Assembly (NCBI GenBank): GCA_900637705.1 | Contig: LR134390.1 | Location: forward strand, 744,001 to 808,000 | Direction of reading: 5' to 3' | Length of the DNA: 64,000 nt | From: Fusobacterium varium | GTDB taxonomy: Bacteria > Fusobacteriota > Fusobacteriia > Fusobacteriales > Fusobacteriaceae | Shown: positions 1 to 64,000 of the stretch, piece by piece | How the letters are laid out: each line of letters opens with the position of its first letter | Numbering within the stretch: the first letter of the stretch is position 1 | Notes under the pieces: generated by a model | Told to the model about the DNA's origin: nothing | The model's input: the letters and a program-made list of their open reading frames with translations, nothing else | The model's database searches: none | Position numbers and translations under genes: made by a program

Positions 1-13
1 ATGTTAATTACTA

Positions 14-424
14 TTATTTAGCTGAAGCATCTCTTAAATCTTTAAAACTTGTATTGCTTAATTTTCTCTTGACATCTTCTTGAATAGAATAAAGTAGAGA
101 ATTTACAGGATCAGTTTCAACTTTTTTAGCAGAGTTTATATTTTTTAAGCTTGTATTAATGAAAAGGTCGCCTTGAATAACTTCTATCACACTTCTCAAG
201 CTGATGTCGTCTGCAGACTTTTTTAATTTGTATCCACCTTTTATACCTCTAAAAGATTCAACAAGTTTAACTTTACATAACCTTCTTAAAATTTTAAGAG
301 CAAATTTCATAGACATTTTTTCAGCTTCACTAATTTCTCTTGCATTTGCTATTTCACCTTTATCTAATTTAGATAAATATAATACGATTTTTATTGCGTA
401 ATCACTTTCTTGTGTTATTTTCAT
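14..424 (-). CDS. Rrf2-family transcriptional regulator
   Basis: Winged-helix Rrf2-type regulator of about 136 residues. The N-terminus (ITQESDYAIKIVLYLS) and the following wing (FRGIKGGYKL) match the family. IscR-like members bind an Fe-S cluster through three clustered cysteines after the wing; here I see only one cysteine (LCKVKL) and it lies before the wing, so cluster binding is unlikely. The start is placed at the ATG at 424, which has an AAGGAG box about 11 bases upstream; a GTG at 436 overlaps that box. It is divergent from the ThrE pair at 542 and may control it, but no operator was identified. Confidence 0.88.
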   Translation of the reverse strand: MKITQESDYAIKIVLYLSKLDKGEIANAREISEAEKMSMKFALKILRRLCKVKLVESFRGIKGGYKLKKSADDISLRSVIEVIQGDLFINTSLKNINSAKKVETDPVNSLLYSIQEDVKRKLSNTSFKDLRDASAK

Positions 425-541
425 TTTATGTATCACTCCTTATTTATAATTAAATCATTTTGTAAAATTTATTTTAGATATTCTATTTTTTGTATTTTAT
501 GCTATAATTTAGGCAAATAAAAAAATATCTGGGAGATTTTA

Positions 542-1309
542 ATGGATAAAAAAACCGAATATAAGATTCTTTCACTTGCCTGTCTTACAGGAAAAATTAT
601 GTTGCAAAATGGCTCTGAAGTATATAGAGTAGAAAATCATATATGTCAGGTAGCTGAGCATTATGGAATGACACCTCAATGTTTTGCTACACTTACATGT
701 ATAATAATTACTCTTAAAAACTCCGAGGGAGAAGTTATCTCACTTGTGGAAAGAGTAACATCTAGAACTACTAATTTGGATAAAGTCTATCAAGTATATT
801 CTCTAATAAGAAATATAAGCAACTATAGTTGTGATGAACTTAGAGAAGAACTTCTCAAAATTGAAAATGAAAAGCCATATTCATTTTTTATAAATGTTGC
901 TGGCAACTGTATAGGAGCTGGATTTTTCACTTTCTTATTTTCAGGAAATATAAGAGAGTTTCTAGCTGCTTTTTTATGTGGTATACTTATTGCAATAGCA
1001 ACAAGAATTACTGATACCCTAAAATTAGGAACATTTTTTACTAATCTTTTGTGTGGTGGAATATCTTCTGGAACAGCATGTTTATTCCTTCATTTAGGAT
1101 TTATAACAGATGTTTCCATTCCAATAATTTCCACTTTGATGATATTGGTACCAGGAGTTGCATTTATTAATTCTATGAGAGATATATTCTCAGGAGATCT
1201 TGTTACAGGACTTTCCAGACTAGGTGAAGTAGCAATGATAGGAACTTCTATAGCTGTAGGTTCAGGTATAGCACTAAAATTACTTCTAAACTTAGGGAGG
1301 GCATACTAA
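542..1309 (+). CDS. Threonine/serine exporter ThrE-like, N-terminal subunit
   Basis: Membrane protein of 255 residues of the ThrE/YjjP family (DUF1212). It has a soluble N-terminal half with the family signature near residues 14-45 (LTGKIMLQNGSEVYRVE) and then about five hydrophobic segments ending in a LVPGVAFINSMRDI motif. In Corynebacterium ThrE is one polypeptide exporting threonine and serine; here it is split into two genes, as in YjjP/YjjB. The stop of this gene overlaps the ATG of the next, so the two subunits are probably translationally coupled. A second, homologous pair lies at 40886-42106. Substrate is inferred from family only. Confidence 0.85.
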   Translation: MDKKTEYKILSLACLTGKIMLQNGSEVYRVENHICQVAEHYGMTPQCFATLTCIIITLKNSEGEVISLVERVTSRTTNLDKVYQVYSLIRNISNYSCDELREELLKIENEKPYSFFINVAGNCIGAGFFTFLFSGNIREFLAAFLCGILIAIATRITDTLKLGTFFTNLLCGGISSGTACLFLHLGFITDVSIPIISTLMILVPGVAFINSMRDIFSGDLVTGLSRLGEVAMIGTSIAVGSGIALKLLLNLGRAY

Positions 1310-1767
1310 TGTCAATAGAAAAAATAATATTTCAGATTATAGCTGCTATATTCACTACCTTTGGATTTGGGTTAATGTTTAATATAAAACATAAAAATCT
1401 CTTCCATACCAGCATAGCTGGTGGATTGAGTTGGGCAGTATATCTTTTAGGGCAGCATTTAAATTATTCTGAAGGCTTGACATTCTTTATAGCAACATTT
1501 GCTCTTGCACTATATTCAGAAGCAGTTTCTAGGATAATATATACACCTGTAACAACAATATTGATAGCTGCCTTGATACCTTTAGCACCAGGAGGAGGAA
1601 TTTATTATACAATGTATAATTTAATTGATAAAAATTATCCTATGGCAGTTCAAAAAGGCATTCAAACTTTTATTATAGCTGGAGCCATGGCTGTAGGTAT
1701 TTTTTCAGCATCAACTGTATTTAGACTTTATGATGAAATAAAATCTAGAGTTAATAAAAATATTTAA
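1309..1767 (+). CDS. Threonine/serine exporter ThrE-like, C-terminal subunit
   Basis: Small membrane protein (152 residues, four to five hydrophobic segments) matching the C-terminal ThrE/YjjB domain (DUF3815), including the LIPLAPGGGIYYTMYNLI motif near residues 84-103. It overlaps the preceding subunit by one base, giving a two-gene operon that ends in the hairpin at 1767. It almost certainly forms one exporter with the upstream gene product. Confidence 0.85.
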   Translation: MSIEKIIFQIIAAIFTTFGFGLMFNIKHKNLFHTSIAGGLSWAVYLLGQHLNYSEGLTFFIATFALALYSEAVSRIIYTPVTTILIAALIPLAPGGGIYYTMYNLIDKNYPMAVQKGIQTFIIAGAMAVGIFSASTVFRLYDEIKSRVNKNI

Positions 1768-1796
1768 GTTAAAAGGGAAGTATTTCCCTTTTAACT
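1767..1796. terminator. Bidirectional terminator between thrE pair and HU gene
   Basis: Perfect long hairpin (AAGTTAAAAGGGAA, three-base loop, then its complement) lying between convergent genes. Its right arm overlaps the stop codon of the HU gene. A/T runs flank it on both sides, so it can serve both transcripts. Confidence 0.8.
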
Positions 1797-2084
1797 ATTT
1801 TTAACTCTGTCAGCAAATTTTTTTCCAACTGTAAACTTTAAAACTCTTTTAGCAGGGATAACTATTCTTTCTTTAGTTTTAGGATTTCCATAAATTCTTT
1901 GCTCTCTATGCTCTATTTCAAATTTACCCCAATCTTTAAAGATAACTTTTTCATTTTCATCAATAACTTGTTTTAAAGTATCAAAAAAAACTTTTACTCT
2001 TTTTTTAGCTTCGCCTATATTTTTTAGTCTTCCATCTAGTTTGAAAGAGTCTAGATACATTTTCATAAATTCTTTTTCTGTCAT
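1791..2084 (-). CDS. HU/IHF-family DNA-binding protein
   Basis: Protein of 97 residues with the HU/IHF fold. The helical N-terminal half is followed by the strand region FKDWGKFEIEHR and the basic arm segment with YGNPKTKERIVIPAKRVLKFTVGK. Length is close to the usual 90-100. A good AAGGAGG box precedes the ATG. It probably acts as a nucleoid protein or bends DNA at specific sites. It is more divergent from canonical HU than a housekeeping copy usually is, for example an acidic start (MTEKEFMKMY) instead of MNKTELI, so a secondary or specialised homologue is likely. Confidence 0.88.
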   Translation of the reverse strand: MTEKEFMKMYLDSFKLDGRLKNIGEAKKRVKVFFDTLKQVIDENEKVIFKDWGKFEIEHREQRIYGNPKTKERIVIPAKRVLKFTVGKKFADRVKNS

Positions 2085-2300
2085 TTTTGTGTGCCTCCTT
2101 GCTTCATTCTATTTTATTTTTAAAGATAGTTCTTTTTTTTCTTAAAATGAAGTATACTATGGGTATATTCATATTAATATATCCTATATTAACATTGTTT
2201 TGATTAATATAAAATTCGAATTTTTTTTCAAAAATAATGAAAAAAATTTCATAGGTTGTTTTTTTATAAATATGTATACAAAATTTGAAAGGAGTTAGAG

Positions 2301-3718
2301 ATGCTTAATGGAAAAAATCTAAATATTCTAGGGCTTTTATTTCAGAATGAATACACGGTTGAAGACCTATCCTCTGTTCTAAATCTCAATTCTAGGACTA
2401 TACGTTATAATATAAAAGATATAAATACAGTGCTAAATAAATGTAATTTAAATGGAATATTAAAAAATAAAGATAAATATTTTATTGAAAAAAAAGAAAT
2501 GGTTAAAATAAAAAAGTTAATTTCTGAATTTTCTTCACTTACTTATATTGATAGAAGAGATTATTTAATAACTAAACTTTTAATAGATGACAAAATAATA
2601 TTGAGTCATGAAAGTAGGATACTAGATGTAACAAGAAGAACTTTAAATTATGATTTAGTAGAGATAAAAAATTTCTGGCACCATACTCTATAACAGTTGA
2701 AGTTATACATGGGAAAGGAATAACTTTACATGGAGATGAAAAACATCTTAAAATACTTTTAATTGCCTTTCTTACTAAATTTATTTCAAAGGGAAAAGAG
2801 CTTAAAAATGTTTTTAAAGAGCTACTTTATTCAATAGTGACAGAAAAAAAGTTGAACGAATATATGCTTCAGGGAAATAAACTGCTCAAGATGGCTAATA
2901 AAAATATTCAAACATACAGTTTTTATGCAATAATAGCTGTATTTGTAGATTCTCATCTAAAAAGAAAGAGTTTTGAAAATAATTATATATATGCTCATTC
3001 ATCACAGCAATATTATGAATATTTTAATATAGTAAGAGAGTTTGTAAAAGATGATATAGAACTAAGTAATTTTTCTATTCATACAATAACACTTATACTT
3101 ATGGGAATATATTCAGCAGATTTGAATGAGAGTTTACATAGAGATATAGAAGAATTTTTAAAAGAGTTAAATGAAAAATATAATGATGAATTAAATATGG
3201 ACGAAGAGTTTATTCGTAAAATATTTTCAGTAATTAAGATATCCATATATAAATCAAAATTTAATATTGTACAGAAAAATCTCGATTTTACAGATGTTCC
3301 TAAGTATTGTTTGAAAATTTTTAATACAATATATGAAATGGTACCTAAGTATTTTATGGAGTTTGTTATGGAAGATTTTATACTTTTGGCAATAATTCTT
3401 CAGGAAAATATTGATAAGAAAAAATATGCTGAGAGTAAACCTAAGAGAATACTTGTAGTAGATAATACTTTTGAGCAAAGAGCTACTGAAACAGTTATAA
3501 AAAAACTTCAGTGTACATACAAAATAGAGATTGTAGAAGTAATACCAGATTATCGAATAGAATATTTTCTTTCTGAAAATAAAAATATAGACCTCATCAT
3601 ATCTCTTGCAAATTTAGATGATGAGCCTCATGGAATACCAGTTTTAAAGATTTATCTCAGTGATTTTTGGAATGGAATAAATGTTTTAGATGAATTTAAT
3701 ATACCTAAAAATTATTAA
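2301..3718 (+). pseudogene. PRD-domain (BglG/MtlR-like) regulator, frameshifted
   Basis: Two reading frames together encode one protein of about 472 residues. Part one (2301-2693) carries an N-terminal helix-turn-helix (VEDLSSVLNLNSRTIRYNIKDIN) and a second one (RILDVTRRTLNYDL). It stops abruptly, while the frame that opens at about 2654 continues with VEVIHGKGITLHGDEKHL and runs to 3718 through helical PRD-like sequence to a C-terminal PTS EIIB-like domain (RILVVDNTFEQ, then DLIISLANL). Restoring one base in the AAAAATTTC stretch near 2675 joins them. Such proteins sense PTS phosphorylation and activate sugar genes. No PTS operon is adjacent, so the target is unknown. The break may be a sequencing error (see the homopolymer finding). 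Confidence 0.75.
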
Positions 3719-3758
3719 AGGGAAAGAGGATTTTTGAATTAATCCTCTTTTTACTTTT

Positions 3759-4211
3759 TTATGCAAGTTTCATATACATATCAATGTGAGGAATACCATC
3801 TTCATCATATACATCAGATACAGCATTAAAACCTAATGAAGAGTAAAAATCCTTTAAATAGAATTGGGCACCAATAGTAATTTCCTTTTCCTTTAATATA
3901 TTTTTTACGCAGTCAATACACTGTAAAACCAACTTTCGAGCATAGCCATTTTTTCTATAAGCATTTAATACCATAACTCTTCCAATAGATGCAGTATCAT
4001 AAGATAATCCTGGAGCTAAAACTCTAGCATAACACATAATTTTATTATTATCTGTATCTTTTAAATAAATGTGAAGAGATTTAAAATCTTTTTCATCGAA
4101 ATCTAAATAAGGACAATTTTGTTCTACCACAAAAACTTCTTGTCTTACTTTTCCAATTTCATAGAGTTCTTTTGTAGTTAATTCATCAAATGACTTTATA
4201 AAAAATTTCAT
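3759..4211 (-). CDS. GNAT acetyltransferase, ElaA-like
   Basis: Protein of 150 residues closely following the ElaA pattern: RQEVFVVEQNCPYLDFDEKD near the N-terminus, a central IGRVMVLNAYRKNGYA acetyl-CoA-binding segment, and the ending DVYDEDGIPHIDM. ElaA proteins are GNAT N-acetyltransferases whose physiological substrate is not settled. It stands alone, convergent with the PRD regulator and divergent from rubrerythrin. Confidence 0.85.
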   Translation of the reverse strand: MKFFIKSFDELTTKELYEIGKVRQEVFVVEQNCPYLDFDEKDFKSLHIYLKDTDNNKIMCYARVLAPGLSYDTASIGRVMVLNAYRKNGYARKLVLQCIDCVKNILKEKEITIGAQFYLKDFYSSLGFNAVSDVYDEDGIPHIDMYMKLA

Positions 4212-4282
4212 ATTTCCTTCCTCCTGTTGTTGATTATTATTCTTAAATTATACCTTTAAATACAAAACATTTCAAAATATAT

Positions 4283-4311
4283 TTGACATTATTTAAATGA
4301 TATGTTATCTT
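4283..4311 (+). promoter_or_regulatory. Promoter of rubrerythrin gene
   Basis: Consensus -35 TTGACA at 4283-4288, a 17-base spacer and TATCTT at 4306-4311 as -10. The transcript would start near 4318, about 40 bases before the chosen start codon. Confidence 0.7.
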
Positions 4312-4359
4312 ATTTGTAGAGATTACAAAAATGTAAAAGAAAATAAGGAGATGGTTTTA

Positions 4360-4899
4360 ATGGAATTAAAAGGATCTAAGACAGAAAAAAATCTAATGAC
4401 TGCATTTGCTGGGGAATCAGAAGCAAGAAATAAATATACATATTATGCATCAAAAGCGAAAAAAGATGGATTTGAGCAAGTATCTAAGCTATTTGAAGCA
4501 ACTGCTAATAACGAAAAAGAACATGCAAAACTTTGGTTTAAACTTTTAAAAGGTGGAGATATTCCTTCAACTATAGACAATCTTTTAGATGCTGCTGAAG
4601 GAGAGAATTATGAATGGACAGATATGTATGCTGAATTTGCAAAAGTTGCAAAAGAGGAAGGATTTACTGAAATTGCAAGATTATTTGAAGGTGTGGCAAA
4701 AGTAGAAAAAGAACATGAAGAAAGATATAGAAAATTATTAGCTAATATCAAAGAAGAAATGGTATTTGAAAGAGAAGAAGAAGTAGCATGGGAATGTATG
4801 AATTGTGGACATATCCATCATGGAAAAAAAGCTCCAGGAGTATGTCCAGTATGTGCTCACCCACAAGCTTATTTCATGATTCAACCTAAAAATTTCTAA
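4360..4899 (+). CDS. rbr: Rubrerythrin
   Basis: Cytoplasmic non-haem iron peroxidase that reduces hydrogen peroxide in anaerobes. The ferritin-like four-helix domain shows the di-iron ligand motifs ([19 protein letters not shown], then VEKEHEERY). The C-terminal rubredoxin-like domain has [14 protein letters not shown] followed by [11 protein letters not shown], supplying the four cysteines for one iron. The start chosen is the ATG at 4360, giving 179 residues, because the AAGGAG box at 4345-4350 is nine bases upstream. The upstream in-frame starts at 4297 and 4351 are badly spaced. Monocistronic, with its own promoter and terminator. Confidence 0.96.
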
Positions 4900-4915
4900 T
4901 AGAATAAAAAAGTTG

Positions 4916-4948
4916 GACCAGTTTGGAATTAACAAACTGGTCTTTTTT
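4916..4948 (+). terminator. Rho-independent terminator of rbr
   Basis: Perfect nine-base stem GACCAGTTT/AAACTGGTC followed by six T residues, 17 bases after the rubrerythrin stop. Confidence 0.9.
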
Positions 4949-5010
4949 AATTTAAAACAAATGGGATAGATTCTTGTAAATGGAATTTAAATTCATTTGG
5001 ATTTTCTGTA

Positions 5011-5240
5011 ATTTTAGTAAAAAATTATCACCCATGAGGTAAATTTACCTTGTGGGTGATTTTTAGTTATGGTAGGTAATTTTTAGCAAAAAATATTGTA
5101 AAAAAATATTTTATAAAATAAAAAAAGTAGAATTTTTTAACATGATTATATAAATAAAAAAAAATATTTTAGTAAAAAAAATCATCAGCCATTAGTTAAA
5201 TTTACCGTGCAGGTTATTTTTGCTTACGGTTGGCAATTAA
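5011..5240. repeat. Two diverged copies of a ~75-base structured repeat in a gene-free stretch
   Basis: The 4949-5590 stretch has no gene. It is extremely AT-rich and holds two direct copies of a roughly 75-base unit at about 5011-5085 and 5166-5240. Both start ATTTTAGTAAAAAA and share the core AAATTTACC. Copy one contains a strong palindrome (ATCACCC...GGGTGAT, 5027-5060), while in copy two the palindrome has decayed. The repeats lie directly upstream of a replication-initiator-like gene, so an origin-like or regulatory role is possible. Nothing else was seen here. Confidence 0.55.
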
Positions 5241-5590
5241 AGATAATTTTAATATCAAAAGGAGTTATATATTTTTTTTGAAAAAGAGATAAAAACAAAT
5301 AATTTTTTTTTACAAAAGATAGAAAAATATTTAAAAAAATCCTTTAAAAAATATTGATGAAATAAGGGGGTTTAGTATAAATATTATAAATGATAGGAAG
5401 ATGATTTATTCATTTCTTTATTTCAAATTTTTAATTCTTCTATATACAAAAATGGAATGTTGTGCTAAGATATGAACCATGTCATTTGTGAAAAATTTTG
5501 AATATAAAAAAGCATTTCAAAAAAGATTATAAAAAACATTAACTATAAAAAAAGTTTGTAGATATTACTACGAATTTGAAGGAGCGAAAG

Positions 5591-6268
5591 ATGAAAAACA
5601 AGAGAAGTACAAAGGAGCAATCATTTTGTTGGCAGGAGAAAAAAGTATTGAGATTATTTAGATGTCTATATGTGGGAAAGGAACTTGACAGGATTAGAAA
5701 TCTGTATCTGACTCTTACTGAAATCTACAGTGATTTTAATGGGCAGGATATAAAATACTATACTGAAACAATAGCTAAATATAGTGGATTAAGCAAAGGT
5801 TGGATACCTAAAGGACTAAAAATACTTGAAGAGTTAAAAGTAATAGAACTGGTGGAGGAAAGAAGCAAGGGGAAATTTAAAGGGAAAAAATTAATATTTA
5901 CTCCTGAAAACGTTGAAGAAATGGAAAAATTTACTAGAGAAGAAGAAATCGATAACGAGGAAACTATTACTGAGGAAACTACTACTGAAGAAACTATTAC
6001 TGGAGAAACTATTGCTGAGGAAACTATCACTGGAGAAACTATTACCGAGGAAACTATTACTGGTAAAACCATTACTGGTGAAACCGTTGCTGGTTTTTTA
6101 CAGACATCAGAAGATAGTTTTGTTTTAGAAGATAATAAAAGATTAAAAGATATAAATAATACACACACAGAGGGAGAAAAAAATATTGAGAACAGAGAAT
6201 GCAAAAAAGTTGACATGGAAAACACGCCAGTAGAGATACAGCAGATATTAAAAAATACAAAGAGTTGA
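5591..6268 (+). CDS. Phage/plasmid-type replication initiator-like protein (first part)
   Basis: 225 residues starting at the ATG at 5591, with AAGGAG six bases upstream (the TTG at 5576 overlaps that box). Residues about 20-95 look like a winged helix of replication initiators or replisome organisers (LTEIYSDFNGQDIKYYTETIAKYSGLSKGWIPKGLKILEEL, split here only for description). Residues about 117-170 are a threonine/glutamate-rich tandem repeat. The next reading frame, 6265-6597, looks like its natural C-terminal domain: adding one A in the six-A run near 6251 yields QQILKKYKELNLPDFDY. It may therefore be one protein of about 335 residues, or two coupled by a TTGA overlap. The family assignment is inferred from fold-like pattern and from the DnaC-like neighbour. 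Confidence 0.6.
   Translation: MKNKRSTKEQSFCWQEKKVLRLFRCLYVGKELDRIRNLYLTLTEIYSDFNGQDIKYYTETIAKYSGLSKGWIPKGLKILEELKVIELVEERSKGKFKGKKLIFTPENVEEMEKFTREEEIDNEETITEETTTEETITGETIAEETITGETITEETITGKTITGETVAGFLQTSEDSFVLEDNKRLKDINNTHTEGEKNIENRECKKVDMENTPVEIQQILKNTKS
5950..6095 (+). repeat. In-frame 15-base tandem repeat (EETIT-type pentapeptide)
   Basis: About nine units of a 15-base repeat encode pentapeptides of the form EETIT/GETIT/GETIA within the replication-initiator-like protein. The unit length keeps the frame, so copy number could vary without inactivating the gene. The segment is predicted to be a disordered, acidic, threonine-rich linker between the winged helix and the C-terminal domain. 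Confidence 0.75.
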
Positions 6269-6597
6269 ATCTGCCTGATTTTGACTATAGACCAGAGAAC
6301 CATATTTTGCTGAGGGCATATGGAGAATTGGGAGCTGCAAAGCTATTTGAAGCACTGACACTGATGTCACAGTCAAAATTTGTAAAAAACAACATGAGTG
6401 TGAATGCAATCTTTAAAGTGGAAAACCTCAAAAAAGCTATCAATGGGAACTTTAAGGATAAAATATATAAGGGGAAAAAGAGCATTTCTGATACTAAAAA
6501 AGAATTTAAAGAAATTGAGTATGAAGACTCTACAGGGGAATTTATAAAAGGGCTGCTTGCAAAAACATCTAGAGGGGGAGTAGATGAAGAAATGTGA
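6265..6597 (+). CDS. Replication protein C-terminal domain (probably continuation of the previous frame)
   Basis: 110 residues in the frame opened by a TTG whose last two bases start the upstream TGA stop. The sequence LPDFDYRPENHILLRAYGELGAAKLFEALTLM and then FKVENLKKAINGNFKDK resembles the C-terminal region of phage replication/replisome-organiser proteins (the ending around 'NLKKALNGNF' is typical), a partner of DnaC-type loaders. A single-base loss in an A run would explain the split. It overlaps the DnaC-like gene by 14 bases. Confidence 0.55.
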   Translation: MNLPDFDYRPENHILLRAYGELGAAKLFEALTLMSQSKFVKNNMSVNAIFKVENLKKAINGNFKDKIYKGKKSISDTKKEFKEIEYEDSTGEFIKGLLAKTSRGGVDEEM

Positions 6598-7390
6598 ATT
6601 TTGTGGGGAAGATTATGTGAAAAATGAGAATAAATATTTTGCTGCGCTTCCAAAGGGGATTAAAAAAGAGCTGGAATATATACCGAGATGCGATTGCCTA
6701 GAGAAAAATAGGGCAAAGGAATTGGAGAAACTGGAAAAGAAGAGAGTACAGGAGTGTATGAAAAACAAGCTGAAGAAGTGCCTGGATATTTCTGTAATGG
6801 ATAAAAAGTTTATAAACAGCAGGTTTGAGAATGCAGATATGAGCAGCAGTCATATGCAGCTGGCTAAAAGATATGCAGAGAATTTTCTGAAGAAGGATAA
6901 AAAAGAGGGGTTGCTTTTTTATGGGGGAGTGGGAACAGGGAAGACATTTGCAAGTGCCTGTATAGCGAACTATCTTATGGAGCAAGGGGAAACAGTGATA
7001 GTAATCAATCTGGGGCTGTATTTGAACAAACTCACCATAGAATGGGGCGAGGGAGAAAAAATTATTCTGGAACAGACAGAAAAATGTGATTTGATGATTA
7101 TAGACGATTTCGGAGCTGAAAAAGAACTGGATAAGAATCAGACAGGGTGGAGAGCAGAAAAAATATATAATCTCATAGATGGGAGATACAGGAGTGAGAA
7201 GCCTTTGATAGTATCAACGAATCTGAACTTCAGTGAAGATAGAAACAGATGTGAGATAACTGAAAAGTTTTCAACACAGGGGCAGAACAGGATAAGGGAC
7301 AGAATAATTGATATGTGCTTTCCTGTACGAATAGCAGGAAAGAGCAGAAGGGGAATGACACAGGAAAGATTTAGCGAATTTATGGAATAA
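6584..7390 (+). CDS. DnaC/IstB-like AAA+ helicase loader
   Basis: 268-residue ATPase of the DnaC/phage helicase-loader type. Four N-terminal cysteines (C4, C7, C36, C38) suggest a zinc site. Walker A is GGVGTGKT at residues 114-121, Walker B is DLMIIDDFG, sensor I is VSTN, and an arginine-finger-like NRIRDRI lies near the C-terminus. It would load a replicative helicase at a single-stranded site with the help of the initiator-like protein encoded just upstream, whose frame it overlaps. G+C and use of CTG/GGG codons are visibly higher than in the chromosomal genes around it, consistent with a phage or plasmid origin. Confidence 0.88.
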   Translation: MKKCEFCGEDYVKNENKYFAALPKGIKKELEYIPRCDCLEKNRAKELEKLEKKRVQECMKNKLKKCLDISVMDKKFINSRFENADMSSSHMQLAKRYAENFLKKDKKEGLLFYGGVGTGKTFASACIANYLMEQGETVIVINLGLYLNKLTIEWGEGEKIILEQTEKCDLMIIDDFGAEKELDKNQTGWRAEKIYNLIDGRYRSEKPLIVSTNLNFSEDRNRCEITEKFSTQGQNRIRDRIIDMCFPVRIAGKSRRGMTQERFSEFME

Positions 7391-7461
7391 AAAATTTGGG
7401 AGGCAGGGAATGAAAAAGAATTTGGAGGAAAGTGGAGCAGAGATAAAGAGAGGGAGTACAG

Positions 7462-7701
7462 GTGAATAGCGAAGAGTATATTTACAGAAAACTTGATACT
7501 CTATCCTCTCTGGATAAGGTTTTATCTGAAGAAATGGTTAAACATCTAGGGGAGTGGGCAACGATAGATGATGTGGCAAAATATTTTAAAAAACATAGAA
7601 ATACTATATGCTACAAGCTGGAAGCAGGAGATATACTGCACAGAAGAATAGGAACGAGTATTTTGATTTATACAAGAAGCTTGATTTTTCTATTGGAATA
7701 A
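7462..7701 (+). CDS. Small helix-turn-helix (excisionase-like) protein
   Basis: 79 residues from a GTG with AGGGAG just upstream. The C-terminal half (WATIDDVAKYFKKHRNTICYKLEAGDILHRRIGTSILIYTRS, described here in pieces) has the MerR/excisionase-type helix-turn-helix plus wing pattern used by Xis-like DNA-binding proteins. It follows the DnaC-like gene by 71 bases. A 19-codon open frame (7410-7469) with its own AGGG box overlaps its start and could couple translation. Possibly a regulator or excision/maintenance factor of the cassette; the function is inferred. Confidence 0.55.
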   Translation: MNSEEYIYRKLDTLSSLDKVLSEEMVKHLGEWATIDDVAKYFKKHRNTICYKLEAGDILHRRIGTSILIYTRSLIFLLE

Positions 7702-7722
7702 AATGCTAATGCATATACAAAG

Positions 7723-7743
7723 ACTGGTAGCATACCAGTTTTA
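7723..7743 (+). terminator. Hairpin after the helix-turn-helix gene
   Basis: Perfect seven-base stem ACTGGTA/TACCAGT with a three-base loop and a short T run, 22 bases after the stop codon. Confidence 0.55.
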
Positions 7744-7778
7744 TGTAAAAAATAATACAACAGAAACTTAAAGAAAAA

Positions 7779-7809
7779 AGGCTGTAGTAGAAGCTGCAGT
7801 CTTTTTTTT
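7779..7809 (+). terminator. Terminator closing the replication cassette
   Basis: Ten-base stem AGGCTGTAGT/GCTGCAGTCT, including three G-T pairs, a four-base loop and an eight-T run. It separates the replication cassette from the autotransporter region. Confidence 0.75.
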
Positions 7810-7838
7810 ACCCAAAAATAAAAGATGGAGGAAAAATT

Positions 7839-7916
7839 ATGAAAACAATAGGAGTAAAATTCAGAATAGAAAATATAAAAACACTGACTGAGGGAATCAG
7901 AATCAAGAAAAAATGA
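7839..7916 (+). CDS. Short open frame of 25 residues, unknown
   Basis: A strong GGAGGA box precedes an ATG that opens a lysine-rich 25-residue frame (MKTIGVKFRI...TEGIRIKKK). The region after its stop remains codon-like in another frame (DKDRRASDEALRGRKNRVLKD, to about 7980), so this may be the start of a degraded small gene of about 46 codons. Not recognised. The rest of 7702-8314 holds two hairpins, two copies of the hairpin repeat and two GGGAGGT ribosome-site-like motifs without a long frame. Confidence 0.3.
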   Translation: MKTIGVKFRIENIKTLTEGIRIKKK

Positions 7917-7998
7917 CAAGGACAGAAGAGCTTCTGATGAGGCATTAAGAGGGAGAAAAAATAGAGTATTAAAAGATTGAAAAAACGAGCTTTTTACT

Positions 7999-8060
7999 AA
8001 AAAGTTCTTGTTTATACATAAAGGCGAACACATTCCCTATATTTTCCCTATCATTGTACT
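7999..8060 (+). repeat. Hairpin repeat flanking the autotransporter, copy 1
   Basis: Imperfect hairpin AAAAGTTCTTGTTTA-TACA-TAAAGGCGAAC, followed by about 30 bases (CATTCCCTAT... to TATCATTGTA) that match the sequence after the hairpin at 12234. The two copies are in direct orientation on either side of the autotransporter gene. Confidence 0.6.
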
Positions 8061-8150
8061 CTTTAAATTTGTAAAAGTCAACATAAAAGTTTTGGGAGGT
8101 GAATGGGGTCCAAAAAATGAGGTATTAAAAATTGGGAGGTTAGAGCGTCT

Positions 8151-8184
8151 AAAAGTTCGCTTTTATGTATAAAAAGGAACTTTT
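8151..8184 (+). repeat. Hairpin repeat flanking the autotransporter, copy 2
   Basis: Nearly perfect 15-base arms AAAAGTTCGCTTTTA/TAAAAAGGAACTTTT around a TGTA loop. It has the same design as copy 1 (TACA loop) and copy 3 (TCTA loop). It lies 131 bases before the autotransporter start, so in the transcript it would be a leader hairpin. Confidence 0.65.
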
Positions 8185-8314
8185 CTCAGTTATTGGCTTA
8201 ATTTCTACATTTAAATTTTCAATTTTAATTAGGATTTTGGAGGAAAAAATTGAAAAAAATTTAAGAAAAATTTAAATAAAAAATATATAAAAACAAACTT
8301 GGGGGAGGAAAAAT

Positions 8315-11300
8315 ATGATTGAAAAGATTATAAAGGCAGTAAAGAGCAGCAACAAAAGAAGAGGAAGAAACATAACGATAGGGGCAGTAGTAGGATTTCT
8401 ATTGTCATGCACAGCAGTAATGGGAGCAGATAGCTATCTTTGGATAAAAGGAGATGGTGGAGAAATAGAATTTAATACAACTGAAACTGTTGATGGTAGT
8501 GGAAGTTGTAATGAAGGAAATTGGGATACAGAAAATCCATATGAAGATGTTGGAAATATTTGGGATACAGTAAAAAAAACTTATACAAACAATACGCTAT
8601 TGTCATCAAGTAAAGTTAATGACAAAGATGGGAACAAAGAGATAAGTTATGGACTTAGGTTAAGTGGTGACTTGACTGATGTGAATTTTGTAAATAATGC
8701 CTCAATAACAGGAGAAATGAGTAGTAGTGGTAATAGTTATGGTTATGGAATATATAATAAATCAGGTACAATGAAAAATATAACAAATGCAGGAGTAATA
8801 AGTGGCTCAGGTATTTATAATGGTAGTAGTGCTAGTTATGGTTCTGGAATATATAATAAATCAGGTACAATGAAAAATATAACAAATGCAGGAGTAATAA
8901 GTGGTACTGGTAGTAGTTCTAGTGGTTATGGTTTTGGTTATGGAATATATAATTCAGGTACAATGAAAAATATAACAAATAGAGGACTGATAAGTGGTAC
9001 AGGTAGTAGTGATAGTGGTACTGGTTATGGAATATATAATAGTTTAGGTACAATTGGAGATATAACAAATGCAGGAATAATAAATGGTTATGGTAATAGT
9101 ACTAGTGGTAAAGGTATTGGTTCTGGAATATATAATTTTAAATCTGAAATGGAAAATATAACAAATGCAGGACTGATAAGTGGTACTGGTAATAGTACTA
9201 GTGATGCTGGTACTGGTTCTGGAATAAATAATGATAGTGATGATAAAGAAATGGGAGCTATAACAAATACAGGGATAATAAGTGGTTATGGTACTGGTTC
9301 TAGTAGTGTTAGTGAGGGTTATGGAATATATAATAAATCAGGTACAATTGGAGATATAACAAATGCAGGACTGATAAATGGTTATGCTGCTAGTACTTCT
9401 GCTGCTTTTGCTTATGGAATATTTAATGATACTAATGCTATAAAAATAGGAAATATAACAAATACAGGGGTAATAAGTGGTTATGGTAATGGTTTAGATT
9501 CAGGGTCAACTGGTTCTTCAAGTACTGCTTTGGGTTTTGGAATATATAATAAAGATACAATGGGAAGTATAACAAATACAGGAATAATAAGTGGTATTGG
9601 TACTGGTGCTGGAATATATAATCACTCAGGTACAATGGGAGCTATAACAAATACAGGAGTTATTTATGGAACCAGTAATGCTATAAAGAAAAGTGATGGA
9701 ACTATAGATCCATCAAGTAATTATGGAATACTTGTAAATGGAGATAGTAATAATGATGTAGTTGATGGATTAACAATTGTTGATGAAACTCCTAAAGAAA
9801 ATGAAATATTAAACAAAGGTTTAATATTTAAGGCAGTGGTAGGAGGATATAAAGCAGAGGAAAAAGATTATAAAAAATTTGGAAAAACTTTTGATAATGG
9901 TGCAGGAATTACAATAATCAATGCTAAAGCAGTGGGAGATAAAGCTAATATATCAGGAACTGAAAGTTTAGAATTAAAAAAAGGAATTTTAACAACTGGA
10001 GATTCTCAAACAATAAATATTTCTTCAAGTAAGGGATATATATTAAACGGTATAACAAATACTTTGAAAGTTTTAGAGGGAAATAATGAACTTAATGGTT
10101 CAGTAATTAATGCATATAAAACAGCAGTTGTATTTGGAGATACAGGAGATAAAGAGCTGACTTTATTAGGAACAGTAGTAAATGGTGGAATAGATGGAAG
10201 TGCAGCTATATTAGGAAGTGACAATGGAGATACTTTAATACTTCAGTCTATGACTAGTAGTGGAGATACTCAAAATACTGTAGTTAATGGAAATATAAAT
10301 ATGGGAGCTGGAGCTGATACCCTTACAATTGGAGATGGCACAATAATTAATGGAATTCTTGATGGTGGAGATAGCGATTCTGAAGATACTCTTAATTTTG
10401 GAGTAAGTTCAGGTGCTAAGTCAATTCCAGGCGAAAGTCAAGGAATAAATATTATGCACAATATAACTAATTTTGAAAATATAAATGTAGGAGAAAATAC
10501 AAATGTTACTTTATTTGAGAAAACTATTGGTGCAGATGGAAAAGAAAAAGAATTAAAAGTAACAGGAGTAGAAGAAATAAACATAAAAGCAGGTGGAGTT
10601 CTTAATTTAAGAATAGACAGTCAGACAATAAAGAATGGAAGATATGAAGGACATGCCCTATTTGGAAATGCTGAACTTAAGATTAATGGAGATATTAGTC
10701 AGTTGCCAGGTGGTAAAACAGAAATTAAAGAAACAGAAGTTGAAAAATACAAAGTAGGAATATTTAACCTTATAACAAATGGATTGGGAATAAATTCTAT
10801 AATTGCTATGGACGGAATAACTTTAAATGAAAATCTTTTTGTTAAAACTAATTCTATATTGGATAAAGCTGTAATTTTAGAAGAGGATGAAGAAGGTGAA
10901 GGGAAAGGAGAAAAAGGAGATATAAAGATTGAAGACAATGAAGATATTTTTGTAATAAACAAAGAAATACCAAGAGATGAGCAAAAATATATAAAATTAA
11001 ATGAAATATATAAAGGAGTACATTCAAGTGCAAGGGAAAATTTTAATGCATTAAAAGATATTTTAACTTTAAATGCAGCAGGAGGAGATTATACATCAGT
11101 AACAGATAAAGAACAGCTAGCTATACTTTTATCTTACTTAAGTAATATCTACACAGAAACTCCATACTCATATTCAAGCGAACTTTCAAGAAAATCAATG
11201 GGAATGTTTAGAGATATAATCACAGAGAACCAGTTCAAACCAAATTTAAATCAGTGGTTGATAATGGGTGGATTAACTCACAGAGATGGAGGAACTAAAG

Positions 11301-12136
11301 ATACATATTATGGAAAAAATTATCATGGCTTTGATACGGGTACAGCAGATGTAGATGTGGATATGAAGCTTACTGGAGCTTACGCGCTTGGTAAATATGG
11401 ATATTCGGAAAATGTAGCATTAGGAGTAACAGCAGGAGGAAACAGAAGTGAAGCTAAACTTCCAATGTCAAAAGTAAAAGGAAACAGTGGATATGTAGGA
11501 GCTTTTGCAGAAAATTATAGAGGAAACCTTACACTGAAAGCAGGAGCAGGAATTCAATATTCAGAATATGATGCTAATAGAGCAACATTAGGAGGACACA
11601 GCTACAGTGAAAAATATTCAGATATGACATATGATATTTATCTAAATGGAAGATATTCTTATAATATAGGAGAAAACTTGTTCTTAGAACCATATGGAAC
11701 ATTATCATATACATATGTAGACCAAGAGGGAGCAGATGAAGGAAGCAAAGTATTAGCAATAGAAACAGATTCAAAATCATTTGATTATACAGCAGCTAAA
11801 GTGGGAGTAGACCTTAAGAAAGTAATCCCTCATGAAAAAGGAAAGAGTACGTTATCAGCAGGGGTAAGCTACACAAGACTGCTTACTGGTGCAGATGAAG
11901 AGAATATCACAGGAAGATTTAAAGGAGAAAGTGCAACTGATTTTGATATTCTAGTTCCTCACAAAAATGAACACAGCATAGGATTAAATGCTAAGTACGC
12001 ACTTGAACTTGAAAGTGGAATCCTATTTGATGTAAAAGGAAGCTACTCAGTAGAAAGAGATTCACATAATGGAACAGGTAAAAACAGAACAAAAGGTGAA
12101 TGGATAGTTGGCGCAGGAATAGGATACAAGTTCTAG
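8315..12136 (+). CDS. Autotransporter adhesin-like protein (type Va secretion)
   Basis: 1273 residues. A long basic, hydrophobic signal region (residues 1-38, with GAVVGFLLSCTAVMGA before the likely cleavage site) is followed by a passenger with ten imperfect repeats of the form xITNxGxISG...YGIYN (residues about 140-460). A glycine/asparagine-rich region typical of a beta-helix then runs to about 950, and a C-terminal beta-barrel translocator (from about residue 975, NQWLIMGG) ends in the outer-membrane signature GAGIGYKF. The protein should be exported by Sec and displayed on the outer membrane, probably as an adhesin. A GGGGGAGG ribosome site precedes the ATG. It follows a replication cassette and is bracketed by hairpin repeats, suggesting it moves or recombines as a unit. 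Confidence 0.93.
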   Translation: MIEKIIKAVKSSNKRRGRNITIGAVVGFLLSCTAVMGADSYLWIKGDGGEIEFNTTETVDGSGSCNEGNWDTENPYEDVGNIWDTVKKTYTNNTLLSSSKVNDKDGNKEISYGLRLSGDLTDVNFVNNASITGEMSSSGNSYGYGIYNKSGTMKNITNAGVISGSGIYNGSSASYGSGIYNKSGTMKNITNAGVISGTGSSSSGYGFGYGIYNSGTMKNITNRGLISGTGSSDSGTGYGIYNSLGTIGDITNAGIINGYGNSTSGKGIGSGIYNFKSEMENITNAGLISGTGNSTSDAGTGSGINNDSDDKEMGAITNTGIISGYGTGSSSVSEGYGIYNKSGTIGDITNAGLINGYAASTSAAFAYGIFNDTNAIKIGNITNTGVISGYGNGLDSGSTGSSSTALGFGIYNKDTMGSITNTGIISGIGTGAGIYNHSGTMGAITNTGVIYGTSNAIKKSDGTIDPSSNYGILVNGDSNNDVVDGLTIVDETPKENEILNKGLIFKAVVGGYKAEEKDYKKFGKTFDNGAGITIINAKAVGDKANISGTESLELKKGILTTGDSQTINISSSKGYILNGITNTLKVLEGNNELNGSVINAYKTAVVFGDTGDKELTLLGTVVNGGIDGSAAILGSDNGDTLILQSMTSSGDTQNTVVNGNINMGAGADTLTIGDGTIINGILDGGDSDSEDTLNFGVSSGAKSIPGESQGINIMHNITNFENINVGENTNVTLFEKTIGADGKEKELKVTGVEEINIKAGGVLNLRIDSQTIKNGRYEGHALFGNAELKINGDISQLPGGKTEIKETEVEKYKVGIFNLITNGLGINSIIAMDGITLNENLFVKTNSILDKAVILEEDEEGEGKGEKGDIKIEDNEDIFVINKEIPRDEQKYIKLNEIYKGVHSSARENFNALKDILTLNAAGGDYTSVTDKEQLAILLSYLSNIYTETPYSYSSELSRKSMGMFRDIITENQFKPNLNQWLIMGGLTHRDGGTKDTYYGKNYHGFDTGTADVDVDMKLTGAYALGKYGYSENVALGVTAGGNRSEAKLPMSKVKGNSGYVGAFAENYRGNLTLKAGAGIQYSEYDANRATLGGHSYSEKYSDMTYDIYLNGRYSYNIGENLFLEPYGTLSYTYVDQEGADEGSKVLAIETDSKSFDYTAAKVGVDLKKVIPHEKGKSTLSAGVSYTRLLTGADEENITGRFKGESATDFDILVPHKNEHSIGLNAKYALELESGILFDVKGSYSVERDSHNGTGKNRTKGEWIVGAGIGYKF
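8735..9690 (+). repeat. Tandem repeat array in the autotransporter passenger
   Basis: Ten imperfect units of about 90 bases share GGAATATATAAT (GIYN), ACAATGAAAAATATAACAAA (TMKNITN) and an ATAAGTGG (ISG) block, with variable Ser/Gly/Thr linkers between them. The first two units are nearly identical, indicating recent duplication. It is a coding repeat, not a CRISPR array: there are no constant repeats with unique spacers. Confidence 0.85.
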
Positions 12137-12232
12137 AATAGATAATACTTTAATCAAAATACACAGGATACTCTAAATAATTTTTTTAAGGAGAGCTTGA
12201 GTAGAGAAAACATTGATTAAGCCTGAATAAAC

Positions 12233-12300
12233 AAAAAAGTGTTCCCTTTTATCTATAAAGGTGAACACTTTTCTGATATTACTATCATGGTAGTGGATCA
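12233..12300 (+). repeat. Hairpin repeat flanking the autotransporter, copy 3; gene-free tail
   Basis: The 324 bases between the autotransporter stop and the next gene hold this element. Hairpin arms AAAAGTGTTCCCTTTTA and TAAAGGTGAACACTTTT surround a TCTA loop, followed by TGATATTACTATCATGGTA. The hairpin may act as the transcript terminator of the autotransporter. Its extended similarity to copy 1 goes beyond what termination needs. A further GTTCGCCTTTAGGG half-motif lies at about 12311. Confidence 0.6.
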
Positions 12301-12460
12301 CCAAATTATGGTTCGCCTTTAGGGTAGCGAGTCACCCAAATCATCATTCATATTTAAGGTAGGGAAACACCTATTATTATTTTTATCATATCACAATAAG
12401 AAGAAGTCAAAATGTAACATTGTTATAAAATGGTTCGCTAGATAAATTCTAGTCAAATAT

Positions 12461-13057
12461 TTACTCATCATCTATCTTAATATACATTGGAATGCATCCG
12501 TCTAAATATCTTTTGTTATTGGCAATCATAAAATCTCCAAAATATTCAAATTTACGTCTTCTATAAAGAGATTCAGCTTCTGGAACTGAATAAAGTGTTA
12601 TAAATGTTATTCCAATTACTTCAATAATATCATTAGTTATATATTCTAAAACTTTAGTAAATAAAAAATCACTTAAATAAAATTTTATTCCTTCTTTTTT
12701 TGAAATTTCACTCCAATACATATGATGAAATTCAGAGTCTAATGCAAAATTAGCTATTTCTACTCCAGAAGCATTATATCTCTGTTCTTCTTCTTTAACT
12801 CCTTTTCCCTCTTTATAACTAATCAAAGAAACTCCTGAAGCACTTAATGAAAAAAATCCAAGTATTTTTTTAGAACCTTCATCATCATAAATAAATAAGT
12901 ATGTTCTTGTTCCACGTTCATATATTGCATCATTAATTAAAAAATCATCCAATATTTCATTTCTACATGAAAAACCCTTAACTAAATCACAATTATCTCT
13001 AGTTAAGGGTTGCATTAATAATTTATTTTCATCTATTTCATTTACATATTTGAACAT
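12461..13057 (-). CDS. GNAT acetyltransferase, putative toxin of a TA pair
   Basis: 198 residues with GNAT features: a helical N-terminus, the core segment SGVEIANFALDSEF, and a C-terminal TLYSVPEAESLYRRRKFEYFGDF resembling the end of acetyltransferase folds (motif A itself is weak, lacking a clear Q/RxxGxG/A). The small gene upstream overlaps its start by 16 bases, the antitoxin-then-toxin order seen in GNAT toxin systems that acetylate aminoacyl-tRNA. Position next to a mobile-looking cassette fits an addiction module. The toxin role is inferred; it could be an ordinary acetyltransferase. Confidence 0.65.
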   Translation of the reverse strand: MFKYVNEIDENKLLMQPLTRDNCDLVKGFSCRNEILDDFLINDAIYERGTRTYLFIYDDEGSKKILGFFSLSASGVSLISYKEGKGVKEEEQRYNASGVEIANFALDSEFHHMYWSEISKKEGIKFYLSDFLFTKVLEYITNDIIEVIGITFITLYSVPEAESLYRRRKFEYFGDFMIANNKRYLDGCIPMYIKIDDE

Positions 13058-13218
13058 TTTTTATCCAGCTCCATAAGTTCTTTCATAATTTTTCTAGCTT
13101 CGGCAATAGCTGACTTTGCATTTTTTTCTTGTTTTTCATTAATAATTTTCATAAATTCTTTTGTTTTGTTAGGTGCTACAATAAATGGTATATTAGGTTT
13201 TCTAACAGATCTTATCAT
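13042..13218 (-). CDS. Small protein upstream of GNAT gene, putative antitoxin
   Basis: 58 residues starting at the ATG at 13218 with an AAGGAGG box, basic N-terminus (MIRSVRKPNIPFIVAPNKTKEF) and a helical C-terminal part (AIAEARKIMKELMEL). It is not a recognisable ribbon-helix-helix DUF1778 protein, the usual partner of GNAT toxins, so if this is a toxin-antitoxin pair the antitoxin type is unusual. Overlap with the downstream gene implies translational coupling. Confidence 0.55.
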   Translation of the reverse strand: MIRSVRKPNIPFIVAPNKTKEFMKIINEKQEKNAKSAIAEARKIMKELMELDKKCSNM

Positions 13219-13451
13219 ACTATCACCTCCTTCTTTATTTATATACATTTATATGTATTTTGTACATATATAATAACATATTATAAAAAAGAATTCAATC
13301 GAAATCTTGACTGAAAAATCAAAAAATCCTTGATTTCACTGGACTAAATTATTTTTTTGACAGTTAGAAATCTATCTTTTTCTCGTTAGAGCAGCATTTC
13401 TCTTTTTTTAATATAAAAAAATTAAAAAACAAAAATAGTTATATATTTATA

Positions 13452-14612
13452 TTAATTGATAGCTTTTTCTATTGCTTTTAAAAGAGCATAAATATCATCT
13501 GGGTATACTTCACCAATATTTCCAATTCTAAAGCTATCTATATCTGTAACTTTTCCAGGGTAAATAACAAATCCTTCTTTTTTTAATTTATAGTAAAAGT
13601 TTTCAAAATTATAATCTGGAGATTTTGGTGCAAAGAAAGTAGTAATTATTGGAGATTGGTATTCTTCAGGAATAAGAGATTTAAATCCTAAATTTTTCAT
13701 TCCATTTCTTAAAATAACATTATTTTTTCTATACCTTTTTTCTCTTTCTACTATACCACCTTCTTTTTCGAGTTCTAAAAGAGCTTGATAGAATGCTCTT
13801 ACTGTATGTGTTGGGGAAGTGAATCTCCATTTGCCATTATTTTCCTCCATAACTTTCCATTGACTATAGAGATCAAGAGAAAGAGAACGAGCCTGTCCTG
13901 AACAAGTTTCTAAGATATCTCTTTTGCATATAATAAAAGAAAATCCAGGAACTCCTTGAATACATTTATTTGAAGAACTAATTAAAAAATCAGCTTTTAC
14001 CTCCTCAATATCTATTTCTATTCCACCAAAACTTGACATAGCATCTACAATATATATTTTATTAAATTCTTTTACTAATTCTCCTATTTTTTCAATGGGA
14101 TTTAAAATTCCACTTGTAGTTTCGCTATGTACTACAGATACATGAGTGATATCTGGATTAGACTCAAGTATTTCTCTCACTATGTTGATATCTATAATAT
14201 CTTTATCACCAAATTTTTCTATGATATTATTTATTTTTAAAACCTGAGCAATTTCTCCCATTCTATCTCCATAAGCACCATTTGATAGAATTAATAATTT
14301 TCCATTTTCAGGAATGGAAGTACCAATGACAGATTCCACTCCAAAGGAACCACTTCCCTGCATAAGAACAGAAGTATATTTATTATAATTTTCTGAAGGT
14401 ACAACTAATTTGACCAATCTTTCTCTTATTTCCTGAACTATATTATTATATTCTTTATCCCAAGTACACCAGTCTTTGAGCATAGCTATTCTTACTCCAT
14501 TACTTGTAGTTAATGGTCCTGGTGTTAAAAGCAGATATGGTTTTTCTAGATATTCTTCTAAAGTATGCATTCTTAATTCCTCCCATTTATCTATTTTAGG
14601 CTCTTTCGCCAT
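13452..14612 (-). CDS. phnW: 2-aminoethylphosphonate-pyruvate transaminase PhnW
   Basis: PLP-dependent class V aminotransferase (386 residues) converting 2-aminoethylphosphonate plus pyruvate to phosphonoacetaldehyde plus alanine. Visible signatures are LLTPGPLTTS at the N-terminus, DWCTWDKEY, the GSGSFGVES cofactor loop, VDAMSSFGG with the PLP-contacting aspartate, and SSNKCIQGVPGF containing the Schiff-base lysine. Last gene of the phosphonate operon; it overlaps phnX by 17 bases. A later ATG (MHTLEEYLEKPY) would also give a normal N-terminus. Confidence 0.94.
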   Translation of the reverse strand: MAKEPKIDKWEELRMHTLEEYLEKPYLLLTPGPLTTSNGVRIAMLKDWCTWDKEYNNIVQEIRERLVKLVVPSENYNKYTSVLMQGSGSFGVESVIGTSIPENGKLLILSNGAYGDRMGEIAQVLKINNIIEKFGDKDIIDINIVREILESNPDITHVSVVHSETTSGILNPIEKIGELVKEFNKIYIVDAMSSFGGIEIDIEEVKADFLISSSNKCIQGVPGFSFIICKRDILETCSGQARSLSLDLYSQWKVMEENNGKWRFTSPTHTVRAFYQALLELEKEGGIVEREKRYRKNNVILRNGMKNLGFKSLIPEEYQSPIITTFFAPKSPDYNFENFYYKLKKEGFVIYPGKVTDIDSFRIGNIGEVYPDDIYALLKAIEKAIN

Positions 14613-15399
14613 TTATTAATTTTTTGTTAATGATATCTATTATATATGGAACTTTTGAAATATCTTCTATTACAAAATGAGCTCCAGCAGAAAGCATTTT
14701 TGAAGCAGTTTTTTCCATTTTTTCTTTTAATTCATTTTCAGGGAGGGGATTGACTTCTTCAAGGGATAATCCTAGTTCACTGCTTCCCTTTAGTATTCCA
14801 ACTGTCCACACTTTTGCATTTCTTCCCTCTTTAATATCAGAAATGGTATCTCCAATTTTCACAACACAATCTGTATCCTCTTCTCCAAGAATAAGCATAT
14901 TTTGATATATCATATATGGAGCAGGTCTTCCAGCTGGAACAGCATTAGGAGTAGTATAGTAATCTGGAAAGTATCCCTGAGATTTTGCACCAGCAGTGAT
15001 AATCTCCATCATTTCCTGTGTGTATCCTGTTGTTGAACCTATTTTCAATCCTCTTTCTCTCAAAATATTTACAGTTTCAATGCAATGTGGAACAGGTTCA
15101 GTATAGTCAGCAAGTATTTTAAAAAGCTTGTTTTCAAAATTTTTATAAAGCTCGTCTATATCATTTTCGTTCCACATTCTATTATATTTTTCTTTCCATA
15201 GAACAGTGACTCTATTAAGTGACAGCATAGCTTTGATATGATCTATTTTCAACATTCCCATAGGGCCTCTTGCTTCTTCCAGAGTTACATCTATATTTTT
15301 TTCTTTGAATATTTCAATAAAAACTTTTACTGGAGCAAAGCAGCCATAATCTACAGTAGTTCCAGCCCAGTCAAAAATTATTAGATTTATTTTTTTCAT
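14596..15399 (-). CDS. phnX: Phosphonoacetaldehyde hydrolase PhnX
   Basis: HAD-family enzyme (267 residues) that splits the C-P bond of phosphonoacetaldehyde to acetaldehyde and phosphate. The nucleophile motif is FDWAGTTVDYG near residue 9; GPMGMLKIDHIKAML carries the cap-domain lysine that forms the Schiff base; STTGYT and the late acidic VKIGDTISDIKEG motif complete the HAD core. It lies between the permease (two-base gap) and phnW (overlap), giving the complete two-step degradation pathway. Confidence 0.95.
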   Translation of the reverse strand: MKKINLIIFDWAGTTVDYGCFAPVKVFIEIFKEKNIDVTLEEARGPMGMLKIDHIKAMLSLNRVTVLWKEKYNRMWNENDIDELYKNFENKLFKILADYTEPVPHCIETVNILRERGLKIGSTTGYTQEMMEIITAGAKSQGYFPDYYTTPNAVPAGRPAPYMIYQNMLILGEEDTDCVVKIGDTISDIKEGRNAKVWTVGILKGSSELGLSLEEVNPLPENELKEKMEKTASKMLSAGAHFVIEDISKVPYIIDIINKKLINGERA

Positions 15400-15401
15400 A
15401 A

Positions 15402-17126
15402 TTAAACATTCTCCTTTTTTATTTTATTTTTTCTTTTTTGTAAAAAGTTTAAAATTATTTGATATATTATTTTAATTATTACATTTGTTAATAGTATGAT
15501 TATAGACATTGCAGAAGCTTTTGCAATCTCTCCAGTATCATCTAAATTGATTACTGCAATAGAAAGCAGACTCAGATTTGATGTATAAAGGAATACAAGA
15601 GCTGAAATAGTTACCATAGAATTTACAAAATAATAAAAGAATATCTCTAATATTGATTCTAGACACATTGGAAAAGTTACATTGAAAAATGTTTTGTACC
15701 ATGGAATTCCCATAGAAAGGGAAACTCTTTCAAATTCTTTATCTAATTTCTTTAAGGCTGTGTTAGCTGTTAAAAAAGATATTGAATAAAAATGTATCAC
15801 ATTTGCTAACACCATTATCCAAATGGTTTTATATATTGAATTAAAGGGATTCATTATATTTATATTTAAAAAAGGTATTGTAAAATAACTTTTATTGAAA
15901 AAGAATATAAATGAAATTCCTATTACCATTCCAGGAAGTGCTAAAGGGACAAGAGAAAGAAAATATATAATTTTATCTTTTAAAGTCTTATTTTCTTTTT
16001 TCTCAATTAAATAGGCACTCATAAATGTCATAAAAGTTCCAAATATTCCTGAAAGTATCGCTAGAATAAATGAATTTTTAAAAAATATCTCAATTCCACC
16101 ATTATAATCGTAAAATTTAAAATTATTTAAACTAAAGCTAAGATTATAAGGCCATAATTTTGAAAAAGCAGAAACAAATATGGTAATAAAAATTGAAAGT
16201 ATAAAAAAACAAATTAAAATAGTATAAATATAGAAAAAAGTATCACGTATCTTATTTTTTTTAGCTCTATAAACAATAGATTTAGCATTGAGAACGACTC
16301 CCTGTTTTTTCTGTATTTTCTGATCAATGAAAAATGCTATTACAGATGGAATAAGAAGTATGATGCTGACTACAGCACCCATCGCCATATTATTTTGCCC
16401 GACTACTTTTATATATACATCTGTAGCAAGAACGCTATAGTTTCCCCCAACTACTTTTGGAGCACCAAAATCTGTGAAAGAAAGTATAAATGCTATAATA
16501 AAAGAAGATATCATTCCATATTTCATATTTGGAAGAGTGATGGTAAAGAATTTCCTGAAATTGCTTGTTCCTAACATATCAGCAGCTTCATACAGCCTGT
16601 AATCAGTTGAGGAAAGGGCAATATTTAATACTAGAAATATTTGTGGAAAAATATATAGAACTTCTGCTATTATTATTCCAGTGGCACCATAGAGATTGAT
16701 ATCAAAAGCAAGCTGAGGAAATTTATCAAAGAAACCAGTAGTAACAGCTCCTTTTCTTCCAAAAAGATATACAAGAGATATCCCATGCATCATTGTAGGA
16801 GCAAAGAGAGGCATAAGGGCTATATATTTGAATATATTCTTATATTTGATTGTGGTTCTCTGGATACCATAAGCATAAATAAAAGCCAATAATAGAGAAA
16901 TTATGCTTGATGCTGCTGAAATAGTAAAAGTATTTTTTAATGAAATGAGAAGATTTTTATTAGAAAAATATTCTTTAAAATTGCCAAGTCCAATAAATTC
17001 TCCAGAATTATTTTCAAAAGATTTTATTAATAAAAGCCCCAAAGGAAAAACTATAATAATGATTAAAAATATAAGAATAAACCATGTAAATATTTCTCTG
17101 ATAATTTCATCTTTAGTTTTTTCCAT
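15402..17126 (-). CDS. Phosphonate ABC transporter permease, fused two-domain
   Basis: 574 residues with about 12 membrane segments in two homologous halves, each carrying a binding-protein-dependent permease loop that contacts the ATPase (EAADMLGTSNFRKFFTITLPNM in the first half, SLSMGIPWYKTFFNVTFPM in the second, given in parts). It is equivalent to PhnU and PhnV joined, as in FbpB/ThiP-type permeases. The order binding protein, ATPase, permease, phnX, phnW implies it imports 2-aminoethylphosphonate. Its start abuts the end of the ATPase gene. Confidence 0.88.
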   Translation of the reverse strand: MEKTKDEIIREIFTWFILIFLIIIIVFPLGLLLIKSFENNSGEFIGLGNFKEYFSNKNLLISLKNTFTISAASSIISLLLAFIYAYGIQRTTIKYKNIFKYIALMPLFAPTMMHGISLVYLFGRKGAVTTGFFDKFPQLAFDINLYGATGIIIAEVLYIFPQIFLVLNIALSSTDYRLYEAADMLGTSNFRKFFTITLPNMKYGMISSFIIAFILSFTDFGAPKVVGGNYSVLATDVYIKVVGQNNMAMGAVVSIILLIPSVIAFFIDQKIQKKQGVVLNAKSIVYRAKKNKIRDTFFYIYTILICFFILSIFITIFVSAFSKLWPYNLSFSLNNFKFYDYNGGIEIFFKNSFILAILSGIFGTFMTFMSAYLIEKKENKTLKDKIIYFLSLVPLALPGMVIGISFIFFFNKSYFTIPFLNINIMNPFNSIYKTIWIMVLANVIHFYSISFLTANTALKKLDKEFERVSLSMGIPWYKTFFNVTFPMCLESILEIFFYYFVNSMVTISALVFLYTSNLSLLSIAVINLDDTGEIAKASAMSIIILLTNVIIKIIYQIILNFLQKRKNKIKKENV

Positions 17127-18110
17127 TTATGATACCTCATTTTTAAAATCTAGATAGAAGTTTTCATCAAATTCAAGGAAAAATTTATTTCCTTGTTTTA
17201 GAGTTTCTTCGTTTATAAAATTGCAGGGAACTTCGACTTTTAATATTTTATCTCTGTTTTTGAAAAAAAGCCTGTAGGAAGGACCTAAATATTCCCAACT
17301 TTCTATCTCTCTCATTATAAATTTGTTCTTATTATTTAGTATATTTGAAACTATTTTTACATGCTCTGGACGGATAGCTTTGCCATTTTCCAGAAAATTT
17401 ATTTTACCTATAAAATCAGCAGTAAAAGATGAATTAGGTTTTTCATATATTTCTCTTGGAGTTCCCCATTGCATTATTTCCCCATCTTTCATAATCATAA
17501 TTTTATCTGACATAGATAATGCTTCCTCTTGGTCATGAGTTACCATAATGGTAGTAAGACCAAGTTTTTTTTGAAGTGATTTAATATCATTTCTTAACTT
17601 TTCTCTTACTTTTGCATCTAAAGCAGAAAGAGGCTCATCTAACAGCAGTATATCTGGTTCAAGGGCAACTGCTCTGGCAAGAGCAACTCTCTGCTGCTGT
17701 CCTCCACTCATTTCATTTGGATATTTATTACTTATAGAAAAAAGTCCTACCATTTCTAATACACTTTTAACTTTCTTTTCTATCAATTCTTTAGGCATTT
17801 TTTTATTTTTTAATCCATAGGCTATATTTTCCCAAGTTGTCATATTAGGAAAAAGAGCATAAGACTGAAAAACAATAGAAAAATTTCTTTTAGATGGATG
17901 TAATATAGAGATATCCTTACCTTTTAGAAATATATTTCCAGAATTAAGTTCTTCAAGTCCTGAAATAACTCTCAATAAAGTTGTTTTTCCACAACCACTT
18001 GGACCAAGAAAGGAGATAAACTCACCTTTTTCAATAGATAAACTTATGTTTTTTAATACATGAAATTTACTATAATATTTATTTACATTTTTTATTTCTA
18101 AGTAACTCAT
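17127..18110 (-). CDS. Phosphonate ABC transporter ATP-binding protein
   Basis: 327-residue ABC ATPase of the PotA/FbpC group. Walker A GPSGCGKTT is near residue 36, followed by the Q-loop FQSYALFPNMTTWENIAYG, the signature MSGGQQQRVALARA, and Walker B DILLLDEPLSALDAK with the H-loop VTHDQEEA. The C-terminal extension (ENGKAIRPEHVKIV) is a TOBE-like domain. It energises the adjoining fused permease. Confidence 0.92.
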   Translation of the reverse strand: MSYLEIKNVNKYYSKFHVLKNISLSIEKGEFISFLGPSGCGKTTLLRVISGLEELNSGNIFLKGKDISILHPSKRNFSIVFQSYALFPNMTTWENIAYGLKNKKMPKELIEKKVKSVLEMVGLFSISNKYPNEMSGGQQQRVALARAVALEPDILLLDEPLSALDAKVREKLRNDIKSLQKKLGLTTIMVTHDQEEALSMSDKIMIMKDGEIMQWGTPREIYEKPNSSFTADFIGKINFLENGKAIRPEHVKIVSNILNNKNKFIMREIESWEYLGPSYRLFFKNRDKILKVEVPCNFINEETLKQGNKFFLEFDENFYLDFKNEVS

Positions 18111-18134
18111 ATTTCCTCCAGAATAAGGATACCC

Positions 18135-19166
18135 TTATTTTTGTTCAGCTTTTGCTCCGAATTTTTCACTCCATTTATTTAAGATAGTATTTTTATTTTC
18201 TGCAAGCCATTTAAAATCATTTTTTACAAGATGGCTTACTGGGTCAACTGGATAACCATCAGGAACTGGATTATTGATATCAATACTTATGATGGCATAT
18301 TGAGTACCATATAATTTCATCATTTCTTCTGAAATAGCCCAATCAAGAAATATTTTAGATTCATCTTTTATATCTTTTTTATTGATAAGAGCATTGGCCT
18401 CTGAATCCCAACCAGAACCTTCAGCTGGAAAAATTACTTCAATAGGATTTCCTTCATTCATAAGTTTAACGCTTGGGTAATCATAAGAAATACCAATAGG
18501 GTATTCTCCGTTGGCAGCTTGTTTAGCTGGCTTTGAACCTGAATGAGTATAAACACCTATATTTTCATGAAGTTTCTCCATATATTCCCATGCTTTCTCT
18601 TCTCCCATTATTTGAATGAATCCAGCTATAGCAAGAAAACCAGTACCTGAAGAAGCAGGGTGAGGCATTGAAATCAGTCCTTTATATTTTGGATTTAAAA
18701 GGTCTTCATAAGTTTGGGGAATTGGTAGTCCAAGTTTTGCAAGTTCATTTTTATTTACAGCAAAAGTTGCCATCCATGCATTATTTCCTACCCATACAGG
18801 TTCTTTTGCAGAATCCTTAAATTTAGCATCAACTTTTTCTAATCCTTTAGGAGCATAAGGTTTTAAAAGATTTTCTTTATCCAGCATAAGTAATCCAGTA
18901 GCAGCAGTTCCCCATACTACATCAGCTTGAGGATTATCTTTTTCAGCCAGAATTTTTGTGATAAGGACACCTGTTGAATCACGAGTTATATTTATTTTGA
19001 TGTCAGGATAATGTTTTTTAAAATTTTCTAAAAACATTGGAATCTGCTCATTTTCAAGTGCAGTATAGACATTGATTTCTTTTGGTTTTTGAGAAGAATT
19101 ACTTTCTTTAGATTGACAGCTTGTTAATAAGATTCCTGCAAAAAGAATAGTTAAAAATTTTTTCAT
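18135..19166 (-). CDS. Phosphonate ABC transporter substrate-binding lipoprotein
   Basis: 343 residues. The signal peptide ends in a lipobox (FAGILLTSCQSKE), so the protein is lipid-anchored in the periplasm. The mature part is an extracellular solute-binding family 1 fold (INVYTALENEQIPMFLENFKKHYPDI, VVWGTAATGLLMLDKENLL, SSGTGFLAIAGFIQIMG, in fragments), as in PhnS/FutA. It is first in the operon, with a GGAGG ribosome site. The imperfect palindrome GTGAA-N7-TTCAC at about 19259-19276 in its promoter region may be an operator. Specificity for 2-aminoethylphosphonate is inferred from phnX and phnW. Confidence 0.88.
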   Translation of the reverse strand: MKKFLTILFAGILLTSCQSKESNSSQKPKEINVYTALENEQIPMFLENFKKHYPDIKINITRDSTGVLITKILAEKDNPQADVVWGTAATGLLMLDKENLLKPYAPKGLEKVDAKFKDSAKEPVWVGNNAWMATFAVNKNELAKLGLPIPQTYEDLLNPKYKGLISMPHPASSGTGFLAIAGFIQIMGEEKAWEYMEKLHENIGVYTHSGSKPAKQAANGEYPIGISYDYPSVKLMNEGNPIEVIFPAEGSGWDSEANALINKKDIKDESKIFLDWAISEEMMKLYGTQYAIISIDINNPVPDGYPVDPVSHLVKNDFKWLAENKNTILNKWSEKFGAKAEQK

Positions 19167-19330
19167 TATTTTCCTCCATATGTTTAATTTGTATTTTTAT
19201 ATTTTTTTCTAGTTTAAGACAGAGATGTTAATGAAGTTTTAATTTGAAGTAAAAAAAAAGTGAAAAGCAACTTCACATTAAATTTACACAAAAGTATTGA
19301 TTTTTTTACAGAGAAATAATAGAATGAAGA

Positions 19331-19368
19331 AATATAGAGAAAAAATATAGAGAAAATATAGAGAAAAA
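19331..19368 (+). repeat. Short tandem repeat AATATAGAGAAAA upstream of eamA gene
   Basis: Three units of about 12-13 bases (ATATAGAGAAAA with one or two extra A) directly precede the ribosome site of the EamA gene. The tract occupies the promoter/leader zone and may vary in copy number. Confidence 0.6.
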
Positions 19369-19388
19369 GTAACATGGGAGGAAAGGGA

Positions 19389-19802
19389 ATGTGGTTTGTA
19401 TTTGCATTGATGTCAGCAGTATTTGCAGCACTTACATCTATTTTTGCTAAAATAGGAATAGAGGGGATAAATTCAAATTTAGCAACTGCTATAAGGACAG
19501 TGGTGGTATTATTTATGGCTTGGGGAATGGTATTTTTTACTGGAACTCAAAATCAAATTGGAAATATAGGGCAGAGAAGTTGGATATTTTTAATTTTATC
19601 AGGAATGGCAACAGGATTTTCATGGCTTTTTTATTATAAAGCACTTCAAATAGGAGAAGCTTCAAAAGTTGTACCAATAGATAAGTTTAGTGTAGTAATT
19701 GCTATGGTAATGGCTTTTGTGATATTAAAAGAAACAGTTACATTGAAAACTGTTTTAGGTGGGGTATTTATAACAATAGGAACATTTATTATGATATTAT
19801 AA
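19389..19802 (+). CDS. EamA-family small drug/metabolite transporter
   Basis: 137 residues with five membrane segments making up a single EamA domain (SAVFAALTSIFAKIGIEG, WLFYYKALQIGEASKVVPIDK, VFITIGTFIMIL). One-domain members act as dimers, and the natural C-terminal end suggests the protein is complete. The start chosen is the ATG at 19389 because GGAGGAAAGGG lies just upstream; an ATG at 19374 precedes that box. Substrate unknown; possibly amino-acid or metabolite export. Confidence 0.85.
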   Translation: MWFVFALMSAVFAALTSIFAKIGIEGINSNLATAIRTVVVLFMAWGMVFFTGTQNQIGNIGQRSWIFLILSGMATGFSWLFYYKALQIGEASKVVPIDKFSVVIAMVMAFVILKETVTLKTVLGGVFITIGTFIMIL

Positions 19803-19803
19803 A

Positions 19804-20040
19804 AAGAGGTTGACTAACTAAAAAACTAAGATAAATTTTAGAAATTTTGAAATCAGAGTGAAATGAGCTTCCAGTAATTAAGCAGTTAAGCAATTTTAAC
19901 TGCTATAATTATTGAGATACAACAGGAGAACTGTTGTAATCCTTCAAATATTCTCTTATATTTTATGAACAAAATTAATAATAAATATTTCTACTGGAAA
20001 AATTCTAAAATTATACTTCTTTTAATGAGCCAACCTCTCA
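19804..20040. mobile_element. MITE-like structured element between eamA and argH
   Basis: A 237-base non-coding stretch bounded by inverted repeats: AGAGGTTG at about 19805 and CAACCTCT at about 20031. The similarity extends imperfectly inward for about 45 bases on each side (both contain ATTTTAGAA). Two perfect internal hairpins lie within it (GCAGTTAA/TTAACTGC-type and ACAACAG/CTGTTGT). No coding frame and no clear target duplication were seen. It could be a miniature inverted-repeat element, a structured RNA or an elaborate bidirectional terminator between convergent genes. Confidence 0.5.
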
Positions 20041-20047
20041 TTTAACT

Positions 20048-21463
20048 TTATAATATATCGTTTAATTTATAATCTGTGACTATATTTTCAGATTCAGTGA
20101 TAAATTTATCTAAAAATTCTATATGTGCTTTTATGCTTTCTTTTCCAGGTCCTCCAAGAGTACAACGTTTTTCTACACAATTTTTAATAGATATCATTTC
20201 ATAAATATCGTTTTCAAATAATTCAGAAAATTCTTTATAAGTATTTATAGAGATTTCCTCAAAAGTAGTATTGTTGTCAATACAATAAGCTACCATACTT
20301 CCAACTATTTTATAAGCATCTCTGAAACTCATTCCTTTTTCAGTCAGATAATCAGCTACATCAGTTGCATTGATAAATCCTTGAGCTGCAGCAGCAAGAA
20401 GTCTTTCTTTTTTTATAGTCATAGTATGAATCATTCCATTGAATACAGCCAGACATCCTTTTACTGTATCAAGGCTGTCAAAGAAATTTTCTTTATCTTC
20501 CTGCATATCTTTATTATATGCAAGAGGAATTCCCTTCATAGTTGTAAGTAAAGCCATTAAATCACCAAAAACTCTTCCACTTTTTCCTCTTATAAGTTCA
20601 GCAGCATCAGGATTTTTCTTTTGTGGCATAATACTGCTTCCAGTAGAGAAAGAATCACTTAACTCTATGTAGCCAAAGTCATTAGAACTATAGATTATTA
20701 TTTCCTCACAGAAACGAGAAAGATGTACCATAATAAGTGCAAAAGCATTCATTATTTCAATAAGGTAATCTCTGTCGCTGACACTATCCATACTGTTCCA
20801 AGTAGGAGAAGAGAAACCAAGTATAGAGCTCGTGAAGTTTCTATCTAAAGGATAAGTAGTCCCAGCCAGAGCAGCAGATCCAAGTGGTGATGTATCAGCT
20901 AAAGCAGCAGCATTTTTAAGCCTGATAAAATCTCTTCTAAACATTTCAGCATAAGCTAAAATGTAGTGTGAAAAAGAAACTGGCTGAGCTTTTTGAAGAT
21001 GAGTAAACCCAGGCATATATGTAGATATATTTTCTTTAGCGATTCCATTTATAATTTCAAGCAGATCAAGAAGCTGTGCCTGTACTTTAACTATTTCCTC
21101 TTTTGTAAATAATTTCATATCTAGAGCAACCTGATCATTTCTGCTTCTTCCAGTATGTAGTTTTTTTCCTACATCTCCTATTCTATCTATAAGAATTTTT
21201 TCAATATTCATATGAATATCTTCATACTCAATAGAAAAAGTTATTTTTCCATCTTCAATGTCAGTAAGTATTTCTTTAAGAGTTTTTTCTATAAGTTCAC
21301 AATCAGCAACAGGAATTATTCCCTGCTTTCCCAGTCCTCTAACATGGGCTATACTTCCCATAATATCATATTTATAAAGTCTTTTATCAAAGTTTATTGA
21401 TGAATGAAAGTCAAGAATAAGATGACTTGCCTTTTCTTTAAATCTCCCAGAAAAAAATTGCAT
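20048..21463 (-). CDS. argH: Argininosuccinate lyase ArgH
   Basis: 471 residues of the fumarase/aspartase superfamily, cleaving argininosuccinate to arginine and fumarate. Seen are SRNDQVALDMKLF, TPGFTHLQKAQPVSF-like (YMPGFTHLQKAQPVSF), and the catalytic superfamily signature GSSIMPQKKNPDAAE. No argG or other arginine gene is nearby; instead it is 18 bases downstream of an NhaC-type transporter in the same operon. This hints at scavenging of an imported argininosuccinate-like substrate or a role in fumarate supply. Confidence 0.95.
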   Translation of the reverse strand: MQFFSGRFKEKASHLILDFHSSINFDKRLYKYDIMGSIAHVRGLGKQGIIPVADCELIEKTLKEILTDIEDGKITFSIEYEDIHMNIEKILIDRIGDVGKKLHTGRSRNDQVALDMKLFTKEEIVKVQAQLLDLLEIINGIAKENISTYMPGFTHLQKAQPVSFSHYILAYAEMFRRDFIRLKNAAALADTSPLGSAALAGTTYPLDRNFTSSILGFSSPTWNSMDSVSDRDYLIEIMNAFALIMVHLSRFCEEIIIYSSNDFGYIELSDSFSTGSSIMPQKKNPDAAELIRGKSGRVFGDLMALLTTMKGIPLAYNKDMQEDKENFFDSLDTVKGCLAVFNGMIHTMTIKKERLLAAAAQGFINATDVADYLTEKGMSFRDAYKIVGSMVAYCIDNNTTFEEISINTYKEFSELFENDIYEMISIKNCVEKRCTLGGPGKESIKAHIEFLDKFITESENIVTDYKLNDIL

Positions 21464-21481
21464 TATAACATCTCCTTAAAA

Positions 21482-22960
21482 TTATTTATTTCCTTGTTTT
21501 ATTTTTATAACCGTTAAAATTGTAAGTTGTAAAATAATAGCTACAACCAGTACAATATAGCTTTGGAAAAATCCTCCTATAAGAAAAGTTCCTAAAGAAA
21601 TTACTCCATTGATAGCTGCATAATAAAATTGAGTTTTTACATGCTCAATGTGACTGCAGCCAGAACCAGCAGAAGCAAGTATAGTTGTATCTGATATAGG
21701 AGAAACGTGATCTCCAAATAATCCTCCAGACAGTATAGAACCAATAGTTACATATAAAGGAGTATTAAGTGCTACAGTCATAGGAATAACTATAGGAATC
21801 ATTATACTGTATGTTCCCCAAGAACTTCCAGTAGAAAATGATATTATACATCCAAGCAGAAAAGCTATCATTGGAATAAATCCAGAATTTAGATTTATGC
21901 TTTTTATAAAATGAACTATGTAATCAGCAGAACCAAGATTTTTATTGATAGTTCCTAAAGACCATGCAAGTATAAGAATTATAGTTATTTGAGTCATTTT
22001 ATTTATACCATTTAGGTATATTGAAAATATTTCATTAAAAGTTTTACTTTTGTTTATTATCATCATAACAGAAAGAACAATAGCTGCATACAAATATCCA
22101 CTGCTTAATGCTGCTCTGAATTCACTTCCAGAGAATCTTCTAAACATAAAATCAAATCCAAGCATAGAAAATAATGTGATTAAAAGAACCAGTATTGGAA
22201 GCCATACATAGATAGGCTTAGCATTTTCTACAATATACTCTTTTTTCTCTAAAACTTCAAGTTCTGTATCATTAAATATATCATCTTCTACTTTTTTCAT
22301 AGGTCCAAAATCAAGCTTCATAAGAGCCAGAGCAGGAACAATAGTAAGAGCAAGAAGAGGATATGTATTAAATGGAATTGCTTTCACAAAACTTTCATAG
22401 TCTGAAAGATTTAAATTTAAATTTTCAAATTCTTTTTGAAGAAGCCCTATGATAAAAACTCCCCACCCTATAAAAGGAACTAATACTGCTACAGGTGATG
22501 AAGTAGTATCAAGAATAAAAGCAAGTTTCTCTTTAGATATTTTTAATTTTTTGAAAAATGGAGCAAATATTGGTCCAACAATCAATGGAGTACCTAAATC
22601 AGAAAAGAAAATAACTATTCCTGCAAGATATGCTGAAAGTTGAGCTTTAGTTTTGGAATTGATATATTTACCAACACTTTGAGCAAAAGCATAGGCTCCT
22701 CCTGATCTCATCATAAGTTCAATAAATCCACCTATGAATACCATTAAAACAATAACTCCAGCATTATAACTGTCAGTCAGCTGTTTTACAAAATAATCTG
22801 TCATTAGTGTTTTTGTTGTGAGAAGAGGATTATAGTTTAAAAGTATAAGAGCCCCCAAAAAGACACTGCTGAAAAGTGATAAAATTACATTTTTAGTTTT
22901 TATTGCCATAGCAACTGCTACTATGATAGGCAATATAGATAAAAACCCATAGTTTTCCAT
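21482..22960 (-). CDS. NhaC-family antiporter/amino-acid transporter
   Basis: 492 residues, about 12 membrane segments, with family motifs FIGGFIELMMRSGGAYAFAQ, FFSDLGTPLIVGPIFAPFF, DTTSSPVAVLVPFIGWG and FGDHVSPISDTTILASAGSGC. NhaC relatives include Na+/H+ antiporters and amino-acid carriers such as predicted LysW. The operon link to argH suggests transport of an arginine-related amino acid rather than plain sodium export, but the substrate cannot be read from sequence. It has a long structured leader (see the next entry). Confidence 0.8.
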   Translation of the reverse strand: MENYGFLSILPIIVAVAMAIKTKNVILSLFSSVFLGALILLNYNPLLTTKTLMTDYFVKQLTDSYNAGVIVLMVFIGGFIELMMRSGGAYAFAQSVGKYINSKTKAQLSAYLAGIVIFFSDLGTPLIVGPIFAPFFKKLKISKEKLAFILDTTSSPVAVLVPFIGWGVFIIGLLQKEFENLNLNLSDYESFVKAIPFNTYPLLALTIVPALALMKLDFGPMKKVEDDIFNDTELEVLEKKEYIVENAKPIYVWLPILVLLITLFSMLGFDFMFRRFSGSEFRAALSSGYLYAAIVLSVMMIINKSKTFNEIFSIYLNGINKMTQITIILILAWSLGTINKNLGSADYIVHFIKSINLNSGFIPMIAFLLGCIISFSTGSSWGTYSIMIPIVIPMTVALNTPLYVTIGSILSGGLFGDHVSPISDTTILASAGSGCSHIEHVKTQFYYAAINGVISLGTFLIGGFFQSYIVLVVAIILQLTILTVIKIKQGNK

Positions 22961-22974
22961 AAAGAATTCCCCCT

Positions 22975-23240
22975 TGAAATTAAATTATAATATAAAAAGC
23001 CAGCCAAATAAATGACTAGCTTGATTTTAATAAAAAAGCCAATAGACAAACTATTGGCTAAAAAACTTTTTTATGCTCATAAAAATAAAAATTTTATCTT
23101 TAATCTTTTCCAAAAGAAATATAATCAATCAGCCATTGAAAGTGGAATATTAATTTTATAAGTTAGATATACCTTGACTTTCACGCCTCAATAACATTTT
23201 ATTTCCCCCATTTTTATTTTTTATCTAAGTTATACTACTA
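22975..23240 (-). promoter_or_regulatory. Structured leader with two terminator-like hairpins before nhaC-argH
   Basis: The 306-base space between cobQ and the NhaC gene has no gene. On the minus strand a promoter-like TTGATA with TAGTAT/TATAAC lies near 23250-23225. It is followed by a region with TGAAAGT and its complement ACTTTCA about 40 bases apart. Then comes a terminator-like hairpin GCCAATAG/CTATTGGC with a T run (about 23038-23061) and a second hairpin AGCTAGTC/GGCTGGCT with T run (about 22997-23020). Two intrinsic terminators before one start codon suggest attenuation. The motif GAGGCGTGAAAGTCAAGG resembles the start of a lysine riboswitch, but the rest of that consensus is absent. 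The first hairpin could alternatively end cobQ transcripts. Confidence 0.45.
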
Positions 23241-23266
23241 AAAAAAAATGAATATATCAATAAAAA

Positions 23267-24760
23267 TTATTTTAGAATACCATATATTGCATCTATATCT
23301 AAATTATTTCTAAGTAAATCAGCTAATTTATTATATTCATTTTCTTTAAATTCAGAAAATTCAAAAAGTTCATTCAGTGGATTTAATCCTTTTTTCTTTC
23401 TGATATTATTTAAAAATGTTCTGGTAAATTTACTGTTATCAAAGATTCCATGTATATATGTTCCAAAAGCATTATCTTTTGCAAGTACAGTATAATCAGT
23501 TTCAACAGTAAGATTTTTTTCACTTCCATGTGTAATCCCCTGATGAATCTCATATCCTTTTATATGAAGTCCATTACATCCACATAATAGTTCACAGTCA
23601 GATTCAGAAAGTGTTTTTTCTACCTGTTTTGTATATTTTGTTTTTTCCATTGTAGTAACAGTATCCATTATTCCAAAACCTTCAGTTTTTTCTATATCAC
23701 TTTCAATATGGTGAGGGTCGAAAATTTCTTTTCCCATCATTTGAAAACCACCACATATACCTACTACTGTAGTTCCAGTGGAATATAATTTTTTTATTTT
23801 ATCAAAAATACCATTAGCTTTTAATAGTTCAAGATCAGAAAGAGTATTTTTACTTCCAGGTAGGATAATTATATCCTCTTCTCCAAGTTGTTCAGGACTG
23901 TATACATAATTTAGTGCTACATCTGAATATTGGCTTAAAGCATCAAAATCTGTATAATTAGACATTTTATTAGTTCTGATAACACTGATGTTTATATCTC
24001 TTTTTTCATTAGTATTAGCAGTCAGTTTTTTAGCTAAGACATCTTCTTCTTCAATATCAAGTTTTTCATAAGGGACTACACCTAAAACTTTTATATTCAT
24101 ACCTTCATCTTTCAGTTTTTTTTCAAACATATCTATACCAGGTTTTAAAAGCTCCAGATCACCTCTAAATTTATTAATTATAACTCCCTTTATTCTTTTT
24201 CTGTCATTTTCATCAAGTAAGGCAATAGTTCCATACAGTGAAGCAAAAACTCCACCAGTTTCAATATTTCCAACTAAAATAACAGGAGCATCTACAAGTT
24301 CAGCCATTCCCATATTTACCAAATCCCATTTTCTAAGATTAATTTCAGCTGGACTTCCTCCACCTTCAAGTACTCCAATATCAAAATTTTTTTCTATTAT
24401 TTCATAATTTCTTTTTGCAATAACTTTTAACTTGTTAGAATTTGAAAAATAATCTACAGCATTCATATTTGTGTCAGGAATTCCCTCAATAATAATTTGT
24501 GAATTATTATCAGAATTAGGTTTTAGAAGTATTGGATTCATAAAAGCTCTGGGAAGTTCCATAGCTGCTTCAGCTTGTACAACCTGAGCTCTTCCCATTT
24601 CCAGTCCATCAATATCCACAAAGGAATTCAGAGCCATATTTTGAGATTTAAAAGGAGAAACTCTATATCCATCTTGGGCAAAGATTCTACATAATCCAGC
24701 TGTAATAATACTTTTCCCAACAGATGAACCAGTTCCTTGTATCATAATTTTTCTATGCAT
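23267..24760 (-). CDS. cobQ: Cobyric acid synthase CobQ
   Basis: 497 residues; amidates four side-chain carboxyls of adenosylcobyrinic acid diamide in B12 synthesis. The N-terminal ATP-binding part has QGTGSSVGKSIITAGLCRIF and FKSQNMALNS. The C-terminal glutamine amidotransferase part has the cysteine nucleophile in VVGICGGFQMMG and the histidine in GTYIHGIFDN. It stands alone here, with no other cob genes, but a BtuF-like binding protein is encoded divergently 400 bases away. Confidence 0.95.
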   Translation of the reverse strand: MHRKIMIQGTGSSVGKSIITAGLCRIFAQDGYRVSPFKSQNMALNSFVDIDGLEMGRAQVVQAEAAMELPRAFMNPILLKPNSDNNSQIIIEGIPDTNMNAVDYFSNSNKLKVIAKRNYEIIEKNFDIGVLEGGGSPAEINLRKWDLVNMGMAELVDAPVILVGNIETGGVFASLYGTIALLDENDRKRIKGVIINKFRGDLELLKPGIDMFEKKLKDEGMNIKVLGVVPYEKLDIEEEDVLAKKLTANTNEKRDINISVIRTNKMSNYTDFDALSQYSDVALNYVYSPEQLGEEDIIILPGSKNTLSDLELLKANGIFDKIKKLYSTGTTVVGICGGFQMMGKEIFDPHHIESDIEKTEGFGIMDTVTTMEKTKYTKQVEKTLSESDCELLCGCNGLHIKGYEIHQGITHGSEKNLTVETDYTVLAKDNAFGTYIHGIFDNSKFTRTFLNNIRKKKGLNPLNELFEFSEFKENEYNKLADLLRNNLDIDAIYGILK

Positions 24761-25154
24761 AATACACCTCTATTGATATTTTCTTTCAATTAATGGTATC
24801 ATAGTTTTATATATAATTTCAACAACTAAAAAATATATGGATAAAAAGCAAAACTTTTAGTGTCTGAATGTATATTTAAAAGTATTAGTAAAAATATAAT
24901 TTATAATAGTAGTAAAACAGAATACCAATTTAGCTTTTATGAAATGAAAATAATGGTAACAGAGTAGTTGATACTTTCAAAACATAAATTTATTTTAAAA
25001 TGTAAAATACATATTTAGAAAACAAAAGAAAATATTCTATATGGTTTCAAATATGATTTTTAAAATGATACAATAGCTAAGAAGAAATAATTTAAAGATA
25101 AAAATAAAAGATAAAAATAAAAGATAAAAATAAAAGATAAAAATAAAAGGATAA
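24761..25154. other. Gene-free divergent region with a short tandem repeat
   Basis: About 400 AT-rich bases between divergent cobQ and the binding-protein gene. The only clear structure is a tandem repeat of AAAAGATAAAAAT (about four copies, roughly 25096-25150) immediately before the ribosome site of the rightward gene. I looked for a cobalamin riboswitch (B12 box GCCACTG-like) and saw none. Confidence 0.5.
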
Positions 25155-25160
25155 GTGATA

Positions 25161-26006
25161 ATGATGATAAAAAAGTTTTCAATAATAATTTTTTTACTTT
25201 TTTCTATTGTATCTTTTTCAAAGGAATATAATAGAATAGCTTCTGGAAGTCCAGCAATAACAGAGATATTATATGAATTGGGACTAAAAGATAAAATAAT
25301 TGCTATGGATAAAAATTCTGACATAAAAGAATTAGATGATATGAAGATACCAAAAGTAAGCTTTTACCATATGAATACAGAGAGCATTTTTTCTTTGAAA
25401 GCAGATTTAATAATTCTTTCAACATTTAATAAAGCAGATAGAGAAGATTTTATTGAATTTATGAGAAAAAAAGGAACAGATGTTATTTATATTTCTGATA
25501 TAAAAAGTATAAAAGATATTTATGATTGTATAAGGGAGATAGGAGAAAAGACAGAAAGGAAATCTGAAGCAGAAAAAATAATTTCTAGAATGGAAAAAGA
25601 AATAAATGAAGTACAAGAAATAAGTAAAAATATAAAAAAGAGGAAAAAAGTATATTTTGAAATTTCTCCATTTCCATCTATGTATACATTTGGGAAAGGT
25701 GTATTTATGAATGAAATGTTGGAAATTGCAGGAGTAGAAAATATATTTAATGATAAAACTGGGTGGTTTATACCAAGCTTGGAAGTCATAGCAGCAAGAA
25801 ATCCTGATATAATATTTACCAGTACTTACCAAGTAGCTGATCCAGTAAAAGAAATCATTGATAGAGGTAATTGGAATATAATAAAGGCTGTAAGAGAAAA
25901 GAGAATATACCCAATAAGCAAGGAAGCTGTAAGACCATCAACCAGAGTAACAGAAGTGATAAAAAAAATATCAGAAATCAGTTACCCAGAATATTATAAA
26001 AAATAG
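25161..26006 (+). CDS. BtuF-like periplasmic metal/cofactor-binding protein
   Basis: About 281 residues: a signal peptide (MIKKFSIIIFLLFSIVSFSKE) and then a helical-backbone metal-receptor fold, with RIASGSPAITEILYELGLKDKIIAMD at the start, ADLIILSTF, the long linking helix, AGVENIFND and EVIAARNPDIIFTS. This is the layout of BtuF and of siderophore/haem-binding proteins for ABC importers. No permease or ATPase gene is adjacent. Proximity to cobQ makes a corrinoid or cobalt substrate plausible, but this is inference. The ATG at about 25161 is preferred (AAAGGA upstream); a GTG lies at 25155. Confidence 0.75.
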   Translation: MMIKKFSIIIFLLFSIVSFSKEYNRIASGSPAITEILYELGLKDKIIAMDKNSDIKELDDMKIPKVSFYHMNTESIFSLKADLIILSTFNKADREDFIEFMRKKGTDVIYISDIKSIKDIYDCIREIGEKTERKSEAEKIISRMEKEINEVQEISKNIKKRKKVYFEISPFPSMYTFGKGVFMNEMLEIAGVENIFNDKTGWFIPSLEVIAARNPDIIFTSTYQVADPVKEIIDRGNWNIIKAVREKRIYPISKEAVRPSTRVTEVIKKISEISYPEYYKK

Positions 26007-26116
26007 ATATAATGTATTTAGTAAATATAATAATTTACATATTTGGTATGTTTTAGGTTAGGTGTTATGATGAGTTATCTCTAGAGAAAAAGTAAATTTT
26101 ATAGGAGGTAATGAAA

Positions 26117-26395
26117 ATGTATGTACGTAATTTTACACAAAAAAAAATAAGATTTTTTTATCATAATACTGAAGAAAGCTATAGCGCTGGATTAAGTGTA
26201 AAAGTAAATAATAGTGACTATATTGAAACTCAGCTTTTATATGATTATGTATGTTTTGAAGGTGAAAGAGAAAGTAGTACTGTCAAAATAAAATATCCAA
26301 AAGGAAAAAAAGCAGAACCTGGAAGAAATTTATGTGTCTTTGTTTACTTTAATAAAGACACACAAAAATTAGATCCTACAGTTGCTAATGTTTAA
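26117..26395 (+). CDS. Small orphan protein, unknown
   Basis: 92 residues, unrecognised. The start at 26117 is chosen because an AGGAGG box is eight bases upstream; the ATG at 26111 is only two bases from the box. The protein lacks a signal peptide or membrane segment. It is rich in aromatic and charged residues with alternating patterns (KKIRFFYHN, YIETQLLYDYVCFEG, TVKIKYPKGKK) suggestive of a small beta-structured domain. It has a good terminator at 26421 and stands alone, so it is probably a real monocistronic gene. Confidence 0.6.
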   Translation: MYVRNFTQKKIRFFYHNTEESYSAGLSVKVNNSDYIETQLLYDYVCFEGERESSTVKIKYPKGKKAEPGRNLCVFVYFNKDTQKLDPTVANV

Positions 26396-26420
26396 AAAAT
26401 TACTAAGATGTTAATTTACT

Positions 26421-26449
26421 AGGAAGATTAATTTCTTCCTGGTATTTTT
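26421..26449 (+). terminator. Terminator of the small orphan gene
   Basis: Stem AGGAAGA/TCTTCCT with a T run. Its loop-and-tail sequence (TTAATTTCTTCCTGGTATTTTTA) is almost the same as that of the hairpin at 31440. Confidence 0.7.
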
Positions 26450-26809
26450 AGGATTTATCATTTAGTTTATCAAAACAATCTTATAAATAATATTGAAATG
26501 TAGTAATAATTTAGTACTATAAAATTGTAAGAATAAATTATTAGTATTGTGGTTGGGCACACGTTGGTACAAATATAAAATAAAATATCTGTAAATTAGA
26601 AATAGGATCAAAGACATTGGGAGTCTCTAATCCTATTTCTAAATTTGGTTAAATTTAAAATACAGTAACACTTCAAGGAAAGGGTCATCTTTATAATATC
26701 ATTACTTTAATATTTTGTCAACAAATATTTTGATAATCAAAAATATTTTTTTATAAAGCTTTTAATATATAAAAATATATGTAGCAAATTATACTTAAAT
26801 GAAAGAACT
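26450..26809. other. Gene-free stretch with a long hairpin
   Basis: About 360 bases without a gene. A strong inverted repeat spans about 26593-26646: arms TTAGAAATAGGAT and ATCCTATTTCTAA with an inner AAGAC/GTCT pairing. There is no T run on the plus strand immediately after the arm, so it may be a structured element rather than a simple terminator. The segment GGTTGGGCACACGTTGGTAC just upstream is unusually G-rich for this region. Otherwise nothing was seen. Confidence 0.45.
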
Positions 26810-27205
26810 TTACATTTTGTTGGACTGTAATGATTTCTTTCTTAAAAATTGATAAATAAAAGAACTTATAAAAGTATTCAATGTTCCAATAAGTAATGTA
26901 ATTAAAATATTTTTTAGTAAACTAGAGATATTAAAGAAATCCAAGAATGTTCTTGTAAATACTACAACAAATGGAGTTGTAAGGGAAAAATTGAAATAAA
27001 AACTAATAATGCTATAAATAAAAAAATATTTAAATCTGAAATTTTTATCTCTTAACCAGTAAATAAAAATAATAAAGTAAAAAGAAAAATACAGATACTT
27101 TTTTAAATTAAATAAATGTATATTTATAAAAAACTGAAACAGCCCAGTAATTAAAGTGAAAATAATTCCTAAAATAAGGAGAAAGCTATTAAATTTTTTG
27201 TCCAT
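26810..27205 (-). CDS. Small integral membrane protein, unknown
   Basis: 131 residues with about four hydrophobic segments and a basic C-terminus (YQFLRKKSLQSNKM). The central loop DKNFRFKYFFIYSIISF matches DKFFKLKYFFCYVIVSF in the protein at 51892-52311, and both share a similar size, segment spacing and C-terminal FxYQxF motif, so the two are paralogues. A GGAGGTG ribosome site precedes the ATG. Function unknown. Confidence 0.6.
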   Translation of the reverse strand: MDKKFNSFLLILGIIFTLITGLFQFFINIHLFNLKKYLYFSFYFIIFIYWLRDKNFRFKYFFIYSIISFYFNFSLTTPFVVVFTRTFLDFFNISSLLKNILITLLIGTLNTFISSFIYQFLRKKSLQSNKM

Positions 27206-27550
27206 AAATCACCTCCTGACTAATGATAAATTTTATCATAAATTTAAAATGCTTACAAGTGATTTTAATGTGCTTTTAAATGAAATAGAGGGTATCTCCA
27301 AAGTATTGAAATGATTAAAATTATGTTTATAATGAGGAGTATTTATAATTTTTTATAGAGAAAATATTTTTATTTTTATTCAGATTATAGGTATAAAAAA
27401 CTTTTATAAAAAGAGTGTTATTTTAAAGGGAAAACATAGAAAATATTGTAAGAAAATATTATAAGAAAATATTATAAGAAAATACTATAAAGGAATTTAT
27501 ATTTTAGAAAAGTAAAAAATGACTGCTAGTCAGCAGCCATCTTTATGTTA
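27206..27550. repeat. Gene-free stretch with tandem repeat and terminator
   Basis: 345 bases with no gene. At about 27436-27493 a 15-base unit (AGAAAATATTATA with small changes) repeats four times. At 27514-27538 the minus strand carries the hairpin GGCTGCT/AGCAGTC followed by T residues, which ends the leftward polysaccharide transcript. Confidence 0.65.
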
Positions 27551-29049
27551 TTATTTTTTCCACAAATAAATTTGTGCTTTTTCATAGCTATTTAAAGCCA
27601 TAAACCAAAGTAATAAAGCATATACCAATGTATAAAGTCCTGTTTTTATTAAAAAGTTTAAATAATTAACTTCCACTAGATAAAGATTTAAAATATATCC
27701 AAGTGCCATTCCAATTGCAATAGGTATTGACATGTGAAAAATATTTTTCCAAAATTTGATTATATCTAATTTTACTACAACTTTATAATAAATATTCATA
27801 ACTATTATCTGTCCCAAGATAAAAGAAAATCCTGTAGCTATTGCACAGCCGATTACTCCTATTTTCTTTACCAAAATAATACTTAGTATTAAATTTAAAA
27901 TAGCTATTATAAAATAAACTATCGATCTAAATTGGTGCATATTTTTGGCTTGCATTATACTTATACCAGTAGTTTGAATTAAAGGGACTGTTAATGGAAT
28001 CATTATCCATAATGCAATACTGTATGCTTCAATGTACTCCTTTCCAACCCATAAAGTTATAAAATCTTTTCCGAATAATATAAAACCAGATGATATTAAC
28101 CCTAGAAGAATATATTGCAATCTTCCAACCTTCAAAAATATTTCATCTACTTCTTGATGTTTTTCTTCTACTATTAATTTATTTATTCTAGGAAATAAAA
28201 CACCTGAAACTGCTGATGCAAATCCCATATAAAGAGTATTGAAAATTGCTCCAACTGAGTATATTGCAATTCCTTGAACACCAATGTATTTTGCTATTAT
28301 AACTCTATCAGTTCCCCAATAAATTTGATCAATTAAGACATTTAAAAAAATAAAAATGAGTATATAAATATTTCTTTTAAAATAATATTGTTAAATTTAG
28401 AAAATTTTATTTTCATACCCAATTTAAAAGCATAAATCATATCAAATAAATAAGAAATTAATGCAAAACATACAGTAGAAGCAGTTACTGCTATTAATCC
28501 AAAGCCATTTATCATTAAAATTGCTCCAACAATAGGATTCAATATGATTGTAATGAGTTTTATTCCTCTTTGGTATATAAATTTTTCTTTAGATGTTAAA
28601 TTAGTTGAAAAAATTCCCATAGGAAAGGAAATAATAACATTTAAAACCAATATTGTAAATACTGCTTTTGTTTTTTTTAGTTCCTCTATTGTAAAGCTTA
28701 CTTTAAAAAATTTTTCTATATTGAAATATATATACACACCAATAATAAAAGCTATTGCCATTAAAATTGAGAAAATCATTAAGAACATTCCATTTAAAGA
28801 TTTTTCTTCTTCTATCTTTCCTTCAGCCCGATATTTTGTTGTATATCTTAGCATTGTATTTCCTAAACCTAAGTTTAAAATAGAGATATATCCTATTATT
28901 GATTGAACTAATGAATTTATTCCATAATCTCCAGGACCTAAATATTTTATGTATAGAGGTGTATATAAAATTTGAATGACTGAGCTTACAATTATTGTCA
29001 TCATTGAAAGAGTTGTTCCTATTTTTAATTCGTTCTTAGCCATAATCAC
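27551..29049 (-). pseudogene. Polysaccharide flippase (Wzx/MATE-like), frameshifted
   Basis: Two frames on the minus strand form one 12-to-14-segment lipid-linked oligosaccharide flippase of about 499 residues. The N-terminal part (29049-28342) begins with KIGTTLSMMTIIVSSVIQILYTPLYIKYLGPGDYGI-type family sequence. The C-terminal part (from 28228) contains VLFPRINKL and KNMHQFRSIVYF. The sequence between them stays codon-like in the second frame (DQIYWGTDRVIIAKYIGVQGIAIYS, in parts), and adding one T to a seven-T run near 28345 joins the two. The protein would flip surface polysaccharide units across the inner membrane. Break is real, phase-variable or a sequencing error; the last is favoured. 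Confidence 0.78.
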
Positions 29050-29051
29050 CT

Positions 29052-30140
29052 CTATTTGCTATTTAAAAAACTATCTAATTTTAAAAAGTGTTTTTCTCCA
29101 TCTTGAGCTGCATTTAAAAGAATATTCGGAGATAATACTTTATTTTCTCTAAATTTTGAAAAATTTAACTTTTCTAAATTTTCTAAAGAAACATAATTTT
29201 GTTCAAATTCTAAATCTTCTAAGACATTTGTCATTTTTTTACTGTATGCTATAGGAAATACAGCTTTTTTAAGAACAAATCCCAATATCATAGCATGAAA
29301 TCTTGTTGCAATAATACTATCAGATTTGTTTAATATTTCCAGTGCTTCATTTATATCTCCTCTATAAAAATACTTGGAAATATATTTATGCTGCTCAATT
29401 GGTATCATACTTAATAATTTTTTTATAGCTTCTTCATCTTTTTCACCTTGGCAAAAAGACATAAGTTTTACTTCTTTTCCACTTTTTATAATATCTAATA
29501 CCAATGTTTTTAATTTACTAAAATATTCTGCTTCTATTTCTGAAAATTCTGGTCTTGCAGATGGTAAAATTATAGAAAATAATACGTAATTCTCTTTTTC
29601 TACTACATCTTGTTTTAGACTAAAGACTATGTCCTTTCCAAATCTTACATTTTCTAAATCTTTAAAAAGTTCATATGAATATTTTTCTCTAAAACATACA
29701 TCTTTACATTTTTTAAAGAATTCATGATACATATTTTTAAAGGCTTCACTTTTATAAGGACCAAAATTTGCTCCTAAAATAAAGTAATTTTTTCCGAATT
29801 TTAAATTTCTTTCTCTAATTTTAAAATCTTCCTTTAAAAAATCATTTTCTATAAAAATTGAACCACCTATATTAACCACACCATCTAATTCTTTTAGTTT
29901 TAAATCTTCTAGAATATTTGGTATTCCAATTTTTTTTCCTAAACGGAATAATACTTTTTTTGTAAAAGTATCATTATATAAAATTTTTAAATTGTTTGTT
30001 TTTATTCCTTTTAAATTTTTATATTCAGGGGTAGCAAAAAGATAAAACTCAGTATTTTCATATCTTTCGCAAAGTATTTTTATAAAAAGATCATCTCCTA
30101 AGTTTAGCTGTGTATATGCTTTTATTAATATTTTTTTCAT
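29052..30140 (-). CDS. Polysaccharide pyruvyl transferase family protein
   Basis: 362 residues with the family start MKKILIKAYTQLNLGDDLFIKILCERY, VVNIGGSIFIEND, and near the C-terminus SIIATRFHAMILGFVLKKAVFPIAYSKK, including the RFHA motif typical of the CsaB/pyruvyl-transferase fold. It likely adds a pyruvate ketal (or a similar group) to a surface glycan. It sits between the flippase (two-base gap) and the glycosyltransferase (one-base overlap). Confidence 0.85.
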   Translation of the reverse strand: MKKILIKAYTQLNLGDDLFIKILCERYENTEFYLFATPEYKNLKGIKTNNLKILYNDTFTKKVLFRLGKKIGIPNILEDLKLKELDGVVNIGGSIFIENDFLKEDFKIRERNLKFGKNYFILGANFGPYKSEAFKNMYHEFFKKCKDVCFREKYSYELFKDLENVRFGKDIVFSLKQDVVEKENYVLFSIILPSARPEFSEIEAEYFSKLKTLVLDIIKSGKEVKLMSFCQGEKDEEAIKKLLSMIPIEQHKYISKYFYRGDINEALEILNKSDSIIATRFHAMILGFVLKKAVFPIAYSKKMTNVLEDLEFEQNYVSLENLEKLNFSKFRENKVLSPNILLNAAQDGEKHFLKLDSFLNSK

Positions 30141-31104
30141 TATTTTTCACCTAATTTTCTTGTTAATATTTTTTTTAGTGGCTTAAGCCACAACATTTTT
30201 AGCCTGAAAATTCTGTAATAGTAATACATTTTTATATCTAAAGTTTCTATTCTATTTAATTTTTTTATTTCTTTTTTTATTTCCACATAATATTTTTTCC
30301 AATTTTCAATATTATTTTCACTTAATTTTTGAAGTACATCAAAGGGGTACATTATACCATGATATTTGAAGCATTCCCTAACTTTATTTATATTTTCTTT
30401 ATATACTCCATTGCTTTTATAAAAGTTTATTAATTCATTTATAACAATATAAATATCTATTCTGTTTTTATAATTATTTGAAACTGATTCTTGATTCATA
30501 AAATAATTATAATAGGGTTTATCAATAGATATGATATTTTTACTGTAGAAAAAACACATAAAATTAAAGAATAGATCTTCTCCTGCATAGACATCTAATA
30601 AAAATTTAATATTATTTTTATCTAATATTTCTTTTCTATAAATTTTATTCCATGGAGATGCAAACCAATCTGCTGTACAATCTACATAGTCATCTTTATT
30701 TTGTTTTTCAGAAACATTAACTATTGAAAGAAGATTTCCATTTTCATTCAGTTTTTTAAAACCACATATGACTATATCTGCTTTTTTTCTCTCAGCCTCA
30801 TTTACCATATCTATATACATATCTTCATCTATCCAATCATCTGAATCTAAAAAAGTTATATATTTTCCTTTAGCTAAAGAAATACCTAAATTTCTGGCAG
30901 AACTGCAGCCACCATTTTCAACTTTTTTGAATATTATGTTCTTATTTTTAATGACAACTCTAGACATATATCAGAAGTTTTATCTTTTGAACCATCATCT
31001 ATAATTATTATTTCAATATTTTTTAATTTTTGATTTAAAATTGAATTTATACATCGTTCAATATATTTTTCAATATTATAAGCTGGGACTACAACACTTA
31101 ACAT
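30140..31104 (-). pseudogene. Family 2 glycosyltransferase, frameshifted
   Basis: The N-terminal 55 or so codons begin at an ATG at 31104 with an AAGGAAGG box (MLSVVVPAYNIEKYIERCINSIL, then IIIIDDGSKDKT, the GT-A nucleotide-binding start). They then run out of frame at about 30960. The other frame continues with KVENGGCSSARNLGISLAKGKYITFLDSDDWIDEDMY, holding the DSDD metal-binding motif, and extends to 30140. Adding an A in the five-A run repairs the join. The product would transfer a sugar during surface polysaccharide assembly. The contiguous 30140-30967 frame alone lacks the nucleotide-binding start and could not be a complete enzyme. Confidence 0.78.
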
Positions 31105-31314
31105 TTTAACCTTCCTTATATAATTTTATTTTAAATTATATAATGAAGAATAAAATAATTCAAATAAATTTATAATCAATACAATACTAGTTGTTTAATC
31201 TTATAGTTTTTATAGTACTGGATTATTGATATAATATTAGCTGGAGGAAATATTAAATAAGTTATTAGAGAATTATAGATTTATGGAAATTATATTGGTT
31301 GAATATAAATATAA

Positions 31315-31413
31315 AGATGGATAGCAAAGAGATCTGTTCTTAGAGAAATGCAAGAAGCTTTAGGCATAGATAGAGAAAGAATAGTAGCTGGAGAAACTAA
31401 AATAAAAACTTAG
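31315..31413 (+). pseudogene. Orphan C-terminal gene fragment
   Basis: Between the glycosyltransferase and the restriction system (31105-31801) there is no full gene. About 30 codons (WIAKRSVLREMQEALGIDR, then ERIVAGETKIKT and a stop) look like the end of a real protein, with a terminator 27 bases later, but no start or upstream coding sequence was found. Unrecognised. The rest of the stretch is AT-rich, with a promoter-like TATGATACAAT near 31752 ahead of the small regulator gene. Confidence 0.35.
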
Positions 31414-31439
31414 AGAGGGAAGTTTAAAAAAAATAAGGA

Positions 31440-31470
31440 CCAGGAAGTTTAATTTCTTCCTGGCATTTTT
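31440..31470 (+). terminator. Terminator following the gene fragment
   Basis: Perfect stem CCAGGAAG/CTTCCTGG with five T residues. It is very similar in stem, loop and tail to the terminator at 26421. Confidence 0.8.
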
Positions 31471-31801
31471 ATATAAAAACATAAGAATAATTGCATTATA
31501 AAGAAAGTAATAATATATTTTAACTCAATTGTTTTTTATAAGAATTTAAAAATAGTCCTATTTGGAATAAGAAATATGTTATAATAACTTCAAAAATAAT
31601 TTTGATCCCTTTAAAATAATAAAAAATCATTCTAATAAAATATTTAAGTAAAAAATATTCGGGTTTAGAAAAGAGTTTATGAAATCTAAAAATATTGCAA
31701 GAGAAATCTTAGAATAGCCTTGATTTTTATTATAGTTAAAAATTTCAAATTATGATACAATAAAAAAGTTAATATGATAGTAGAAAAGTAAGAGGTGCAG
31801 T

Positions 31802-31960
31802 ATGAATTTTTCATGTAATAAATTGTTAAAAAGGTTAGTAAATGAAAAAGTTAAAAAAGTAGAATTACAAAAAGAAATAAAAACAAGTTTAAAAACAACT
31901 TTTAAGCTGTTTAATTACAGTGTTTATGAAATTATTGAATATAAAAAAGAGAAGGTTTAA
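31802..31960 (+). CDS. Small XRE-like regulator ahead of the restriction system
   Basis: 52 residues from an ATG with an AGAGGTG box, ending two bases before the first methylase. NKLLKRLVNEKVKKVELQKEI matches the start, and TSLKTTFKLFNYSVYEIIEYKKE the end, of the short Xre/HTH_26 regulators (YozG-like). The middle recognition-helix section is missing, so it looks internally deleted. It is positioned like a controller protein of a restriction-modification operon. Confidence 0.5.
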   Translation: MNFSCNKLLKRLVNEKVKKVELQKEIKTSLKTTFKLFNYSVYEIIEYKKEKV

Positions 31961-31962
31961 AA

Positions 31963-32988
31963 ATGAGATTTATTGGAGGAAAGGCATTAATTATGCCTTA
32001 TATACTTAATTTAATAGATAAAAAAACAGAAAATGTAGAGTCAGTATCAGATTTATTTTCTGGTTCAGGGATAGTAACAAGAACATTGAAAAAAAATGGA
32101 TTTAAAACAATATCAAATGATTTAATGTATTTTAGTTATGTAATTTTAAGAGGGACTGTTTCTTTAAATTATAAGCCTACATTCAAAAAATTAAATATCA
32201 GTAATCCAATAGAATATTTAAATAAATTAGAATCAAAAAATATGAAGATAGCTTCTGAGAAATTATTTATTTATAATAATTATAGTCCTAAAGGACAAAG
32301 GATGTATTTTACTGAAAAGAATGCAATTAAGATTGACTTGATAAGAAATGAAATTGAAATATGGAAAACGTCATCAAAAATAACTGAAGATGAATATTAT
32401 TACTTGTTGGCATGTCTTTTAGAATCTGTTCCATATATAAGTAATATTACGGGTGTATATGGAGCTTATTTGAAGCATTGGGATAAAAGAGCTTTAAATG
32501 AATTAGAATTAAAAGAATTAGAAATTGAAAATAATTCCTATAAAAATTTAGTTTATAATGAAGATGCAAATGTACTAACTAAAGAAATTGAATGTGATTT
32601 AGCATACTATGACCCTCCATATAATCAAAGACAATATTTACCAAACTATCATATCTTAGAAACAATAGCTAGATATGATGCTCCAATTATAAAAGGTGTA
32701 ACTGGATTAAGAGATTACAAAAAACAAAAAAGTAAGTACTGTAGTAAAGCTACAGTGTTGAAGACTTTTGAAAGTTTGATTAAAAATACTAAATCTAAAT
32801 ATATAATCATTAGCTATAATACAGAGGGAATATTGTCTCATGATGAGATATGTGATATATTATCAAGATATGGAAAAGCACACACATTATATGTTCAACA
32901 CATTGAGTATCTAAGATATAAAAATGTACATACAAATAAAAATAAAGAACTGAAAGAAATATTATATTTTATAGAAAAGGAGGTTTAG
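31963..32988 (+). CDS. Adenine methyltransferase M1 of a FokI-like type IIS system
   Basis: 341 residues. The AdoMet-binding region reads SVSDLFSGSGIVTRTLKKNG, and the catalytic motif IV is DLAYYDPPYNQRQYLPNYH, marking an N6-adenine methylase. The MRFIGGKALIMPYI start resembles one domain of the two-domain M.FokI. Because the FokI site GGATG is asymmetric, two methylases are needed, one for each strand; here they are separate genes (next gene 32993). Motif order: AdoMet motif first, then DPPY. Confidence 0.85.
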   Translation: MRFIGGKALIMPYILNLIDKKTENVESVSDLFSGSGIVTRTLKKNGFKTISNDLMYFSYVILRGTVSLNYKPTFKKLNISNPIEYLNKLESKNMKIASEKLFIYNNYSPKGQRMYFTEKNAIKIDLIRNEIEIWKTSSKITEDEYYYLLACLLESVPYISNITGVYGAYLKHWDKRALNELELKELEIENNSYKNLVYNEDANVLTKEIECDLAYYDPPYNQRQYLPNYHILETIARYDAPIIKGVTGLRDYKKQKSKYCSKATVLKTFESLIKNTKSKYIIISYNTEGILSHDEICDILSRYGKAHTLYVQHIEYLRYKNVHTNKNKELKEILYFIEKEV

Positions 32989-32992
32989 TTGT

Positions 32993-33832
32993 ATGTATTT
33001 AAAATCACCATTTAACTATATAGGAAATAAATATAGACTCCTACCTCAAATTTTACCTTTATTTCCAGAGAAATGTGATACTTTCTATGATATGTTTTGT
33101 GGAGGGTTAGATGTCACTATAAATATGAATTCTAAAAGAAAAGTGGCTAATGATATTAATCATTTTGTTATTGAAATAATGGAGTTTTTTAAAGGAAAAA
33201 ATTATGAAGATCTTATTAAAGAAATAGAAGAGACTATAGAAAAATTTAATTTATCAAAAGAAAATAAAGAATCTTATTATTTATTTAGAGATTATTACAA
33301 TAAGAATAAAAATCCTTTATGCCTTTATGTATTGATGAGTTTTTCATTCAATTACCAATTTAGATTTAACTCAAATTTGGATTATAACAATCCAGCTGGA
33401 ACTGATAGAAGTAGTTTTAATCCTGCCCTTAAAAATAGACTTTTTGAATTTATAAAAAAACTAGAAAATATAGAATTCTTAAATAAAAATTTTAAGGATT
33501 TTGATTATTCTTGTATAAAAAGTAATGATTTTATTTATTGTGATCCTCCATATAGAATGTCAGTAGGATCATATAATGATGGAAAAAGAGGATTTGAAGG
33601 TTGGGGAATAAAAGATGATCTTGCTTTATTTGAAATATTAGATGAATTAAATGAGAGAGGAATACGATTTGCTTTATCTAATGTATTTTTTAACAATGGA
33701 TTTACCAATAAGGAATTAGCAAAATGGAGTGAGAAATATAATGTACATATTTTAAAAATTAATTATGAAAATAGCAACTATCAGAGAAATAAACTTTTTA
33801 AAACAAAAGAAGTCCTGATCACTAATTATTAG
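32993..33832 (+). CDS. Adenine methyltransferase M2 (Dam-like) of a FokI-like type IIS system
   Basis: 279 residues of the D12/Dam class: FNYIGNKYRLLPQILPLFP at the start, TFYDMFCGGLDVTIN for AdoMet binding, and YCDPPYRMSVGSYNDG as catalytic motif IV. It begins four bases after M1 and ends nine bases before the nuclease gene. It probably methylates the adenine on the other strand of the asymmetric site. Length of M1 plus M2 (620) is near that of single-chain M.FokI. Confidence 0.88.
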   Translation: MYLKSPFNYIGNKYRLLPQILPLFPEKCDTFYDMFCGGLDVTINMNSKRKVANDINHFVIEIMEFFKGKNYEDLIKEIEETIEKFNLSKENKESYYLFRDYYNKNKNPLCLYVLMSFSFNYQFRFNSNLDYNNPAGTDRSSFNPALKNRLFEFIKKLENIEFLNKNFKDFDYSCIKSNDFIYCDPPYRMSVGSYNDGKRGFEGWGIKDDLALFEILDELNERGIRFALSNVFFNNGFTNKELAKWSEKYNVHILKINYENSNYQRNKLFKTKEVLITNY

Positions 33833-33841
33833 GAGGAGTAT

Positions 33842-35550
33842 ATGATAGAAAGAACTTTTGGTTGGATACAAAATCCTTCCGATTTCTCAAAGCTAAAAAA
33901 TGTAGTTTCAGTTTTTATGACTGACAGTGATATTTATAAAGATCTTTTAAATAGGAAAATTCCATCTCTAATTGAAAATGAAGTTTTAAAAAAAAAGATG
34001 ATAGAAGAAATGAAAAAAGTTCCATTAGAGATGGATTACAGATTATTGAAAGGACATGGTCCTTGTAATAAAGAGTCTAGGAGCAATGTAAAATGTTCTG
34101 GAATTATCCAAGCAGCAATACCAAATCAAAAGAGAAGAGAATATTCAGATGATTGGACAGCAGATGGATTCCTTAGATGGGCAATTTCTATAGGTTTATT
34201 AGATTATAATATTGATAATGATACAGTTTCAATAACAGAATTAGGGAAGAAGTATATTCTTGCTGATGATAAGAAAAAGAAAATGAAATACTTGTAACTG
34301 CATTTTTATCATATCCTCCCGCTGTTAGAATTTTAAATTTATTAGAGTCTGGAGATATATTAACAAAATTTGAGATTGGAAAGCAACTTGGTGGATTAGG
34401 AGAGGCTGGCTTTACATCAATTCCACAAGATTTATATATACAAGCAATTGAAACAACAAATGATTCAACTAAGAGTAAGATTAGATCAAATACAGAAGGA
34501 TCTGCTGATAAATATGCACGTATGATATGCAGTTGGCTATTAAAAGTGGGACTTGTTCAAAAAGTTAAAAAAGAAGTAAAAACTATTATAGGGAGTATTG
34601 AATATAAGACTAAAATTGGTCATTCTTATAAAATTACACTTAATGGGTTAAAAGAGTTAAAAAGAACAAAAGGAGTTTCTTCATATAAAAGAATCAGTAA
34701 AATTGTTTATTGGCAAATGCTAGCTACAAAAGGTAATGATAGAGATTATATTCGTAATCGTAGAGGTTATATTATTAAGGCTATCAATAATAGATATAAG
34801 AAAATAGAGGAAATTCAGAAGTATTTGAAAAAGAATAGTATAGAAGAAAATATTGCAACAATAAATGATGAAATACAAGTATTAATTGCTATGGGATTAT
34901 CTGTAAAAGAGAATAAAAAAGGTTTTATCATTGATGATACTATTTTAAAATTTGAAATTCCAGTAACAAAAGTATCCAAAACAAATATACTAGAATTAAA
35001 AGATAATACAAGAGAAAAATTAGTTTATTTGGATCATAGGTATTTATCTTTATTTGATTTAGCTTATGATGATAAAGCAAGTAGAGATTTTGAGATACAA
35101 ACAATAGATTTACTAATTAATGAATTACAGTTTAAAGGATTAAGGTTAGGGGAAAGGAGAAAGCCAGATGGTATTATTTCATATGGAGTAAATGGTGTTA
35201 TTATTGATAATAAAGCTTACTCTAAAGGATATAACCTGCCTATACGCCAAGCTGATGAAATGATTAGATATATTCAAGAAAATCAAAGCAGAGATGAAAA
35301 ATTAAATCCTAATAAATGGTGGGAAAATTTTGAGGAAGAGACAAGTAAATTTAATTATCTTTTTATATCTTCTAAGTTTATAAGTGGATTTAAAAAAAAT
35401 TTGCAATATATAGCAGATAGAACAGGAGTAAATGGTGGAGCAATAAATGTTGAAAATTTATTATGTTTTGCAGAAATGTTAAAATCAGGAAAATTAGAAT
35501 ATAATGATTTTTTTAACCAATATAATAATGATGAAATAATTATGAGATGA
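33842..35550 (+). pseudogene. FokI-like type IIS restriction endonuclease, frameshifted
   Basis: Two frames, 33842-34297 and 34522-35550, joined by codon-like sequence between them (EILVTAFLSYPPAVRILNLLESGD and so on), make one protein of about 569 residues with the layout of FokI (583). The recognition part starts TFGWIQNPSDFSKLKNVV and has DDWTADGFLRWAISIG. The cleavage domain has RKPDGII...VIIDNKAYSKGYNLPIRQADEM with the PD-DxK catalytic aspartates and lysine, then NPNKWWENF. The FokI layout predicts cutting at a distance from an asymmetric site. Adding one A in the AAGAAAATG stretch near 34281 restores the frame. If the break is real, the host keeps only protective methylation. Confidence 0.88.
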
Positions 35551-35649
35551 TCTTTTAATTGAATAGGAGGGTGCATTGCAAATTATTTTGTTAATTTGAT
35601 TTAAAATTATTTATATTAAGAATAAATAAATAAATGTATTAATTTATAA

Positions 35650-36982
35650 AAACCAGAGATTATTTGGTCTATACCCTGTCAAGTAGACAATTAAAAAAAA
35701 GAATGACTAAATGGTTTGAATTCGGTATTCTACTGGACTCAAACCATTTAATTTTTTTTGGATCCTTTCATTGTTGTAAAAATCTATATAATTTTTCACT
35801 ATTTCAATTGTTGTTTCCATATTTGATACCTTATTTAAATACAATGCTTCACTTTTAAGGTGACTAAAGAATGATTCAATAGGTGCATTATCCCAGCAGT
35901 TACCTCTTCTAGACATTGAAACTCTTATCCCATGGCTTTCTAATCTTTGAATATATTTTTCTCTAGTATATGTACTTCCTTGATCGGTATGGATTAAACA
36001 ATTCTTAGCTAGTGGAAGTTTAAAAAGTTTTTCTAAAGTCTTATCTACAAGTTCAGCATTATTGCTTAAACTTAATTCATAAGCTACAATTTCTTTATTT
36101 GAAATATCTTTTACTGCATTTAAATACAAAAAATTTCTTGTTCCAAGTATTTCGATATATGTTGTATCCATAGTTAAAACCTTTAATGGTTGAGTTTCAT
36201 TAAACTCACGATTTAAAATATTTTGAGCTACTCTAGCTGGTTGATAATGTCTATATCTATATTTCTTTCTAATGACGGATTTTATTCCATTTTCTTTCAT
36301 AATTCTGTATATTCTTTTATGATTTACTTGATAATTTGTATTTTTATTTACATAAATTTGAAGTCTTCCAACGCCATAAATACCTTTTATCTTTTTATGA
36401 CATTCAAGTATTAGCGCTGTTATTTCTATATTTTGTTCAGCTCTTTTAGAGAGAGTCCTAGTTCTATTTTTCCATTTGTAATATCCACTTCTTGAACACT
36501 CAGCAAAACGACATAATGAGCTTAAAGAATATTTTTTCCTCATCTCATCAATGATTTGAAATGTATTAATTTTTTTACTTTTTTGCTGAGCCCGTAACTT
36601 TTTTAAATACTCATTCTCCATTCTCAAATACTCAATCTCTTCTTCAAGAGAATTAAATTTAGTTCTTGGTCTTCCTTTGATGGGTCCTTTAACTTTACCA
36701 CGAGTTTCAAAATCAAAGGCAGTTTCTCCAAGTAATTTAAACTTTTTTACCCAAGCAGCAACTTGGGAATCATTCTTAACATTCATTTCTTTAGCTACAG
36801 TCAGATATCCACCGTTTCCCTCAAGATATCGCTTAACTACAGCTAATTTAAATTCTTTAGAATATCTGTTATTAATTTTAGACATAAAAATCCCCCTTAG
36901 TTAGACCTTACAACACTATTATATATGTGTTTTTTTCAAATGTCTACCTAAAGGGGATTATACCAATTCTCTGGCTTTTTTT
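35650..36982 (-). mobile_element. IS3-family (IS150-like) insertion sequence
   Basis: Element of about 1.3 kb with one transposase gene and imperfect terminal inverted repeats. The left end near 35668-35700 reads TATACCCTGTCAAGTAGACA; the right end, read on the opposite strand near 36962-36930, reads TATAATCCCCTTTAGGTAGACA. The match continues outward through CCAGAGA...TCTCTGG. No clear target duplication was found. It sits 100 bases after the nuclease gene, between it and the racemase gene. Confidence 0.82.
35707..36885 (-). CDS. IS3-family transposase, single frame
   Basis: 392 residues. The N-terminal helix-turn-helix (KEFKLAVVKRYLEGNGG, WVKKFKLLGETAF) and leucine-zipper-like EEEIEYLRMENEYLKKL correspond to OrfA. 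The C-terminal integrase core has the DDE residues in LTMDTTYIEI, HTDQGSTYTRE and NAPIESFFSHLK. Most IS150-like elements need a programmed -1 frameshift to fuse OrfA and OrfB; here they are in one frame across an A-rich stretch (codons for QQKSKKIN). Confidence 0.92.
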   Translation of the reverse strand: MSKINNRYSKEFKLAVVKRYLEGNGGYLTVAKEMNVKNDSQVAAWVKKFKLLGETAFDFETRGKVKGPIKGRPRTKFNSLEEEIEYLRMENEYLKKLRAQQKSKKINTFQIIDEMRKKYSLSSLCRFAECSRSGYYKWKNRTRTLSKRAEQNIEITALILECHKKIKGIYGVGRLQIYVNKNTNYQVNHKRIYRIMKENGIKSVIRKKYRYRHYQPARVAQNILNREFNETQPLKVLTMDTTYIEILGTRNFLYLNAVKDISNKEIVAYELSLSNNAELVDKTLEKLFKLPLAKNCLIHTDQGSTYTREKYIQRLESHGIRVSMSRRGNCWDNAPIESFFSHLKSEALYLNKVSNMETTIEIVKNYIDFYNNERIQKKLNGLSPVEYRIQTI

Positions 36983-37361
36983 GTATTATATTCACCTTCA
37001 TCAAAAAATATTTTGATTATCATAATAAAAAACTACTATTTTTTAAAAATTTATTGAAAAGTGTTTTTTTATGAATTAAAGAATAAAATTTTTGTTTTTG
37101 CGGTATGACTCAGGTATGACTCACTTTTTTTATCAATCTTCTCAAACACACAACAAAAGCTCCCTTGAGAGTGAGAGCTTTTGTTCGTAGAAATTAAAAT
37201 GTAATTTAAGGAAATGTCCTATGACAATATTATTATATCACATATAATTATTCTGTCAACAAATATTTTGAAAAACAAATAAAAAATAAATTTGTAGTTG
37301 TCATATAATAAATAAAAAGGTATAATTTAATATAGTATTTTGGGAGAGAGGTGCATAAATT
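36983..37361. other. Gene-free stretch with tandem repeat and hairpin
   Basis: The gap between the transposase start and the racemase gene. It contains a perfect tandem 11-base repeat GGTATGACTCA (37102-37123) and a strong hairpin ACAAAAGCTC/GAGCTTTTGT around 37150-37186. The hairpin may have been the terminator of the restriction operon before the insertion sequence arrived. A GGGAGAGAGG ribosome site precedes the racemase start. Confidence 0.5.
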
Positions 37362-38153
37362 ATGAATAAAGAGTCTTCTATAGGAATTTTTGATTCTGGA
37401 ATAGGTGGGTTAACTATATTAAAAAAGATAAGAGAATTACTTCCAAGAGAAAATATAATTTATTATGGTGATTGGAAAAATAATCCATACAGTGAAAAAA
37501 GTAAGGAGGATATACAGAATTTAAGCGCCAAGATAATGGATTTTCTTATTAGAAATAATTGTAAAGCTGTTGTTATTGGGTGTAGTATTTTTTCAGCTGC
37601 TTCTCTTGATTTTCTTAAATCTCAATATAATATTCCAATAATAGGTATGATAGAAGGAGGAGTAAAGTCAGCTATATTAGAAAGCAAACAAAAGAAAATA
37701 GCAGTTATGGGTTCAGCTTTTACCATAAAATCTAATGTATATGAAGAAAGTATAAAAGAAATAGATCCAAACATAACTGTGTATCAAATTTCTTGTAAAG
37801 CCTTATGTGCAATGCTGGAAAAAGGTTGGGAAAATTATCCTGATAGAATGGAAATATTAGAAAGTTATTTATGTCAAATACCAGATACAGCAGATACTTT
37901 AATTCTTGGAGGAACACATTATCCTTTTATTTTAAATGATATAAGAAAATTTTTTAGTAAAAAAATAGTAGACTCTTCTGTAGAAAGTGCTATAGAATTA
38001 TTTAGAGTATTGGGGCAGGAAGATTTATTGAGAGAGGGTTATAAAAAAGGAAGAATAGAATTTTATATTAATGGAGATAAAGAAGTTTTCAAAAATGTAG
38101 CTGAACAACTTTTTGAAAAAGAAGAAATAATAAATATGTTTTCATTATATTAA
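37362..38153 (+). CDS. Glutamate racemase homologue lacking a catalytic cysteine
   Basis: 263 residues of the Asp/Glu racemase family: IGIFDSGIGGLTILKKI, YYGDWKNNPYSEKS, and a first catalytic cysteine at residue 74, in VIGCSIFSAAS where MurI has ACNTASA. The second active-site cysteine, normally in LGCTHYP, is replaced by glycine at residue 184 (LGGTHYPF). Standard MurI needs both cysteines, each deprotonating one face, so racemisation is doubtful. It may be a diverged enzyme, a one-sided catalyst or a regulator. It has its own terminator and precedes the lysine-riboswitch operon. Confidence 0.82.
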   Translation: MNKESSIGIFDSGIGGLTILKKIRELLPRENIIYYGDWKNNPYSEKSKEDIQNLSAKIMDFLIRNNCKAVVIGCSIFSAASLDFLKSQYNIPIIGMIEGGVKSAILESKQKKIAVMGSAFTIKSNVYEESIKEIDPNITVYQISCKALCAMLEKGWENYPDRMEILESYLCQIPDTADTLILGGTHYPFILNDIRKFFSKKIVDSSVESAIELFRVLGQEDLLREGYKKGRIEFYINGDKEVFKNVAEQLFEKEEIINMFSLY

Positions 38154-38172
38154 TTAAAAGTTATAAATTTTA

Positions 38173-38206
38173 AAATAAAGATAGTAGCGCTATCTTTATT
38201 TTTTTA
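38173..38206 (+). terminator. Terminator of the racemase-like gene
   Basis: Twelve-base stem AAATAAAGATAG/CTATCTTTATTT with a five-base loop and T run, 20 bases after the stop. Confidence 0.85.
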
Positions 38207-38222
38207 TTATATATAAAATATA

Positions 38223-38252
38223 TTGTACAAAGTTTATATGATAGAGTATACT
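38223..38252 (+). promoter_or_regulatory. Promoter of the riboswitch operon
   Basis: TTGTAC at 38223-38228, an 18-base spacer and TATACT at 38247-38252. Transcription would begin near 38260, just before the riboswitch P1 stem. Confidence 0.6.
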
Positions 38253-38269
38253 CAATCCTATAATATTAG

Positions 38270-38440
38270 TTTAGATAGAGGAGCAGAAAACAAGAGTATA
38301 ACTATATTAGTCTGGCAGACATTTAAAATAGTTAGAAAGGGAATTTTGCCGAAATGGAAGAGAATTAGCCATTCTCTTTTGTTGGGAATATAGAGAATAT
38401 CTATATTACTGTCATTGATTATCAATGGAGTGCTATCTGT
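38270..38440 (+). promoter_or_regulatory. Lysine riboswitch (L box)
   Basis: About 170 bases carrying the ordered lysine-riboswitch landmarks. The P1 stem is AGATAG (38273-38278) with CTATCT (38433-38438). Then come GAGGAGC, the loop-E-like CAAGAGTAT, AGAAAGGGAATTTTGCCGAAAT (compare GAAAGGGGAGCGTCGCCGAAG of Bacillus lysC), GTTGGG, ATTACTGTC and TGGAGTGCTATCT at the 3' side. A terminator follows at 38499. Lysine binding would be expected to favour termination and lower expression of the downstream genes. The rest of 38154-38777 is AT-rich with no gene. Confidence 0.9.
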
Positions 38441-38498
38441 GGGAAAGAGAATTTTTATGATATTATTTATATATAATATCATTTTTATGATTGTATTT

Positions 38499-38531
38499 AT
38501 CACAGTTTAGCATTGAACTGTGATTTTTTAT
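38499..38531 (+). terminator. Riboswitch-controlled terminator
   Basis: Nine-base perfect stem ATCACAGTT/AACTGTGAT followed by a T run, 60 bases after the riboswitch P1 stem. An intervening palindrome ATGATATTAT/ATAATATCAT (about 38456-38482) may belong to the switching structure. Confidence 0.85.
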
Positions 38532-38777
38532 TTTTAAGATAAAAATATAAATTGCGTTAATAAATATATTTTATTTTGTTTATACATATTTTTTACATAA
38601 ATAATAGTATCTTGTATATATATATACTGTAAATTTTTTTTAGAAGATATATAAGAATGATATTAGGGATATAGAAAACAGATATTTGTTTTTTATTTTA
38701 ATGTAGAGTATATAAAGAAGTATAAAATATTTTATTAAAAATACAAAAATATTTTAAAATGGGAGGAAGGAAAGATT

Positions 38778-39374
38778 ATGATTAATGGAATTTGGTGTGG
38801 AATGATAATTATTGGAGTGATTGTATCTATATTTACAGGAAAGATACAGGCAGTGACAGATTCAGCGATATCTTCAGCAGGAACAGCAGTAGAGATATCA
38901 ATAGGATTGGTAGGGGTAATGGCATTGTGGCTTGGACTTATGAAAATAGCAGAGGAAGCAGGATTGGTAAAAGCAATGGGAAAAGCAATGAAACCTTTAA
39001 TGATAAAGTTGTTTCCAGAAGTACCAGCAGATCACCCAGCAATGGGAAGTATGGTTGCAAATATGGCAGCAAACTTTTTTGGACTTGGAAATGCAGCAAC
39101 ACCTCTTGGAATAAAAGCAATGCAGGAATTACAGGAACTGAATCCAAATAAAGATGAGGCATCAAATGCAATGGTAATGTTTTTAGCGATAAATACATCA
39201 TCTGTAACTCTTATATCTTCAAGTGTAATAGCATACAGAACAGCAGCAGGTTCACTAAATGCAGCAGAAGTTATAGCGCCAACAATAATAGCAACATTGG
39301 TATCAACAACAGTTGGAATAATAGCATGTAAAGTTTTACAGAAACTACCAGCATTTAAAAGAGAAGAAATTTAA
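38778..39374 (+). CDS. SpmA-like nucleoside-recognition (gate) domain membrane protein
   Basis: 198 residues, several membrane segments, with the SpmA/gate-domain features DSAISSAGTAVEISIGLVGVMALWLGLM and ANMAANFFGLGNAATPLGIKAM. In spore formers SpmA and SpmB affect core dehydration; in non-sporulating bacteria the pair is of unknown transport-like function. First gene after the lysine riboswitch, so a lysine- or diaminopimelate-related role is suggested. Ribosome site GGGAGGAAGG. Confidence 0.8.
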   Translation: MINGIWCGMIIIGVIVSIFTGKIQAVTDSAISSAGTAVEISIGLVGVMALWLGLMKIAEEAGLVKAMGKAMKPLMIKLFPEVPADHPAMGSMVANMAANFFGLGNAATPLGIKAMQELQELNPNKDEASNAMVMFLAINTSSVTLISSSVIAYRTAAGSLNAAEVIAPTIIATLVSTTVGIIACKVLQKLPAFKREEI

Positions 39375-39404
39375 GAAATAAAACAGATGAGGGAGGAATA
39401 AAAA

Positions 39405-39944
39405 ATGTTTGTAATAATAATGAATCAGATATCGTTATATGCAATACCAATGATAATATTTATAATAGTAGGATATGCATTTTTGGTAAAAAAAGTAAAA
39501 GTATATGAAGTATTTTGTGAAGGAGCGAAGGAAGGCTTTACAACAGCGATAAGAATAATACCATTTTTAGTGGCAATGCTTGTGGCGATAGGAATATTTA
39601 GAAGTTCAGGCTGTATAGATATAATGATGAGAGTATTGGATCCAGTATTTTCAGCTATAGGAATGCCAGGGGAAGTATTACCGATGGCAATAATGAGACC
39701 ATTGTCAGGTGGAGGAGCAACAGGAATAATGAATGACCTTATGCTCACATATGGACCAGATTCGTTAATAGGAAGAATAGCATCAACAATGATGGGATCA
39801 ACAGAAACAACATTCTATGTACTTGCAGTATATTTTGGAGCAGTAAGCATAAGAAAGACAAGACATGCAGTAGCAGCAGGACTTTTAGCTGATTTAGCAG
39901 GGTTACTGACAGCAGTATGGATTTGTAATGTAATGTTCAGATAA
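39405..39944 (+). CDS. SpmB-like nucleoside-recognition (gate) domain membrane protein
   Basis: 179 residues, partner of the preceding SpmA-like protein. Motifs: EVFCEGAKEGFTTAIRIIPFLVAMLVAIGIFR, ALPMAIMRPLSGGGATGIMNDL (here VLPMAIMRPLSGGGA) and STMMGSTETTFYVLAVYFGAV, in fragments. The gene follows its partner by 30 bases and has its own GGGAGG box. Together they probably make a two-subunit membrane system of unknown substrate. Confidence 0.82.
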   Translation: MFVIIMNQISLYAIPMIIFIIVGYAFLVKKVKVYEVFCEGAKEGFTTAIRIIPFLVAMLVAIGIFRSSGCIDIMMRVLDPVFSAIGMPGEVLPMAIMRPLSGGGATGIMNDLMLTYGPDSLIGRIASTMMGSTETTFYVLAVYFGAVSIRKTRHAVAAGLLADLAGLLTAVWICNVMFR

Positions 39945-39961
39945 AATTTTGAGGTGATAGT

Positions 39962-40882
39962 GTGTTAGGAAAGAAATTAAAAAAAGGAGATACATTAGGT
40001 ATCATAGCACCAGCAAGCTTTGCTTCTATGGAGAAAGTGGAAAGTGCAAAAAATAATCTTGAAAAAATGGGATTTAAAGTTATTCTTGGGGAAAGCACTA
40101 AAAGTAGATGGTATTCATATGCTGGTCCAGAAGAGGTAAGGGCGAAAGATATAAATAATTTTTTCGCTGATTCAAGTGTAGATGGAATAATTTGCATGAG
40201 AGGTGGATATGGGTGTAATAGACTTGTAGAAATGGTAGATTATTCTATCATTGAAAAAAATCCTAAGATTTTTATAGGATACAGTGATATAACAACTTTA
40301 CATATGGCTATTTTTCAAAAAACAGGGCTTGTAACATTTCATGGACCTATGGCTGTAAGCAACTTCTCTGGTGAATACAATAAAGATACATATAAAAGTT
40401 TTGAAGAAGTGCTAATGAATGATAATAATGAATTATTATTAAAAAATTTCTCAAAAGAACTAGGAGTTCTTTGTGAAGGAATAGGAGAAGGGGAGATAGT
40501 AGGGGGAAATCTAGCTACTTTAATAGCAAGTCTTGGAACAGATTATGATGTGGACTATACTGGAAAAATACTTTTTCTAGAAGAAGTAGGAGAAAAAACA
40601 TATAAGATAGATAGAATGTTGAATCAGTTAAAAAAATTCAAAGTTTTTGAAAAAATTAATGGAATTATACTTGGTGATTTTAAAAATTGTCCTGCAGATT
40701 CTGAAAATGATATGTCATTAATGGAGGTATTTGAAGATTATCTCTCAAAGTTGAAAATACCTGTAGTTTATGATTTTGAGTCTGGGCATAGTGAACCTAT
40801 GATAACTCTTCCTTTAGGAGCAAAAGCCCAAATAAATACAGTATTAAAAGAAATAAAAATATTAGAAAAGGTTGTAAGATAA
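39962..40882 (+). CDS. LD-carboxypeptidase (peptidase S66)
   Basis: 306 residues from a GTG start with GAGGTG upstream. Family features: KKGDTLGIIAPAS, CMRGGYGCNRLVEMVDY, the nucleophile serine in IFIGYSDITTLHMAIF, HGPM, and the histidine in FESGHSEPMITLPLG completing the Ser-Glu-His triad. S66 enzymes remove the terminal D-Ala from murein tetrapeptides in the cytoplasm. In a lysine-riboswitch operon with lysA it fits recycling of murein peptides to release diaminopimelate. It is 18 bases after the SpmB-like gene and four bases before the next gene. Confidence 0.88.
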   Translation: MLGKKLKKGDTLGIIAPASFASMEKVESAKNNLEKMGFKVILGESTKSRWYSYAGPEEVRAKDINNFFADSSVDGIICMRGGYGCNRLVEMVDYSIIEKNPKIFIGYSDITTLHMAIFQKTGLVTFHGPMAVSNFSGEYNKDTYKSFEEVLMNDNNELLLKNFSKELGVLCEGIGEGEIVGGNLATLIASLGTDYDVDYTGKILFLEEVGEKTYKIDRMLNQLKKFKVFEKINGIILGDFKNCPADSENDMSLMEVFEDYLSKLKIPVVYDFESGHSEPMITLPLGAKAQINTVLKEIKILEKVVR

Positions 40883-40885
40883 TCT

Positions 40886-41659
40886 ATGAATAATAAAAAT
40901 AGTATTTTAAAAGAAAAAATAGAAGAAAATAATGTTCTTTTTGTAGCTTGTTATATGGGGAGATTGATACTGCAAAATGGTGGTGAAACTTATAGAACAG
41001 AAGAAACTATAAGAAGAACATGTGAATACTATGGAATAAAAGCCAATAGTTTTGCAACTTTAAATACTATAATTACTTCAATAGATTCTTTTGATGGAAA
41101 AAGATATTCAAAAGTAGATAGAATAGATTCAAGAACTTTGAATTTAGACAAGGTAGATAGATTGAATAATATAGCTAGAAATCTTAATAAATATAAAATA
41201 TCAGAAGTAAAAGAAAAAATAATGGAAATAGAAGCTGAAGATAAGATGAATTTTAGAAAAAAAGTATTGGGAAATGTACTTGTTGGAAGTGCATTTGCCA
41301 TACTTTTCAAAGGAGGGATAAGAGATAGCGTTGTAGCTCTTATCTCTACCTTTATCCTTGCATGTACAGATGAGTTTATAAAAGATTTAAAATTAAATAA
41401 CTTTTTTGTAAATTTTATTGGAGGGGTTATAGCAGCTATAATTTCATTGATGTTTTTTAAATTTAACTTTATAGATGATATATCTATTTCTATAATTTCT
41501 GCTTTGATGCTTCTTGTGCCAGGAATTTCTTTTACTAATTCAATAAGAGATATTATAGCAGGAGATTTTGTTTCTGGAATATCAAGAGGAGTAGAAGCTG
41601 TAACTACAGGAATAGCATTAGCCTCGGGATCAGGAATGATACTTTCTATTTTTCTATGA
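40886..41659 (+). CDS. ThrE-like exporter, N-terminal subunit (second copy)
   Basis: 257 residues, paralogue of 542-1309 (CYMGRLILQNGGETYRTEETI against CLTGKIMLQNGSEVYRVENHI, and LVPGISFTNSIRDIIAGDF against LVPGVAFINSMRDIFSGDL). A soluble N-terminal half precedes membrane segments. Lies four bases after the LD-carboxypeptidase gene, so it belongs to the riboswitch operon. Substrate may be lysine or diaminopimelate rather than threonine; direction of transport is uncertain, since an exporter repressed by lysine would be unexpected. Confidence 0.82.
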   Translation: MNNKNSILKEKIEENNVLFVACYMGRLILQNGGETYRTEETIRRTCEYYGIKANSFATLNTIITSIDSFDGKRYSKVDRIDSRTLNLDKVDRLNNIARNLNKYKISEVKEKIMEIEAEDKMNFRKKVLGNVLVGSAFAILFKGGIRDSVVALISTFILACTDEFIKDLKLNNFFVNFIGGVIAAIISLMFFKFNFIDDISISIISALMLLVPGISFTNSIRDIIAGDFVSGISRGVEAVTTGIALASGSGMILSIFL

Positions 41660-41662
41660 TTT

Positions 41663-42106
41663 ATGGGAGGAAAAATGATTATTCAAATAACTGCAGCAAT
41701 AGTAGCAACTTTAGGATTTGGAATACTTTTTGGATTAAATAGAAAAAAATTATTCTATGCAGGAATGAGTGGAGGAATAGGATGGTTTTTTTATTTAATA
41801 TCATTAAAAGTAAATTTATCAGAAGCAATAGCATTTTTAGCAGCTTCATTATCAATGACAATATATTCAGAAATAATGGCTCGAAAATTAAAATCTCCTG
41901 CAATAACATTTCTTATTGGTGGATTTATACCATTAGTTCCAGGAAGTGGAGTTTATTATACTATGTATGGACTTATAAAAAATGATATGCAGATGACAGT
42001 TCAAAAAGGAATACAGACATTTATAATAGCTGGGGCTATAGCAGTAGGAATACTTTTAGGTTCTACAATATGTCAGATATACTTTTCAAAGAAGAAAAAA
42101 GCATGA
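41663..42106 (+). CDS. ThrE-like exporter, C-terminal subunit (second copy)
   Basis: 147 residues with membrane segments; paralogue of 1309-1767 (PLVPGSGVYYTMYGLIKNDMQMTVQKGIQTFIIAGAIAVG, seen in parts). It pairs with the preceding subunit. A later ATG (MIIQITAAIVATLGFG, about 41675) aligned with a GGGAGGAAAA box is probably the true start, giving about 143 residues. Confidence 0.82.
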   Translation: MGGKMIIQITAAIVATLGFGILFGLNRKKLFYAGMSGGIGWFFYLISLKVNLSEAIAFLAASLSMTIYSEIMARKLKSPAITFLIGGFIPLVPGSGVYYTMYGLIKNDMQMTVQKGIQTFIIAGAIAVGILLGSTICQIYFSKKKKA

Positions 42107-42145
42107 GTATCACAGCTTAGAAAAGCTAAAATTAGGAGGAAAGAA

Positions 42146-43449
42146 ATGAAATTATTTGGTACTATGAAAGCAGAAAATGGAATATTAGAAATAGGAGGAA
42201 TAAAAGTTACTGAATTAGCAGAGAAATATGGAACACCTCTATATATAATGGATCAATCTCTTATAGAAGAAAATATAATTAAATATAAAAATAATTTTAA
42301 AAGTAGTAAATTTGATACATCTATTGTATATGCTTCCAAAGCATTTTTATCAAAAGCCATATGCCAGTTAGTTGAAAAATATGATATAGAAATAGATGCT
42401 GTATCTGGAGGAGAATTATATACTATAAAAACAAGTGGACTTCCTATGAAAAAAGTTCATATGCATGGAAATAATAAAACTGATGAAGAATTAGAAATGT
42501 GTCTTGATTATGAAATAGGAAGCATTATTATTGATAACGAAGAGGAGATAGAAAGATTATCAAGAATATGTAAAGAAAAAAATAAAAAATTAAAGTTATG
42601 ATGAGAATAAATATTGGAATAGATGCTCATACACATGAATATATAAAAACTTCTAAACATTCATCAAAATTTGGAGAATCAATATTCGATGAGAGAATAA
42701 CAGAAATTGTAGGAAAGATAGTTAAAGATGAAAACATGGAATTTTTAGGTTTCCATTGTCATATTGGATCTCAAATATTTGATACTAAAGCTTTTCATGA
42801 AGGAATAGAATCTATGGTAAAAGAAACTAAAAAAATATCAGAAGTTTTAGGAATATATATTCCAGAAATAAATCTTGGAGGAGGATTTGGAGTATACTAT
42901 ACAGAGAAGGATACAGCAATAGATGTAGAACAATTTATGAAATCTATGATAGAACATTTAGAAAGAAGTTTAGAAGCTGAAAAGATGAAATTAAAAAAAG
43001 TTTCTATTGAGCCAGGAAGAAGTATTGTTGCTAATGCAGGAAGCACTTTATACACAGTTGGAGGAACAAAAACTACTTATGGGGGAGTAAAATATATATT
43101 TATAGATGGAGGAATGACTGACAATATAAGACCAGCATTATATCAAGCTGAGTATGAAGCTGTAGTAGCAAATAAAATTAATGAACCAGCAGAAGATGTA
43201 GTGACAATAGCTGGAAAATGTTGTGAATCTGGAGATTTAATAATTAAAAATGGGAAACTGGCAAAGGCTGAAACAGGTGACTTAATATTGGTAGCAACAA
43301 CAGGGGCTTATGGGTACTCAATGTCTAACAATTATAATAAAGCTCCAAAACCAGCAGTAGTATTTGTTAAAGATGGAAAAAGTGCTCTATCAATAAAGAG
43401 GGAAAGTTTGGAAGATCTTGTTAGAAACGATGTATTGATAGATATTTAG
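42146..43449 (+). pseudogene. lysA: Diaminopimelate decarboxylase LysA, frameshifted
   Basis: Two frames (42146-42601 and 42598-43449) form a complete LysA of about 434 residues that decarboxylates meso-diaminopimelate to lysine. Part one has the PLP lysine in IVYASKAFLSKA and DAVSGGELYT. Part two has FHCHIGSQIFD, NLGGGFGVYY, SIEPGRSIVANAG, the CCESGDLI active-site cysteine motif, and a C-terminal TGAYGYSMSNNYN. One A missing from the TTAAAGTT stretch at about 42593 explains the split (KKLKV then MMRINIG). Given the riboswitch operon context the gene is expected to be functional and the break an error. Confidence 0.88.
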
Positions 43450-43640
43450 TAAATTTTAATTTTTATAACTACATAATATTCTAAAAATATGAATTTAATA
43501 AAAAAATATTTTTATTGAAATAACGATATTATAATATAAAACTATGAACAGAAAAATATTTATTTTGATTGCTAGAAGAAAAATAAATAAATTGATAAAA
43601 TCATTAGGGAATAAAAAATTTCTTGAAATTTGGAGGAAAA

Positions 43641-44822
43641 ATGAATATTAAGAGGCTAAAAGAAGAAATTGAAAAAGAAAAGGATTGGCTTATAGATGTT
43701 AGAAGAGATTTTCATAAAAATCCAGAGTTAGGACAAGAAGAATATAGGACAATGGAAAAAATATGTGAATATTTAACAAAAATGGGAATATCATATAAAG
43801 ATAAAATATTCAAAACAGGTGTAATTGCAGAAATAAAAGGAGAAGATACCAATTATACAATAGCGTTGAGAGCTGATATAGATGCTCTACCTATAATAGA
43901 TAAAAAGCATACTTCTTATGCCTCAATTAATGAAGGAAAATGTCATGCCTGTGGACATGATGCACACACAACTATTGCTTTAGGAGTAGCTAAATATTTT
44001 TCAGATAATAAAATAATTCCTCCATGTAATATAAGATTTTTATTTCAACCAGCTGAAGAAACAGTGGGGGGAGCTAAACCTATGATACAAGAGGGAGCTC
44101 TTAAAAATGTTGATTGTGTATTTGGATTACATGTAGATGAATATTTGCCAACAGGTCATATAGGAATAAAATATGGAGCAATGAATGCTTCATCAGATAC
44201 TCTTAAAATAAATATATATGGAAAATCTTGTCATGGAGCATATCCTAGTGATGGAGTAGATGCAATTCTTGTTGCCTCTCATGTAATGGTAGCCCTTCAA
44301 TCTATAGTAAGTAGAAATATAGATGCTAGAGAAAGTGGAGTTGTTACTATTGGAACGATTCATGGTGGAACTCAGGGAAATATAATAGCAGATAAAGTTC
44401 AATTAGTAGGAACATTAAGAACATTAAATCCAGAGGTAAGAAAGACAATGCTGGAAAAAATTGAAGAGATAGTAACTAATGTTCCTAAAGCTTTTGGAGG
44501 AAGTGGAGAATTTATAAGAGAGGAAGGATATACTGCTCTTATAAATCATGACAAAGAGGTAGATATAGTAAGAGAAAATGCTGTAGATCTTTTAGGAGAA
44601 AATAATATTTTTGAGAAAAAGACTGCAAATATGGGTGTAGAAGATTTTGCATATTTTATTGAGAATACTCCTGGAGCATTTTTTACTTTAGGGGTCAAAA
44701 ATAAGGAAAAAGGGATAGATGCCCCTGCTCATAATGGGCTATTTGATATAGATGAAGATGCACTTATGATTGGAGTAGAAATGCAGATATTAAATATATA
44801 TTCAGCTTTTAATAAAAAATAA
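43641..44822 (+). CDS. M20 amidohydrolase (hippurate/N-acyl-amino-acid deacylase type)
   Basis: 393 residues from an ATG with GGAGGAAAA upstream; an earlier TTG at 43623 overlaps that box. Metal and catalytic motifs of M20D: ALRADIDALP, CHACGHDAHTTIALG, FQPAEETVGGAKPMI, FGLHVDEYLPTGHIG, then NMGVEDFAYF and DAPAHNGLFDID. Members hydrolyse N-acyl amino acids; in some bacteria the related enzyme is N-acetyl-diaminopimelate deacetylase. Position between lysA and dapF makes an acylated diaminopimelate substrate an attractive guess. 18 bases before the YfcC gene. Confidence 0.85.
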   Translation: MNIKRLKEEIEKEKDWLIDVRRDFHKNPELGQEEYRTMEKICEYLTKMGISYKDKIFKTGVIAEIKGEDTNYTIALRADIDALPIIDKKHTSYASINEGKCHACGHDAHTTIALGVAKYFSDNKIIPPCNIRFLFQPAEETVGGAKPMIQEGALKNVDCVFGLHVDEYLPTGHIGIKYGAMNASSDTLKINIYGKSCHGAYPSDGVDAILVASHVMVALQSIVSRNIDARESGVVTIGTIHGGTQGNIIADKVQLVGTLRTLNPEVRKTMLEKIEEIVTNVPKAFGGSGEFIREEGYTALINHDKEVDIVRENAVDLLGENNIFEKKTANMGVEDFAYFIENTPGAFFTLGVKNKEKGIDAPAHNGLFDIDEDALMIGVEMQILNIYSAFNKK

Positions 44823-44840
44823 ATTTTTTGGAGGGAAATA

Positions 44841-46280
44841 ATGCCGGAAATGACAGGAGTAACTGAAATAAGAAGAAAAAAATATTTTGAAGGAATGAAA
44901 ATTCCCCATACATATGTAATAATTTCATGTATTGTGCTACTTGCATTTATAGCAACATATCTTGTTCCAGCAGGAGTGTATCAAAGGGTTTTGGATCCAG
45001 CATCAGGTAGAAATGTTATAGATCCTACAACTTTCCAGTATGTAGAAAATACTCCTGTAATGTTTTTTTCAATGACTCAGCCTAACCTTTTTACAGCATT
45101 TGTAAAAGGATTAAAAAATTCAGCAGGAATTGTATTTTTTACTTTTCTAGTGTGTGGTTCTTTTAATATGATGCAAAAGACAGGAGCTATTGAAGGTGGA
45201 ATAGCAAGAATAGCTCTTCTATTGAGAAATAAAAGTATGCTTCTTATTCCAATTGTGGTATTTGTATTTTCAATTGGAGGAGTTACAATAGGAATGAATA
45301 CAGAAGCTATCGCATTTGTTCCTTTAGGGATAGTAATGGCAAGAGCACTTGGATTTGATGCCATGGTAGGAATGTCAATAGTAGCTCTTGGAGCAGGAGT
45401 TGGATTTGTTGGAGGATTTGTAAATCCTTTTACAGTTGGGGTAGCTCAACAGGTATCGCAACTTCCTATATATTCTGGAATGGGGTATAGAGTGGTAGTG
45501 TATGTAATTCTTTATATTGTAACTTGTGCTTATATAATTAGGTATGCTCACAAAGTAAAATCTAATCCGGAAAATAGTGTAGTGAAAGAGTTAGAAAAAA
45601 GTGATAATTTTAGTATTGATTTTGATGCTCTTCCAAAACTTACAGGAGCTCAAAAAATTGTTTTAGGAATATTCTTTATAGGTTTTGGAACAATAATCTA
45701 TGGAGTTCTAAAATATGGTTGGGGAACAGATGAACTTATCAGTGTATTTCTATTAATGGGAATATCATCAAGTTTTGTATGTGGAATAGGACCAAGTAAA
45801 ACTGCTGAAAATTTTATAGAAGGGGCTAAAGGAGTATTATTTGGAGCTTTGTCTATTGGAATTGCCAATGCAGTATTAGTAGTTTTACAACAAGGACAAG
45901 TAATAGATTCTATATTACATTCATTATCACAGGCTATTTCTCATCTTCCAGGATATATATCTGTAGTATTAATGTATATAACTCAAATATTTACAAATAT
46001 ATTTATTCCTTCTGGTTCAGGACAAGCAGCAACAACAATGCCAATCATGGCACCATTAGGAGATTTGTTAGGGATTTCAAGACAGACAACAGTTTTAGCA
46101 TTTCAATATGGAGATGGATTTACAAATTATATAAATCCTACAGCAAGTGGGCTAATGAGTTATTTAGCTATAGCAAAAATTCCATATGAAAAATGGATAA
46201 AATGGATGGGACCTTTAATGGGGATATGGTTGTCTATTGGAGCAATAGCAGTTATAATAGCATACTTAACAGGTTATTAA
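44841..46280 (+). CDS. YfcC-family carrier (putative basic amino-acid/peptide-product transporter)
   Basis: 479 residues with about 12 membrane segments and YfcC features: IPHTYVIISCIVLLAFIATYLVPAGVYQR, GIVFFTFLVCGSFNMMQKTGAIEGGI, FVGGFVNPFTVGVAQ and the late FIPSGSGQAATTMPIMAPLGDLLGISRQ, in fragments. Cotranscribed with the M20 deacylase, suggesting it imports that enzyme's acyl-amino-acid or dipeptide substrate. Confidence 0.83.
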   Translation: MPEMTGVTEIRRKKYFEGMKIPHTYVIISCIVLLAFIATYLVPAGVYQRVLDPASGRNVIDPTTFQYVENTPVMFFSMTQPNLFTAFVKGLKNSAGIVFFTFLVCGSFNMMQKTGAIEGGIARIALLLRNKSMLLIPIVVFVFSIGGVTIGMNTEAIAFVPLGIVMARALGFDAMVGMSIVALGAGVGFVGGFVNPFTVGVAQQVSQLPIYSGMGYRVVVYVILYIVTCAYIIRYAHKVKSNPENSVVKELEKSDNFSIDFDALPKLTGAQKIVLGIFFIGFGTIIYGVLKYGWGTDELISVFLLMGISSSFVCGIGPSKTAENFIEGAKGVLFGALSIGIANAVLVVLQQGQVIDSILHSLSQAISHLPGYISVVLMYITQIFTNIFIPSGSGQAATTMPIMAPLGDLLGISRQTTVLAFQYGDGFTNYINPTASGLMSYLAIAKIPYEKWIKWMGPLMGIWLSIGAIAVIIAYLTGY

Positions 46281-46301
46281 AATAAAAAATAAATAATTTA
46301 G

Positions 46302-46374
46302 ATTGGTAATATGACAATGATACAACTTTTGGAAAAGAGCAAAATAAAATTCATAAATAGTATTACCAATTTTT
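46302..46374 (+). terminator. Long-loop hairpin between yfcC and dapF
   Basis: Ten-base perfect arms ATTGGTAATA (46302-46311) and TATTACCAAT (46361-46370) followed by TTTT, with a 49-base loop. It could end the upstream transcript or act as an attenuator leader for dapF, whose ribosome site AGAAAGGAG lies about 25 bases on. Confidence 0.55.
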
Positions 46375-46408
46375 ATATTTTCAGTATAAAATAGAAAGGA
46401 GTAAGAAA

Positions 46409-47245
46409 ATGAAATTTTCAAAAATGCAGGCAGCAGGAAATGATTTTATTCTTGTAAATGGTATGATAGAAAAATCTCTTAATTGGAATGAAACAGCCAA
46501 AAAAGTATGTGATAGACATTTTGGTATAGGAGCTGATGGACTCATGTTTTGTGAAAGCAGTTCAAAAGCAGATATTAAAATGTATTATTATAATTCTGAT
46601 GGTTCAAGAGGAGAGATGTGTGGCAATGGAATAAGATGTTTTGCAAAATTTATATATGATAATGGAATTGTAAAAAAGGAAAAGTTCTCAGTAGAAACAG
46701 ATGCTGGAATAAAATATATTAAACTTGATATAGGAATAGAAGGAAATATAGAATATCTTGAAGTTGATATGGGAAAAATTGATTTTAGGGGAAAAGAAAT
46801 TCCTTGTACTATACAAAAAGAAAATATTTTAGAAGAAGAAATATTTATAGAAAATAAAAAAATAGTTTTTTCAAGTGTACTTATGGGAGTTCCACATACA
46901 ACTATTTTTGTAGAGAATTTTGATGAATATGATGTAAATGAAATAGGAAGCCTTATGGAGAAAAATGATATTTTTCCTGAAAAAACAAATGTGAATTTTG
47001 CTAAAATAATAACAAATGATACTATTATGATAAAAACATGGGAAAGAGGAGCAGGAAGAACACTTGGTTGTGGAACTGGGTGTTGTGCAACAGCAGCTTT
47101 AGCTTATAAGTTAGGAAAAATAAAGAAAAATAAGATAAAACTTTTGGCTGAAGGAGGAGAGCTTTTTATAGAAATAGGTGAGAATTATGAAATAACTATG
47201 TCTGGAAAAGCAGAAACAATATGTCATGGAGAGTTTTTAAAGTAA
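46409..47245 (+). CDS. dapF: Diaminopimelate epimerase DapF
   Basis: 278 residues interconverting LL- and meso-diaminopimelate. Both catalytic cysteines are present: YNSDGSRGEMCGNGIRCFAKF and TWERGAGRTLGCGTGCCATAAL. The N-terminal AAGNDFILV and GIGADGLMF motifs are canonical. With LysA it supplies the last two steps to lysine. AAGGAG ribosome site six to eight bases upstream. Confidence 0.96.
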   Translation: MKFSKMQAAGNDFILVNGMIEKSLNWNETAKKVCDRHFGIGADGLMFCESSSKADIKMYYYNSDGSRGEMCGNGIRCFAKFIYDNGIVKKEKFSVETDAGIKYIKLDIGIEGNIEYLEVDMGKIDFRGKEIPCTIQKENILEEEIFIENKKIVFSSVLMGVPHTTIFVENFDEYDVNEIGSLMEKNDIFPEKTNVNFAKIITNDTIMIKTWERGAGRTLGCGTGCCATAALAYKLGKIKKNKIKLLAEGGELFIEIGENYEITMSGKAETICHGEFLK

Positions 47246-47394
47246 AAAAATATTAAATTCATAATTTTATAATTAAAGATAAAAAAATAATTTATAAAAT
47301 ACAAATATTAAATTTATATATAAATAAGGAAAATTTTAGAATTATTCACTAAATAGAAAAAATTAAATTTTAAATAAAATAGTGAGGTGTTAAA

Positions 47395-48636
47395 ATGGCA
47401 GAGTTGAATAAGAAAAAAAGTGTATGGGAAGCCTATCGTTTTTCTATTATTTTAATAGGGGCGATAATTTTGGGAAGTATCATTGGAACTGTAATGGGAG
47501 AAAAGGCAAAAGTATTTAAACCTTTTGGAGATCTGTTTATCAATGGAATGTTTACGATAGTTGTACCATTAGTAATGGTAACTATAAGTAGTTCAATTTC
47601 AAGTATGAATGATATGTCTAGATTAAAAAGTATTCTTAAAAATTTAATACTTGTATTTGTTTCAACAGGATTTATAGCTGCAATAATAATATTAATTGTG
47701 GTGAATATTTTCCCTCCAGCTCAGGGAGTAAATCTTAATATTCCAGCAGCAGAAGCATTAAAGCCTTTTCAGACTGGAGATCAGATAGTAAAAGCAATAA
47801 CTGTTACAGATTTTCCAGAACTTATTTCAAGAAAAAATATGCTTCCACTTATTTTATTTTCAATAGTATTTGGTTTATGTGTAAATATGGTTGGAGAAAA
47901 GGGAAGAAAAATTGCTGATGGACTAGATGCACTAGCAGAAGTATTTTTAAAGATGATAAATTTGTTAATGTATTATGCACCAATAGGGTTAGGAGCTTAT
48001 TTTGCAGCACTTGTAGGAGAATATGGAAAAGAGTTAATAGGTTCATATACAAGAGCTATGATAATTTATTATCCATTATGTTTTGCGTATTTTATTTTTA
48101 TGTTTCCAGTGTATGGATATGTAGCTGGAGGGAAAGCTGGGCTAAAATCATTGAAGCATCTTCTTTCTCCAGCTATAACTTCTCTTGCCACTCAGAGTAG
48201 TATAGCTACTCTTCCAGTAAATTTAGAGGCAGCAGGAAAGATTGGAGTTCCAAAGGATATAAGAGAGATAGTACTTCCAATAGGAGCAACTGCTCATATG
48301 GACGGAACAGTATTCAGCTCTATATTAAAGATATCATTTTTATTTGGGATATTTGGTGTTCCATTTACTGGAGCAGGAACTTATATAAGTGCTATTCTTC
48401 TTTCAATAGTTGGAGGAGTAGTAATGTCAGGAGTTCCAGGTGGAGGACTTATAGGTGAGATGTTGATAGTAACTATGTATGGATTTCCACCAGAAGCATT
48501 TCCTATAATAGCTACAATTGGATATCTTGTTGATCCACCTGCTACAATGATAAATGCAACTGGAGATACAGTAGCAGCTATGCTTGTAACAAGAATGGTA
48601 GAAGGAAAAGATTGGATTAAGAAAAATCTGGGATAA
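47395..48636 (+). CDS. Dicarboxylate/amino acid:cation symporter (DAACS)
   Basis: 413 residues, GltP/SstT-like. Seen: FGDLFINGMFTIVVPLVMVTISSSI near the N-terminus, the serine-rich hairpin SLATQSSIATLPVNLEAAGK (equivalent to the conserved SSSAATLP loop), PIGATAHMDGTVF and the C-terminal DPPATMINATGDTVAAMLVTRM. Imports acidic or neutral amino acids with sodium or protons. Own leader with GAGGTG site; loosely linked to dapF. Confidence 0.88.
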   Translation: MAELNKKKSVWEAYRFSIILIGAIILGSIIGTVMGEKAKVFKPFGDLFINGMFTIVVPLVMVTISSSISSMNDMSRLKSILKNLILVFVSTGFIAAIIILIVVNIFPPAQGVNLNIPAAEALKPFQTGDQIVKAITVTDFPELISRKNMLPLILFSIVFGLCVNMVGEKGRKIADGLDALAEVFLKMINLLMYYAPIGLGAYFAALVGEYGKELIGSYTRAMIIYYPLCFAYFIFMFPVYGYVAGGKAGLKSLKHLLSPAITSLATQSSIATLPVNLEAAGKIGVPKDIREIVLPIGATAHMDGTVFSSILKISFLFGIFGVPFTGAGTYISAILLSIVGGVVMSGVPGGGLIGEMLIVTMYGFPPEAFPIIATIGYLVDPPATMINATGDTVAAMLVTRMVEGKDWIKKNLG

Positions 48637-48795
48637 TATATGTGCAGTATTTTGAAGAGAATGAACATATAGATGGAATGAATTTCTATCTTTGCTCATT
48701 CTCTTTTTTTGTAAAATTAAAAAAAATTATTGTATTATATCAGAAAAAGGAATAAAATAAGAAGTAAAATTAATATACTTATGGAGGATTTCATT

Positions 48796-50370
48796 ATGAA
48801 TTCTGAAAAAACTGCAGAAGATAATTTAAGATTATTACAAAAGGGAAGCGGAAAACTGTATATGCTCTGTTTAGGTGTTGGGATAATGACAGGTCTTATT
48901 GTTTCCGTTTATAGATGGGGATTAGGATATGCTAACCATATTAGGGAAAGTATTTTTAGTCATGAAGATATGGAAAGTCCAATGTTTCTAGCTATGGTAT
49001 GGGTAGGATTTATTGGTATTGGTTTGTTAGTGGATTTGATTGCAAAAAAATATCCTAAAACATCTGGTAGTGGTATACCTCAAGTAAAAGGAATAATTTT
49101 AAGGCAACTTGATTATGTGAAATGGTTTCAAGAGTTGATTGCAAAATTCATTGGGGGATTGTTTGGAATTGGGTGTGGACTTTCTCTAGGGAGAGAAGGA
49201 CCTTCTGTACAGCTGGGTTCTTATATTGGATATGGAGTTACTAAAATCTTTAAGAGAGATTCTGTTGAAAAGAAATATCTGGTAACAAGTGGAGCAAGTG
49301 CAGGATTAGCAGGAGCTTTTGGAGCACCTTTAGCTGGAGTTATGTTTAGTTTGGAAGAGCTGCATAAATTTATATCTTCTAAACTTTTAATATGTACTTT
49401 TTTAGCTAGTATTGCATCTGATTTTGTAGGAAGAAGAATATTTGGTATGCAGACAGCTTTTAATCTAACTGTAAATTATCCTAAGGAAATAAACCCTTAT
49501 TTTCAATTTGGTTTATTTGTTTGTTTTGGTATAGTTATAGCATTTTTTGGAAAAATATTTACAATGACTTTAGTAAAAATTCAAGATATATATAAAGGAG
49601 CTAAATTACCAAGATGGGCAAAAGTTTCTTTTGTTATGACAACTTCATTTATTTTATGTTTTATTCTACCAGAAGTTACAGGTGGAGGACATGAATTAGT
49701 TGAAGAAATGGCAGGAGGAAATAGAACTATAAAGTTACTTGTTATTATATTTGTTGTAAAATTATTATTTACAGCACTATCATATGCAACAGGTTTTGCT
49801 GGAGGAATATTTCTTCCAATGTTAGTATTGGGAGCTATATTAGGAAAGATATATGGAATACTGTTGGTTAATATATTAGGTGTAGGTCCAGAATTTATAC
49901 CTCATTACATGGTATTAGGAATGGCAGGATATTTTGTAGCAGTAGTAAGAGCTCCTATAACAGGAGCAGTTCTTATTCTAGAAATGACAGGAAATTTTGA
50001 TCATTTACTTGCACTTGTAACAGTTTCTGTGATAGCATATTATATAACAGATTTATTAGGATTAGAACCAATCTATGAGATTCTTTATGAAAAAATGGCA
50101 AAAGATGTTCCTAGTGAAAAAGTGGAACCTAGTAAAAAAACTATAATAACTGTCCCAGTAACAGGTGAATCTGAACTAGATGGAAAGAGAATATGCGAAA
50201 TAAAATGGGCTGAAGATATTTTAGTAGTAGCTATCATCAGAAATGAACATGAAATAATTCCAAAAGGAAATACCAAAATAGAGGCTGGAGATAGAATAAC
50301 AATACTTCTTCCAGAAAAGAAAGTTCATATTATGAAAGAGAGTTTATATAAATTAGGTACATGTAGTTAA
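48796..50370 (+). CDS. ClC chloride channel/antiporter with C-terminal TrkA-C domain
   Basis: 524 residues from the ATG at 48796 (TATGGAGGA box upstream; an earlier ATG at 48730 lacks one). ClC selectivity motifs GSGIPQVKG, GREGPSVQLGSYIG (with the gating glutamate of transporters) and GFAGGIFLPMLVLGA are all present, followed near residues 455-520 by a TrkA-C/RCK_C regulatory domain (ELDGKRICEIKWAEDILVV, AGDRITILLP). Probably a Cl-/H+ exchanger in the inner membrane. Confidence 0.93.
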   Translation: MNSEKTAEDNLRLLQKGSGKLYMLCLGVGIMTGLIVSVYRWGLGYANHIRESIFSHEDMESPMFLAMVWVGFIGIGLLVDLIAKKYPKTSGSGIPQVKGIILRQLDYVKWFQELIAKFIGGLFGIGCGLSLGREGPSVQLGSYIGYGVTKIFKRDSVEKKYLVTSGASAGLAGAFGAPLAGVMFSLEELHKFISSKLLICTFLASIASDFVGRRIFGMQTAFNLTVNYPKEINPYFQFGLFVCFGIVIAFFGKIFTMTLVKIQDIYKGAKLPRWAKVSFVMTTSFILCFILPEVTGGGHELVEEMAGGNRTIKLLVIIFVVKLLFTALSYATGFAGGIFLPMLVLGAILGKIYGILLVNILGVGPEFIPHYMVLGMAGYFVAVVRAPITGAVLILEMTGNFDHLLALVTVSVIAYYITDLLGLEPIYEILYEKMAKDVPSEKVEPSKKTIITVPVTGESELDGKRICEIKWAEDILVVAIIRNEHEIIPKGNTKIEAGDRITILLPEKKVHIMKESLYKLGTCS

Positions 50371-50398
50371 TTAAAATATCTAAAATGGGGGAGTAAAT

Positions 50399-50859
50399 AT
50401 GGAATTTAAGGTAGAGCATCCACATTTTGTAGAAAATAAAATAACTTGGGAAATTTCTGGACTAAAAAGTACACTTAAATATAATGGAAAACCTGTTAAA
50501 TTAAAATGGGGAAAAACAAAGTTGTTTGATGATTATGGAATTGAAAGAGAAGTAAAAATATCAGATAATTTTTTTAATTCTCCAATGATAGTTATTGATA
50601 AAATAGAGAAAATAAAAGTAATGGAAGATTATTCAAAGATAGCATATTTTTTTATAATACCTTCTTTCTTCTTTTTAATAATAGGAGGAGCTTTAGGGGC
50701 AGTATTTGCAGTGGCTAATATTTATTTTGTAAGAAATAATTTCCTTACAGATAGACCATTAGGAATAAAAATAGGTTTGAGTATTCTTTCTACTATTGGA
50801 GGAATAATATTTTGTTAGGTTTATCAATAATATTTACAATTTTGATAAGAGGATTTTAA
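50399..50859 (+). pseudogene. Small membrane protein, likely frameshifted near its end
   Basis: As read, 139 residues (50399-50818) end in IGGIIFC. The next bases continue hydrophobic coding in another frame (LLGLSIIFTILIRGF, stop at 50857-50859), joined by one extra T in the ATATTTTG stretch, giving about 153 residues. The N-terminal 75 residues are soluble and charged; two or three membrane helices follow (YFFIIPSFFFLIIGGALGAVFAVANIYFV). Unrecognised. GGGGGAG ribosome site; 28 bases after the ClC gene, so probably cotranscribed. Confidence 0.6.
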
Positions 50860-50935
50860 ATAATTAACATAAAAGTGGTTCAAAAGTAGGGAATTAAATT
50901 TTTAACTTTTGAACTATTTTTTTAGGAGGGATATA

Positions 50936-51814
50936 ATGCTTGACTTTAGGATTTATACATTTCTGGAATTGTGTAAAACATTGAGTTATACTAAAACTGC
51001 TGAAAAACTTCATATGACACAACCAGCAGTAACTCAGCATATAAAATTTTTAGAAGAATTTTATAAAAACAAATTATTTTTATATTCAGGAAGAACTTTA
51101 TCGTTAACGGAGTATGGGAAACTACTGCATCGTTATTTAGTAGCAATGAATTCCGACTCTGAAAAAGTAAGAGAAAAAATATTAAATCTTTCATCAAATA
51201 ATCACACTTTAAATTTTGGAGCAACACTTACAATAGGTGAATATGTGATTCCAAAGGTGTTGAGAAAACTTTCCTCAGATTATCCAGAGATAAATGTATC
51301 CATTTCTGTAAAAGATACTAAATTATTATTAGAAAAATTAGAAAATGGAGATATAGAATTTCTTTTAGTAGAGGGATTTTTTGAAAAAACTAAATATGAT
51401 TCATTTCTTTTTTCAAAAGAAGAGTTTGTTGCAGTATGTTCTAATAAAAATAGATTTTCTCAAGGAGAATTTACATTTGAGGACCTTTTAGAAGAAAGAA
51501 TAATAGTTAGAGAAAAGGATCTGGAAGCAGAGATATTTTTGAAAAAATATTATATGATAATAATCTTTCTATTAATGATTTTAATAAAAATATGAAATAG
51601 AAAATATAAAAATAATAAAAGAAATGGTAAAAATAATGCAGGTATAACTTTTATATATAAAACAGCGATTGAAGAAGAAATTAAAAAGGGAGAAATTACA
51701 GTAATAAAATTGAAAAATTTTCATGCTGAGAGAGAATTTAATTTTGTTTTTTTAAAAGATAGTATACATAAACAGGAATATAAAAATTGGTTTGAATTTA
51801 TGAAAAAATGCTAA
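50936..51814 (+). pseudogene. LysR-family regulator with several frameshifts
   Basis: Starts at the ATG at 50936 with AGGAGG upstream. The N-terminal winged helix is clear (FLELCKTLSYTKTAEKLHMTQPAVTQHIKFLEE), followed by the substrate-binding domain (LNFGATLTIGEYVIPKVL). Frame is lost near 51545. The remaining C-terminal sequence can be read to 51814 only through three frame changes (DNNLSINDFNKN, then ENIKIIKEMVK, then NAGITFIYKTAIEEEIKKGEI). All three need one added base in short A/T runs. Related to the intact LysR gene at 53771. Regulated target unknown. Confidence 0.72.
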
Positions 51815-51891
51815 ATTTATTTTAATAGTAGAAGTTTTTATTGAAATGGGATATTACATAAATAAAGTTTGTCAATCTTTGGGAGGGATTT

Positions 51892-52311
51892 ATGTTTAAA
51901 AAAATTGATAAGTTTGTATTTTGGGTGAGAATAAATTCAATTATTATTTTAGCACTTTTTATATTCTTATATGGAATATTATATGGATTATCATATATAA
52001 ATTTTGATATAGATACAAGTAAGATAGTAAATTATATGAATATTATTTGTTATATAATTTTCTTTTTTTACAAACAAAAAGATAAGTTTTTTAAACTAAA
52101 ATATTTTTTTTGTTATGTAATCGTTAGTTTTATTGTAGGAAGAGCTATAGATTTTTTAGTGATAGCTTTTTCTATAGAAGAATTCATAAAAATTGCAAAA
52201 ATTAGTGAAAGTTTATCGTTTTTTATTATATCAATTGTTTTAGAAAGTTACCTAGAAGGTTTTCTATATCAAACTTTTAAAGAGATTTCATATAAAAGGA
52301 ATAATAATTAA
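51892..52311 (+). CDS. Small integral membrane protein, paralogue of 26810-27205
   Basis: 139 residues with four or five hydrophobic segments; ends in EGFLYQTFKEISYKRNNN. The loop DKFFKLKYFFCYVIVSF and overall size match the protein at 26810-27205. GGGAGGGA ribosome site. Unrecognised; both copies are monocistronic and near membrane or transport genes. Confidence 0.6.
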   Translation: MFKKIDKFVFWVRINSIIILALFIFLYGILYGLSYINFDIDTSKIVNYMNIICYIIFFFYKQKDKFFKLKYFFCYVIVSFIVGRAIDFLVIAFSIEEFIKIAKISESLSFFIISIVLESYLEGFLYQTFKEISYKRNNN

Positions 52312-52460
52312 ATTTTAATGAAATAAAAATATCTGTAGATAAAAAGAGAATAGTACATTTGCATTTCAAGTACCATTTTAATTTTATTAGAGTTTTAAAG
52401 CACAAGACATATCAAATATATTAACTTAAAAATTAAAAAAAAGAAGAGGAAAACAAAAAA

Positions 52461-52486
52461 AGCTGCCAGCAGGCAGCCATTTTTTA
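52461..52486 (-). terminator. Terminator after chromate transporter genes
   Basis: Stem GCTGCC/GGCAGC with an AGCA loop (52462-52477), flanked by A and T runs on both sides and adjoining the stop codon of the leftward gene. Able to end transcripts from either direction. Confidence 0.8.
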
Positions 52487-53056
52487 AACTAAAAATTCAT
52501 ATATACCTATTCCAAAAACTCCAGATACAAGCATCACACAAATTGGATTTATTTTAAATTTTCTAAGAGCTATAACAGCACAAAGAAAAATTGCTACAGA
52601 GATATAATTGATATGGTTTTCTTGAATATTTATTTTATCACCAAAAAATGCAATAAGTGCTATTGTAGTTCCAGCAGAGGCTATAAGTCCAACTACTGCA
52701 GGACGTAATCCTCTTAAAATTCCTTTGATGATTTTAAGATCTCCATATTTAAAATAAAGGAATGTAAAAATCATCACTACAATAAAAGAGGGAGTAATAC
52801 AGCCAAGAGTTGCAACAAGAGCCCCTTTTATTCCAGCTATTTGTATTCCTACAAATGTAGCACAATTTAAAGATACAGAACCTGGAGTCATTTCAGCAAT
52901 AGTTATAATATCTGTAAATTCTTTTAATGTAAGCCATTGATGTAAATCAACGACTTGAGATTTGATAAGAGGCATTGCTGCATATCCTCCTCCTATACTA
53001 AATAATCCTATTTTGAAAAAACTTATAAATAAGTTTAAATATATCATAAGTGTCAC
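52484..53056 (-). CDS. Chromate transporter (ChrA-like), half protein
   Basis: 190 residues, about five membrane segments: FFKIGLFSIGGGYAAMPLIKSQVV and ITIAEMTPGSVSLNCATFVGIQIAG are the CHR-domain motifs. One half of a short-chain CHR pair; both halves are needed for activity in studied systems. Reported substrate is chromate or sulfate-like oxyanions. Separated by six bases from its partner. Confidence 0.87.
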   Translation of the reverse strand: MTLMIYLNLFISFFKIGLFSIGGGYAAMPLIKSQVVDLHQWLTLKEFTDIITIAEMTPGSVSLNCATFVGIQIAGIKGALVATLGCITPSFIVVMIFTFLYFKYGDLKIIKGILRGLRPAVVGLIASAGTTIALIAFFGDKINIQENHINYISVAIFLCAVIALRKFKINPICVMLVSGVFGIGIYEFLV

Positions 53057-53062
53057 CTCTCT

Positions 53063-53638
53063 TTAAAGATTTTGAGTTTTAAATTTATAGCTGCTAGAAA
53101 TTGCACCAATAAATCCACAAATTAGAACTATAAATATAATATTAATTTCAAAGAAGTATACTGCAATAAATACAGCTATTGTCATTAAACTAAAGATTAA
53201 TTCCTTTTTCTTTACTACATCTTTAGCAAGAGAAAATGTTACATCAAAAATAATTGCTGCAATAGCAGCTTGCATGCCTTTCATTAGGGCATTTACTGTT
53301 ACATTATCTTTAAAAGAGATATAAAATAGTGAAACTATTGATAATGTAATAAGTGGTGGAAGAGCAGTAGCTGTTATAGAAATTAACGCTCCTGGGATAC
53401 CTGCCAATTTGTATCCGACTAGGATAGATATATTAATAGATAGTGAACCAGGTGATGATTGAGCAATAGCTATAAGATTCAATATCTCTTTTTCTTCTAT
53501 CCAATGATATTCTTTTACAAATTTTTTTCTCATAAGAGAAACAATAACAAATCCTCCCCCAAATGTAAATGCACTAAGGTAAAGCATGGTTGTAAAAAGT
53601 TTCCAATAGCTTTTTTTCTGTAAAGTTAACTTTTCCAT
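53063..53638 (-). CDS. Chromate transporter (ChrA-like), half protein
   Basis: 191 residues, the other CHR half: LSAFTFGGGFVIVSLMRKKFVKEY and LIAIAQSSPGSLSINISILVGYKLAG, in fragments. First gene of the pair, divergent from the LysR gene at 53771. The intergenic region contains the palindrome TTATA-N13-TATAA (about 53687-53709), which resembles a LysR box, so the regulator probably controls this pair. Confidence 0.87.
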   Translation of the reverse strand: MEKLTLQKKSYWKLFTTMLYLSAFTFGGGFVIVSLMRKKFVKEYHWIEEKEILNLIAIAQSSPGSLSINISILVGYKLAGIPGALISITATALPPLITLSIVSLFYISFKDNVTVNALMKGMQAAIAAIIFDVTFSLAKDVVKKKELIFSLMTIAVFIAVYFFEINIIFIVLICGFIGAISSSYKFKTQNL

Positions 53639-53770
53639 AATTTACCTCCATTTTTTCTAATATTTCTTTTTAATTTTATACACTTATTATATAACTTGTT
53701 TAATTATAAAAAAATAATATAATATTATAAAGTATATAATTTTTTTTATATGATAAAGGAAGTGATGATT

Positions 53771-54649
53771 GTGACATTAAGACATATTAGAATTTTTTTA
53801 GCAGTGTGTAAGTATAATAATGTAACTATGGCAGCTAAAGAACTATTTATAGCTCAGCCAGCTGCAAGTTTAGCTATAAAAGAATTGGAAGAATATTATG
53901 GAATAAAGCTTTTTGATAGAATATCTAAAAGACTTTATATAACAGAACCAGGAAAAAAATTTTTAAGTTATGCTTCACACATAACCTCTCTTTTTGATGA
54001 GATGGAAAAAGAATTAAAATGTCATGATTTAGTTAATAACTTAAAGATAGGAGCAACTATTGCTACTGGAACATATTTTATGCCAAAATATGTTGAAAAA
54101 TTTGCTGAGATACGTCCAGGAATAAAAATAAATGTATATATAGAAAATTCAAAAGTAATAGAAAATAAATTACTGACAAATGAATTGGATTTGGCTATAA
54201 TTGATGGAATTATTCATTCGGAAAATATAATAAGCGATCCTATTTTAGATGATAAACTTGTAATAATATGCAGTCCTAAGAATCCATTGGCTCAAAAAGA
54301 AACTGTATCTTTAGAAGAAATAAAGAATCAAAATTTTCTTTTGAGGGAAAGAGGGAGTGGAACAAGGGAATTATTTGACAGTATTCTTTTTTCAAGAGGG
54401 ATAACTATAGAGCCATTATGGGAAAGTATTAGTACAAGAGCTTTGGTAATTGCTGTACAGCAGAATATAGGGATAGCAGTATTACCTTATTATCTTGTAA
54501 AAGAGGAGCTTGAGAAAAAAATTGTATCAAGAGTAAGGATAAAAAACATAAAGTTTGTAAGAAAATTCAATATTATTCATCACAAAAATAAATATTTAAG
54601 TTCATCTGCAATATCTTTTATTGAAATGTGTAAAAATATGGAGAAATAA
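53771..54649 (+). CDS. LysR-family transcriptional regulator
   Basis: About 292 residues; the GTG at 53771 has AAGGAAG eight bases upstream, while the ATG at 53750 lies before that box. Winged-helix start (LRHIRIFLAVCKYNNVTMAAKELFIAQPAASLAIKELEEYYG, in parts), then the effector-binding domain (LKIGATIATGTYFMPKYV, LLRERGSGTRELFDSIL). Divergent from the chromate-type transporter pair and likely its regulator. Confidence 0.9.
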   Translation: MTLRHIRIFLAVCKYNNVTMAAKELFIAQPAASLAIKELEEYYGIKLFDRISKRLYITEPGKKFLSYASHITSLFDEMEKELKCHDLVNNLKIGATIATGTYFMPKYVEKFAEIRPGIKINVYIENSKVIENKLLTNELDLAIIDGIIHSENIISDPILDDKLVIICSPKNPLAQKETVSLEEIKNQNFLLRERGSGTRELFDSILFSRGITIEPLWESISTRALVIAVQQNIGIAVLPYYLVKEELEKKIVSRVRIKNIKFVRKFNIIHHKNKYLSSSAISFIEMCKNMEK

Positions 54650-54650
54650 A

Positions 54651-54696
54651 AAATGAGGGGAGTCATAATTTCTTATGATTCGCCTCATTTTTACTA
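54651..54696. terminator. Bidirectional terminator between LysR and M20 genes
   Basis: Long stem: AAATGAGG pairs with CCTCATTT and TCATAA with TTATGA around a TTTC loop, A run before and T run after. Shared by convergent genes. Confidence 0.88.
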
Positions 54697-54706
54697 TTAA
54701 AAAAAA

Positions 54707-56026
54707 TTAAGCTTTTATAGTTTTATCATTAGATTCCATGAAAGCAAGATATTCATCTTTTGTCATAACAGGTTTGAAATTTTTAAGAATTTCTTTGCCA
54801 GTTTCTGCATTGTTGAATAGAAGATCTACTACTGTAAGAGCCATAGATTTAGCTGGTGCAAGGTAAGCATATTCTTCATCGACAATAGAATAACCTCTAG
54901 TATGAAGAGCTCCTTTTATTCCACCAAACATAGGGTGAAGAGTAGGAATAATATGAGATACATCACCGAAATCAAATGAACCAGTAAAATCACCACCATC
55001 TATAATATCTTCATCTTTAAGACCTATAAAGTGAAGATTTTCTCTTAAAACTTTTTCCATATCATTATGTTTTAAAATAGGAAGATATCCTGGAAGCTCA
55101 GTTATTTCTATTTCAGCTCCGACAGCCATAGCTCCAGCGATAAGAGCTCTATTTACTTTTTTGTTAGCATCAATCATACTATCAATAGTTCTAGCTCTTA
55201 CATATGATTCCATTCTTACATCAGCAGGAACAACATTAACAATATCTCCCCCTTTTGTAATAATTGGATGGAATCTTACTCTATCAGCTTCTTTAAAAGT
55301 TTCTCTTTGAGCATTTACATTATTAATAGCAAGCATAGCTGCATTTAAAGCATTTATGCCTTCGTATGGAGCAGAACCTGCGTGAGCTTCCTTTCCAATA
55401 AACTTAACTTCTTTTCCGATAAATCCATTGCTTTCAGGACCTACAAGTACCTTTTTATCTCCAGTATCAAGTACATGGAACATTATACTCATATCTACAT
55501 CGTCAAAGGCTCCTTTTCTGATAAGTTCTTGTTTTCCACCAAAATATTTGATATGTCCATCAGCTTTTAATTTACTTCTATAAGCAAGTTCGATGAATTC
55601 TTCAGCAGGAGTCGCAATAAAATCTACTTTACCATCAAGTTCTTTGAAAACACCTGACTTGATAAGTCCTACTGCAGCTCCAAGCATACCAGCAATTTGA
55701 ACATTATGCCCACAAGTGTGAGAAGCTCCAATGCTATTGGCATCTGGGTGTTCAGAACAAGAAATTCCATCAAGTTCTCCAAGAATGGCAACTTTAGGTC
55801 CAGATTTGTCTTCATTTATTCTAGCTCTGCATCCTGTGTAAGCTATTTTTTCTTCAACTTCTAATCCAAGCTCATTTTTGAAAAAGTCACTTACAGTTTT
55901 TGTTGTTTCAAATTCTTTATATCCAAATTCAGGATTTGAATATATTTTTCTTCCAGCAGCTATTATTATATCCTTATTTTCTTCAATAGCAGCAACTACT
56001 CTTTCTTTTAATTCATTTTTATTCAT
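54707..56026 (-). CDS. M20 amidohydrolase (AbgB-like)
   Basis: 439 residues. Zinc-site and catalytic motifs: ILGELDGISCSEHPDANS, ASHTCGHNVQIAGMLGAAVG, ATPAEEFIELAYR, FVGKEAHAGSAPYEGINALNA (dimerisation lid) and a late MFGGIKGALHTRGYSI histidine. This resembles AbgB, the p-aminobenzoyl-glutamate hydrolase subunit, or a related aminoacylase. It ends the operon whose first gene encodes an AbgT transporter, consistent with import followed by hydrolysis. Follows the second peptidase gene by 25 bases. Confidence 0.87.
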   Translation of the reverse strand: MNKNELKERVVAAIEENKDIIIAAGRKIYSNPEFGYKEFETTKTVSDFFKNELGLEVEEKIAYTGCRARINEDKSGPKVAILGELDGISCSEHPDANSIGASHTCGHNVQIAGMLGAAVGLIKSGVFKELDGKVDFIATPAEEFIELAYRSKLKADGHIKYFGGKQELIRKGAFDDVDMSIMFHVLDTGDKKVLVGPESNGFIGKEVKFIGKEAHAGSAPYEGINALNAAMLAINNVNAQRETFKEADRVRFHPIITKGGDIVNVVPADVRMESYVRARTIDSMIDANKKVNRALIAGAMAVGAEIEITELPGYLPILKHNDMEKVLRENLHFIGLKDEDIIDGGDFTGSFDFGDVSHIIPTLHPMFGGIKGALHTRGYSIVDEEYAYLAPAKSMALTVVDLLFNNAETGKEILKNFKPVMTKDEYLAFMESNDKTIKA

Positions 56027-56051
56027 AATGACTCTCTTCTCCTCTGAGGCT

Positions 56052-57170
56052 TTATTTTGTAATATATTTCAAAATAGCCTCTGTAGTTTTAAATAAATCA
56101 TCAGTAACAAGATATTCATTAACTGTATGAACATTATACATTCCAACACCAATGATTATAGAATTGAAACCTTCTTTTGCTAGAATATTACTGTCAGATC
56201 CACCACCAATTATTTTTAATTCTGAATCAATACCAATCTCTTCATAAATTTTAGCAAATTCTTTAGCAAATTTCAAATCATCTTTTGGTTTAAGAGCTGG
56301 ATAATCATGACTTTTTTCCATAGTATACTCTCCACCAAATAAGAGTGCAGCATTTTTACAAGCTTCTTCATAATTATTTAACATTTCAATAATTTTTTCT
56401 TCTGAATGACCTCTTAATTCAGCAGTAAATATACAACAATCAGAAACTACATTAGTTGGAAAATCAGAATTGATACTTCCTATATTAGAAGTAGTAAATT
56501 CATCAATACGTCCTATTTTCATATTAGATATAGCATGAGCAGCCATACATATAGCATTAATTCCTTTTTCAGGTTCAATTCCAGCATGAGCTTTTTTTCC
56601 AGTAAATGTAAAAGTAATTCCATATTTACTAGGAGCTGTATGAGCAATAAGTCCAGCTTTACCAGCATTATCAATAACAAGCATATTCATGGCTGGTTTC
56701 ATAGTAGCAGGAACAGAAGACCAATCTATATTTTTAGCACCAAGCATACCAGCTTCTTCACAAGGTGTTAACAGTACAAAAATATCTCTATGCTCTAATT
56801 TATTTTCCTTAATAGTTCTTAGGACTTCAATGATACTAGCTATTCCAGCTTTGTCATCTCCTCCCAAAGTAGTAGTTCCATCAGTTTTTATTATATTGTT
56901 TTCTATTATTGGATTCACACCAAGAGAAGGTTCTATTACATCCATATGAGCAGCTAAAGTTACTCCATTTCCAGCTAAATTACCTTTAAATTTTGCAAAA
57001 ATAACTGGAGCATTTCCACCATAGTTTTTATATCCATTATCTAGATATATTTCGCCATCAAGTTCTTTTAAAAGTTTTATTAAATATTCAGCATATAGTC
57101 CTTCATTATTAGAAGGAGAATGTATTTTTACCATTTCTAAGAAATTTTCTATCATTCTTTCTTTATTCAT
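56052..57170 (-). CDS. M20 peptidase (PepT-like)
   Basis: 372 residues. Metal ligands: LAAHMDVIEP, DGTTTLGGDDKAGIASIIEVL, LLTPCEEAGMLGAKNID, VIDNAGKAG, and the late GGSDSNIL and NVHTVNEYL histidine. This is the PepT/PepT-like aminotripeptidase arrangement. Lies 10 bases after the membrane-protein gene and before the AbgB-like gene, so two different M20 hydrolases serve one importer operon. Confidence 0.87.
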   Translation of the reverse strand: MNKERMIENFLEMVKIHSPSNNEGLYAEYLIKLLKELDGEIYLDNGYKNYGGNAPVIFAKFKGNLAGNGVTLAAHMDVIEPSLGVNPIIENNIIKTDGTTTLGGDDKAGIASIIEVLRTIKENKLEHRDIFVLLTPCEEAGMLGAKNIDWSSVPATMKPAMNMLVIDNAGKAGLIAHTAPSKYGITFTFTGKKAHAGIEPEKGINAICMAAHAISNMKIGRIDEFTTSNIGSINSDFPTNVVSDCCIFTAELRGHSEEKIIEMLNNYEEACKNAALLFGGEYTMEKSHDYPALKPKDDLKFAKEFAKIYEEIGIDSELKIIGGGSDSNILAKEGFNSIIIGVGMYNVHTVNEYLVTDDLFKTTEAILKYITK

Positions 57171-57180
57171 TTTGTTCTCC

Positions 57181-57858
57181 TTATTTTACAGATTTTTTAG
57201 AAAGTTCTTTATCCATTAATTTTTTTGCAAAAGTTATTGTAGAGAATACAGATACCAATGTTACTATAAATGATGGATTTCCTGGAATAAGAGCCACTAA
57301 TTTTGTCATGATAAGAGATATTACTAGAGCAAATATTGCAGTTTTGGGTGACTTTACAGCAAATTGTGCAAAAACTCCTCCAAATAATGCTGGAATAATT
57401 AAACTAAGCATAGTCATAAAAGAAACAGGTAACTTTGACAAAAGAGTTTGTCCAGCAAAAACTGAAAGAAGTAAAAATACTATTCCTATCCAAATAGAAA
57501 CTCCAATACCAATAGTTCCCATAATAGCTCCTTCTTCAGTACCTGATTCATACTCAGCAGCTTCTTGTGAGGCTATTGCAGCAGGTATTCTCATATTAAC
57601 AAGATTTCCTGATAAAAATCCCATATAAAGACCAGCTCTACCAACTATTGGATAATAGCTGATAGGTTCACTGAAATAAAAAGCACCAGAAACAGACATT
57701 TGTGAAATAGCTCCAGCCATTATAGCAGTAATACCAGGATTAAAACCAAAATAAAATGTCATTACTAAAGGTGGAAGTAGAGTTGCTACTAAACCTAAAA
57801 TCATTGTTGATCTACCAATTTTTGTTATACTTTCAATATAGTTATCATAAATACTCAC
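57181..57858 (-). CDS. Membrane protein of the AbgT operon, unknown
   Basis: 225 residues with five or six membrane segments (GLVATLLPPLVMTFYFGFNPG, AIMGTIGIGVSIWIGIVFLLLSVFAG, TLVSVFSTITFAKKL). Unrecognised. It always makes sense with the DUF5058-like protein encoded 23 bases upstream: similar size and glycine-rich helices suggest the two form a heteromeric membrane complex, perhaps a second transport system. Confidence 0.6.
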   Translation of the reverse strand: MSIYDNYIESITKIGRSTMILGLVATLLPPLVMTFYFGFNPGITAIMAGAISQMSVSGAFYFSEPISYYPIVGRAGLYMGFLSGNLVNMRIPAAIASQEAAEYESGTEEGAIMGTIGIGVSIWIGIVFLLLSVFAGQTLLSKLPVSFMTMLSLIIPALFGGVFAQFAVKSPKTAIFALVISLIMTKLVALIPGNPSFIVTLVSVFSTITFAKKLMDKELSKKSVK

Positions 57859-57881
57859 TTAAATTTCCTCCTAATTATTTT

Positions 57882-58589
57882 TTAAAATACTATTGTAGCT
57901 ATTATAGCTCCTCCAAACATTGCAATAGTTAAAGCCCATTCTTTTAACCAACTAAATTTTTCTCCTACTTTTAAGCAAATAACCATTATAATAAGTCCAG
58001 AAATAGCTGATAAAGTAATATCAGGATTAGTTGTAATTTTTAGATAATTTCCTATATTGAAATAAGCAAAAGAACCAAGCATAGCTCCAAGACCTACAGC
58101 AGGAAGAAGAGCTTTTCTTCCACTAGTAAGAAGACCATTTACTTTATCCATTTTATGTGCAAAAAGAAAGACAAATATAATCCAACCCATAGATCCTAAT
58201 GCCATTGCCCAAAGTGCATTTGTGAATACAAGAGGTGTCATATGTGTAGAAAGTTCTGATCCCATAGCTTGAGCACCAAAGTTAGCAGCCATAGCTTCAA
58301 AATTAGAACCTCCAATAACACTAAGTCTAAGAGCAGAAATAGGAGAACCCATTGTGACAAGAAGAGCTAAAAGGCTTCCAACAACCCCAAGAGCAGGTCC
58401 AATACTTGCAATAGCAGCAGTTTTTATTCCTCTATTCATTCGTTCTTTAGGAATTCCCATATCTTTTCCAGCTTGGATAGACTTTTTAATAATTAGAGCA
58501 GATTGGATTAAAACTATTATAATTCCAACTGAGCAAATTAACCATAATACAGAATGGTTGGCATAGATCATGTGATTTAAATTTTCCAT
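57882..58589 (-). CDS. DUF5058-like membrane protein
   Basis: 235 residues from the ATG at 58589 (AAAGGAG box upstream; the longer frame start at 58658 overlaps the AbgT gene without a box). Segments: SVLWLICSVGIIIVLIQSALIIKKSIQAGKDMGIP, IASIGPALGVVGSLLALLVTMGSPISALRLSVIGG and KALLPAVGLGAMLGSFAYFN, shown in parts. Pattern agrees with the uncharacterised DUF5058 family as I know it; molecular function unknown. Second gene of the AbgT operon. Confidence 0.6.
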   Translation of the reverse strand: MENLNHMIYANHSVLWLICSVGIIIVLIQSALIIKKSIQAGKDMGIPKERMNRGIKTAAIASIGPALGVVGSLLALLVTMGSPISALRLSVIGGSNFEAMAANFGAQAMGSELSTHMTPLVFTNALWAMALGSMGWIIFVFLFAHKMDKVNGLLTSGRKALLPAVGLGAMLGSFAYFNIGNYLKITTNPDITLSAISGLIIMVICLKVGEKFSWLKEWALTIAMFGGAIIATIVF

Positions 58590-58638
58590 TTTATCTCCTT
58601 TGTTAATTATATAATATTTTAAATTTTTAGTAATTAAA

Positions 58639-60210
58639 TTATATGAATGTAGAAACACCTAAACCAATAGGTAGTCTTAAAATATACCAAATAATCATAA
58701 GTGTAGTAAGAGTTAAAAGAATAACTATAGAATAAGGAAGAGTTAAGGAAAAAATAGTTCCAAAACCAGCTTCATCTACTTTTTTCCCTGTCTTCTTCTC
58801 TTTTTCAGAATTATATTGAGCCATAAGACCAATGATAACAGTTATTGCTGGATGTAAAGGTGAAATTATATTAGTTGCTGAGTCACCAATTCTATAAGCA
58901 AGTTGTGCATAGGCTGGATTAACTCCAATCATTCCAAATACAGGAACTACCATAGGAGCTAATAATATCCATTTTGTAGATGCAGAAGTCATAAATGGAT
59001 TCATCATAGCAGTAAGAACAATTACTAAAATAAGAAGAAATAAAGGCCCTACATTTGCAGCTTTAATAAGTTCAGCCATTTTTATAGCTATTATCCTAAG
59101 GATATTACTTTTATTTAAAAGATCCATAAATAAAGCACAAGTAAGAAAAGTAACCATTAATGGAGCAGATTTTTTTGCTCCAGCTTGAAGAAGTTTAGAA
59201 ACATCTCTTCCACTAGTTATTTTTTTGATTCCTACTCCATAGCTAACCCCTATGAAAAGAAATAAGAAAAATAAAATAACAACAATAGAGGAAAGTAAAG
59301 GTGATTTTGGCAAAAATCCACCAATAGAATTTCTGAAAAAAGCTCCTGATGGTAGAGTTAAAACAAGCATAATAACTACAAAAGAAAGAAAACCATACAT
59401 TCCAAATTTTAATCCTCTATTTTCTAAATCAGAAAGTTCATATTTTTTTAACATAGAATCATCAGCAACTTCTTCTTCTGGAAAAAGTTTTATTATAAAT
59501 TTTTCAGTGAATATTGTTAGAACAACAGTAAGAACTACTGTAGCAGCAGCCATAAAATAGTAGTTGCATAAAGGATTAATATCTAAATGGAAACCTGCAT
59601 CTACAGCAACTTGTTCAGTTATTCCTGCTACAAGTGCATCTGCACCTGCAACTAAAAGGCTGGCACAATATCCTCCATTACAAGCTGCATATCCAAGCAT
59701 TATTCCAAGAATAGGGCTCCTACCTATTGAAGCAAAAACTACTCCACCTAATGTAAGTGTAAGTATAACTCCAGCATCTGACATAACATTAGCATTTACA
59801 CATGCAAAAATAAATACAGCAGTTATTACACTTTTAGGAGCTTTTAGCAAATATTTTCTCATGACAGAGTCAAAAAATCCAGTTTCTTCAACTACCCCAA
59901 TAGCCATCATCATTATGAGAACAAGTTTTAAAGATGGAAAATTTACATAAGTAGTAGGAAAATCAGAAACAACTTGTCTTAATTTATTAAAAGTAAGTAA
60001 GTTTTCGATTTTTACTACAGTAAGAGATTCAGTTCCTTTTTCCATAAAAGAAGCTTCTACTCCCATTTTTGATAAAATAAGAGATATAATTAAAGTGAAA
60101 ATAGCAAACAATCCAAATAGAATAAATGGATCAGGTAATTTATTTCCTACTCTTTCTACAGTTTTGATAAAAGTTGTCATTTTTGTGCTTTTAACACTTC
60201 CTTGTGTCAT
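58639..60210 (-). CDS. AbgT-family transporter
   Basis: 523 residues with about 11-13 membrane segments: VERVGNKLPDPFILFGLFAIF, MMAIGVVEETGFFDSVM, VNANVMSDAGVILTLTLGG, CNGGYCASLLVAGADALVAGITEQVA, and DSATNIISPLHPAITVIIGLMAQYN, in fragments. Family members import p-aminobenzoyl-glutamate (AbgT) or export sulfa drugs (MtrF). With two M20 hydrolases downstream, uptake of an acylated amino acid or dipeptide is likely. GGGAGGA ribosome site; strong promoter and palindromic operator upstream. Confidence 0.92.
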   Translation of the reverse strand: MTQGSVKSTKMTTFIKTVERVGNKLPDPFILFGLFAIFTLIISLILSKMGVEASFMEKGTESLTVVKIENLLTFNKLRQVVSDFPTTYVNFPSLKLVLIMMMAIGVVEETGFFDSVMRKYLLKAPKSVITAVFIFACVNANVMSDAGVILTLTLGGVVFASIGRSPILGIMLGYAACNGGYCASLLVAGADALVAGITEQVAVDAGFHLDINPLCNYYFMAAATVVLTVVLTIFTEKFIIKLFPEEEVADDSMLKKYELSDLENRGLKFGMYGFLSFVVIMLVLTLPSGAFFRNSIGGFLPKSPLLSSIVVILFFLFLFIGVSYGVGIKKITSGRDVSKLLQAGAKKSAPLMVTFLTCALFMDLLNKSNILRIIAIKMAELIKAANVGPLFLLILVIVLTAMMNPFMTSASTKWILLAPMVVPVFGMIGVNPAYAQLAYRIGDSATNIISPLHPAITVIIGLMAQYNSEKEKKTGKKVDEAGFGTIFSLTLPYSIVILLTLTTLMIIWYILRLPIGLGVSTFI

Positions 60211-60225
60211 AAAATCCTCCCTCAG

Positions 60226-60259
60226 ATATTAAAGACTTGTCTTTAATATGTCTTTAATT
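60226..60259 (-). promoter_or_regulatory. Operator palindrome for the abgT operon
   Basis: Perfect inverted repeat ATATTAAAGAC-TT-GTCTTTAATAT (60226-60249) plus a third copy of the half site GTCTTTAAT at 60251-60259, 12 bases from the previous one. It lies between the -10 element and the ribosome site of the AbgT gene, a position suited to repression or to a leader hairpin. Confidence 0.7.
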
Positions 60260-60273
60260 TTTTAACTAAATAG

Positions 60274-60302
60274 TTTATACAATTTTTTTTAATATTTGTC
60301 AA
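60274..60302 (-). promoter_or_regulatory. Promoter of the abgT operon
   Basis: On the minus strand, consensus TTGACA (60302-60297), a 17-base spacer and TATAAA (60279-60274). The start of transcription falls beside the operator palindrome. Confidence 0.8.
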
Positions 60303-60319
60303 TGTATTTTTTTCAATAA

Positions 60320-60355
60320 AAAAAGTAATTGTTTTTATTAAGAACAATTACTTTC
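60320..60355 (-). terminator. Terminator of the regulator gene
   Basis: Stem AAAGTAATTGTT/AACAATTACTTT with a nine-to-ten-base loop and, on the minus strand, a seven-T run. It separates the regulator transcript from the abgT promoter. Confidence 0.85.
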
Positions 60356-60367
60356 AAATTTATACTT

Positions 60368-61653
60368 TTAAAAATTGAATTTGATTTTTCTTCTAGGTCT
60401 ACCTGCACCAGGAGTATTTTCAAATTCAGCCTCTTCTCCATAACCATTTTCAATGATTTTTTTCAGTATGCGATTGACACTTCTTTCACTAATTTCAAAT
60501 ATTCCAGCAAGTTCTTTGCTAGAGAAAGTATTTTTATTGTATTTTTTTTAATCGATTTTAATTTTTCTAAATAGGTAGAACTGATACCTATCTTTTTAGA
60601 AAGTTCAAAAATATCTTTTGTAACAGAATCGCTATATTGAAGTGTGTTATCTGTTAATAAAGGACCAGAAATATTTTTTCCATCATAGAAGTATATCTCG
60701 TTTTTGCTTTTTAAAAGACTTAATTTTAAAGCTTTTCTTCCATTGACTTCAGCTTGCAGAATAGTTTGCCCTTCACCAATCCCTATTCCTACATAGAAAT
60801 CTTTTTTAGCAGTGTTTTTAATAAGGGAAGTAATTATTTTTAAGCTTTCTTTTTCTAGTAAAAGTCCTTTATTGGCTAAAATATAATATTCTTCATTTCC
60901 AAGAAATTGTATATTCCCTTGAATTTCTTTAGCATATTCTAATAATTGCGTTTCAAAGCTATTTTTATTTTGTAAAGTCTTTTGAGTAAGTTCTGAAATA
61001 TTTTTTTTAATAAGTTTAATTATTTGGACACCAATCCCTGTTTTTTCAAGTTCTTTTATTTTTGCCATGAATTCTAACTTTTTAAATTCTAATTTTATTT
61101 CAGTGTTAGTTGCCTGTAATCTATAAACTGGAACATTGAGTCTTTTTAAATAATAATAAATATATCCAAAAGCTGTAATAACGCAGTCTATTTCTTTTGA
61201 TTTTAATTTTTCAAGATAATTTTTAAGATATTCTTCTTCAGTTTTAGAATATTCATATTCTTGAAGGTAGTAATTTTTTATTTTAATTTCATACTCTTCA
61301 AAAACATCTTTTAACATTTTTTCCTCAATAAGATCTATACCTATTTTTAAATTATCTATGAAGTCATAATCTTTTTGGAGATGTAAAAAAGCTTTGATTA
61401 TTCCCATTTCACCTCTTTTGGTATAAACAATAGCTTTGTTAGAGAGGTCAGTTTTGAGATTAAGAGATGAATAAATTCCAATTCCTGTAAGGTATATTCC
61501 ATCTATATCATTTTCTAAATTTTGAATAAGAGGAATCATTTCCTCAATTTTTTCTTTTGGATATTTAAAAAATTTAACTTCCTTGTATTCAGAAGAAAGA
61601 ATACCATATATTTTCTCAACAGAGTCAGGAGCTCCTATAATAGCTATTTTCAT
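60368..61653 (-). pseudogene. Transcriptional regulator with GGDEF-like and C-terminal HTH domains, frameshifted
   Basis: About 428 residues if repaired. The N-terminal sensor-like region begins MKIAIIGAPDSVEKIYGILS. A GGDEF-like fold of the CdaR type lies near residues 290-335 (VGIGIGEGQTILQAEVNGRKALKLS). The frame as read ends at 60463 with a nonsensical tail, whereas the other frame encodes a clear helix-turn-helix (SSKELAGIFEISERSVNRILKKIIENGYG) and a basic end (GAGRPRRKIKFNF, stop at 60368). Adding one A in the long A run near 60548 joins them. Probable regulator of the adjacent AbgT operon. Confidence 0.72.
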
Positions 61654-61803
61654 TAAAATTACCTCTTTAAAAAATTAAATTGTTGTATAGAGTGAATTAT
61701 ATCATATTTTTAATCAAAATATAATAAAAATGAATATTTCTTAAAATATCATTTAATATTCCACTTGACAAGAATATTTCAAATCATAGATACAAATAAT
61801 AGT

Positions 61804-61832
61804 TTGACATAAAACTAATTTTGTGTTAAATT
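61804..61832 (+). promoter_or_regulatory. Promoter of marR-MATE operon
   Basis: TTGACA at 61804-61809, 17-base spacer, TAAATT at 61827-61832. A second TTGACA at about 61765 may provide another start. Confidence 0.65.
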
Positions 61833-61851
61833 AAAGGATAGGTGATGAAAT

Positions 61852-62286
61852 ATGAAAAATGAAGCTTTTGGAAATTCTTTGTACAGTTATCTGTCCAGAG
61901 CCCACCATAAAAGTAGAATTTTTATGGATGAAGAATTAAGAAAAAAGGGAATAACCGATTTAGGATATTCTCATATAAGGATAATTATAGTGTTATATGT
62001 CTTTAAAACTCTTTCTATGAAAGAAATAACAGAAAAAATATCAAAAGATAAGTCAACTGTGACTATACTTGTAAATAAGTTAGAGAAAAAAGGGTATGTA
62101 AGAAAAAGAGTTTGTTCTGAAGATCGAAGGGTTATGTATTTGGAATTGGAAGAAAAGGCTAAAGAAGTAATAGGAGTTATTTTTGATGTATCACAAATTT
62201 TTCATAAAAAAGTAGAGCAAATACTTGAAAAAGATGAAATAGATACATTGAAAAGGATAATGTCAAAACTTTTAGAAAAATGGTAA
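61852..62286 (+). CDS. MarR-family transcriptional regulator
   Basis: 144 residues: the MarR winged helix is visible in LGYSHIRIIIVLYVFKTLSMKEITEKISKDKSTVTILVNKLEKKGYVRKRVCSEDRRVMYLELEEKA, read in parts, including the DRR-xxxL wing. It precedes the MATE gene by 38 bases and probably represses the pair until a toxic ligand binds. Confidence 0.93.
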   Translation: MKNEAFGNSLYSYLSRAHHKSRIFMDEELRKKGITDLGYSHIRIIIVLYVFKTLSMKEITEKISKDKSTVTILVNKLEKKGYVRKRVCSEDRRVMYLELEEKAKEVIGVIFDVSQIFHKKVEQILEKDEIDTLKRIMSKLLEKW

Positions 62287-62324
62287 AATTTAAAAAGTAA
62301 CAGGAAAGTTTTTAGGAGGAACAA

Positions 62325-63713
62325 ATGAAAAATAAACACCAATTTATGGGAACGGAAAAAATCACAAAGCTTTTAGTACAATTTTCACTTCCAGCTATAA
62401 TAGGAATGCTTGTAAATGCTTTATACAGCATAGTTGATAGAATATATATTGGGAATATAAAAGATGTAGGACACTTTGCAATAGCTGGAGTAGGATTAAC
62501 TTTCCCAGTCACAATTTTTGTATTTGCTTTTGCTGTTTTAATAGGATTAGGAGGAGCAACAAATATATCTTTGAGTCTTGGTAGGAAGCAAAAAGATGAA
62601 GCTGAAAAATATTTAGGAAATGGAATAGGATATGGGATAGTTATTTCATTAATAATAGCAATATTTGTATTATTATATATGGATAAATTAGTTGCAGTAT
62701 TAGGAGGAAGTGAAAATACAAGTAGATATACAAGAGAATATTTGTGGATAGTAGCTTATGGATTTCCAGCTACAATAATTGGATATGTAGCTAATGCTGC
62801 TATTAGGTCAGATGGAAACCCAAAAATGTCAATGGTTACATTATTAATAGGAGCTATAATAAATATTGTACTTGACCCTATTTTTATATTTGGAATGGAT
62901 ATGGGGGTATCAGGGGCAGCATGGGCTACAATTATTTCACAGTATATTTCAGCTGCTTGGACTATCTTTTATTTTAAATCAAGTTTTAGTGGACTTAAGT
63001 TACATTTTAAAAATATGAAACTTCAGTGGGAAAAAATCAAAAATATAATGGCCTTAGGTTCATCACCATTCGCATTGCAGATGGGATCAAGCTTAGTAAA
63101 TTATACCTTTAATAGTACATTGAAAGTATATGGTGGAGATAATTCAATTGGTGCAATGGCAATTATTCAGGCAATAACTATATTTCTTGCTATGCCTATA
63201 TTTGGAATAAACCAAGGAGTTCAGCCGATATTAGGATATAACTATGGAGCAAAGCTTTATTCAAGAGTAAGAGAAGCACTTCGTAAAGCTATACTTGGTG
63301 CTTCTATAATATGCATGATAGATTTTTTGACTATTCAATTTTTATCAAAATATTTTATATTTATATTTACAAGGGAAAAAGCATTGTTAGATATAGCAGC
63401 ATATGGGCTTAGAATAAATACAATTATGTTTCCTATAATAGGATTTCAGATAATATCTTCTGTATATTTTCAGGCAGTAGGAAAGCCTAAATTAAGTCTT
63501 TTTATAAGTCTTTCAAGACAGATAATAGTTTTAATTCCTTGTATAATAATAATGTCTAAAATGTTTGGATTAACTGGAATATGGTTTGCAGCTCCAACTT
63601 CTGATTTTATTGCAACACTGTTAACATTTGTTTTGATAAAAAGGGAAATGAAACAGTTAAAACAGTTACAAATTTTAAGAGAAGAAGAGTTAATATTAGC
63701 AAGTGAAAAATAA
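62325..63713 (+). CDS. MATE-family multidrug efflux protein
   Basis: 462 residues, 12 membrane segments: TEKITKLLVQFSLPAIIGMLVNALYSIVDRIYIGN, GLGGATNISLSLGRKQKDEAEKYLGNG and GINQGVQPILGYNYGAKLYSRVREALRKA, in fragments, are typical of NorM/DinF/MepA-type exporters. Sodium- or proton-driven efflux of cationic compounds. Operon with marR upstream; TAGGAGG ribosome site. Confidence 0.93.
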   Translation: MKNKHQFMGTEKITKLLVQFSLPAIIGMLVNALYSIVDRIYIGNIKDVGHFAIAGVGLTFPVTIFVFAFAVLIGLGGATNISLSLGRKQKDEAEKYLGNGIGYGIVISLIIAIFVLLYMDKLVAVLGGSENTSRYTREYLWIVAYGFPATIIGYVANAAIRSDGNPKMSMVTLLIGAIINIVLDPIFIFGMDMGVSGAAWATIISQYISAAWTIFYFKSSFSGLKLHFKNMKLQWEKIKNIMALGSSPFALQMGSSLVNYTFNSTLKVYGGDNSIGAMAIIQAITIFLAMPIFGINQGVQPILGYNYGAKLYSRVREALRKAILGASIICMIDFLTIQFLSKYFIFIFTREKALLDIAAYGLRINTIMFPIIGFQIISSVYFQAVGKPKLSLFISLSRQIIVLIPCIIIMSKMFGLTGIWFAAPTSDFIATLLTFVLIKREMKQLKQLQILREEELILASEK

Positions 63714-63790
63714 AAGGGAAATAGAGATTGAAATAATTTTAAAAAAGTACTAAAATATAGATACTAAAACTGCATAAGGGGTTGTTATTG

Positions 63791-64000
63791 ATGAATAATT
63801 TTGTTGAAAGATTTTTAAAATATGTAAAGATTGATACAGATTCAGATCCTTCGAGTAATGTATGTCCAAGTAGTGATATACAATTGAATTTAGCAAAAGT
63901 AATAGTAGAGGATTTGAAAGAATTAGGTCTTGAAGAAATATCATTAGATGAAAATGGATATGTAATGGCTGCACTTCCAGCAAATTGTGATTTAGATATT
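63791..64000 (+). CDS. pepT: Peptidase T, N-terminal part (runs off the window)
   Basis: The first 70 codons, cut by the window edge. NNFVERFLKYVKIDTDSDPSSNVCPSS and then LAKVIVEDLKELGLEEISLDENGYVMAALPAN are the standard start of the M20 aminotripeptidase PepT. AAGGGG lies upstream of the ATG. Confidence 0.85.
   Translation, partial: MNNFVERFLKYVKIDTDSDPSSNVCPSSDIQLNLAKVIVEDLKELGLEEISLDENGYVMAALPANCDLDI

What the first reader, a model, noticed from the sequence alone, without database searches (positions are those of the whole stretch)
31802..35550. FokI-like type IIS system with separate methylases
The nuclease aligns in layout with FokI over its whole length, including the PD...DNK centre, but with a loop shorter by about four residues between the two aspartates. 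M1 and M2 are separate genes, unlike the fused M.FokI. The system should recognise an asymmetric site such as GGATG. The nuclease frame is broken, but probably by a read error.
Basis: partly seen in the sequence, partly recalled or inferred. Interest (0 to 1): 0.62.

Follow-up and report, generated by a model that had tools for sequence, protein, structure and literature searches.

The report
FokI-type restriction system, split methylases
This is an ordinary member of the well-known FokI family of DNA-cutting defence systems, from a branch in which the two protective methylases are separate genes; its host genome avoids the predicted target GGATG more significantly than any other five-letter word, which independently supports the predicted target.

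Summary
Window 31802-35550 holds a Type IIS restriction-modification cassette: two separate D12-class adenine methylases (M1, M2) and a nuclease with all four FokI Pfam domains, 39-43% identical to FokI over its whole length. The PD...DNK loop is exactly four residues shorter than FokI's. Neither difference is peculiar to this genome: both mark a strongly supported branch (100/100) of FokI relatives, where the loop is always short and the methylases nearly always split. A likely member of that branch, Csp12AI, was cloned in 2016; its methylases modify GGATG and CATCC. GGATG is therefore the expected site, and the host agrees: in 400 kb it is the most significantly depleted of 507 five-letter words (143 seen, 466 expected; ratio 0.31, against 0.65-0.72 in three sister species without the system). 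The nuclease frame lacks one base. Three conserved genes in the same window carry the same kind of lesion beside A-runs but are intact in sister species, so sequencing error is the likelier cause. A small upstream gene is the remnant of a regulator that is intact in close relatives; that deletion is too large to be a read error. Verdict: new member of a known kind.

The parts
31802..31960 (+). Remnant of a small Cro/C1-type (HTH_26) regulator; about 20 residues, including the recognition-helix region, are missing compared with intact 73-77 aa relatives
   Evidence: blastp to 73-77 aa ORFs in L018, L019, L020, L045; side-by-side sequences; the L018 protein hits PF13443 at 2.6e-15, the window ORF hits nothing
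31963..32988 (+). M1: D12-class N6-adenine methylase, counterpart of the N-half of M.FokI; predicted to modify GGATG
   Evidence: PF02086 9.4e-45; 46% to M.FokI residues 1-342; FSGSG and DPPY motifs intact
32993..33832 (+). M2: D12-class N6-adenine methylase, counterpart of the C-half of M.FokI; predicted to modify CATCC
   Evidence: PF02086 2e-34; TIGR00571 dam 1.9e-41; 50% to M.FokI residues 364-642
33842..34297 (+). Nuclease, N-terminal part (recognition subdomain D1), first reading frame
   Evidence: PF02981 3.9e-38; 39% to FokI
34270..34290 (+). Frame break in an A-rich stretch; one base fewer than six relatives
   Evidence: DNA alignment with L018-L022 and L045
34273..35550 (+). Nuclease, remaining part in the second frame: recognition subdomains D2 and D3, and the cleavage domain with PD...DNK
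   Evidence: PF02980, PF16902, PF09254; 43% to FokI; AlphaFold2 model pLDDT 91.9, best PDB match 1fok/2fok, TM 0.92-0.94 by query length

Best explanation
A FokI-type Type IIS restriction-modification system with site GGATG/CATCC. Its M1-M2-R gene set belongs to a cassette that has moved between distant bacteria. M1 methylates the adenine of GGATG on one strand and M2 that of CATCC on the other, so both strands of each newly replicated site are protected. The nuclease reads the unmethylated site with its N-terminal domains (D1, D2, D3). It then cuts at a fixed distance downstream with a PD-DxK domain, which must pair with a second molecule's domain, as in FokI. Shown here: gene content, domain and fold identity, intact catalytic motifs, branch membership, horizontal distribution of the family, GGATG avoidance by the host. 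Inferred: site, modified bases, cut distance (about 9/13), dimerisation and activity of the nuclease, which depends on the frame break being a sequencing error.
For: All four FokI domains plus two D12 methylases. 39-43% identity to FokI end to end. Fold model matches 1fok/2fok with TM 0.92-0.94. PD, D and K of the active site are invariant in 31 relatives. Six relatives at about 70% identity have the same M1-M2-R order. Phylogenetic bracketing: FokI (GGATG) on one side; on the other Csp12AI, whose M1 and M2 modify GGm6ATG and Cm6ATCC (PMC4752239). Its likely orthologues L024/L025 fall inside the window's branch and show the same unlinked R gene. GGATG is the most significantly depleted 5-mer in 400 kb of the host, ratio 0.31, z -13, while all 15 single-base variants lie at 0.76-1.35. 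M1 and M2 are the only D12 methylases in the genome.
Against: No methylome or digestion data. N217 and W219 of FokI are S and T here, and the M2 hairpin PFGR of M.FokI and the Csp12AI-like enzymes reads PAGT; a shift in specificity is not excluded. GGATG is mildly depleted in the genus even without the system (0.65-0.72) and is not depleted in the sampled part of FokI's own host (0.94, only 40 kb), so avoidance is supportive rather than diagnostic. Csp12AI itself was not in the sequence sets searched; its link to L024/L025 is inferred from gene layout and family.
Confidence: 0.87

Rival explanations
1. Degraded system: the frame break is a true mutation, the nuclease is dead, and M1 and M2 persist as orphan methylases that protect against incoming GGATG nucleases or have a regulatory role.
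For: The frame is broken in the sequence as given. The upstream regulator has a multi-codon deletion that cannot be a read error. Broken nucleases occur in relatives (L045, L059, L060). A sister species (G009) keeps an orphan M1 homologue.
Against: Three conserved genes in the window that are intact in the sister genomes compared (lysA-like 42146-43434, 60371-61653, 2301-3715) carry the same one-base loss beside A-runs, and a flippase gene is split at a T-run; this points to systematic indel error. Outside the break the nuclease shows no other stop and keeps every catalytic residue. GGATG avoidance implies pressure that lasted a long time.
Confidence: 0.25
2. Same kind of system with an altered site: the window's subclade recognises a relative of GGATG rather than GGATG itself.
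For: Substitutions N217S and W219T in the nuclease and PFGR to PAGT in M2, both shared with the close relatives.
Against: L024/L025, likely Csp12AI orthologues with GGATG methylases, also carry W219T and a changed N217. R79, Q95, N13, W105, E220, K225 and R228 are kept. The most depleted host 5-mer is exactly GGATG and none of its single-base variants is depleted.
Confidence: 0.08
3. The frame break is used: programmed slippage or phase variation in the A-rich stretch regulates the nuclease.
For: The break lies in an A-rich run where slippage could happen.
Against: No close relative has a long homopolymer there; they read through in one frame. The A runs are short (4-5). Similar one-base losses hit unrelated housekeeping genes in the same window.
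Confidence: 0.03

Closest known systems
Csp12AI system of Clostridium sp. 12(A) (M1.Csp12AI, M2.Csp12AI, R.Csp12AI; PMC4752239)
   Same: FokI-like nuclease with two separate FokI-type m6A methylases. Its likely orthologues L024/L025 sit in the same short-loop branch as the window.
   Different: There R lies 1.2 Mb from M1/M2; here the three genes are contiguous. L024/L025 are about 49% identical to the window nuclease and have QEA in place of QNP in the D1 arm.
FokI / M.FokI of Planomicrobium okeanokoites (L048)
   Same: Same four nuclease domains in the same order, same active site, same two methylase types, M before R.
   Different: M.FokI is one fused 647-aa protein; FokI's catalytic loop is four residues longer; about 39-43% identity in R, 46% in M1, 50% in M2.
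HTH-M1-M2-R cassettes in Peptoniphilus duerdenii, Allofustis seminis, Veillonella seminalis, Negativicoccus massiliensis, Neofamilia massiliensis (L018, L019, L020, L022, L045)
   Same: Same M1-M2-R order, split methylases, loop length 11, 64-75% protein identity.
   Different: L018, L019, L020 and L045 keep an intact HTH regulator, the window and L022 do not; all but L045 have an unbroken nuclease frame; flanking genes differ everywhere.
Pin25611FI / Pin17FI of Prevotella intermedia (PMC5608340)
   Same: Separate M1 and M2 with GGATG/CATCC methylation seen by SMRT sequencing.
   Different: The R genes span only about 1.4 kb, shorter than a FokI nuclease gene, and the order given is R next to M1; not compared by sequence here.

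Membership tests
FokI-type Type IIS R-M system | Nuclease with FokI D1, D2, D3 recognition subdomains and FokI cleavage domain in that order | tested here: met
   PF02981, PF02980, PF16902, PF09254 all far above the curated cut-offs; full-length alignment to 1fok/2fok
FokI-type Type IIS R-M system | FokI fold | tested here: met
   AlphaFold2 model of the 425-aa C-part, pLDDT 91.9; best PDB hits are FokI, E 1e-40 to 1e-43, TM 0.92-0.94 by query length. The N-part was not modelled because of the frame break.
FokI-type Type IIS R-M system | PD-DxK catalytic residues (D450, D467, K469 of FokI) | tested here: met
   Present and invariant across 31 relatives (D299, D312, K314 of the C-part)
FokI-type Type IIS R-M system | Two N6-adenine methylase activities, one per strand of the asymmetric site | tested here: met
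   Two D12 methylases matching the N- and C-halves of M.FokI. Presence tested, activity not.
FokI-type Type IIS R-M system | Recognition of GGATG | tested here: inconclusive
   Bracketed by FokI and Csp12AI; host avoidance ratio 0.31, rank 1 by z; but contact-side substitutions N217S, W219T and M2 PAGT
FokI-type Type IIS R-M system | Cleavage outside the site at 9/13 and dimerisation for cutting | not testable with these tools
   Needs purified protein
FokI-type Type IIS R-M system | Intact nuclease reading frame | tested here: not met
   One base missing as the sequence stands; likely read error. Bears on activity, not on kinship.
Short-loop, split-methylase branch (Csp12AI-like) | Placement in the branch on the nuclease tree | tested here: met
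   17-row clade with bootstrap/SH-aLRT 100/100
Short-loop, split-methylase branch (Csp12AI-like) | Catalytic loop of 11 residues and separate M1 and M2 | tested here: met
   Loop 11 in all 18 members; methylases split in 15 of the 16 members with classifiable methylases

The most novel reading that the evidence does not exclude
The window's subclade carries coordinated changes in nuclease recognition subdomain D2 (N217S, W219T) and in the M2 target hairpin (PFGR to PAGT) that give it a site different from GGATG, so the family would offer natural FokI specificity variants.
Probability: 0.08. Interest if true: 0.5.

Novelty: new member of a known kind. Interest (0 to 1): 0.27.

Why it matters
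It also offers a host genome in which GGATG avoidance is extreme, which is unusual evidence for long exposure to this specificity. Natural FokI relatives with a shorter catalytic loop could interest people who use the FokI cleavage domain as a tool, but nothing here shows altered activity.

Tried and rejected
Pfam and NCBIfam with the upstream ORF P0002: no useful match (NCBIfam VanU at E 0.008, well under its cut-off); only comparison with intact relatives showed what it is. phmmer of M1 against the PDB: no match. tblastn of the nuclease against phage records: none. Of five IMG/VR contigs, the 72% one is the Allofustis contig again; the other four (37-39%) were not followed. Programmed frameshifting considered and rejected. 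Specificity from methylase residues alone: M2 shares 93 of the 142 columns on which M.FokI and the Csp12AI-like enzymes agree, but T4 Dam (GATC) shares 77, so this has little power. GGATG avoidance as a general mark of carriers: rejected, because several carriers, FokI's own host among them in a 40 kb sample, do not avoid it. No held paper names FokI, GGATG and StsI together, and the FokI structure paper PMC27934 was not held; the list of FokI contact residues is from my own knowledge except N13 and D450, whose mutants are described in PMC4081073.

Full report
What is there. Window 31802-35550 (+ strand) holds, in order, a 52-codon ORF (31802-31960), M1 (31963-32988), M2 (32993-33832) and a nuclease in two frames (33842-34297 and 34273-35550). 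M1 and M2 are D12-class adenine methylases with intact SAM and DPPY motifs. The nuclease carries all four FokI Pfam domains in order, aligns with FokI from residue 4 to 567 at E 1.5e-135, and is 39% (N-part) and 43% (C-part) identical to it. An AlphaFold2 model of the C-part (pLDDT 91.9) matches FokI structures 1fok/2fok at TM 0.92-0.94 and no other family comparably.

What the two differences mean. One scan of 84,980 genomes returned 46 related loci, among them P. okeanokoites, the FokI source, as a positive control (L048). In them methylases occur both fused and split. A maximum-likelihood tree of the nucleases puts the window in a branch of 17-18 sequences with full support. All members have a catalytic loop of 11 residues where FokI has 15, and 15 of the 16 with classifiable methylases have them split. 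FokI and most fused systems lie outside it. The tree needs only three changes between fused and split, against about 12 expected for shuffled labels. A review (PMC4081073) says that separate methylases are usual in Type IIS systems and that the FokI fusion is the less common form.

Site. The likely experimentally studied member of this branch is Csp12AI: M1 and M2 were cloned and shown by SMRT sequencing to modify GGm6ATG and Cm6ATCC, and the nuclease was characterised (PMC4752239). Csp12AI itself was not in the searched sets. I take L024 (Lacrimispora celerecrescens) and L025 (Clostridium sp. Marseille-P2415) as its likely orthologues: both have FokI-like R genes without methylases nearby, and adjacent M1 and M2 far away (for L025 on the same contig about 2.6 Mb off). 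The window lies between FokI and these on the tree, so GGATG is the parsimonious site. Of the FokI residues I recall as base contacts, Q12, N13, R79, Q95, W105, E220, K225 and R228 are kept; N217 and W219 are S and T. L024/L025 also carry T at 219. In M2 the hairpin PFGR is PAGT in the window and L018. This leaves some doubt.

An independent line: in 400 kb sampled over the host genome, GGATG/CATCC occurs 143 times against 466 expected from 4-mer and 3-mer counts (ratio 0.31, z -13). It is first of 507 words by z and second by ratio after GAGAC/GTCTC. All 15 single-base variants lie at 0.76-1.35. Three sister species without the system show 0.65-0.72. A fourth, G009, with an orphan M1 homologue, shows 0.44. 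M1 and M2 are the only D12 methylases in the host. Caveats: a mild depletion is a background of the genus, and some carriers, among them FokI's own host (0.94 in 40 kb), show none. The avoidance supports GGATG for this host but does not prove it.

The frame break. Against six close relatives the window lacks one base in an A-rich stretch between D1 and D2. In about 28-32 kb of coding sequence that the window shares with each of three sister species, three further genes are split by a one-base loss next to an A-run. One of them looks like diaminopimelate decarboxylase, which is intact in all three sisters. No window gene was found split in a sister. A flippase gene at 27551-29049 is split at a T-run in the same way. 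Four or five lesions of one kind in 64 kb fit indel errors of a long-read assembly better than decay. I put about 0.7 on a sequencing error. The upstream regulator is different: relatives have a 73-77 aa Cro/C1-type HTH protein there, and the window lacks about 20 residues of it. L021 and L022 have also lost it, so the cassette seems able to persist without it (inference).

Mobility. Only the window's genome among 98 of its phylum has a FokI domain. In other phyla, cassettes with 80-92% identical DNA sit among unrelated flanks in Peptoniphilus, Allofustis, Veillonella, Negativicoccus and Neofamilia. In the window the cassette lies in a variable stretch (27377-37119) with glycosyltransferase-like and flippase genes, where the sister genomes carry other content, next to an IS3-family element with two further near-identical copies. 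Horizontal gain is the natural reading.

Mechanism. By homology to FokI: M1 and M2 each protect one strand; the nuclease binds unmethylated GGATG through D1-D2, releases its cleavage domain, pairs it with that of a second molecule and cuts about 9 and 13 bases downstream. Only the sequence-level parts of this were tested here.

Noticed in passing
window 42146-43434, 60371-61653, 2301-3715, 27551-29049: Genes split by what looks like a single-base loss beside A- or T-runs; the first three are intact in the sister genomes compared. Points to systematic indel errors in this assembly.
   Followed up: partly
window 35665-36966: IS3-family element just downstream of the nuclease (transposase 35707-36885), with two more near-identical full copies in the genome.
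   Followed up: partly
window 27377-37119: Variable stretch with flippase and glycosyltransferase-like genes; conserved flanks are joined by about 0.6 kb in sister G002 and by about 40 kb of other content in G001 and G007.
   Followed up: partly
host genome, 400 kb sample (L108-L127): GAGAC/GTCTC is also strongly depleted (40 seen, 193 expected, ratio 0.21), more so than in sister G007 (0.33). May mark another past or present restriction specificity.
   Followed up: no
sister genomes G002 and G009 (samples L148-L157 and L158-L167): CTGCAG is absent from 200 kb of G002 (89 expected), and GATC is at 0.19 of expectation in G009.
   Followed up: no
L071 and L212 6598-7698 (G009): Orphan D12 methylase 46% identical to M1, with no M2 or nuclease found nearby, in a sister species whose most depleted 5-mer is also GGATG.
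   Followed up: partly
L017 4533-5459 (Staphylococcus haemolyticus plasmid): FokI-like protein truncated to 308 aa (recognition part only), followed by IS257; similar short matches in several S. aureus plasmids.
   Followed up: no
alignment of 43 nucleases, FokI positions 13-14, 103 and 109: Residues co-vary in three sets (roughly N-P/D/G, D-P/G/N, E-A/S/S) across the family, which could mark specificity or binding-mode classes.
   Followed up: no
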